From NCBI GenBank assembly GCA_028278105.1, contig JANQEX010000070.1, positions 1-32,340 of the forward strand: a stretch of 32,340 bases of DNA, in the 5' to 3' direction. Each line of letters opens with the position of its first letter. Within the stretch, counting starts at the first letter, position 1. This document shows, piece after piece, positions 1 through 32,340 of the stretch. The position numbers and the translations under genes were made by a program. Below the pieces are notes generated by a model. That model worked only from the letters and a program-made list of their open reading frames with translations. It ran no database searches and was not told the DNA's origin. The DNA is from Alphaproteobacteria bacterium. GTDB taxonomy: Bacteria > Pseudomonadota > Alphaproteobacteria > UBA9219 > RGZA01.

Positions 1-343
1 AAGCTTCGGCGCGACGGGTGCGCCAAGACCTCGGCGTAGCCGCAGGCGAAGCCGGGCGCGGGAATGTTCGTGTTGGTAATTGTCCATTGAACCTAGACTA
101 TAGGAGAGACTGAAAATATTCCCTTCCCTCCGGCCCACCTTCGCCAAAGCTCCGGCGGGCATCCCATTGTTTTTAATCAAATGGGCCCCCCGCCGGAGCC
201 TGCCCCCGCGCCCGGCTTCGCCTGCGGCTACGCCGAGGTCTTGGCGTGTTCATCACGCCGAAGCTTGCGGAGGCGGAAAGGCGGGGGCGGGCATGACGGG
301 TCACTTTTTGGCATGTGTCATTTCATAAGACCGCTAGTGTAAT
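1..343. repeat. Intergenic repeat mosaic downstream of fbaB
   Basis: I see no credible gene here. Positions 1-62 and about 190-260 are inverted copies of a GC-rich palindromic repeat whose recognisable core is GCCGAAGCTT next to a CGGCTACGCCGAGG block. Positions 62-95 hold a 34-base element that recurs inverted at 32224-32257. Positions about 300-343 look like one terminal repeat of the MITE-like family described at 27572 and 29474, with the core TTTCATAAGACC, and this end stops one base before the fbaB stop codon. The mosaic probably grew by repeat insertion into repeats. Confidence 0.7.
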
Positions 344-344
344 C

Positions 345-1274
345 CTACGCTTGCCCCTGGTAAATCGCCACCAGCTTGTCCAGCAGCTTGAGCGCGTCTT
401 CACGCGGGCGCTGGAAGGAGTTGCGGCCAATAATTGAGCCATTGCCGCCGCCGTCGCGGATGGCGCGGGCTTCCTCGAAAACGCTGTCTTCGCCCTTGGT
501 GGCGCCGCCCGAAAACACAACCAGACGCCGCCCGTTGAAGGCGCATTGCATGATGTGCTTCACGCGGCCGGCCAGGGTGGAAGAGGGGATGCCCTTGCTT
601 TCGTAGACCTTTTTCGCCTCCGCCTGTTCCAGATGCGCGCTGGGCAGCTTGACCTTGATGACATGCGCGCCAAGCAGCGCGGCCATGTGGGCGGAATAAG
701 CGATCACGTCAAAAGCCGTCTCGCCATCCTTGGAAAGATTGCCGCCGCGGGCATAGCCCCACAGCACGACGGCCAGGCCTTCGGCCTTGGCCTCTTCGGC
801 AATGGCGCGGAATTCCTCATACTGGTCATACATGCAGTCCGAGCCGGGGTAGATGGTAAAGCCCACCGCCGCGGCCTTCAGGCGCAGCGCGTCGCCCACG
901 CTGCCGGTGACGGCCTGGTCGGGCGCGTCCTTGTTGCGCGACAGGCTGTTGGCGCTGTTGAGCTTGAGAATGGTGGGGATTTTGCCGCGGAAGGTTTCCG
1001 CGCCCGCTTCCAGCATGCCAAGGGGTGCTGCGAAGGCGTTCAGCCCCGCGTCGATGGCAAGCTTGAAATGGTAATGCGGATCGTAACCGTCGGGATTGGG
1101 CGCGAAGCTGCGCGCCGGGCCGTGCTCGAATCCCTGGTCGACCGGCAGGATCACCATTTTTCCCGTGCCGCCCAGCCTGCCCTGCATCAGGATGCGGGCC
1201 AGGTTTTCCTTGGTTCCGGCGTTGTCGCTTTCGTATGCGTCGAGAATCTTGTGAACCGTTTGGGAAATTTTCAT
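345..1274 (-). CDS. fbaB: Class I fructose-bisphosphate aldolase (DhnA/FbaB type)
   Basis: The 309-residue product matches the archaeal-type class I aldolase family, which cleaves fructose 1,6-bisphosphate to glyceraldehyde 3-phosphate and dihydroxyacetone phosphate through a lysine Schiff base in the cytosol. Family landmarks are VDQGFEHGP near residue 45, LWGYARGG in the middle, IKVKLPSAH near residue 209 (a candidate Schiff-base lysine lies here), and the phosphate-binding FSGGATKGED and GGNGSIIGRNSFQR segments at the C-terminus. The length is close to the family norm. The ATG is preceded by a purine-rich AAAGGCAGGA stretch. It diverges from gyrA, and a repeat end abuts its stop codon. The enzyme works in glycolysis or gluconeogenesis; the sequence does not show which direction dominates. 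Confidence 0.93.
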   Translation of the reverse strand: MKISQTVHKILDAYESDNAGTKENLARILMQGRLGGTGKMVILPVDQGFEHGPARSFAPNPDGYDPHYHFKLAIDAGLNAFAAPLGMLEAGAETFRGKIPTILKLNSANSLSRNKDAPDQAVTGSVGDALRLKAAAVGFTIYPGSDCMYDQYEEFRAIAEEAKAEGLAVVLWGYARGGNLSKDGETAFDVIAYSAHMAALLGAHVIKVKLPSAHLEQAEAKKVYESKGIPSSTLAGRVKHIMQCAFNGRRLVVFSGGATKGEDSVFEEARAIRDGGGNGSIIGRNSFQRPREDALKLLDKLVAIYQGQA

Positions 1275-1401
1275 CGTCCTGCCTTTTGATTTTGGGATGG
1301 GGAAATCGCGCTCTTTGCTTAGTCAAAGATGGCGCAAAGCGCAATTCCTCTTTCAAAGAACCGCCCGGTCCCCGGCCGGCCCAAAAACAGAGCGCAAACA
1401 C

Positions 1402-1429
1402 TTGAAATAAAAGAGATATTCCTTAACAA
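1402..1429 (+). promoter_or_regulatory. Candidate gyrA promoter
   Basis: TTGAAA at 1402-1407 is followed after 16 bases by TAACAA at 1424-1429, in the divergent fbaB-gyrA gap. A second possible pair (TTGCTT, 16 bases, TAGACT) lies about 30 bases downstream. A GC hairpin (CCGCCC with GGGGGCGG) at about 1545-1562 sits between these and the gyrA ribosome binding site. The call rests on pattern only. Confidence 0.3.
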
Positions 1430-1587
1430 TTCGCTTGCTTTCCGAAGGTTGGATAGTAGACTGCATGCTGCTTGGAACGAGCCCTGCCCGCCGTTGCGGG
1501 CGTCCAGGTTAAGTATCTGCGAATAGCTGCGTTTTCGTGGGCCTCCGCCCGGCGGGGGCGGCAATATTTTTGAACAGGAAACCCCGT

Positions 1588-4329
1588 TTGACCCAGTCCG
1601 ATAACACGGCGCCCGCCAACGATATTCAGCCCGTCTCCATCGAAGAGGAGATGCGCAAATCCTATCTTGATTACGCGATGAGCGTCATCATCAGCCGCGC
1701 GCTGCCCGATGTGCGCGATGGCCTCAAGCCCGTTCACCGCCGCATTCTTTATGCGATGAAAGAGGGCGGCTACGATTCAGCCAAGCCTTACAAAAAATCG
1801 GCGCGCATCGTCGGCGATGTGATGGGTAAATACCACCCGCATGGCGACGCGGCGATTTACGACGCCATGGTGCGCATGGCGCAGGATTTTTCCATGCGCC
1901 TTGCGCTGATCGACGGGCAGGGCAATTTCGGCTCGATGGACGGCGATCCGCCGGCCGCCATGCGCTATACCGAGGCGCGGCTTGCCAAATCGGCCGAAAC
2001 CCTGCTGGAAGACATTGATAAGGATACCGTCGTTTTTCAGCCCAATTACGATGAATCCGCGCGGGAACCGGTGGTCCTTCCCGCCCGCTTTCCCAACCTG
2101 CTCATCAACGGCGCGGGCGGCATCGCGGTGGGCATGGCCACCAATATCCCCCCCCATAACCTGGGCGAGGTGATCGACGCCACGCTGGCCTTGATCGACA
2201 ATCCGGCCCTGGGCGTCGACGATTTGATGGAATTCCTGCCGGGGCCTGATTTTCCGACCGCCGGCATCATCCTTGGCCGCAACGGCATCCGCAGCGCCTT
2301 CCATACCGGACGCGGCTCGGTGGTGATGCGCGCGCGGTCAACCCTTGAGGAAATCCGCAAGGATCGCACGGCGATCATCGTCACCGAGATTCCCTATCAG
2401 GTGAACAAATCGCGCCTGCTGGAAATCATCGCCGCGCAGGTGAACGACAAGGTGATCGAGGGCATCTCCGATTTGCGCGACGAGTCCGACCGTTCCGGTG
2501 TGCGCATCGTGATCGAGCTGCGGCGCGACGCGGTTCCCGATATTGTGCTGAACCAGCTTTACAAGCATACGCCGCTGCAAACCTCTTTCGGCGTCAACAT
2601 GCTGGCGCTGCGCGACGGCAAGCCCGAATTGCTGAACATCAAGCAGGTGCTGGAGTCTTTCCTTGCGTTCCGCGAGCAGGTCATCACCCGCCGCACCGAG
2701 CACGAACTGACCCAGGCCCGCGCCCGCGCCCATATCCTGGTGGGCCTGGCCGTGGCGGTTGCGAATATCGACGCGGTGATAGCCCTGATCCGCAAGGCGC
2801 CCGATCCGGCCGAGGCGCGGGCGCAACTTCTGGCCCGCGAATGGGAAGCCGAAAGCATCCTTCCCATGCTGGAGCTTGTGGAAGGCGAAAACGGCGGCGC
2901 GCCGCGCGCCAAGGCTTATCGTCTGTCGGAGACGCAGGCGAAAGCCATTCTGGACCTGCGCCTGCACCGCCTGACCGGCCTTGAGCGCGAGAAAATCGCG
3001 GCCGACCTGAATGATGTCGTGGCGCGCATTGCCGATTATCTCGATATTCTGCGCAACCGCCCGCGCGTGCTGCAAATCATGCGCGATGAAATGCTGGCCA
3101 TCAAGCAGCAGTTCGGTACGCCGCGCCAGACCATGATCGAGGACATGGAATTCGAGGAAGACATCGAAACCCTGATCCAGCGCGAGGATATGGTGGTCAC
3201 CGTCAGCCATGCGGGCTATGTGAAGCGCGTGCCGCTGTCCACCTACCGCGCGCAGCGGAGAGGCGGCAAGGGCCGCACCGGCATGACCACCAAGGACGAG
3301 GATTTCGTCAACGACATCTTCATCGCCGATACCCACACCCCCATGCTTTTCTTCACCAGCCGGGGCATGGCGTATCAGCTCAAGGTCTACAAGCTGCCGC
3401 TTGGCAATCCGCAGGCGAAAGGCAAGGCGCTGGTGAATCTGCTGCCCTTGCAGCAGGATGAAAAAGTCACCGCCGTCATGCGCATGCCCGAAGACGAGGA
3501 AAGCTGGAAGGATCTCTTCGCCATGTTCGCCACCTCGGCGGGCACGGTGCGCCGCAACCGTCTGTCGGATTTCGGCAGTATCCGCGCCTCCGGCCTCATC
3601 GCCATGAAGCTGGAAGAGGGCGAAAAGCTGATCTCCGTTCATCCTTGCGGCGAGGACATGGACGTTCTGCTCGTCACCCGTCTTGGCAAGGCCATCCGCT
3701 TTCCGGTGGCGGATATCCGGGTCTTCGCCGGCCGCACCTCCATGGGCGTGCGCGGCATCAAGCTTGCCGGCAGCGACGAAGTGATCTCCATGTCGGTCCT
3801 GAAGCATGTGGAAGCCTCGCCGGAAGAGCGCGTGGCCTATCTGCGCGCCGCCGCCCTTCAGCGCCGCGCGGAAGAAGAAGGCGAATCCGCCGCCGACGCG
3901 GGCGAGGAGGAGGATCCCGTGGCCAGCGTCACCCTTTCACCCGAACGCATGGCGGAACTGATCGCCGCCGAGGAGTTCATTCTGACCGTTTCGGCGGAAG
4001 GGCTCGGCAAGCGCAGCTCGTCCTACGAATACCGCATCGCGGGGCGCGGCGGCGCGGGCATCTGGTGCATGAACATGACGGGGCGCAACAGCGCCATCGT
4101 CGCCTCCATGCCGGTTGTGGAAAACCAGGACCTGATGCTGGTCACCAATGGCGGGCAGATCATCCGCATGCCGCTGGGGGATATCCGCATCGCGGGCCGC
4201 GCGACGCAAGGCGTCACCCTGTTCCGCATCGGCGAGGACGAGCGGGTTGTCTCGGCCGCCCTCATTCAGGAGGACGGGGCCGAAGATGCGGAAACCGGCG
4301 AAGAGACCGGCGAAACGGTGGCGGAGTAG
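1588..4329 (+). CDS. gyrA: DNA gyrase subunit A
   Basis: This is the breakage-reunion subunit of DNA gyrase, which with GyrB introduces negative supercoils. I place the start at the TTG at 1588 because AGGAA lies 7 bases upstream and the predicted N-terminus then leads directly into the conserved [16 protein letters not shown] segment. An in-frame GTG at 1537 would add residues that do not look like GyrA. The product is 913 residues. The catalytic tyrosine is Y127 in [10 protein letters not shown], and the GyrA-box QRRGGKG lies near residue 555, which marks a gyrase rather than topoisomerase IV. The C-terminal beta-pinwheel repeats follow, with an acidic Glu-rich insertion around residues 755-775. 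The quinolone-determining region reads [10 protein letters not shown], with alanine where E. coli has serine 83. Confidence 0.97.
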
Positions 4330-4398
4330 GCCGTTGTCATGTAAATTCCGCCGGGTATGCGGTAAGCCGGAAATGCGTCAAATATTTCCCCTTTCCTT

Positions 4399-4504
4399 GC
4401 CCGGCTTCGCCTTCGGCTACGCCGAGGTCCTTGGAGCAAGCTCGTCCGCCGAAGCTCGCCGAGCGGAGGCGGAAGGGAGGGGATTAAGGGGTGGGGTTGA
4501 TGGT
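4399..4504 (+). repeat. Left inverted repeat flanking the DUF559 gene
   Basis: This is a copy of the GC-rich dispersed repeat, running from CCCGGCTTCGCC through GTCCGCCGAAGCTCG to GGAGGCGGAAGGGAGGGG. From about 4430 it is nearly identical, in opposite orientation, to 5011-5085 on the far side of the DUF559 gene. Its last 30 bases (4475-4504) recur exactly at 4621-4650, where they supply the start codon of that gene. Confidence 0.85.
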
Positions 4505-4530
4505 TGTCATCAGAAGAACCCCTCACCAGC

Positions 4531-4574
4531 AAGAACCAAGGGTTTAGCCGCTTCGCGCCTAAACCCAGGTTCTT
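4531..4574. repeat. Hairpin between gyrA and the DUF559 gene
   Basis: AAGAACC then GGGTTTAG pairs with CTAAACCC then GGTTCTT around an 11-base loop, giving about 15 base pairs with one small bulge. No T-run follows, so it is not a classical intrinsic terminator, although it could still end or stabilise gyrA transcripts. A second, shorter palindrome (CTCCCTCAAGGGGAG) follows at about 4580. Confidence 0.6.
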
Positions 4575-4645
4575 GCAACCTCTCCCTCAAGGGGAGAGGA
4601 AGAATCTCCCCTCCCCTTGAGGGAGGGGATTAAGGGGTGGGGTTG

Positions 4646-5122
4646 ATGGTAACTAAAAGAGCCAGCCGCAAATATCCGGTCACCATGCCGGCTTTGGCAA
4701 AGAAGCTTCGCAAGGATGCAATCCCTGCCGAACGAAAACTCTGGTTCTTGTTTCAGCAGTTAAGGTTATCAGAAGGCATAAGATTCCGTCGGCAACAGCC
4801 TGTCGGTCCGTTTATCGCCGATTTCTATTGCGCGGCACAAAAGCTGATTGTTGAAATAGATGGTTTTTCTCACGAAAGCAGGGAACCGGAGGATCATGAA
4901 CGTGATTTGTTTGTAAATGCCTTGGGAATCCGCGTTTTACGCTTTACCGAGAAGGAGGCTGGTGAGAATCCTGAACAGGTTGTGGAAACGATTCTCGAAT
5001 TTCTGCGCTCCACCCCACCCCTAACCCCTCCCTTCCGCCTCCGCTCTGCGAGCTTCGGCGGACAAGCTTTCTCCAAGGACCCGCCGAAGCCTTGGCGAAG
5101 GCGGGCAAGGGGAGGGGGATAG
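4646..5122 (+). CDS. DUF559-family endonuclease-like protein, repeat-flanked
   Basis: The 158-residue product resembles the DUF559 family, which has the restriction-endonuclease-like fold related to very-short-patch-repair (Vsr) nucleases. Recognisable features are LRKDAIPAERKLW near the start, FRRQQPVGPFIADFYC, the acidic LIVEIDGFSH strand that would carry the metal-binding aspartate, and GIRVLRF. I use the ATG at 4646; a GTG at 4637 is also in frame. The start codon lies inside a 30-base direct repeat (4621-4650, copy at 4475-4504). Roughly the last 36 residues, rich in Pro, Arg and Gly, are translated from an inverted repeat copy and are unlikely to be part of the fold. Activity and target are unknown. 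It ends 10 bases before coaD. Confidence 0.75.
   Translation: MVTKRASRKYPVTMPALAKKLRKDAIPAERKLWFLFQQLRLSEGIRFRRQQPVGPFIADFYCAAQKLIVEIDGFSHESREPEDHERDLFVNALGIRVLRFTEKEAGENPEQVVETILEFLRSTPPLTPPFRLRSASFGGQAFSKDPPKPWRRRARGGG
5011..5120 (-). repeat. Right inverted repeat, overlapping the end of the DUF559 gene
   Basis: Read on the minus strand this matches the left flank at 4430-4500: GTCCTTGGAG, GTCCGCCGAAGCTCG, GGAGGCGGAAGGGAGGGG and GGGGTGGGG occur in the same order. Within it, GCTTCGGCGG at about 5051 and CCGCCGAAGC at about 5081 form a perfect 10-base-pair stem. The copy lies within the reading frame of the DUF559 gene and reaches almost to coaD. Confidence 0.85.
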
Positions 5123-5132
5123 TAATTTTCCA

Positions 5133-5684
5133 ATGTCCCCGAAAAAATCCCGCTCTTCAAATATATCCGGCATTCTCACCGGCCTTTATCCGGGCACGTT
5201 CGATCCGGTCACGCTGGGGCATGTCGATATCATCATGCGCGCGACCAAGGTGGTGAACCGCCTGGTGGTGGGTGTGGCCGAAAATGCGGGGAAGGGGCCG
5301 CTCTTCAGCCTGAAAGAGCGGCTTGTCCTGGTGGAGGAGGCCGCGCGCGGGGCCGATACCAATGGCGCCGAGGTTATCGTGATGCCGTTCAAAACCTTGC
5401 TGGTGGATTTTGCGCGGCAGGTGAATGCGCGGGTGATCGTGCGCGGCCTGCGCGCCGTTTCCGACTTTGAATACGAATTCCAGATGGCGGCCATGAACCG
5501 CAAGCTCAGTCCCATCGAGACGGTGTTTCTTATGTCCTCCGACCGTTATCAGTTCATTTCCTCGCGCTTCGTGAAGGAAATCGCGCTGCTGGGCGGCGAT
5601 GTGTCCCCTTTCGTCAGTCCGCGCGTGCTAGGGGAAATCGCCCGTAAACTGGGACGAAAAGGCAAGAGGAAGCGCGTCCGGTAG
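5133..5684 (+). CDS. coaD: Phosphopantetheine adenylyltransferase
   Basis: CoaD transfers AMP from ATP to 4'-phosphopantetheine, the penultimate step of coenzyme A synthesis, in the cytosol. The nucleotidyltransferase signature YPGTFDPVTLGH appears near residues 19-30, with VRGLRAVSDFEYE in the middle and ISSRFVKEIALLGGD near the end as the second ATP-binding segment. The 183-residue product is slightly long because of a basic, Ser-rich 14-residue N-terminal lead and a basic tail (RKGKRKRVR). I see no strong ribosome binding site for the ATG at 5133, because the repeat at 5011-5120 ends just upstream. A later start close to the first strand cannot be ruled out. Confidence 0.95.
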   Translation: MSPKKSRSSNISGILTGLYPGTFDPVTLGHVDIIMRATKVVNRLVVGVAENAGKGPLFSLKERLVLVEEAARGADTNGAEVIVMPFKTLLVDFARQVNARVIVRGLRAVSDFEYEFQMAAMNRKLSPIETVFLMSSDRYQFISSRFVKEIALLGGDVSPFVSPRVLGEIARKLGRKGKRKRVR

Positions 5685-5716
5685 GCGCGCGCTCCAGGGC
5701 GGGCGTGGAAAGATTG

Positions 5717-5745
5717 TTGACCCATAACAGTTTGACGGTTATCAC
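5717..5745 (+). promoter_or_regulatory. Candidate tRNA-Lys promoter
   Basis: TTGACC at 5717-5722 and TATCAC at 5740-5745 are separated by 17 bases. The tRNA begins 21 bases after the -10 element, a sensible distance for a tRNA leader. Confidence 0.45.
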
Positions 5746-5766
5746 AGGCCCTTGCTTTCGCACCGG

Positions 5767-5842
5767 GACTCCGTAGCTCAGCTGGTAGAGCACACGACTT
5801 TTAATCGCGAGGCCGCGGGTTCGAATCCCGCCGGGGTCACCA
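5767..5842 (+). tRNA. tRNA-Lys (anticodon TTT)
   Basis: The 76-base cloverleaf folds with acceptor arms GACTCCG and CGGGGTC (one T-G wobble), D stem GCTC/GAGC, anticodon loop CTTTTAA with TTT at positions 34-36, T arm GCGGG-TTCGAAT-CCCGC, and discriminator A followed by encoded CCA. The anticodon stem CACGA/TCGCG has one A-C mismatch at 28-42. The ABC exporter gene starts 12 bases after the CCA. Confidence 0.95.
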
Positions 5843-5854
5843 TCTGGTCATGTC

Positions 5855-7612
5855 ATGACGAAAAACCCCAGTTTTACGGCGCAAAGCTTTCGCCTTGCCG
5901 CGCGCGTCTGGCGGCGCTGGGTTCGCGCGCATAAAGGACGGCTTGCCGTGTCGCTGGCGCTGATGGTGGCGGTGGCGCTGACCGCCAGCCTCTACCCGCT
6001 GGTCATTCAATGGACCTTTGAGCGGATCGAGGCCAAGGATGTCCGTACGCTTTATCTCATTCCCATCCTGATCGTCGCGGTCACCAGCTTTCGCGCGCTG
6101 GCCATGTTTTTGCAGGCGGTGGCCACCAACGCCATGGTCAACCGCATCATCGTCGGCGTGCAGGACGATCTCTACCGGCATCTTCTTCATGCCGACCTGG
6201 CCTTTTTGCAGCGCGACGCCACCGGCACGCTGACCTCGCGCTTTACCGTCGATGTGGAAGTGCTGCGCGTGGCGTTGATGCGCTGCCTGACCGGCTTTTT
6301 CCGCGACGGGGTGATGGTGGTGGCCCTTGTGGGCACGCTGATCTATCTTGACCCGCTTCTGACGCTGATCGTGCTGGTGGTTTATCCGGTGGCGGGGGCG
6401 CCCATTCTGCGCATCGGCCGGCGCCTGCGTAAAACGGCGGGCGCGTTGCAGGCCGGCCTTGGCGATCTGACGTCCTTTCTCCAGCAAAGCTTTACCGGCA
6501 TGCGGATGATCCGCTCCTACCGGCTGGAGGAATACGAGGCCGCGCGCGCCACCGGCGCGTTCAACGATCTGTACCAGACCCTTTCAAAAGCCGTGCGCCT
6601 GCGCGCGCGGGTCGATCCTTTGCTGGAGGCGGTGGGCGGCGTTGCCGTCGCGGGCGTTCTGGCCTTTGGCACCTGGCGGGTGATGTCGGGCACCGGCACG
6701 GTGGGCAGCTTTACCGGCTTTATCACGGCGCTGTTGCTGGCGGCGCAGCCCATGCGCGCGCTCGGCACGCTCAACACCATCATGCAGGAAGGCCTGTCGG
6801 CGGTGGAGCGCTTGTTCGCGCTTCTGGACGTTCCGCCCAGGATCGTCGACCGGCCCCATGCGGGCGCGCTCAATGTCCCGAAAGGGCGGGTGGAACTGAA
6901 GGATGTTTGGTTTAACTACACTGCCGAGCGGCCTGTTTTGCAAGGATTATCGCTGGAAGCCGCGCCGGGGCGGACCGTGGCGCTGGTGGGACGTTCGGGC
7001 GGCGGAAAATCCACCATCTTCAACCTGATCGCCCGTCTTTACGACGCCGAAGGCGGAACGGTGCGGATCGACGGGCAGGATGTGCGCGACGTCACCCTTG
7101 CCAGCCTGCGCGATGCCGTCACGCTGGTCAGCCAGGATGTGATCGTGTTCAACGACACGGTGCGCGCCAACATCGCCTTCGGCAAGCCGGGCGCTTCGCA
7201 GGAAGAAATTGAGGCGGCGGCCCGCGCTGCCGAGGCCGATGAATTCATCCGCGCCCTGCCGCAGGGCTACGACACGCCGGTGGGCGAGCAGGGCGGCTTT
7301 CTTTCCGGCGGGCAGAAGCAGCGCCTTGTCCTGGCGCGGGCCTTTTTACGCAACAGTCCCGTTTTACTGCTTGACGAGGCGACCAGCGCGCTGGATGCCG
7401 CGTCCGAGCAGCTTGTGCAGCAGGCCATCCAGCGCCTGGCGCGCGGACGCACGACTCTTGTCATTGCCCACCGGCTGTCGACCGTGCGCCATGCCGACAA
7501 AATCTGCGTGGTGGAGCAGGGCAGGGTGGTGGAAGAAGGCAGCCACGAAGAGCTTCTGGCGCGCGGCGGCGCCTATGCCGGGCTGCATGCGCTGCAATTC
7601 AGGGATTCGTGA
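5855..7612 (+). CDS. ABC exporter half-transporter (MsbA-like, fused membrane and ATPase domains)
   Basis: The 585-residue product has an exporter-type transmembrane domain (hydrophobic segments about 31-52, 66-90, 150-180 and 260-300) followed by an ATPase domain. The ATPase has all expected motifs: Walker A GRSGGGKST at 379-387, Q-loop glutamine 427, signature LSGGQ at 483-487, Walker B VLLLDE at 503-508, D-loop SALD, and switch histidine 539. It would work as a homodimer in the inner membrane. The family includes lipid A flippases and drug exporters, and nothing here fixes the substrate. kdsA, an LPS gene, is far away, so neighbourhood does not help. It starts just after tRNA-Lys and ends 17 bases before a compound inverted repeat. 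Confidence 0.9.
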   Translation: MTKNPSFTAQSFRLAARVWRRWVRAHKGRLAVSLALMVAVALTASLYPLVIQWTFERIEAKDVRTLYLIPILIVAVTSFRALAMFLQAVATNAMVNRIIVGVQDDLYRHLLHADLAFLQRDATGTLTSRFTVDVEVLRVALMRCLTGFFRDGVMVVALVGTLIYLDPLLTLIVLVVYPVAGAPILRIGRRLRKTAGALQAGLGDLTSFLQQSFTGMRMIRSYRLEEYEAARATGAFNDLYQTLSKAVRLRARVDPLLEAVGGVAVAGVLAFGTWRVMSGTGTVGSFTGFITALLLAAQPMRALGTLNTIMQEGLSAVERLFALLDVPPRIVDRPHAGALNVPKGRVELKDVWFNYTAERPVLQGLSLEAAPGRTVALVGRSGGGKSTIFNLIARLYDAEGGTVRIDGQDVRDVTLASLRDAVTLVSQDVIVFNDTVRANIAFGKPGASQEEIEAAARAAEADEFIRALPQGYDTPVGEQGGFLSGGQKQRLVLARAFLRNSPVLLLDEATSALDAASEQLVQQAIQRLARGRTTLVIAHRLSTVRHADKICVVEQGRVVEEGSHEELLARGGAYAGLHALQFRDS

Positions 7613-7629
7613 GCCGTGTTCCGCAGCCG

Positions 7630-7940
7630 GTTTTCAGGTAAGGCGTCATCCTGAAAAAGCGGGCGGCGCGAGCTTTATTCAGGATCTCTTTAACCGGAGA
7701 GAGATCCTGGATAACCGCCTGCGGCGGTTTCCAGGATGACGCTTGTAGCAAAAATCAGAGGTCAGAAATCAGAGGCCGGTTTTGAGGAATCAGTGTCTTA
7801 TGATACGTCAGCTTGGTGTCCCATAATGCGTCATCCTGAAAAAGCGAGCGAAGCGAGCTTTATTCAGGATATCTCTCCCGTTAAAGAGATCCTAGATAAC
7901 CGCCCGCGGCGGTTTCCAGGATGACGCTTTACCTGAAAAC
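7630..7940. repeat. Compound inverted-repeat element between convergent genes
   Basis: Two similar 100-base palindromes (7643-7742 and 7828-7927) start with GCGTCATCCTGAAAAAGCG, contain AGCTTTATTCAGGAT, and end with GGTTTCCAGGATGACGC. The outermost bases also match as an inverted pair: GTTTTCAGGTAAGGCGTC at the left and its near complement at the right end. The unit therefore looks like two palindromes enclosed in terminal inverted repeats. It fills almost all the gap between the ABC exporter gene and the phosphatase-like gene, whose stop codon is 3 bases away. It may end transcription from both sides. Confidence 0.85.
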
Positions 7941-7943
7941 GAA

Positions 7944-8693
7944 TTACTCCCGCTTCAGCACCTTGTTGTAGAGCCATTCCGCCCAGCCGGAAACTTTATG
8001 GCCCTTGATGACCTCGTCGCGGTTGTAATGGCGCTGCGCCCAGTCAAGAAAGGCGATGGGGCGTTGCGCCGAAAAGTCACGATAGGCCCTCAGAAAATGG
8101 TCCAGGACGCCGGCCTTTGACTGGCGCACATGGCCGTAGCGCCAGGAAAGCTGCCTCTGCGCCTCTTCCGCCGGCCTGTTTTCGGACAGCAGCAGGTAAA
8201 GCGCGCTCATCATGCCCACCCGGTCCGATCCCGCCTTGCAGTGCATGACGGCGGGGTATTCAATCCGCGCAAACAGCTCGTTCAACGCGCCCAGAACTTC
8301 GCGCGTGGGAGGCTGGCGCGAGTTTACCGGAAAATCCACCAGCGTCACGCCATGGCATTGGCAGGCTTCCTTTTCCAGGTAGTAGGAGGCGCAGTCGCGC
8401 GCGCCGCGCAGGTTGATCACGGTGCGGAATCCCCGTTGCGCCAGGCGCTTGATCTGCAAGGGCGTGGGCTGGCTGGAGCGCCACATCTTTTCCGACAGCC
8501 TGTGCATGTTGGGATAGACCAGCCGCAACACGGCGTGGTCGATAAACAGCGCCTCCAGATGGGCAAGCATGCGCTTTCCGTTCGTGCCCATATCGCCACG
8601 CGCGTGTTTGAACTCGTGGCTCAGGCGGGCGAAGAACCGCCGCACGGGATTCAGGCTTTTTGAATGAAACGCGGGCTTGGCGGAAGAAATCAT
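7944..8693 (-). CDS. Tyrosine/dual-specificity phosphatase-like protein
   Basis: The product is 249 residues from the ATG at 8693. The catalytic P-loop HCKAGSDRVG fits the CX5R signature of cysteine phosphatases, and the upstream YRSSQPTP-like segment (here WRSSQPTPLQIKRL), INLRGARD and VDFPVNSRQPPTREV pieces are typical of the bacterial dual-specificity/Siw14-like group. The general-acid aspartate is not certain by eye. The in-frame extension to 8747 overlaps the upstream gene and is unlikely. The gene starts 4 bases after the stop of the secreted-protein gene, so the two probably share a transcript. The substrate may be a phosphoprotein, phosphoinositide or inositol polyphosphate; the sequence does not tell. 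Confidence 0.8.
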   Translation of the reverse strand: MISSAKPAFHSKSLNPVRRFFARLSHEFKHARGDMGTNGKRMLAHLEALFIDHAVLRLVYPNMHRLSEKMWRSSQPTPLQIKRLAQRGFRTVINLRGARDCASYYLEKEACQCHGVTLVDFPVNSRQPPTREVLGALNELFARIEYPAVMHCKAGSDRVGMMSALYLLLSENRPAEEAQRQLSWRYGHVRQSKAGVLDHFLRAYRDFSAQRPIAFLDWAQRHYNRDEVIKGHKVSGWAEWLYNKVLKRE

Positions 8694-8697
8694 GGGG

Positions 8698-9435
8698 CTA
8701 TTGATAGCGGCACTCGCCCTTGCCGTCACCCGTATAGCGGAAAACAAGGGTCAGATTTCCGGTTGGTGAGCGCGCGCCGGGGCAGCTTATCATGCCATGG
8801 GAGGTGATATAATAACCGCCCTGCTCGATAATGATGCCCGAAACCGGCCGCCGCAGCTTCGGGCAGGCGGAAGAGACGGCAATATCCAGACCTTCCAGCA
8901 TGCCGGTATAATTATACTTTGCCGAGGCCGCCGCGCCGGTTGAAACAAAAGCGCCCTGGTTATTGCTCAAGGACAGCAGGGCCGAATAGCGGAAAGAGCA
9001 TTTGGACGTGATCTCGGAGGCGCTGAGGCCAAGCGTCTGGCTGATCAGGCGGGCATCCTGCGCGCTGATTGTTCCCGGCTGGAAGACGAAACGGATGGTG
9101 TTGGGACCGGAGCCGGGGTCGGGCGGCGGGTCGGGATCAAGCTTGATGATCGAAACATCTCCGACCGGCTCGGTGGTGACATAAGGCGTTGTCGTCTGCG
9201 GATAGGACGGCGCCGGTGCCGGCGCGGGCTGCGAAGGCGCGGTTTGCGTGGTTGAGGGCGGCGCGCGGTCTTCTTTTGGCCGGACCTGAAGCCCGTAATC
9301 AACCTTGGGGCGTGATCCGTAATTATTGCTGTCAGGGCGCACGAAAATATCCTGCGCCTGCGCGGCAACGACAAAAAGAAATACTGCGGCAAAAAGAAAA
9401 GGCGCGGTTCGGAACAGGCGTTGAAAGAATGACAT
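8698..9435 (-). CDS. Secreted protein of unknown function
   Basis: I do not recognise a family. The 245-residue product opens with a clear signal peptide: basic start, hydrophobic run FLFAAVFLFVVAAQ, and a probable cleavage after AQA near residue 28. A Pro/Thr/Ser-rich linker follows (about residues 55-110, with PAPAPAPSYP), then a compact domain with three or four cysteines (SKCSFRY, SACPKL, ISCPGA, ECRYQ) that could form disulfides in the periplasm. The gene lies directly upstream of the phosphatase-like gene with a 4-base gap and diverges from the DUF192 gene. An envelope or periplasmic role is inferred from the signal peptide only. Confidence 0.75.
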   Translation of the reverse strand: MSFFQRLFRTAPFLFAAVFLFVVAAQAQDIFVRPDSNNYGSRPKVDYGLQVRPKEDRAPPSTTQTAPSQPAPAPAPSYPQTTTPYVTTEPVGDVSIIKLDPDPPPDPGSGPNTIRFVFQPGTISAQDARLISQTLGLSASEITSKCSFRYSALLSLSNNQGAFVSTGAAASAKYNYTGMLEGLDIAVSSACPKLRRPVSGIIIEQGGYYITSHGMISCPGARSPTGNLTLVFRYTGDGKGECRYQ

Positions 9436-9489
9436 GGGGATGCTTAACTTGCTCCGGCGGCGGCCAGCGGCGGAATTGAAAGGAAAAGA

Positions 9490-10023
9490 ATGCCCGTATC
9501 CAGAATATCAGACGGCATGTCTAAACAAAGCCTTAAATACGCGGCCTTTGCCGCGGGGGCGCTGTCGCTGGTTTTGATCGTGGCGGGCCTGATTCTGTTC
9601 CAAAGGGGCACGTTCAGCCCGGCGGAGTTTTCCAAGGATGTTCTGGTGATTCAAAGCCAGAACGGCAAGAAGCACCGTTTCCACATCGAAATCGCGGAAA
9701 CGCCCTCGCAACTCGCTCGTGGCCTGATGGAGCGTGACAGCCTTGCGAGCGATGCCGGCATGCTGTTCATCTACCCGGCTTCGCAGGAAATCCTGATGTG
9801 GATGCACAACACCAAGATCCCGCTCGACATGCTTTTTATCGACCAGGCAGGCGTTATCACCCGTATCGCCGAAAACAATCGGCCCTATGACAATCGCAAA
9901 GTCTCGTCGCACGGGCTGGCGCTGGCGGTGCTGGAAATCAATGGCGGGCTTGCGGCCCGGTTTGGCATCAGGCCCGGCGATACGGTGCAAAACGCCAGGC
10001 TCACCCGCGCCATGGGGTTTTAA
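9490..10023 (+). CDS. DUF192 family protein, membrane-anchored
   Basis: The 177-residue product has an N-terminal hydrophobic segment (about residues 16-38) that acts as an anchor or uncleaved signal, then a DUF192 domain. The family hallmark is seen as QLARGLMERDSL, MLFIYP, and MWMHNTKIPLDMLFID followed by AVLEINGGLAARFGI. Family function is poorly known; members are small periplasmic or extracytoplasmic beta-barrel-like proteins. The start at 9490 has AGGA five bases upstream; a second ATG at 9517 is possible. It diverges from the secreted-protein gene and is followed by tRNA-Pro. Confidence 0.88.
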   Translation: MPVSRISDGMSKQSLKYAAFAAGALSLVLIVAGLILFQRGTFSPAEFSKDVLVIQSQNGKKHRFHIEIAETPSQLARGLMERDSLASDAGMLFIYPASQEILMWMHNTKIPLDMLFIDQAGVITRIAENNRPYDNRKVSSHGLALAVLEINGGLAARFGIRPGDTVQNARLTRAMGF

Positions 10024-10096
10024 CCAGGTTGCGGCGCGGGGCCGGGCGCGCATTGGATTTCTTAAGCTTTTTCCCTTAATATCGCGCCCTCAAAAC

Positions 10097-10174
10097 CGGG
10101 GCGTAGCTCAGCCTGGATAGAGCGCTAGTTTTGGGTACTAGAGGTCGCGAGTTCGAATCCCGCCGCCCCGACCA
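10097..10174 (+). tRNA. tRNA-Pro (anticodon TGG)
   Basis: The 78-base cloverleaf has perfect acceptor arms CGGGGCG and CGCCCCG, D arm GCTC/GAGC, anticodon stem CTAGT/ACTAG with loop TTTGGGT (TGG at 34-36), T loop TTCGAAT, and an encoded ACCA end. The T stem GCGAG/CCCGC carries one A-C mismatch. Confidence 0.95.
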
Positions 10175-10197
10175 GTTTGCCGATGGAGGATCATGCC

Positions 10198-10506
10198 ATG
10201 CAGGTGCGCATACTCAGGCCCGCGAAGTCCGTCATGCAGTCCAGCCATGCGGAACCTTTCTGGCATATCGAGCCCGAATTGCCCGGCGCGCGCGCGCCCG
10301 AACCGCTGATGGGCTGGGCCAGCGCGGAAGACACGCTTTCCACCCTTCACCGCCGCCTGCGCTTTAACACCCGCGACGAGGCGGTGACTTTCGCCACCAG
10401 GATGGGTTGGGGCTACAGCGTGGAAGAGCCGAAAGACCGCGTCCTCGCGCCCAAAAACTATCTGGACAATTTCAGATGGACGCCGCCCGAAGAACAGGCA
10501 GGCTAG
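10198..10506 (+). CDS. NDUFS4-type complex I accessory subunit
   Basis: This 102-residue protein matches the 'ETC complex I subunit conserved region' family, homologous to mitochondrial NDUFS4, an accessory subunit on the peripheral arm of NADH:ubiquinone oxidoreductase. Conserved pieces are VRILRPAKSVMQS, LMGWASAEDT, FATRMGWGYSVEEP and NYLDNFRW. The ATG at 10198 is chosen because GGAGG sits 9 bases upstream; upstream in-frame starts at 10177 and 10183 lie between this site and the tRNA. It is a single gene between tRNA-Pro and tRNA-Arg and could be cotranscribed with tRNA-Pro. The family is largely confined to alphaproteobacteria and mitochondria, which supports the taxonomic placement. Confidence 0.9.
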   Translation: MQVRILRPAKSVMQSSHAEPFWHIEPELPGARAPEPLMGWASAEDTLSTLHRRLRFNTRDEAVTFATRMGWGYSVEEPKDRVLAPKNYLDNFRWTPPEEQAG

Positions 10507-10533
10507 GGCGGTGATGCCGGAATTATTATACGA

Positions 10534-10612
10534 ACATTCCGGGCAAGGCTGCGAAGCAGCCGCGACCCGGAATCCCATTTTAAACAAATGGGATTCCCGC
10601 CTTCGCGGGAAT
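10534..10612. repeat. Palindromic repeat (CATTCCGGG type)
   Basis: CATTCCGGGCAAGG leads into GCGACCCGGAATCCCATTT, then CAAATGGGATTCCC and CGCGGGAATG, so it folds into nested stems. Partial copies lie at 31808-31852 and at the window's right end (about 32256-32340). It lies between the NDUFS4-like gene and tRNA-Arg. Confidence 0.8.
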
Positions 10613-10672
10613 GTGCATGATGTAATTTGCCGATAACCAAATAACCGAGTCCTGATGACGGTTTACTGAATT

Positions 10673-10749
10673 GACCCCGTAGCTCAGTTGGATAGAGCAG
10701 CTGCCTTCTAAGCAGCAGGCCGCAGGTTCGAATCCTGCCGGGGTCGCCA
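10673..10749 (+). tRNA. tRNA-Arg (anticodon TCT)
   Basis: The 77-base cloverleaf has perfectly paired acceptor arms GACCCCG/CGGGGTC, anticodon stem GCTGC/GCAGC with loop CTTCTAA (TCT), T stem GCAGG/CCTGC, discriminator G and an encoded CCA. The stop codon of the convergent SIR2 gene is only 5 bases past its 3' end. Confidence 0.96.
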
Positions 10750-10754
10750 GTAGT

Positions 10755-11786
10755 TTAAGTTCTGGATAAGGCTCTCCAATATTCATCAAAAAGCTTACTG
10801 CATTCAAGATCATTGCGAATGTTTATGCTGGGTGAAGGGCAAAATTTGTTGATGTCACCTTCAATTATTTTGGTGTCGGTGTTAGATATTCCGTAAGCAG
10901 TTGCAAAAACACGCTGTGCTTTGCTTTGAATTTGGTCAGCGAGGAGTTTCAAATTCAAATCATGAAACGAGAAACCCAAGAATACGATTATTTTTGCATC
11001 GCGCACAATTTCTCTTATTTCTTTAATAAGCGGTGTATCAATTTGTTCAGTAAAGGTTTGAATGTGAGGTGCAACGCGGAGAATTGTATCGGAAAATGGC
11101 TTCGATCCAAACTTTATGCCTAAACCTTGATCTTGCCATGGTAAGCTTCCCACGCTGCCGTAAGGGTGAAAAATTTTTAATTTGGAAAGGCACGTTATTA
11201 ATTCCTCACTGTTCAAAGAATAATATTTTTGCAAAGCATGGTATAAATAATGTTCAAGGCATCTATCGTAATTGAAAACTATAAAAGACGTGTTTTCAAA
11301 AATTTCTTGAACATTTTCTTTTGGGATACCGTCGTTAAGTAAATGAAAAAATGGTTGAAGCCATGCGTTTTCAGTGCGGGCTAAGTTAATACATTCCTCC
11401 CTAGTGTTTGCATCATAGTTAAATTGAAGGGCGCTGTTGCCTTCTGCTTCCAAAATACATTCACTGACAGCAAGCTTGGCGCAGAACTTAATTATGTTGT
11501 CTGTTCCATGTGCGTCAACATAAGTGTCGATGGATTTTGCTAGAGGCATGGCATCATGAATTTGCCAACAAGCATTAATATAACATTCTGTATTCCGTAT
11601 ATTTTGTTGTTGTGCATGTAGCCTTATCGCCTCGCCGATATAACGGCTTCCTTTGATTGGTTCCAAGCAATCAAATTCAATACCTAATTTTTCTGCAATT
11701 TGGTGTGTTAGCTTTTTCCCGTCAGGAAAGCCAACCTCAAGGCTTGCGCCCGCGCCAATAATAAACACTGTGTTGGATCTAAACAT
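10755..11786 (-). CDS. SIR2-like domain protein, candidate defence gene
   Basis: The 343-residue product carries the SIR2-like fold: nucleotide-binding FIIGAGASLEVGFP near residues 8-21, the SIDTYV motif at 85-90, FNYDRCLEHY at 171-180, catalytic-type HPYGS at 207-211, and FLGFSFHDLN at 269-278. In phage defence systems such domains cleave NAD+ when infection is sensed, but no partner gene (HerA, Argonaute, TIR or STAND protein) is adjacent, so this is a stand-alone gene. Its codons are visibly AT-rich compared with every housekeeping neighbour, and its end abuts tRNA-Arg, both signs of recent acquisition. The domain covers most of the protein; no separate sensor domain is apparent. Confidence 0.8.
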   Translation of the reverse strand: MFRSNTVFIIGAGASLEVGFPDGKKLTHQIAEKLGIEFDCLEPIKGSRYIGEAIRLHAQQQNIRNTECYINACWQIHDAMPLAKSIDTYVDAHGTDNIIKFCAKLAVSECILEAEGNSALQFNYDANTREECINLARTENAWLQPFFHLLNDGIPKENVQEIFENTSFIVFNYDRCLEHYLYHALQKYYSLNSEELITCLSKLKIFHPYGSVGSLPWQDQGLGIKFGSKPFSDTILRVAPHIQTFTEQIDTPLIKEIREIVRDAKIIVFLGFSFHDLNLKLLADQIQSKAQRVFATAYGISNTDTKIIEGDINKFCPSPSINIRNDLECSKLFDEYWRALSRT

Positions 11787-11796
11787 GTTGTTCTTT

Positions 11797-11842
11797 TTAC
11801 ATGTAACTCGGATAGAACAATATATATCATACTGTTCAAAAA
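11797..11842 (-). promoter_or_regulatory. AT-rich upstream region of the SIR2 gene with palindromes
   Basis: A perfect 10-base palindrome TTACATGTAA (11797-11806) lies 10 bases before the start codon. Further upstream, GAACA and TGTTC face each other across an AT-rich stretch that also offers TATGAT or TATATT as -10 sequences. A repressor site is possible. No convincing -35/-10 pair stands out. Confidence 0.3.
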
Positions 11843-11850
11843 AATAATAA

Positions 11851-14800
11851 TCAGATCAACAACTTCATATCTCCGCCCTCGGCCATGAGGTTGCGGCTGG
11901 TGACGCGCTCGGAGGCGAAGCGCGGCAGATAATGCGGCCCGCCTGCCTTGGGGCCCGTGCCGGAGAGTCCTTCGCCGCCGAAGGGCTGGCTTTCCACCAC
12001 CGCGCCGGTGGTCGGGCGGTTGATATGGAAATTCCCCACCCGCAATTTTGTCGCCACCGCGTGCATGCGCGCGGTGATGCGCGTGTGCAGTCCGCCCGTC
12101 AGGGCATAGCCCTTGGCGTTCAGGGCGTCGATCACCTTGTCCAGCTCGTCTTCCTGAAACCGCACCACGTGAAGGATGGGGCCGAAAACATCTTCCTTCA
12201 ACCAGCCGGTATCGGGAATTTCCCAGGCCTGCGGCAGGATGAAATGCCCGCCCCGCTGTTCCTCGTTCCGCCGCGCGCCGCCGATGAATTTGGCTTCCTT
12301 GCGCAAGCGCTCTTCATGCGCCATCAGGGCGTTCAGCGCCGCCTCGTCAATCACCGGGCCGACATCGGTTGAAAGCAGGGCGGGGTTCCCCACCTCCAGC
12401 TCCACCAGGGCGCCTTCCAGCATTTCCATCAGCGCGGGCGCAAGGCTGGATTGCACGCAAAGCAGCCGCGCCGCCGAGCAGCGTTGCCCCGCCGAGCGGA
12501 AGCAGGAGGCGATGACATCATCCACCACCTGTTCGGGGAAGGCGGTCGCGTCGGCGATGATGGCGTTGAGGCCGCCTGTCTCGGCGATCAGCGGCACGAT
12601 GGGCCCGTTCCTGGCGGCGAGGGCCCGGTTGATGCCTTGCGCCGTGGCGGTGGAGCCGGTGAAGGCCACGCCGGCGAGGCCCGGCGCTTCCACCAGAGCC
12701 TTGCCGACAAGTCCGTCGCCCGGCAGAAGGGCGAAAGCTCCGGGCGGCAACCCGCATTCGATCAGCATCCGCGCGGTGCGGCAGGCAATCAGCGGCGTCT
12801 GCGGGGCGGGCTTGGCGGCCACCGTGTTGCCCGCCATCAGCGCGGCCGCGATCTGGCCGAGATAAATGGCCAGCGGGAAATTCCACGGGCTGATGCAGGC
12901 AAACACCCCGCGCCCTGTCAGGACATAGCGGTTTTCCTCGCCCGCGGGTCCGGGCTGAAGACGGGGGGCGAACAGCCTTTTCGCCTCCGCCGCGTAATAG
13001 CGGCACAGGTCCACCGCCTCGCGGATCTCGGCCAGCGCGTCGGGAAAGGTTTTGCCTGCCTCGTAGCAGAGCAGGGCGAGCAACTCGTCACGAAAATCGC
13101 TTTCCATATGCGCGGCAAGCGCCTCGAAAGGTTTACAGCGTTCGGCGACCGGCCGGGAGACCCATTCGGGAAAGCCGCGCGCGAGGCCCTCCACAGCCTT
13201 CGCGGCCGCCGCCGGCAGGGCGTCGCGCCTTGCGCCGACGTCGTGAAAGCGGTTGCCGGGATTCGTGCAGCGTTTTTCCGGGGAGAAGGGAAGGGGCTCG
13301 CCCGCATGCATGGGCGCGGCGCTCCACTGCATGTTGCGGGCGGATTTCAGCGCGGTACTGACCCGGCCGGTGGCGGCCAGGGCGCCGGGATCAATTCCCG
13401 CTGATCCACGCCTGTTGCCGTAGATATCCCGTGGCGGCGGAACAGGGCAGGGGTCATCGCGGTTTTCCTGCCATTTTGTGACGGGGTCCCCGGCAAGTTC
13501 CCGCGCGGGCCGGGCGGCATCGGCAAGCTGGTTGACGAAAGAGGCGGAGGACGCATTCTCCAGCAGGCGGCGTATCAAATAGCCCAGCAATTCCCTTTGC
13601 GGGCCCACGGGAGCGTAAATGCTGCCGGGAATGCCCATGTCCATCAGGCAGGCATGCACGTCCTTGCCCATGCCGAACAGGCGCTGGATTTCATAATCCT
13701 TCATTTCCCCCGCCATTTCGCGGATGGTCAGCAGCGTATGCAGGTTATGCGTGGCGAATTGGGGAAACAGGCGGGGGCGGCTGGCCAGAAGCTTGCAGGC
13801 GCAGGCCAGATAGGCGGTGTCGGTTCCCGCCTTGCGGGTGTAGACGGGATAGGCGGCAAGCCCGCGCTCCTGCGCCAGCTTGATCTCCTTGTCCCAATAG
13901 GCGCCTTTCACGAGCCGCACGGTCATGTCGACGCCCTTTGCGGCGGCCGCTTCGTCCAGCCAGTCCAGCACCGCGGGCGCGCGCTTGTCGTAGGCCTGAA
14001 CGGCGTAGCCGAAACCGCGATACTCCTTCAGCGCCGGAAGGCCGAAAACGGGGGCGATGACTTCAAGGGTCAGCTCAAGCCGCGCCGCCTCTTCCGAATC
14101 CACGGTCAGGCCCACCCCCGACGCCGCGGCCATTTCCACAAGCTCGATCAGGCGGGGGGTCAGGTCGCGCAGCACAGGCTCGCGCTGGAGAGGCTCGAAG
14201 CGGGGATGCAGCGCGGAAAGCTTGACCGAGACGGACGGGCCGAAAAGCGCATCCCCGGCCCCCGGACACGCGGCCACGGCGGCGATGGCGTTTTTGTAAT
14301 TTTCAAAATAACGGTCGGCGTCGTGGCGGGTGCGCGCCGCTTCGCCCAACATGTCGAAGGAATAGCGTTGCAGGGGCAGGCTGTGCTTGCGGCTTTCGGC
14401 CAGGGCTTCCTCAATCGTCCCACCCAGCACGAAATGCCCGCCAAGCCGCTCCATGGCGGTGCGCAGCGTTTCGCGGAGCGCTCCGGCGCCGATACGCCCC
14501 ACCATGGTGCCGTCGCCCTTAAGCTGTTTGCCCAACAGAAGGCCGAACCAGGCCAGTTTCGAGACAAGGCCGGGATAGCGCTCCATGAAATGCCGCCAGT
14601 CGCCTTGCGCCAGCTTGTCGTTTATCAGGAGGTCGGCGGTGGCCGGATCGGGCACGCGCGGCAGGGCTTCGGCCAGGCCCATCAGGGCGCGGCCCTCCGG
14701 CTCGTCAAGCCGCAGACCATGGACCATCCGCGCAACCGGCGCGGCGCGGGCCATCCGGGCCCGTATTTCGGGGATCAGCCTTTCGGTCGCGGCGCTGACC

Positions 14801-14913
14801 CTGTTCCGCTGCGCGTCGTCAAGCTGGGCCAGCGGCAAGAGCGCCTCAAGGCAGGCTTCTTCCTTTTCAGAGGCAAGATTCGCCAGGGTGTTGCGGAAAG
14901 CTTCGGAAAGCAT
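11851..14913 (-). CDS. putA: Bifunctional proline dehydrogenase / pyrroline-5-carboxylate dehydrogenase
   Basis: This 1020-residue enzyme oxidises proline to glutamate in two steps. The N-terminal half is the FAD-dependent proline dehydrogenase barrel (VKLSALHPRFE, VRLVKGAYWDKEIKLAQ, ATHNLHTL and the C-terminal YLIRRLLENASSASFV). The second half is the NAD-dependent aldehyde dehydrogenase, with SPWNFPLAIY, catalytic glutamate in IAETGGLNA near residue 779, and nucleophile C812 in SAGQRCSAARLL. The protein begins directly with the helical arm, without a ribbon-helix-helix domain, so it should not act as its own repressor. Its length fits the shorter, non-repressor PutA group. It faces the SIR2 gene's start across 64 bases with no clear terminator. 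Confidence 0.96.
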   Translation of the reverse strand: MLSEAFRNTLANLASEKEEACLEALLPLAQLDDAQRNRVSAATERLIPEIRARMARAAPVARMVHGLRLDEPEGRALMGLAEALPRVPDPATADLLINDKLAQGDWRHFMERYPGLVSKLAWFGLLLGKQLKGDGTMVGRIGAGALRETLRTAMERLGGHFVLGGTIEEALAESRKHSLPLQRYSFDMLGEAARTRHDADRYFENYKNAIAAVAACPGAGDALFGPSVSVKLSALHPRFEPLQREPVLRDLTPRLIELVEMAAASGVGLTVDSEEAARLELTLEVIAPVFGLPALKEYRGFGYAVQAYDKRAPAVLDWLDEAAAAKGVDMTVRLVKGAYWDKEIKLAQERGLAAYPVYTRKAGTDTAYLACACKLLASRPRLFPQFATHNLHTLLTIREMAGEMKDYEIQRLFGMGKDVHACLMDMGIPGSIYAPVGPQRELLGYLIRRLLENASSASFVNQLADAARPARELAGDPVTKWQENRDDPCPVPPPRDIYGNRRGSAGIDPGALAATGRVSTALKSARNMQWSAAPMHAGEPLPFSPEKRCTNPGNRFHDVGARRDALPAAAAKAVEGLARGFPEWVSRPVAERCKPFEALAAHMESDFRDELLALLCYEAGKTFPDALAEIREAVDLCRYYAAEAKRLFAPRLQPGPAGEENRYVLTGRGVFACISPWNFPLAIYLGQIAAALMAGNTVAAKPAPQTPLIACRTARMLIECGLPPGAFALLPGDGLVGKALVEAPGLAGVAFTGSTATAQGINRALAARNGPIVPLIAETGGLNAIIADATAFPEQVVDDVIASCFRSAGQRCSAARLLCVQSSLAPALMEMLEGALVELEVGNPALLSTDVGPVIDEAALNALMAHEERLRKEAKFIGGARRNEEQRGGHFILPQAWEIPDTGWLKEDVFGPILHVVRFQEDELDKVIDALNAKGYALTGGLHTRITARMHAVATKLRVGNFHINRPTTGAVVESQPFGGEGLSGTGPKAGGPHYLPRFASERVTSRNLMAEGGDMKLLI

Positions 14914-15022
14914 GGGAGCGCGAGGGCAAGGGCGTGAAGGAACAGCCTATGCCGGATCGCACCGGAAAATGAAGCTTGTTTTAACTTGTCTTAATCGCGT
15001 AAAAGCGATTCACGGCAAGGCC

Positions 15023-15220
15023 TTACCGGGGCTGCTTCGCGTCGGCCGAGAGGCATTCCACGACCTGCTTCCAGATATGGATATTTTCCGCATCCGTTTC
15101 AGTTTCGGCTTCCTTGAGGGTGCAGGGGATAGCTTCGTTGCCATAACGGCCACGCATCAGACCCGCAAGCGCCCAGGCTTCGTGCAGGCTGGAAGAATAA
15201 TGTTCCGTACCGGGCGACAT
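15023..15220 (-). CDS. Small protein of unknown function
   Basis: I do not recognise it. The 65-residue product is acidic and soluble-looking, with SLHEAWALAGLMRGRYG in the first half and EAETETDAENIHIWKQVVECL as a likely amphipathic helix in the second. The ATG at 15220 has GGAG six bases upstream; a GTG at 15235 would add five residues. It lies in the gap between putA and hisI on the same strand as both. The good ribosome binding site is the main reason to keep it. Confidence 0.5.
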   Translation of the reverse strand: MSPGTEHYSSSLHEAWALAGLMRGRYGNEAIPCTLKEAETETDAENIHIWKQVVECLSADAKQPR

Positions 15221-15376
15221 GACCAACTCCACCACTTCTCAACTTCGGGAATAAAGAGACCTATACCACAAGGCTACAGGCTGGTTTGTATCAGCAGAAG
15301 CTTTCCAGCTTGTTAATCGCATTATAGATGCACGATGCCTGTGGCAATTTCAAGGAAGAGAGTGGGAATTTTTCGT

Positions 15377-15727
15377 TCAGGATTTTTTTACCGTGCGGAA
15401 GAAGCAATTTCGCGCGCCCGTATGGCAGGCGGGCCCCGTTTGCTCCACCAAAAGCAGCAGCGCGTCGCCGTCGCAGTCCAGCCTTGCCTCGACGAGCTTC
15501 TGCACATGCCCGGATGTTTCGCCTTTGCGCCAAAGCTTTTTGCGCGAACGTGACCAATAAGTGACGTTTCCTGTTTCGATTGTGCGCTGCAATGCCTCGC
15601 GGTTCATCCAGGCCTGCATCAGAATTTCTCCGGTCTTGTGGTCCTGGGCGATGGCGGCCAGGAGCCCCTGGGCATCAAAGGCGGCTTCGGCGTAAAGCTG
15701 TTCCGGTGTCAGGGCTTCTTTTGTCAT
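15377..15727 (-). CDS. hisI: Phosphoribosyl-AMP cyclohydrolase
   Basis: HisI opens the adenine ring of phosphoribosyl-AMP, the third step of histidine synthesis. The 116-residue product is the stand-alone cyclohydrolase without a fused HisE domain. Typical segments are [38 protein letters not shown], the metal-binding [13 protein letters not shown], and [12 protein letters not shown] with the zinc-ligand cysteines. It is not inside a his operon here; the 374-residue unknown gene lies 36 bases upstream on the same strand and may share its transcript. Confidence 0.95.
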
Positions 15728-15763
15728 GAGCCATAAAAGCGCCGGAAAGCGTCCTTGTGCAAG

Positions 15764-16888
15764 TCAGGAACGCACGAAGGACAGGATTTTCTTGCCCTGT
15801 CCGGCCGGCGCCGCGGGAACCGGAGCCGCCTCGAAAATACGCTCGTAGGCCGTGACCAGCCGCCGCACCCAGGGCTCGTCGAAGGGCAGGTCCCCCTCGC
15901 CAAGGGCGACGGGAAGGCGCTGTTCGGGCGGAAAGCGGCTGACGTCGCTGCGGGCGATATGCAGTTCCTTGGCCTTCAGAAGAAAGGCGAAGGGGGCCGG
16001 ACGAAGGCGGGCCACGATGTCCGTGGCGAGCCCGGTGACCTGATGCAGGTCAAGGCGCAGCAGATGGCCGGGATGGCCGATGGGAAGAGCCAGCATTTTC
16101 TCCGCCAGGCCCACGGCCTCGTCGATATAAACGGCCGTGTCGGTTATCACGGAAGCCGCGTAGTCGTTTCCCTCATGCCTTACGGGATTATCCAGGGCGG
16201 CCTCGAAGCCGCGCGCCGCCAGAGCATCCGCGATGGCGGCCGGCACGCGCAGACTGCCGCTGGACTGGGCAACCAGAAACGCCGCCTCGGCATCGCGGCG
16301 GGCCTGGGTCAGGTGGCGGATGTAGAAGCCGGTCAGCGCCGGCGGCAGGTCGAACCTTCCCGGCAGGAAAGCGCTCTCGATATCCGACAGGGCCGCGTTA
16401 TGCGCCTGGGCAAAATGACGGATCTCGGCGGGGGTCAGGGCAAGTTGAAGGTCCATCGCCCGTCCGTCTTCCGGGCTCAGGCCCAGAAGGCCGGAAATCT
16501 CTGTAAAATCGCCATTTTCTGGATCTCCGGCGGCGGAAGCGGGGGCCTTTTCCGTTCCGCGCTTTTCCGCCGCCCGGCTCAGCCATTTCACAAGGCGGCT
16601 ATGCTCGAACGGCTTGCCGCCCCGGCGGCGCGGGGGCCTGGAATTTTCTTCGTCCGGGTGGATATCGGAGGGAAAAGGCCGGTCGTCGATAAGCGCCTGC
16701 GGATCAATCAGCACCGCTTCCAGCGCGTGGCGCCCGGCGCAGGCCTGCCAGCGCCAGCTTGAGGCGGAGGAGGCGTAAACAGTCAGCCCGCCCGCCTCGA
16801 AAAACGCATCCAGCGCGGCATGCGAAACCGGCCCCGGAGCCTGGGCGGGAGCAGACGTTGCGCTGGATGGAGGCTTGTGGCCAGACAT
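15764..16888 (-). CDS. Protein of unknown function (374 residues)
   Basis: I do not recognise a family. The product has a Pro/Ala/Ser-rich N-terminus (residues 1-22), a first small domain with VYASSASSWRWQACAG, a basic linker RPPRRRGGKP near residue 87, and a mostly helical second part (about 125-350) rich in Ala and Leu with LPGRFDLPPALTGFYIRHL. There are no transmembrane segments or signal peptide, so it is likely cytosolic. The opposite-strand frame over the same bases is rich in Gly and Arg and looks like a shadow. It lies upstream of hisI with a 36-base gap, so the two may be transcribed together. Confidence 0.65.
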   Translation of the reverse strand: MSGHKPPSSATSAPAQAPGPVSHAALDAFFEAGGLTVYASSASSWRWQACAGRHALEAVLIDPQALIDDRPFPSDIHPDEENSRPPRRRGGKPFEHSRLVKWLSRAAEKRGTEKAPASAAGDPENGDFTEISGLLGLSPEDGRAMDLQLALTPAEIRHFAQAHNAALSDIESAFLPGRFDLPPALTGFYIRHLTQARRDAEAAFLVAQSSGSLRVPAAIADALAARGFEAALDNPVRHEGNDYAASVITDTAVYIDEAVGLAEKMLALPIGHPGHLLRLDLHQVTGLATDIVARLRPAPFAFLLKAKELHIARSDVSRFPPEQRLPVALGEGDLPFDEPWVRRLVTAYERIFEAAPVPAAPAGQGKKILSFVRS

Positions 16889-17234
16889 GAAGTCTTCAAC
16901 AAATTATCCACAGGATTCACCTTTTATTTACTATAATTATCTTTTTGAATCAGCACATTAATTTCCCGGCGCGCCGCGCCGCCGCTTTTTACCTGCTCTT
17001 GTGGCAGATGGATGACAGACGCGCCGGAGTCCGGGTTGAAGACCGAGTCGCAAATATCTGGAAAGACTCAAAAACACCTTCGGCACGATGGCGGAAATCT
17101 TTTGCCCAATTCGTTAATTCGAATGCCTGCTCCCGCCTGCGCGCCTCTGCAAAGCTTCGGCGTGACGGGTGCGCCAGGACCTCGGCGAAGCCGGGCCAGA
17201 GGGAGGGGAATATATGTTGAGTACGAAAGCCGGC
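16889..17234. repeat. Intergenic region with a GC-rich dispersed repeat
   Basis: The first part (to about 17120) contains an AT-rich stretch upstream of the 374-residue gene with TATAGT as a possible -10, and I see no gene in it. Positions about 17127-17210 are a copy of the dispersed repeat (CAAAGCTTCGGCG, CCTCGGCGAAGCCGGGCC, GAGGGAGGGG). Short frames across this region are repeat-derived and not credible. Confidence 0.6.
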
Positions 17235-17558
17235 TTACGCCAAAAACGCCGCTTCGCCCATCATGCGGCGGGCGCCGTCGTCGTCCACCACGCAAAGCAG
17301 CAGGTAGCCGGGCCGGTCGGATTTGAGCGCGGCGATATAGTGGGCCGAGATCAGGCTGCGCAGCGCCACGCGCCCTTCGGGATTTTCCAGGACAAGCTCG
17401 TTATCGCAGAGGCAGGCCTTTATGGTGTTTCCCGGCCCGTCCGCGAGCGCGTCGGGCCAGGCGGGAAGGATGAGCAGCCATTGTCCCTCGCCATTGCGGA
17501 CCAGTTCGAAATCATCAAGGGACGATGTTTTGACGGGGCCGAAAGGGACAGCGGGCAT
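17235..17558 (-). CDS. Unknown protein at the end of the ribosomal operon
   Basis: I do not recognise this 107-residue protein. It is soluble and slightly acidic, with GQWLLILPAWPDAL and a hydrophobic strand pair GYLLLCVVDDDGARR near the end. It starts 5 bases after the rplI stop codon, and an AGGAG ribosome binding site overlaps the end of rplI, so it is very probably cotranslated with bL9. Its position suggests a role linked to translation or simply readthrough expression; neither is proven. Confidence 0.7.
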   Translation of the reverse strand: MPAVPFGPVKTSSLDDFELVRNGEGQWLLILPAWPDALADGPGNTIKACLCDNELVLENPEGRVALRSLISAHYIAALKSDRPGYLLLCVVDDDGARRMMGEAAFLA

Positions 17559-17563
17559 GGAGG

Positions 17564-18205
17564 CTACTCCTGCGTTTGGGTCTCTTCGTCCTTCTCTGCG
17601 GCCTTTGCGGCTTCTTCCTTCTCATCTTCCGTTTCCGGCACGGCCGCGCCTTCCTCGAACATGGCGGCGTTCGCGGCGGCGATGCGGGCGGCGGCGTCCT
17701 CGTCGGTTTCGGCGGCCGTGGCGGCGGCGCCGGTTTTTTCCTGCGTCTTCGCCTCGTCTTCCGAGCGGGCGACGTTCAGGGTGATCGTTGCCGACACTTC
17801 GGGGTGAAGATGCACCGCGATCCTGTGCAGGCCCAGCGCCTTGATGGGCGAGGCGAGGCCCACATATTGCCGCTCGACCGCGAAGCCCTCGGCGGCCAGG
17901 AATTCGGCCACGTCCCGCACGGTGACCGAGCCGAACAGTTGCCCGATTTCGGAAGCCTGCCGGATGATGATGAATGTGTGGCCGTCCAGCTTTTTGGCTT
18001 CGGTTTCCGCCCTGGCGCGGGCGGCGGCGTTGTCGGCCTCGATCTGCGCGCGGCGGGATTCAAACAGGGTCAGATTGTCTTTCGTGGCGCGAAGGGCCTT
18101 CTTGCGCGGCAGCAGGTAATTGCGCGCGTAGCCGGGACGGACCTTCACCACCTGCCCGATCTGGCCCAGGCGGCCGATCTTTTCAAGAAGAATAACCTCG
18201 ATCAT
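17564..18205 (-). CDS. rplI: Ribosomal protein bL9
   Basis: bL9 binds 23S rRNA near the L1 stalk base and helps keep reading frame. The N-terminal domain is typical: [20 protein letters not shown] with [13 protein letters not shown], followed by the long connecting helix and a C-terminal domain ([25 protein letters not shown]). At 213 residues it is much longer than the roughly 150 usual in E. coli; the extra tail after about residue 155 is rich in Ala, Glu and Thr and highly acidic. Its ATG overlaps the rpsR stop by 4 bases, indicating translational coupling. Confidence 0.96.
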
Positions 18206-18492
18206 GCGATATCTCCCGCCTCACGGACATAGGGGAGCAGCGCCATGAAGCGGGCGCGCTTGATGGCCTGGGCCAGTTCGCGTTGCTTGCCCGACGAGAC
18301 CGCGGAAATGCGGCTGGGCATGATCTTGCCGCGTTCCGACAGGTAGCGCGTCAGCAGGCGGGTGTCCTTCCAGTCGATCTTCGGCGCGGCCGAGCCCGAA
18401 AAGGGGCAGGACTTGCGCCGGCGGAAAAAAGGCTTGCGGTTGGCGGCGGCGTTGCGCTCGCCGTCGCGGGAGGAACGGTTGTCGCGTCTCAT
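18202..18492 (-). CDS. rpsR: Ribosomal protein bS18
   Basis: bS18 forms a heterodimer with bS6 on the 30S platform. The 96-residue product has the family core [20 protein letters not shown] and [21 protein letters not shown], with a basic lead ([12 protein letters not shown]) of about 25 residues. It starts 3 bases after the rpsF stop and overlaps rplI by 4 bases, in the standard rpsF-rpsR-rplI order. Confidence 0.97.
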
Positions 18493-18495
18493 GGG

Positions 18496-18924
18496 TCAGT
18501 CTCCCTTCTGCTCGGTTTCGGACCGCTGGGGACGGGGACGCAAAGGGCGTCCCGCGCCGCCGCGACTGCCGGGGCCGCCCTGGCCCTCGCGCGGCTCGTC
18601 ATCCTGCTTGCGCAGCATGGCGGAGGGGCCTTCCTCATGCGCGTCCACCCGGAGGGTGAGGTAGCGCAGCACGTCTTCATTGATGCGGAGATTGCGCTCC
18701 ATCTCGGCGATGGCGGGCGCGGGCGCATCAATGTTCATCAGAACGTAATGGCCCTTCCGGTTCTTCTTGATGCGGTAGGCGAGGTTGCGCAGACCCCACT
18801 GCTCGGTCTTGGTGACCGTGCCGCCCTGGTTTTTAATCAGGCCGGCGGTGTCGCCGGTCAGGCTTTCCACCTGCGCGGGCGAGAGGTCCTGCCGCGCGAT
18901 CAGCACGGATTCATACAAAGGCAT
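18496..18924 (-). CDS. rpsF: Ribosomal protein bS6
   Basis: bS6 is the partner of bS18 in the small subunit. The 142-residue product begins [15 protein letters not shown] and continues with [22 protein letters not shown], both diagnostic. The C-terminal tail is Gly/Arg-rich ([20 protein letters not shown]) and longer than in E. coli before modification. A strong GGAAGGAAG ribosome binding site lies just upstream. It heads the ribosomal operon and is preceded by a structured leader (18960-19010). Confidence 0.97.
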
Positions 18925-18959
18925 ATTATCTTCCTTCCGGATTTTCTCATCCCGTCCCT

Positions 18960-19010
18960 CAACGGGAGCAAACGGATTTCCGGATTTTTTCCGGCAGCCC
19001 GCGCCCGTTG
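18960..19010 (-). promoter_or_regulatory. Candidate S6:S18-binding leader of the rpsF operon
   Basis: On the transcript strand CAACGGG (19010-19004) pairs perfectly with CCCGTTG (18966-18960). Enclosed are a small hairpin CCGGA-TCCGG and an unpaired AATCCGTTT containing a CCG triplet. Many bacterial rpsF leaders have a stem with a free CCG that mimics the bS6:bS18 site on 16S rRNA and lets the proteins repress their own operon. The fit here is by eye. Confidence 0.45.
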
Positions 19011-19058
19011 AGTGGCGGGAATAGCCACCCCCAAAACGGGACTGGCAAGGACGGGCCG

Positions 19059-19088
19059 TTTATAAGGGCGGAAGTGGAGGAAAGTAAA
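19059..19088 (-). promoter_or_regulatory. Candidate rpsF operon promoter
   Basis: On the minus strand TTTACT (19088-19083) and TATAAA (19064-19059) are 18 bases apart, upstream of the structured leader. The -35 match is weak. Confidence 0.3.
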
Positions 19089-19106
19089 GGGAGATAATAT
19101 CTACAA

Positions 19107-19135
19107 TTGAAAAACCCTTCCCTGTATGCTATTGT
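19107..19135 (+). promoter_or_regulatory. Candidate promoter of the TacAT-type module
   Basis: TTGAAA at 19107-19112 and TATTGT at 19130-19135 are 17 bases apart. A short inverted repeat, ATCA-TGGGG-TGAT (19141-19153), lies between the probable transcription start and the antitoxin ATG at 19155, where an autoregulatory antitoxin could bind. Confidence 0.45.
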
Positions 19136-19154
19136 CATACATCATGGGGTGATC

Positions 19155-19430
19155 ATGGAACAGCCGAACAATACATCAGTCCTGAGCATCCGGGTCAGCC
19201 GGGAGGAACGCAGGCTTCTTGAGGCGGCGGCCGGTCAATCCCGCACGACGCTAAGCGATTTCATGCGGCGCAAGGCAGTTGAAGCGGCGGAAGTCGATAT
19301 TCTTGGAAGAACCAGCATGACCATCCCGGCAAAAGACTGGGAGGCGTTCGAGCGTTGGATGAACCGCCCGGCGGAAAAAATACCGGCCTTGGCGGAACTG
19401 ATGCGGCGGCATGGCCCGCGGGATAGCTGA
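19155..19430 (+). CDS. DUF1778/TacA-type antitoxin
   Basis: The 91-residue product fits the DUF1778 antitoxins: a ribbon-helix-helix N-terminus (LSIRVSREERRLLEAAA, then TLSDFMRRKAVEAAE) for DNA binding and a C-terminal toxin-binding tail with IPAKDWEAFERWMNRPAEKI. I prefer the ATG at 19155 over the in-frame TTG at 19107, which coincides with the -35 element. It is followed after 5 bases by a GNAT toxin gene, the usual antitoxin-first order. The complex normally represses its own promoter. Confidence 0.88.
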   Translation: MEQPNNTSVLSIRVSREERRLLEAAAGQSRTTLSDFMRRKAVEAAEVDILGRTSMTIPAKDWEAFERWMNRPAEKIPALAELMRRHGPRDS

Positions 19431-19435
19431 TTCCG

Positions 19436-19942
19436 ATGCCGGCCGCCCGTCCGCCAAGGCCTCTTTTGGAAGAGGATGACAGGACTTCTTTTGATTGCGG
19501 GCGGGAATCCCTGAATCTCTGGTTCAGGCGGCATGCCCTGGCCAATCATGTAAGCGGCGCTTCGAGGGTCTATGTGCTGGCCGATCCGCAAAACGGGAAA
19601 ATACAGGGCTACGTCACCCTCAGCGCATCGCAGATCGCGCGGGCGTTTTTGCCGAAACCCCGGCAAAGAAACCAGCCGGATCCCTTGCCGGTCACATTGC
19701 TGGGGCAACTGGCGGTTGATAAATCCTGTCAGGGGCAGGGATACGCCGCGCTGCTTCTTCAGCATGCGTTTCTCGCGGCCCTGCATGTTTCCGAACAAGT
19801 GGGAAGTATCGGGATTGTCACGCACCCGATTGACGACAGGCTCCGCAGCTTTTACGCGCGCTGGGGCTTTCAGGATCTTCCCCATGACCCAAAACGCGCG
19901 ATGATCGTCCGCATGGCGGATTTGCGCGAGTCCTTGCGGTAG
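19436..19942 (+). CDS. GNAT-family toxin (TacT/AtaT-like)
   Basis: The 168-residue protein is a GCN5-type N-acetyltransferase of the toxin subgroup that acetylates the aminoacyl group of charged tRNAs and stops translation. Diagnostic parts are FDCGRESLNLWFRRHALANH near the start, VLADPQNGKIQGYVTLS, LGQLAVDKSCQGQGYAALLL with the acetyl-CoA loop, and the catalytic-type tyrosine in SFYARWGF. All expected elements are present, so it appears intact. It is encoded 5 bases after the antitoxin. Which tRNA it targets cannot be read from the sequence. Confidence 0.88.
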   Translation: MPAARPPRPLLEEDDRTSFDCGRESLNLWFRRHALANHVSGASRVYVLADPQNGKIQGYVTLSASQIARAFLPKPRQRNQPDPLPVTLLGQLAVDKSCQGQGYAALLLQHAFLAALHVSEQVGSIGIVTHPIDDRLRSFYARWGFQDLPHDPKRAMIVRMADLRESLR

Positions 19943-19953
19943 GGGTAGAAAGA

Positions 19954-20415
19954 TTAAGGACTTCTCGCGGGTTTCGCAATGTGCCCCGGTGTATTCCCCG
20001 GCGTTGCCGGTTCTGGAGAAACAGGTACCCTGTGCATGATTGTTTCTAAAATTTTCACGAAATCAGGATTCACCGCCAAGGCGGCAGCCCTTTTGGTTAA
20101 AGAGGGGTCATCCGAAGGTATGCCGCCACGCCTTATAATTTCTTCACCCGCTTTTAGTATTGACTGGGTTTCTTCTTTCACCTTCGGTGGAAGTCCTTCA
20201 ATCAACCGACTAAATTCCTCAAGTGTTTCCCCGATAGCAGCCATTGTCCCGGAAGCATTTGCGTTACCAGCGAAAGATCGCATGGCGGACACCATGTCTG
20301 CTGCCCGCCGTTCTGCATATTCAATGGCTGCGCGCTTAAAAATCTCGCCGCCTGCCTCAGCGATGTCGTCCGGCAAGGGGCCCCCTAAATTAGGACCTTT
20401 GTTATCGCTATTCAT
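19954..20415 (-). CDS. Protein of unknown function (153 residues)
   Basis: I do not recognise it. The product looks soluble and helical: IFKRAAIEYAERRAADMVSAMRSF fits an amphipathic helix when read in two halves, followed by ETLEEFSRLIEGLPPKV and EETQSILKAGEEIIRR, then a Pro-rich tail. An AGAGG ribosome binding site precedes the ATG. The opposite strand is also open over the same span, but its translation is rich in Ser and Pro and lacks patterned hydrophobicity. Base composition is a little more AT-rich than the ribosomal genes. It converges with the toxin gene 11 bases away. Confidence 0.6.
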   Translation of the reverse strand: MNSDNKGPNLGGPLPDDIAEAGGEIFKRAAIEYAERRAADMVSAMRSFAGNANASGTMAAIGETLEEFSRLIEGLPPKVKEETQSILKAGEEIIRRGGIPSDDPSLTKRAAALAVNPDFVKILETIMHRVPVSPEPATPGNTPGHIAKPARSP

Positions 20416-20562
20416 CTCAATATGCCTCTTGAAAAAAGGGTTTTAGATATTTTGCCGTCTTGCAGCAAGAATTCAACAATCTTGATTGCAATTCTGGCTA
20501 CGCCTAGCATCATATAATGAATGGTGTCAATACCTCGATTGCATGCGCGGCAAGGAAGAATG

Positions 20563-21168
20563 ATGTCCCCCAATTCTGAAACGCAACGCTATCACCTTGT
20601 GGCCATGCGGTTGCACTGGATCATCGCCCTGCTGCTTGTCGGCAACCTGGCGCTGGGCTTCATGCTTGGCGGCATTCCGCAGGAGTTGCGCGGGCAGGCC
20701 TATATGATGCACAAGTCGCTGGGCCTGTCGGTGCTGATGCTCACATTGGTGCGCCTCTTGTGGCGCATTCTGGCCAGCGCGCCACCCATGGAGTCGGTCA
20801 AGGGATGGGAAAAGAATCTGGCCGTGGCCGTTCACGCGCTCATTTATTTGCTGACGCTGGCCATTCCGTTCAGCGGCTGGCTTCTGGTTTCGGCGTCCGG
20901 CAAATACCCGACGATCTTTTTCAACCTCATGGAATGGCCGCATCTGCCCTTTTTCATGGGCTTTGCCGAGGACGCGCGGCGGACCCTTGCCGGCAATATC
21001 GCCGAGGCGCATGAAAAGCTTTCTTTTGCGCTGGTTGCGCTCCTGGCGCTGCATGTGGCGGCGGCGCTGCGTCATCACTGGTTTTTAAAGGATGATACGC
21101 TGTTACGCATGATGCCCGCGTCGCTGGATGGCGGGCTTCGCCGCCTGCGCGGCGAAAAACCGCGCTAA
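20563..21168 (+). CDS. Cytochrome b561 (CybB-like)
   Basis: The 201-residue product is a four-helix di-heme b-type cytochrome of the inner membrane. Segments are MRLHWIIALLLVGNLALGF, the loop histidine in YMMHKSLGLSVLMLTLVRLLWR, AVHALIYLLTLAIPFSGWLL, and the last helix KLSFALVALLALHVAAALRHH. The conserved histidines are heme ligand candidates. Such proteins pass electrons from ubiquinol, some to superoxide. AAGGA lies 6 bases before the ATG at 20563; an adjacent ATG at 20560 and one at 20521 are in frame. A TATAAT at 20513-20518 may be its -10 element, though the -35 is poor. Confidence 0.88.
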   Translation: MSPNSETQRYHLVAMRLHWIIALLLVGNLALGFMLGGIPQELRGQAYMMHKSLGLSVLMLTLVRLLWRILASAPPMESVKGWEKNLAVAVHALIYLLTLAIPFSGWLLVSASGKYPTIFFNLMEWPHLPFFMGFAEDARRTLAGNIAEAHEKLSFALVALLALHVAAALRHHWFLKDDTLLRMMPASLDGGLRRLRGEKPR

Positions 21169-21277
21169 TCGGGTTAACAGCCGGTTTGTGGCGGCACGAA
21201 AGCAAAGGACGGAAATTTGACGCGGCAGGGCGGTTGCCGCTAAACTCGCGCCGCAGTCAACGCATTTGGATTTTTTC

Positions 21278-21727
21278 ATGGCGGCGAAGCCGATCATCCT
21301 CATCCTGAACGGGCCGAACCTCAATCTTCTGGGCACGCGCGAGCCGGAGATTTACGGGACTACCACGCTGGATGCCATTCAGGAGGAGTGCGAGGAAGCG
21401 GCGGAAGAGTTGGGCCTTGGCATTGATTTCCGCCAGACCAACCATGAAGGCGAAATGGTGGAATGGATCCAGCAGGCCCATGACAGGAACGCAGGGATCA
21501 TCATTAACGCGGGCGCGCATACGCATACGTCCATCGCCATACTCGACGCCCTGAAAGCCAGCCGGATTCCGGTGATCGAAGTGCATTTATCCAATATTTT
21601 CCGCCGTGAGGAATTCCGCCACACCTCCTATGTGTCGCAGGCGGCCGATGGCGTGATCTGCGGCCTTGGTCCCGCCGGCTATGTGCTGGCGCTGGAAGCC
21701 ATGGCCAATCTTCCCGAAGACCGCTAA
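21278..21727 (+). CDS. aroQ: Type II 3-dehydroquinate dehydratase
   Basis: AroQ removes water from 3-dehydroquinate in the shikimate pathway, as a dodecamer in the cytosol. The 149-residue product has LILNGPNLNLLGTREPEIYG with the lid arginine R21 and catalytic tyrosine Y26, then INAGAHTHTSIAI with the catalytic histidine, EVHLSNIFRREEFRH and a final GYVLALEA. The ATG at 21278 matches the normal N-terminus; an in-frame TTG at 21266 adds four residues. accB follows 15 bases later, an arrangement frequent in alphaproteobacteria. Confidence 0.96.
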   Translation: MAAKPIILILNGPNLNLLGTREPEIYGTTTLDAIQEECEEAAEELGLGIDFRQTNHEGEMVEWIQQAHDRNAGIIINAGAHTHTSIAILDALKASRIPVIEVHLSNIFRREEFRHTSYVSQAADGVICGLGPAGYVLALEAMANLPEDR

Positions 21728-21742
21728 ACCCGGAACATCCCC

Positions 21743-22216
21743 GTGCCCGACAAAGAAAAGCCCAAACCGCCGGCCGCGCCGAAATTCGACATTGATGAGA
21801 AGCTTGTCCGCAAGCTCTCGCGCCTTTTGAACGAGACCCATCTGGCCGAGATCGAATATGCCGAGGGCGAAAAGCGTATCCGCCTGACACGCAGCATAGC
21901 GCCCCCGGCGGCCGCTGCTGTTCCCGTCGCGCCGCCCGCGGCCGCCGCGCCGGTCCCTGCGGCCGAAGCGCCGAAAGAAGCGGAAAACGCAGTAACCTCA
22001 CCCATGGTCGGCACGGTGTATCTGGCGCCCCAGCCGGGCGCGAAGCTCTTTGTAACCCTTGGCGCGAAGGTCAAGGCGGGCGACACCCTGGCCATCATCG
22101 AGGCCATGAAGGTCATGAATCCCATCAAGGCGCCGAAAGCCGGCACGGTGGCCGACGTGCTGGTCGAAAACGGCCAGCCGGTTGAATTTGGCCAGCCGCT
22201 GGTGGTGGTCGCGTAG
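21743..22216 (+). CDS. accB: Biotin carboxyl carrier protein of acetyl-CoA carboxylase
   Basis: AccB carries biotin between the carboxylase (AccC) and the transferase (AccA/D) in the first step of fatty-acid synthesis. The 157-residue product has a helical N-terminal part ([20 protein letters not shown]), an Ala/Pro-rich linker (about residues 53-80) and the biotinyl domain with EAMKVMN, where K123 receives biotin. A GTG at 21743 is the start; only a weak GGA lies upstream, and translation may be coupled to aroQ, which ends 15 bases before. accC lies 387 bases downstream across a repeat cluster. Confidence 0.95.
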
Positions 22217-22603
22217 CGGCTTGTTTCGGACCGGACAAAATTCCCCTCCCTTTGGGAGGGGTTAGGGGAGGGAAAACAGGAAAAGGGAAGGGAAAATCGG
22301 TGGTGTTTTACTTTGAAAATCACCCCCGCGGAGGCGGGGGTCCCATTTGATTAAAAACAATGGGATGCCCGCCTTCGCGGGCATGATATTTTTCAAACTG
22401 AGACACTACCGGAAAACCGGAAAAGTTCAGGAAAATGTAAGCTCTCCTTCCTGCAAACCCTTTCCCATTCCCCTCCCTTTGGGAGGGGTTAGGGGAGGGA
22501 AAGGTAAAAACCAGGGAAACAACCCTCCCCCTTCCCCCTCCCAAAGGGAGGGGGATATTCATGTTTGCCTCGCCGGTCGTTCTTCGATTTGTATCAGGTG
22601 TAG
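22217..22603. repeat. Repeat cluster between accB and accC
   Basis: Three copies of a CCCTCCCTTTGGGAGGG palindrome with a GGTTAGGGGAGGG tail lie at 22243-22273 and 22470-22500 (direct) and 22523-22555 (inverted). Between them, about 22322-22385, a different palindrome runs from CCCCCGCGGAGGCGGGGG through CCCATTTG and CAATGGG to CCCGCCTTCGCGGGCATG. I see no gene or clear promoter. The fourth copy of the first family is at 29834-29864. Confidence 0.85.
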
Positions 22604-23971
22604 ATGTTCGAGAAAGTCCTCATAGCCAATCGCGGCGAAATCGCGCTTCGCATCCACCGCGCCTGCAAGGAGATGGGCATCGCCACGGTGGCCGTGCACT
22701 CCACCGCCGACGCCGACGCCATGCATGTGCGCCTGGCCGATGAAAGCGTATGCATCGGCCCGCCCATGGTGCGGGAATCCTACCTGAATATTCCGGCGAT
22801 CCTGTCGGCGGCTTCCGTCACCGGGGCGGACGCCATTCACCCCGGCATCGGGTTCATGGCCGAAAACGCCCGTTTTGCCGAGCTGGTGCAGGAGCACGGC
22901 TTTAGCTTCATCGGGCCGGAGCCGGAGCATATCCGCATCATGGGCGACAAGGTGGCCGCCCGGCGCGCGGTGATCGAGCATGACCTGCCCATTGTTCCCG
23001 GCTCCGACGGCGCGGTGCCCGATATGGAAGCGGGGCGGGCCCTGGCCCGCAAGATCGGCTATCCCGTGCTGGTCAAGGCGGCGGCCGGCGGCGGGGGCAA
23101 GGGCATGAAGGTCGCCGGGGACGACAAGGGCTTTGAAGAAGCCTTCTCGCTGGCAAAGGCGGAAGCGGGAGCGGCTTTTGGCAATGACGAAGTCTATATC
23201 GAGAAATATCTCGACCGCCCGCGCCATATCGAAATCCAGCTTCTGGGGGATCATCACGGCCATTGCGTGCATTTCGGCGAGCGCGACTGCTCCATCCAGC
23301 GCCGCCACCAGAAGGTGGTGGAAGAAGCGCCAAGCCCGGCGCTGAACGCCTCGGCCCGCGACAGGATCGGCCGGCTGGCGGCCAGGGTCGCCTCCGATAT
23401 CGGCTATCGCGGGCTTGGCACCATGGAGTTCCTTTATCAGGACGGGGAATTCTATTTTATCGAAATGAACACCCGTCTTCAGGTGGAGCATACGATCAGC
23501 GAGATGATTACCGGCGTCGATCTGGTGCGCGAGCAGATCCGCGTCGCCTCCGGCGCGCCGATGGGCTATGCGCAGGATGATATTACCTTCAGCGGCCACG
23601 CCATTGAATGCCGCATCAACGCCGAAAATCCGGCCACCTTCACGCCGCGTCCCGGAAAGGTCGAGAATTATCATGCTCCCGGCGGGCTCGGCGTGCGCGT
23701 GGACAGCGCCATATATGACGGCTACATGATCCCGCCCTATTACGACAGCCTGATCGCCAAGCTGGTGGTGAGCGGCAAGAACCGCAACGAGGCGCTGCTG
23801 CGCCTCAAGCGCGCCCTTGGCGAATTCGTGATCGGCGGGGTGGACACGCTTCTGCCGCTGCACGAAAAAATCGTGGCCCAGCCCGAATTCATCGACGGCA
23901 ATTACGACATCCACTGGCTTGAAAAAATGCTGGAAGTCGAAGTGCTGGGAAAGGTAAAAGATCAGGAATGA
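22604..23971 (+). CDS. accC: Biotin carboxylase subunit of acetyl-CoA carboxylase
   Basis: AccC uses ATP and bicarbonate to carboxylate the biotin on AccB. The 455-residue product begins MFEKVLIANRGEIALRIHRA as expected. The ATP-grasp domain shows VKAAAGGGGKGMKV, CSIQRRHQKVVEEAPSP and the catalytic FIEMNTRLQVEH region, followed by GHAIECRINAENP and the C-terminal YDSLIAKL. It is full length. Its stop overlaps the prfB start (ATGA), so the two are probably translated together, whereas the gap to accB is unusually long. Confidence 0.97.
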   Translation: MFEKVLIANRGEIALRIHRACKEMGIATVAVHSTADADAMHVRLADESVCIGPPMVRESYLNIPAILSAASVTGADAIHPGIGFMAENARFAELVQEHGFSFIGPEPEHIRIMGDKVAARRAVIEHDLPIVPGSDGAVPDMEAGRALARKIGYPVLVKAAAGGGGKGMKVAGDDKGFEEAFSLAKAEAGAAFGNDEVYIEKYLDRPRHIEIQLLGDHHGHCVHFGERDCSIQRRHQKVVEEAPSPALNASARDRIGRLAARVASDIGYRGLGTMEFLYQDGEFYFIEMNTRLQVEHTISEMITGVDLVREQIRVASGAPMGYAQDDITFSGHAIECRINAENPATFTPRPGKVENYHAPGGLGVRVDSAIYDGYMIPPYYDSLIAKLVVSGKNRNEALLRLKRALGEFVIGGVDTLLPLHEKIVAQPEFIDGNYDIHWLEKMLEVEVLGKVKDQE

Positions 23972-25087
23972 AAGCCGAAATCATCACAGCTTCCGAAGAG
24001 ATCCGGCGGGCGCTTGTCCTGCTGAGGAGGCATCTTTGACTGGGATAACGCGCTCAAGCGCCTGGGGGAGCTGGATCGGGCGGCCGAAGACCCCCATCTG
24101 TGGAACGACCCGCGCGCGGCGCAAAGGCTGATGCGCGAGCGCACCCATCTGCAAAACGCCATCGCCAAGGTGGAGCGGCTGGAAAACGGCCTTGCCGACA
24201 ATCTGGGCCTGATCGGGCTTGCCGAGGCCGAGGGCGACGCGGGTGTCCTGAAGGACGCCGAGGCCGCCATCTTCGCCATGGAAAAGCAGGCGGCGCAATA
24301 TGGGCTGGAGAGCCTCCTTTCCGGCGAGGCCGATGGAAACGACTGTTACCTGGAAGTGAACGCGGGCGCGGGCGGCACCGAGGCGCAGGACTGGGCCGAG
24401 ATGCTGCTGCGCATGTACATCCGCTGGGCCGAGGCGCATGGCTGCAAGATCAGCCTTCTGGAAGAATCCCGCGGCGAGGCGGCGGGCGTCAAATCGGCCA
24501 CCATCGAAATCAGCGGCGAGGCCGCCTATGGCTGGCTGAAAACCGAAAGCGGCGTGCACCGGCTTGTGCGCATCAGCCCCTATGATTCCAATGCTAGGCG
24601 GCATACCAGCTTTGCGTCGGTTTCCGTCACGCCGGCGGTGGATGACTCAATCGATATCGACATCAAGGACAAGGATTTGAAAATCGACACTTTCCGCGCG
24701 GGCGGCGCCGGCGGCCAGCATGTGAACAAGGTGGAAAGCGCGGTGCGCATCACCCATATGCCCACCGGCGTGGTGGTGGCCTGCCAGCAGGAGCGCTCGC
24801 AAGTCCAGAACCGCGCCAAGGCCATGGAGATGCTGAAAGCCCGTTTATATGAGCTGGAGCTTCGCAAGCGCGAGCAGGCCTCGGCCGAGATCGAGTCCAC
24901 CAAAACCGATATCGGCTGGGGGCATCAGATCCGCTCCTACGTTCTGCATCCCTACCAGCTTGTGAAAGACCTTCGCACCAATGTCGAAACCAGCAATACC
25001 CAAGCCGTGCTGGACGGCGGCCTTGATGCCTTCCTTCAAGCCGCCCTTGCTAGCCGCTTGAAGGGGCAGGGGGAGGGTAATGCCTAG
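23968..25087 (+). CDS. prfB: Peptide chain release factor 2, with programmed +1 frameshift
   Basis: RF2 reads UGA and UAA and releases the finished chain. The frame opened by the ATG at 23968 runs 23 codons to an in-frame TGA at 24037-24039, then continues in the +1 frame from 24038. The classic site is present: AGGAGG, three bases, then CTTTGAC. With the shift the protein is 372 residues: [16 protein letters not shown] follows the shift, [13 protein letters not shown] marks the decoding domain, and GGQ lies at 248-250 in [10 protein letters not shown]. When RF2 is scarce, slow reading of the TGA favours the shift, so it autoregulates. The decoding tripeptide reads SPY rather than SPF. The gene overlaps accC by 4 bases. 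Confidence 0.95.
24025..24040 (+). promoter_or_regulatory. RF2 programmed frameshift site
   Basis: AGGAGG at 24025-24030 acts as an internal Shine-Dalgarno sequence, three bases before CTT at 24034-24036, with the TGA stop at 24037-24039 followed by C. Spacing and order equal the E. coli prfB site. The zero frame encodes only a 23-residue peptide. Confidence 0.95.
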
Positions 25088-25219
25088 GCGGCCCTCAACC
25101 GTGATACGCGAATATGTCATGCAACAAGATTTTGTAGGCCATGCAATAGGTTCTGGAATTAATTTCGCTCATGGTTAAAACGCTTTATTTTTGCCATTGT
25201 TCCGTAAAGGATAAATCAG

Positions 25220-26056
25220 GTGAACACTCAAAAGCATATCGCACTTGGCCCGCTCAAAATCGGCAACGACCTGCCGCTGACGCTTATCGCGGGTCCGTGC
25301 CAGCTTGAAAGCCGCGAGCATGCGTTTTTCATGGCCGGAAAGCTGAAGGACATTTGCGGCAGGCTCGGCATCGGCCTGATCTACAAAACCAGCTTCGACA
25401 AGGCCAACCGCACCAGCATCAGGACGAAGCGCGGCATGGGGCTGGAAACCGCGCTTCCCATATTCGCCGGTCTGCGCAGGGAGCTTGGCGTGCCGGTGCT
25501 GACCGACGTGCATGAGCGGGAGCATTGCGCCGCCGTGGCCGAAGCGGTGGATATTCTGCAAATTCCGGCCTTTCTTTGCCGCCAGACGGACCTGCTGGTT
25601 GCCGCGGCCCAAACCGGCAAGATCATCAATGTGAAAAAAGGCCAGTTCCTCGCGCCCTGGGACATGAAGAACGTGGCCGAAAAAATCGCCTCGGCGGGCA
25701 ACGAAAACATCCTTCTGACCGAGCGCGGCGCGAGTTTCGGCTATAACACGCTTGTGTCCGACATGCGCGCGCTGCCCATCATGGCCGGAACCGGCTATCC
25801 CGTGGTGTTCGACGCCACCCATTCGGTGCAGCAGCCGGGCGGGCAGGGCGCGTCTTCGGGCGGCGAGCGGCGCTTTGTGGCCACCCTTGCCCGCGCGGCG
25901 GTGGCGGTGGGCGTCGCGGCCGTGTTCATGGAAACGCATCAGGACCCCGATAATGCGCCATCCGACGGCCCCAACATGGTGAAACTGGACGACATGCCCG
26001 CGCTGCTGGAAACGCTGATGGCGTTTGATGCGCTGGCAAAATCCCGCCGCGGATAA
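25220..26056 (+). CDS. kdsA: 3-deoxy-D-manno-octulosonate 8-phosphate synthase, metal-dependent type
   Basis: KdsA condenses phosphoenolpyruvate with arabinose 5-phosphate to make Kdo 8-phosphate for the LPS inner core. The 278-residue product has [53 protein letters not shown] and [12 protein letters not shown]. The cysteine in AGPC, the histidine of DATHSVQ, the glutamate of FMETH and the aspartate of SDGPN are the metal ligands of the class II enzymes, whereas class I enzymes have asparagine at the cysteine position. The GTG at 25220 has AAGGA upstream. It begins 132 bases after prfB and is followed 4 bases later by a methyltransferase gene. Confidence 0.96.
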
Positions 26057-26060
26057 GACA

Positions 26061-26813
26061 ATGGCCAGGAGCGCTCCCCAAGCCGAGTATGACCCCATCG
26101 CGGAGCGCTATGCCGCGGCAAACGCCGGACGGCCGCTTTTCGGGGAAGGCATCTACCCCTTTTTTCTTTCGGCTCTTGGCGATCTGACCGGGCAGGCCGT
26201 GCTTGATCTTGGCTGCGGCGATGGAGAGATAACCGAAAAAATTCTGGAATACGGCGCGCGTTCCGTACGCGGCATTGACGCGGCGCCGGAAATGATACGC
26301 ATCGCGCGGCGGCGCGAATACGGCGCTTCGGGCCGCATCGAATATGAGGTCGGAAAAGTTGGAGAGTTGAAGGAACCGGGCCGGCATGACCTCGTCACCG
26401 GAGCTTTTTTGCTTCATTACGCCGCCACGAAAGACGAGCTGTGCCGCATGTGCGGGGATATTGCCGCCCGGTTGAACCCGCAGGGCCGCTTCGTGGGCAT
26501 CATCAACAATCCCGGTCATCCTCTTAATCCCGATCCCCGATACGGCAATACCATCCGCGCCGTACGGGAGTTTCCCTTGGAGGGGGATACGCTTTTTGTC
26601 GAAGGCAGGGGCGGGAACAATGAAGTGTTCCAATTCGTCAACTATTACTGGAAAAAGGAAACCTATGAATGGGCGCTTCTTGAAAACGGACTGACTTGCC
26701 GGTGGAAATCCATCATTCCACCACGCGCGGCGTTTGAAAAAACAGGAGAAGCTTTCTGGCGGCCCTTTCTGGAAAGGCCTTTTTTCATCATGATGGAATG
26801 CAAGCCCTGCTGA
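26061..26813 (+). CDS. Class I SAM-dependent methyltransferase
   Basis: The 250-residue protein has motif I VLDLGCGDGEIT near residue 47, motif II-like VRGIDAAPEMI, and the acidic and hydrophobic strands that follow (HDLVTGAFLLHYA, NPQGRFVGIINNPG), typical of the methyltransferase-11/25 type fold. The substrate is not evident; members act on quinones, small metabolites or lipids. The ATG at 26061 starts just after kdsA and avoids overlapping it. Its TGA directly abuts the stop of the convergent PIN toxin gene. Confidence 0.85.
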   Translation: MARSAPQAEYDPIAERYAAANAGRPLFGEGIYPFFLSALGDLTGQAVLDLGCGDGEITEKILEYGARSVRGIDAAPEMIRIARRREYGASGRIEYEVGKVGELKEPGRHDLVTGAFLLHYAATKDELCRMCGDIAARLNPQGRFVGIINNPGHPLNPDPRYGNTIRAVREFPLEGDTLFVEGRGGNNEVFQFVNYYWKKETYEWALLENGLTCRWKSIIPPRAAFEKTGEAFWRPFLERPFFIMMECKPC

Positions 26814-27233
26814 TCAGGACGGCAGAACCCTGATCCCCAGTTTCTTCGCGGCCTTGCGAAGGGCGGCGTCGCGGGTGGCCAGCGGCAGCCCCTCGCGCGC
26901 GGCAAGCTCCAGATAGGCGGCGTCGTAAACCGTCAGACCGTGCCTTTCAGCCAGAAGAAAAATATCCTCATAAACATCTTCAGGCGGCAATTTATCAGTT
27001 TCGACAGGCAGTTTGCTGATCGCCCTGAGCTTGAGGGGAATCTTTGCCGGCAATACGCGTTTGCGCCGCGCCGCGTTCAACAGCATGTTGGCCATTTCCA
27101 GAAACCATATGGCAGGCACAAGCGCGCCGTAATGGCTGGCCTGATCGAGCAAGGCATCTGTTTCAGCCGAAACCTCGTCTTCCAGAAGCCAAGCGGCGGC
27201 GACGGAGCAGTCGGCGACGAGGGTGCCTACCAT
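26814..27233 (-). CDS. PIN-domain ribonuclease toxin (VapC family)
   Basis: The 139-residue product is a PIN-domain nuclease of the VapC group, which cut specific RNAs. Conserved acidic residues appear in VADCSVAAAW near residue 8, the glutamate of AIWFLEMANML near 46, the aspartate of VYDAAYLELA, and the TRD of LATRDAALRKAA. All four acidic positions are present, so it should be active. Its start overlaps the antitoxin by 7 bases. Its stop abuts the convergent methyltransferase stop. Confidence 0.9.
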   Translation of the reverse strand: MVGTLVADCSVAAAWLLEDEVSAETDALLDQASHYGALVPAIWFLEMANMLLNAARRKRVLPAKIPLKLRAISKLPVETDKLPPEDVYEDIFLLAERHGLTVYDAAYLELAAREGLPLATRDAALRKAAKKLGIRVLPS

Positions 27234-27475
27234 TTGCGGCCTTCATCCCGCAGCGCCTTCCATGAAAGCCCGCGCAACCGCGAACCTTTTCGCAGCTTCT
27301 TGATCTCCGCCACGGCCTTGCTGGCCGAAAGACGGCGCCTGGCCTTGAGGGGCGAGAGCCGGGCCACGGGCTTGCCGCGCCGGGTGATGATGATTTCCCG
27401 CCCGCGCGCCACCTGATTCAGCAGTTCGGAAAGACGGGTCTTGGCCTCGAAGGCGCCAATGGTTTGTCCGGCCAT
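27227..27475 (-). CDS. Phd/YefM-type antitoxin (VapB role)
   Basis: The 82-residue product has the Phd/YefM fold: MAGQTIGAFEAKTRLSELL then NQVARGREIIITRRGKPVAR, followed by a basic tail (KARRRLSASKAVAEIKKLRKG) that would bind the toxin. I take the ATG at 27475, which has GGAG 6 bases upstream; ATGs at 27478 and 27487 are alternatives. Upstream is a promoter and palindrome, as expected for autoregulation by the complex. The stop overlaps the toxin start by 7 bases. Confidence 0.88.
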   Translation of the reverse strand: MAGQTIGAFEAKTRLSELLNQVARGREIIITRRGKPVARLSPLKARRRLSASKAVAEIKKLRKGSRLRGLSWKALRDEGRKW

Positions 27476-27492
27476 CATGTGCTCCATATAAA

Positions 27493-27535
27493 CTGGTTTA
27501 CAAACTAGTCTATCACAGGCATGGCCGGTTTTCAA
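27493..27535 (-). promoter_or_regulatory. Promoter and probable operator of the VapBC-type module
   Basis: On the minus strand TTGAAA (27535-27530) and TAGACT (27512-27507) are 17 bases apart. Overlapping the end of the -10 is an imperfect palindrome CTAGTTTGTAAACCAG (27508-27493), one mismatch from symmetric and placed where an antitoxin repressor would block RNA polymerase. Confidence 0.55.
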
Positions 27536-27571
27536 CCACCTGAATCGCGCGGATAAGGCTATAGCAAAATC

Positions 27572-27774
27572 AAATAATACAAAAATCTTATAAAATGACT
27601 CATCGAAAGCACAGACCGTCACCCCTGCACCCGCTTTCGCGGGGACAGGCTCCGGCGGGGGGCCACGCTTATATTCTTTTAATTTGTATGGATTTCAAGC
27701 GTGGATGCCCGCCTTCGCGGGCATGACAAATCTCCTATGGGATGGATCAGTTTATAAGACCGTTGGTATAATTT
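27572..27774. mobile_element. MITE-like element with terminal inverted repeats
   Basis: The two ends are inverted matches over about 32 bases: left AAATAATAC...CTTATAAAATGACTCAT, right (complement) AAATTATACCAACGGTC then TTATAAACTGATCCAT. Inside is a large palindrome in which CCACGCTT and AAGCGTGG enclose an AT-rich centre, flanked by Gly/Cys-type GC arms (CCGCTTTCGCGGGG and CCCGCCTTCGCGGGCATGAC). It has no gene, so it would need a transposase in trans. It lies between the antitoxin promoter and a GC-rich repeat. Confidence 0.7.
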
Positions 27775-27804
27775 CCGTGTGAAAATTTCCCATATGCATA
27801 TTCC

Positions 27805-27913
27805 CGTCCCCGCCTCCCTGCTATGTCTTCGGCTCCGCAGGGCAAGCTTCGGCGGACGAGCTTTCTCCAAGGACCCGCCGGAGCCTTGGCGCAGGCGGGC
27901 AAGGGGAGGGGAG
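27805..27913. repeat. GC-rich dispersed repeat copy
   Basis: Contains CAAGCTTCGGCGGACGAGC, TCTCCAAGGACCCGCCGGAG and GGCGGGCAAGGGGAGGGG, matching the copy at 5040-5118 in the same orientation, and lies downstream of the COQ10-like gene. Confidence 0.8.
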
Positions 27914-27940
27914 ATTGGTTATCCTTAAATAGTCAACATT

Positions 27941-28393
27941 TTATGATGCGCCATAAATGGCCTGCGCCCGTTTTTCAAACGCGGCGATCATGTTCCGCGC
28001 CGCTTCGTCGAACATCAGGCCGATGGCGGCGTTGAGAAGGCCGGAGCGGAAGCGGAAATCGACCGCGAATTCCACCGCGCATTGCTTGCCGCCCTTTCCG
28101 GCCGGGGCAAACGCCCAGAAGTTGCTCAAATGCTCGAACGGACCGCTTTTATAGATGCTGGTGATGCGCGCGTGCGGCTCAAGAATGACGTCGGTATTGA
28201 AGCTTTCGCGGAAGATTTTATAGCCGATGGTCAGGTCGGAATTAAACATGTTGCCCTTGCGCCAGTTGATGCGGCTGCCGGCGCACCAGGGCAGGAATTC
28301 GTGGTAGCGGTCCACCGCCGCCACGATGTCGTAAAGCTGCTTCGGTGTATAGGGAAGAATGCGTTGCTCGTGATATTTGGGCACATCAATCAT
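27941..28393 (-). CDS. COQ10/RatA-family ubiquinone-binding START-like protein
   Basis: The 150-residue product belongs to the COQ10/RatA family of START-like lipid-binding proteins, which in alphaproteobacteria and mitochondria help ubiquinone function in respiration; some members are annotated as RatA toxins. Characteristic parts are YTPKQLYDIVAAVDRYHEFLP, WCAGSRI, SDLTIGYKIF, ESFNTDV and the C-terminal helix FDEAARNMIAAFEKRA. I choose the ATG at 28393; one at 28411 would add residues encoded by a palindromic repeat. No ribosome binding site is visible because the repeat runs right to the start. lipA lies upstream on the same strand, a common alphaproteobacterial arrangement. Confidence 0.88.
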   Translation of the reverse strand: MIDVPKYHEQRILPYTPKQLYDIVAAVDRYHEFLPWCAGSRINWRKGNMFNSDLTIGYKIFRESFNTDVILEPHARITSIYKSGPFEHLSNFWAFAPAGKGGKQCAVEFAVDFRFRSGLLNAAIGLMFDEAARNMIAAFEKRAQAIYGAS

Positions 28394-28458
28394 GCCCGCG
28401 CAGGCGGGCATCCCATGACTATATTAAACAGAACGGGATTCCCGCCTTCGCGGGGATG
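28392..28458. repeat. Palindromic repeat touching the COQ10-like gene's start codon
   Basis: ATGCCCGCGCAGGCGGGCAT is followed by CCCATGACTA, then GGGATTCCCGCC and TTCGCGGGGATGAG. It fills the gap between lipA and the COQ10-like gene, and its edge includes that gene's start codon. Confidence 0.75.
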
Positions 28459-28469
28459 AGAGAGGTTTG

Positions 28470-29420
28470 TCACCGCGAGTTGCCCTCCTGCTGTTTCAGC
28501 CGCGCGTCCTTCAATTTCATGAAATCATCGCCCGCATGGTAGGAAGAACGGGTGAGGGCCGATGACGCCACCAGCAAAAACCCCTTGCCGCGCGCGAGCG
28601 ACGCATAGCCCTCGAATTCGTCCGGCGTGACGAAGCGGTCGACGGCGGCATGCTTGGGCGTGGGCTGAAGATATTGGCCGATGGTGAGGAAATCCACATC
28701 GGCGGCGCGCAGGTCGTCCATCACCTGGCCGATTTCCTCCTTCGTCTCGCCCAGTCCCACCATCAGCCCCGATTTGGTGAACAGGGCAGGGTCCACCTCT
28801 TTCACCCGCTTCAGCAGGGCCAGCGAGGTGAAATAGCGCGCTCCCGGACGTATGGAGGGATAAAGCCGGGGCACGGTTTCAAGATTGTGGTTGAAGACAT
28901 CGGGCCGGGCGCGGGCCACGTGCTCGATGGCGCCGGGCTTTTTCATGAAATCAGGGGTCAGGATTTCCACCGTCGTGCCGGGCGAAAGCGCGCGCACGGC
29001 CTCTATGGTTTGCGCAAAGTGACCGGCCCCGCCGTCGGGAAGGTCATCGCGGTCAACCGAGGTGATGACCACATGCGAAAGGCGGAGTTGCCTTACGGCC
29101 TCGGCGACCTTGCGCGGCTCCGCGGCATCCAGTCCGTTCGGACGGCCGGTGGCCACGTTGCAGAAGGCGCAGGCGCGTGTGCAGACCGCGCCCATGATCA
29201 TGAAAGTGGCGTGCTTCTTTTTCCAGCATTCGCCGATATTGGGACAGCCCGCTTCCTCGCACACCGTGTGCAGCTTTAACCCGCGCATCAGCCGGTGCGT
29301 TTCATGATATTCGGGCGAGGTGGGCGCGGGCACCCTTATCCAGTCCGGCTTGCGCGGAATGGGGTTGTCGGGCTTGTGAGCCTTTTCGGGATGCCGGAGG
29401 CGGGGCGCCTGATCGTCCAT
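28470..29420 (-). CDS. lipA: Lipoyl synthase
   Basis: LipA is a radical SAM enzyme that inserts two sulfurs into octanoyl groups on lipoate-dependent enzymes such as pyruvate dehydrogenase. The 316-residue product shows both cluster motifs: [12 protein letters not shown] for the auxiliary iron-sulfur cluster and CTRACAFC (CX3CX2C) for the radical SAM cluster, with the conserved RSSYHAGD serine ligand near the C-terminus. The length matches the family. It begins 53 bases from a MITE-like element and is followed by the COQ10-like gene. Confidence 0.97.
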
Positions 29421-29473
29421 GGATTAAAAATACACGGGTTCGCGCCCGCGTTCAAATGCGGGAAGCGCCTGTT

Positions 29474-29652
29474 TATACCTACGGTCTTATGAAATGACTC
29501 ATCCCAAAAGCACGGACCGTCACCCCCGCGAAGGCGGGGGTCCACGCTTATAATCTTTTGATTTGTTTGAATATCAAGCGTGGATGCCCGCCTCCGCGGG
29601 CATGACAGGTTACCTTAGTTGACATGTGTCAGTTCATAAGTTTGTTAGTATT
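29474..29652. mobile_element. MITE-like element with terminal inverted repeats, second copy
   Basis: Left end TATACCTACGG then CTTATGAAATGACTCAT; the right end reads, as complement, AATACTAACAAACTTATG then AACTGACACAT. Both ends enclose a palindromic body with CCACGCTT...AAGCGTGG as in the element at 27572-27774. There is no reading frame worth calling. Confidence 0.7.
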
Positions 29653-30347
29653 ACATGGCATTTATGCTGCAACTGCTCAATGGCGCGGACATCAGGCCCA
29701 CGCATAAAAGGGATTTCGTTATCCTGTCCTGGGGGGCCGGATTCAATAAGGCCCGCCCTTGCGAGGCCCGAAAAACCAACTTGCCCGCCGTGGCTCTGGT
29801 GGAGGCGGAAGGGAGGGGGGAGGTGATTTTTATTCCCCTCCCTTTGGGAGGGGTTAGGGGAGGGTGCATGCGCATGTTTCATGGGCCATGCTTCTTCTTA
29901 TGGAAAGGTCTTCCCTCCCCCTTGTCCCTCTCCGCCTTCGCTCTGCGGGCTTCGGCGGACAAACTTCCTTATAAGGACCCGCCGTAGCTTTGGCGAAGGT
30001 GGGCCAGAGGGAGGGGAGATGTGACTTTCACTCCCCTCCCGCTTGTCCGCTTCCGCAAAGCTTCGGCGCGGCGGGTGCGTCAAGATTTCGGTGCAGCCGG
30101 GCGTAAGGGTGACAACTGGTACAGGCCGGGGGTTATTTCATAAGACTGTTGGTATAAGTCTTCATCAGGATCGCCAAGGTTATGCTGGCGTTCTCGTGCC
30201 TTGAGATGGATCGCCGCGCGCCGTTTCACGGCGCTCGCGATGACGGTTATCCTTTTGGCAGGATGTATTTTAATGGGGTGCAAACCCTTGGGCACAAGCG
30301 CAAAACAGACATTTTATGGTTAACCGATTATGAAAGTTTTGTTGGTG
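29653..30347. repeat. Gene-free repeat-rich region
   Basis: No convincing gene. Repeats are a CCCTCCCTTTGGGAGGG copy at 29834-29864, a GC-rich dispersed repeat at about 29905-30018 (CTTCGGCGGACAAAC, AAGGACCCGCCGTAGC), a shorter copy at about 30036-30105, and an isolated end of the MITE-like family at about 30109-30155 (TTTCATAAGACTGTTGG). Frames crossing them code for repeat-like peptides. The stretch 30156-30347 is more AT-rich and I see nothing in it. Confidence 0.65.
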
Positions 30348-30377
30348 TTGAAAAACTTGCGAACGAAAATTTATAGT
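30348..30377 (+). promoter_or_regulatory. Candidate promoter for the 431-residue secreted protein
   Basis: TTGAAA at 30348-30353 and TATAGT at 30372-30377 are 18 bases apart; transcription would start near 30385, giving a leader of about 45 bases. Confidence 0.5.
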
Positions 30378-30431
30378 CCGCGAACCATTTTCAGGACCGT
30401 TTTTATTAAACCGTATTTAAGGGGATGAATA

Positions 30432-31727
30432 ATGAGCAAGCTGGAGAGAAAGGGATTTAACGGCACGCCGCGCAGGGCTTTTGGTTTTGCGGCGGCCTTT
30501 GCTGTCGCTACTGCAGCCATATGCAGCGCCAGTAATTATATTGGCAGCAGTCAGGCCCAGACGAAACCTGTCAACAATGTCGCTCCCGCCGCCGCCACTG
30601 CGCCCGCAAAAACCGCCGTGCCCTTACCGGTAGCTGCTCCGAATAAGGCCACAATCAGGGTTGCTGCTGTTGGCAAAAGACGTGCTGTTGCCGCGCGTCC
30701 TCCTGCGAGAGAACCTGCAACGGACACTGCGACTGTTCTCGCTGCCAGAGCCGCTACTCCACCGCCCGTAGTAAAAGTCGCCGCGAGGCATAAAAAAGTT
30801 GTTCCTCTGCCGCGCAAGGCTCCGAGACAGTACAGTTACCCATACAGCAATGAATATCTTAGCGGAAATATCCAAGGCTCGGTGGAATTTCTGGCCATGA
30901 TGGACATCATGTATGGTGTAAAAAAACCGTTCGGTACCATTATGCGGGCACCGATTGTTGGTGGGCATATCGTTTTCCATAGGGATGACCAACAATTTTA
31001 CTTTCCGCCCGGTGCGCATATTCCTCAGTACAATGGCAAGTATGTTGAACAGTTTGATGATAGCCGCGTAATTGCCATTCAGGGGTGTCGCATTCCATAC
31101 GAGCATCATCCTCTTGCGAAAGGCGCCAGGATGATGGGAATAGCAATTCCCTATGTTGGCACAGGTGCCAGCGTGGCCGAATGGCTTGGCGATTGCAAAA
31201 TCGCAACTTTTGAGCATGTAACCCGGCCGGCAAGAATCATTATCAGCGCCGCTTTTGGATACGTTGCCAGCAAGATTATTCGTTATTACCGAGACAACAA
31301 TATTCGCCCTTATGTTTATAAGAAGGAAGGCCCAAAACTTTTCGCCAAATACAGAACCATGTATGGCCGCCGTTGGGCCCTGTGGTTTGCCCGCCGCGAT
31401 GCGATCATCAAGGCGAACCGGGCAGGCAGGCTGTTCGAGTTCGTTGCGAAAAAGGCGGCGTCTGCTGTTACACGTCCTGCTGCGAAGGCGGCTGTGAAGG
31501 TGATTTATGGCAAGAATGGCAGGCGGCTTCGCAGGCAAGGCAAGCATAGGCGTTACCGCGGCAGGCCACCCGTGCAAATGCAGCAACAGCGCGGACCAGA
31601 CCGCCACAGACGCAGTTCTACGAATCCTCGCAGAGAGCAGCTTCTCAACTCTACACGTCTCCCCGACAGGTCTTCCGTCAAACCTGCACGCGGGGCGCTT
31701 CGGGGGGCTACCGGATTTGGCTTCTAG
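30432..31727 (+). CDS. Exported protein of unknown function, Ala/Pro-rich then basic
   Basis: I do not recognise this 431-residue protein. Residues about 15-43 look like a signal peptide or anchor (AFGFAAAFAVATAAICSA, possible cleavage after SQAQ). A low-complexity Ala/Pro/Val region follows to about residue 130. A denser domain (about 130-340) has EYLSGNIQGSVEFLAMMDI, FHRDDQQFYFPPGAHIPQYN and two cysteines (IQGCRIPYE, WLGDCKIAT) that could pair in the periplasm. The end is strongly basic (RRLRRQGKHRRYRGRPP). AAGGGG precedes the ATG. It is noticeably less GC-rich than the housekeeping genes, has its own promoter and terminator, and is surrounded by repeats. It may bind nucleic acid or a polyanion, but that is a guess. 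Confidence 0.75.
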   Translation: MSKLERKGFNGTPRRAFGFAAAFAVATAAICSASNYIGSSQAQTKPVNNVAPAAATAPAKTAVPLPVAAPNKATIRVAAVGKRRAVAARPPAREPATDTATVLAARAATPPPVVKVAARHKKVVPLPRKAPRQYSYPYSNEYLSGNIQGSVEFLAMMDIMYGVKKPFGTIMRAPIVGGHIVFHRDDQQFYFPPGAHIPQYNGKYVEQFDDSRVIAIQGCRIPYEHHPLAKGARMMGIAIPYVGTGASVAEWLGDCKIATFEHVTRPARIIISAAFGYVASKIIRYYRDNNIRPYVYKKEGPKLFAKYRTMYGRRWALWFARRDAIIKANRAGRLFEFVAKKAASAVTRPAAKAAVKVIYGKNGRRLRRQGKHRRYRGRPPVQMQQQRGPDRHRRSSTNPRREQLLNSTRLPDRSSVKPARGALRGATGFGF

Positions 31728-31750
31728 TTTCAGCCCAAGACGATAAATTC

Positions 31751-31780
31751 AAAGCCCGGTCCTATGGACCGGGCTTTTTT
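31751..31780 (+). terminator. Rho-independent terminator
   Basis: AAAGCCCGGTCC and GGACCGGGCTTTTTT form a perfect GC-rich stem around a TAT loop and end in a T-run, 24 bases after the stop codon of the secreted-protein gene. Confidence 0.95.
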
Positions 31781-32340
31781 GTCGGGGGGGGGGTGATCTC
31801 TTGATGAACATTCCGGGCAAGGGTGCGCGGCAACCGCGACCCGGAATCCAGTTTGTTGTTGAAAATAATACCAACGAACTTATGAACTGACATACGCCAA
31901 TAAGGTAACTCGTCATGCCCGCGACGGCGGGCATCCACGCTTGAAATACAAAGATTATAAGCGTGGCCACCCCCCGGAGCCTGTCCCCACGAAAGCAGGG
32001 GGCCGCATTTTAAAACTTTTGTTTTGATAGTCTTTTAGCGTGGATGCCCGCCGGAGCCTTGGCGCAGGCGGGCAAGGGGAGGGGAAATTTATCCATCAAG
32101 GACCCCGCCGTAGCTTTGGCGAAGGCGGGTCGGAGGGAGGGGACAAGGTGACTTTTATTTCTTTCCCTCTGGCCGCCTCCGCAGGCTTCGGCGTGGCAAA
32201 TAGGAAAAACCTCGGCATAGCCTTAGGTTCAATGGACAATGACCAACACGAACATTCCCGCCCCCGCCTGCGCGGGGGCAGGCTCCAGCGGGAATCCCAT
32301 TTTATTCTTCGAACAGAAAACAAATGGAATTCCGGGTCGC
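31781..32340. repeat. Gene-free terminal repeat region
   Basis: No gene seen. In order: a CATTCCGGG palindrome fragment (31808-31852), a left end of the MITE-like family from about 31866 (ATACCAACGAACTTATG) with part of its palindromic body, GC-rich dispersed repeats (about 32044-32216), the 34-base element shared with 62-95 (32224-32257), and the start of another CATTCCGGG-type copy running off the window. Confidence 0.7.

Follow-up and report, generated by a model that had tools for sequence, protein, structure and literature searches.

Genes of the DUF559 nuclease family show a strong physical association with PIT/BoxC repeats. Since these genes lie nearly always beside or between inverted copies of the repeat, it is suggested that the nuclease spreads the repeat. 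Gene and repeats are read here as a two-part element in which the nuclease recognises, cuts, and copies PIT-bounded DNA, a reading to which we assign a probability of roughly 0.6; the recognition, cutting, and mobilisation that it ascribes to the nuclease are inferred.

The DUF559 locus between gyrA and coaD

The window, that is, the whole analysed stretch of 32,340 nucleotides, belongs to an alphaproteobacterial genome of 2.05 Mb, which has a single DUF559 gene. It is the one DUF559 ORF in the gap between gyrA and coaD, and all three genes point in the same direction (Table 1). The gene is enclosed by inverted arms of 57 nt with 95% identity (4426–4482 and 5025–5081), and the wider arms (4388–4497 versus 5012–5117) reach a score of 69.5, with none of 57 random placements within the window exceeding 18.5. 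The bracketing by inverted copies that had been described in a sequence-only reading of this DNA is thereby borne out, and so are two details given with it. A 31-nt word occurs twice to the left of the gene with 100% identity (4474–4504 and 4620–4650), the second copy containing the start codon, and the ORF from 5012 to its stop at 5120 is the right repeat copy. The same reading had assumed one left repeat, duplicated in part. The duplication holds; the single repeat does not, since the left flank consists of three units (4388–4497, 4517–4599, and 4608–4642), including an inverted one of a second subtype. The first two of these make up a complete gene-free inverted pair.

Table 1. Features of the gyrA–coaD region, in window coordinates.
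Feature	Position	Strand	Remarks
gyrA, left neighbour	1537..4329	+	Same direction as the DUF559 ORF and coaD
Outer left PIT/BoxC-type repeat	4388..4497	+	Long GC hairpin CCCCTTTCC...GGAAGGGAGGGG; tail ATTAAGGGGTGGGG directed at the gene
PIT of second subtype, opposite orientation	4517..4599	-	Tail CCCCTCACC, stem-loop linker, hairpin CCTCTCCC/GGGGAGAGG
Gene-proximal left PIT	4608..4642	+	CCCCTCCC-cttga-GGGAGGGG-attaa-GGGGTGGGG; repeat copy runs on through the start codon
DUF559 (PF04480) nuclease ORF	4646..5122	+	ATG start at 4646; GTG alternative at 4637
Conserved DUF559 domain	4691..5005	+	Within the nuclease ORF
Right PIT, inverted	5012..5117	-	Tail CCACCCCACCCC directed at the gene; supplies the final ~36 residues of the protein
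coaD, right neighbour	5133..5684	+	gyrA–coaD synteny conserved in the order

Taken alone, the long left repeat has an unexceptional DNA folding energy (z 0.16); the other units range from z -2.0 to -9.3, the latter value belonging to unit 4517–4599. Across the genome, the left repeat has 58 matches, many of them arranged as inverted pairs. Further gene-free CCCTCCC...GGGAGGG hairpins of the general PIT type, some in inverted pairs, are present in the window at 22237–22559 and 29831–29867. Another dispersed repeat with the core GGATGCCCGCCTTCGCGGGCATGA, whose design is unlike that of PIT, occurs at 27654–27728, 29533–29607, 31901–31999, 10578–10614, and 22350–22386. A direct repeat of 121 nt that has TTATTCAGGAT...ATCCTGGATAA as inverted arms follows the ABC transporter gene (7624–7929).

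Architecture of the repeat and of the nuclease

Every repeat unit is built from a pyrimidine arm, the purine arm complementary to it, and a tail rich in G. In 211 hairpins adjoining DUF559 genes, the mirrored purine arm of the same unit agrees with the tail at 0.91, compared with 0.79 for a shuffled arm, with A being read as A or T in this scoring; for the 179 asymmetric arms, the mirror match (0.91) exceeds the direct match (0.84). An A in the purine arm is faced by A or T in the tail and hardly ever by G or C. Because the tail mirrors the purine arm and A is met by A or T, this covariation corresponds to the purine-motif triplex rule. Judged by its sequence, the window repeat is a BoxC/PIT/TM intrastrand-triplex element, the formation of the triplex itself being inferred. 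First described in the 1990s, such elements occur widely; a survey that reports them in >260 bacterial genomes ties them to genome instability and names no mobiliser (PMC4666352). The text of that survey contains no match to "nuclease" or "DUF", and a partner gene of the repeat is not named. The repeats described there share with the present ones the pyrimidine arm, the purine arm, and the mirrored G-rich tail, and inverted pairs are listed there as well. What sets the present repeats apart is that they bracket DUF559 genes; in addition, many of the copies from Alphaproteobacteria contain longer hairpins or a linker with a stem-loop. The E. coli consensus CCCTCNCCCN3-6GGGNGAGGGN3GGGNGAGGG (Holder et al. 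2015, PMC4666352) has an exact match beside ycjD. In E. coli K-12, the C terminus of YcjD reads ...RRSPSP; the stop lies within one half of a BoxC, and a complete BoxC follows downstream. In 3,362 of 5,426 E. coli genomes, a single place accounts for at least 80% of the ycjD region.

The window ORF matches profile PF04480 with an E-value of 1.7e-31 over positions 5–108 of 109. Residues D59, E70, D72, and H76 are among those invariant in 51 sequences, and the predicted active-site residues (D, E-x-D-G-x-x-H) are intact in the window protein. In the structure model, the nuclease domain lies mostly at pLDDT 89–98 and both ends are of low confidence, the C-terminal one being the repeat-derived end. 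The best fold matches in the PDB are 3HRL, which corresponds to the window protein by sequence as well, and then the homing endonuclease I-Bth0305I, with Vsr ranking lower. According to this model, the protein is predicted to have the Vsr/PD-(D/E)XK fold.

Association across genomes

A single-protein scan of the genome contigs returned only two distant relatives, and a broader genome search was used instead. One check suggested in the sequence-only reading was whether the repeats flank DUF559 genes more often than by chance; they do so far more often in the order, in the class, and in the rest of the phylum, with examples in other phyla. With a triplex-motif finder that tolerates mismatches, and does so equally in the controls, a PIT-like unit was found on at least one side of 148 of 149 Pseudomonadota DUF559 genes (controls 7%). 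Units on both sides were present in 111 of the 149 genes, compared with 16 of 6,874 random placements, and both had their tails inward in 100 genes and in 4 placements, respectively. Other ORFs at the same loci were bracketed on both sides in 3 of 860 cases, and ORFs under 600 nt in none of 271. In about a quarter of the DUF559 genes, just one side has repeats, and the orientation of the repeats varies. In an assumption-free test, the two 350-bp flanks of the domain were compared for their best inverted repeat, which lay above 99% of control placements in 27 of 33 loci of the order, 29 of 40 of the class, and 24 of 40 of the rest of the phylum. Herein, DUF559 loci were drawn from the best-scoring matches, incomplete MAGs add noise, and p-values overstate independence because the loci are related by descent.

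PIT units flank DUF559 in 4/4 cases from Deinococcus and in most cases on cyanobacterial plasmids, with Picosynechococcus PCC 7002 as an exception; they also lie beside DUF559 in Gracilibacteria and in one Oscillospiraceae genome. Among Pseudomonadota records that bear a name, the DUF559 gene of Neisseria gonorrhoeae lies between repeat copies in direct orientation, and a DUF559 copy on a P. aeruginosa plasmid has no flanking PIT units. Among phage-labelled matches, two have PIT-like flanks and Tunturi_2 has none, which are too few for a conclusion. As to gene surroundings, cyanobacterial plasmid DUF559 genes occur beside or near BREX genes (loci L346 and L348), the domain lying within a very large ORF in L348, and those on Picosynechococcus plasmids (L344 and L358) stand between DUF499 and DUF1156 genes, possibly in a defence-type island. 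At one further locus (L339:4349–5030, gene-oriented), the right repeat composite by the DUF559 gene is present as three tandem, near-identical units of ~220 bp.

The two repeats around each paralog are matched to each other. For 77 genes from multi-paralog genomes, similarity between a gene's own left and right repeats exceeds that across paralogs (median 29.5 versus 14.75, p 2e-12). The more similar two nucleases are, the more similar their repeats tend to be, both over the full set of loci (Mantel rho 0.275, p 0.001) and inside 14 genomes (p 0.0002, with the near-identical pair of genome G687 included). Gene and repeat co-occur at the level of genomes, too. In the order, the median hairpin count is 24.5 in genomes that have DUF559 and 0 in those that do not (p 0.0007), and in the class (385 genomes) 10 or more PIT-type hairpins are found in 69 of 94 with DUF559 versus 14 of 291 without (odds ratio 55). 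In the 19 genera holding both kinds of genome, 12 hairpin contrasts favour the DUF559 genomes and 4 oppose (Wilcoxon p 0.003). Repeats are present without a DUF559 gene having been found in G001 (89% complete), in G027, and in 14 genomes of the class.

Gain, loss, and copying, and their bearing on the proposed element

The synteny of gyrA and coaD is kept in the order, and no DUF559 gene lies there in any other genome where the gap could be read, several of these gaps being short. The case that was named as refuting a joint unit is missing: no relative has the gene at this site without repeats, and the window genome has no other DUF559 copy. In G003 and G004, the site contains neither gene nor repeats, and G001, of the same genus, has a lone repeat relic before coaD. 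Between sufB and sufC, the module is found in six genomes, which split between two clades of the nuclease tree, and in the congeners G029 and G027 the gap measures 13 and 24 nt, respectively, gene and repeat both being absent. From this pattern and the two clades it follows that gene and repeats are either both there or both missing, with positions being inherited as well. In G019 (L097), ~70 bp of the 5' end of sufC, diverged, are found on both sides of the DUF559 module.

One recent copy event is seen in G687, where two copies are 97% identical over the gene and the right composite and the identity stops at a hairpin; paralog similarity in other genomes likewise stops near the repeats. Most of the DUF559 copies that share a genome are old and diverged, and some of their positions are common to relatives, which suggests that movement is rare. 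Recent gene multiplication within genomes was rejected, as the G687 pair is the only near-identical one. The element has a median length of 492 bp (typically 0.45–0.56 kb), and a search for a target-site duplication found no word common to its outer ends above shuffled pairs.

The proposed unit would be composed of a PIT, the DUF559 gene, and an inverted PIT over ~0.5 kb, most often with both tails inward, and gene-free inverted PIT pairs with a short spacer would be its non-autonomous relatives. The nuclease may recognise the folded element, be it as hairpin, triplex, or cruciform, and cut at or near the folded PIT. Repair of the cut would then copy PIT-bounded DNA into new intergenic sites at a low rate. 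The earlier inference that nuclease and repeat form one unit, with a logic like that of RAYTs or homing endonucleases, is supported by the analysis, whereas cutting and movement of the repeat by the protein remain unproven.

An unlikely, though not negligible, explanation is that DUF559 is a parasitic homing gene that inserts into the spacer of an existing inverted PIT pair because this pair is its cleavage target, the repeats being spread otherwise. The closest characterised fold is indeed that of the homing endonuclease I-Bth0305I, and close inverted pairs without a gene do exist in the background, with tails-inward as the commonest arrangement (19 of 38). Empty target alleles exist as well, but without the repeat (cleavage being inferred only): the orthologous sites between sufB and sufC in G029 and G027 and between gyrA and coaD in G003 and G004 lack it, and repeats are rare in genomes without DUF559. 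We give even less credit to a maintenance enzyme that, in a Vsr-like manner, resolves or repairs triplex- or hairpin-induced damage, so that PIT-rich genomes retain the gene, while the flanking PITs regulate it. The family is Vsr-like, PITs block polymerase in vitro (reviewed in PMC4666352), and the co-occurrence of gene and hairpins across genomes would fit; the inverted bracketing with paralog-specific matched pairs and the loss or gain of the whole module are nevertheless left unexplained. Such a role is still possible because of VsrA of Caulobacter, a characterised DUF559 protein tied to cytosine methylation and SOS (PMC12907096), and a methylation/SOS function could be the real role of DUF559. 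That a RAYT or other transposase mobilises the repeats with DUF559 as a bystander is very improbable: RAYTs move REPINs in other bacteria (PMC8049555), but a Y1_Tnp gene is absent from the window genome (G000) and from G018 and G028, the genomes of the order with the most repeats, and four Y1_Tnp loci, few as they are, lack such repeats. A RAYT as mobiliser was rejected, given that the window genome has none. Finally, chance crowding of repeats around an old gene, an alternative raised in the sequence-only reading and in keeping with the abundance of repeats in the window genome, can practically be dismissed given the control on other ORFs and the matched left and right repeats of each paralog.

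Among known systems, REPIN-RAYT is similar to the proposed two-part element in combining dispersed hairpins in inverted pairs with a repeat-flanked enzyme gene that is diverged, present in few copies, and mostly inherited vertically; the RAYT enzyme is likewise single-copy and vertically kept (PMC8049555). The two differ in the enzyme, which is PD-(D/E)XK (Vsr-like) for DUF559 and HUH/Y1 for RAYT, and in the repeat, as PIT has a triplex tail and REP a GTAG-type foot. PF01797 (Y1/HUH transposase) is absent from the window genome, where the partner of the repeat is PF04480; hence, DUF559-PIT is not a member of REPIN-RAYT. By analogy, the best reading is that it would work like REPIN-RAYT with a Vsr/homing-endonuclease-like enzyme. 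The Vsr-like I-Bth0305I (PDB 3R3P) provides the closest fold of known function, but DUF559 genes lie outside introns, inteins, and conserved genes and are flanked by their own inverted repeats. YcjD, NGO0050 (PDB 3HRL), and Caulobacter VsrA belong to the same Pfam family as the window protein, yet the literature found describes no repeat link for them, VsrA being framed by methylation and SOS. An insertion sequence or MITE with a DDE transposase was rejected, as there is no target-site duplication and the element holds the nuclease ORF only. No earlier statement of a link between DUF559 and BoxC/PIT was found in the open-access literature, with most subscription papers and preprints not being covered.

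The main survey of BoxC/PIT (PMC4666352) names no gene that makes or spreads the repeat, and the DUF559 link offers a candidate. For DUF559, a large family of nucleases to which few functions have been assigned, it yields a testable hypothesis, and it accounts for the tails that many annotated DUF559 proteins derive from the repeat. Tentatively, and with the odds somewhat against it, a new class of bacterial mobile unit may be envisaged, occurring in organisms as far apart as E. coli, Deinococcus, and cyanobacteria: a nuclease of ~110 residues would recognise an intrastrand triplex in DNA, spread the DNA bounded by it without transposase or target duplication, and be responsible for BoxC/PIT. 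If true, this would add a structure-directed, non-transposase route of repeat spread.
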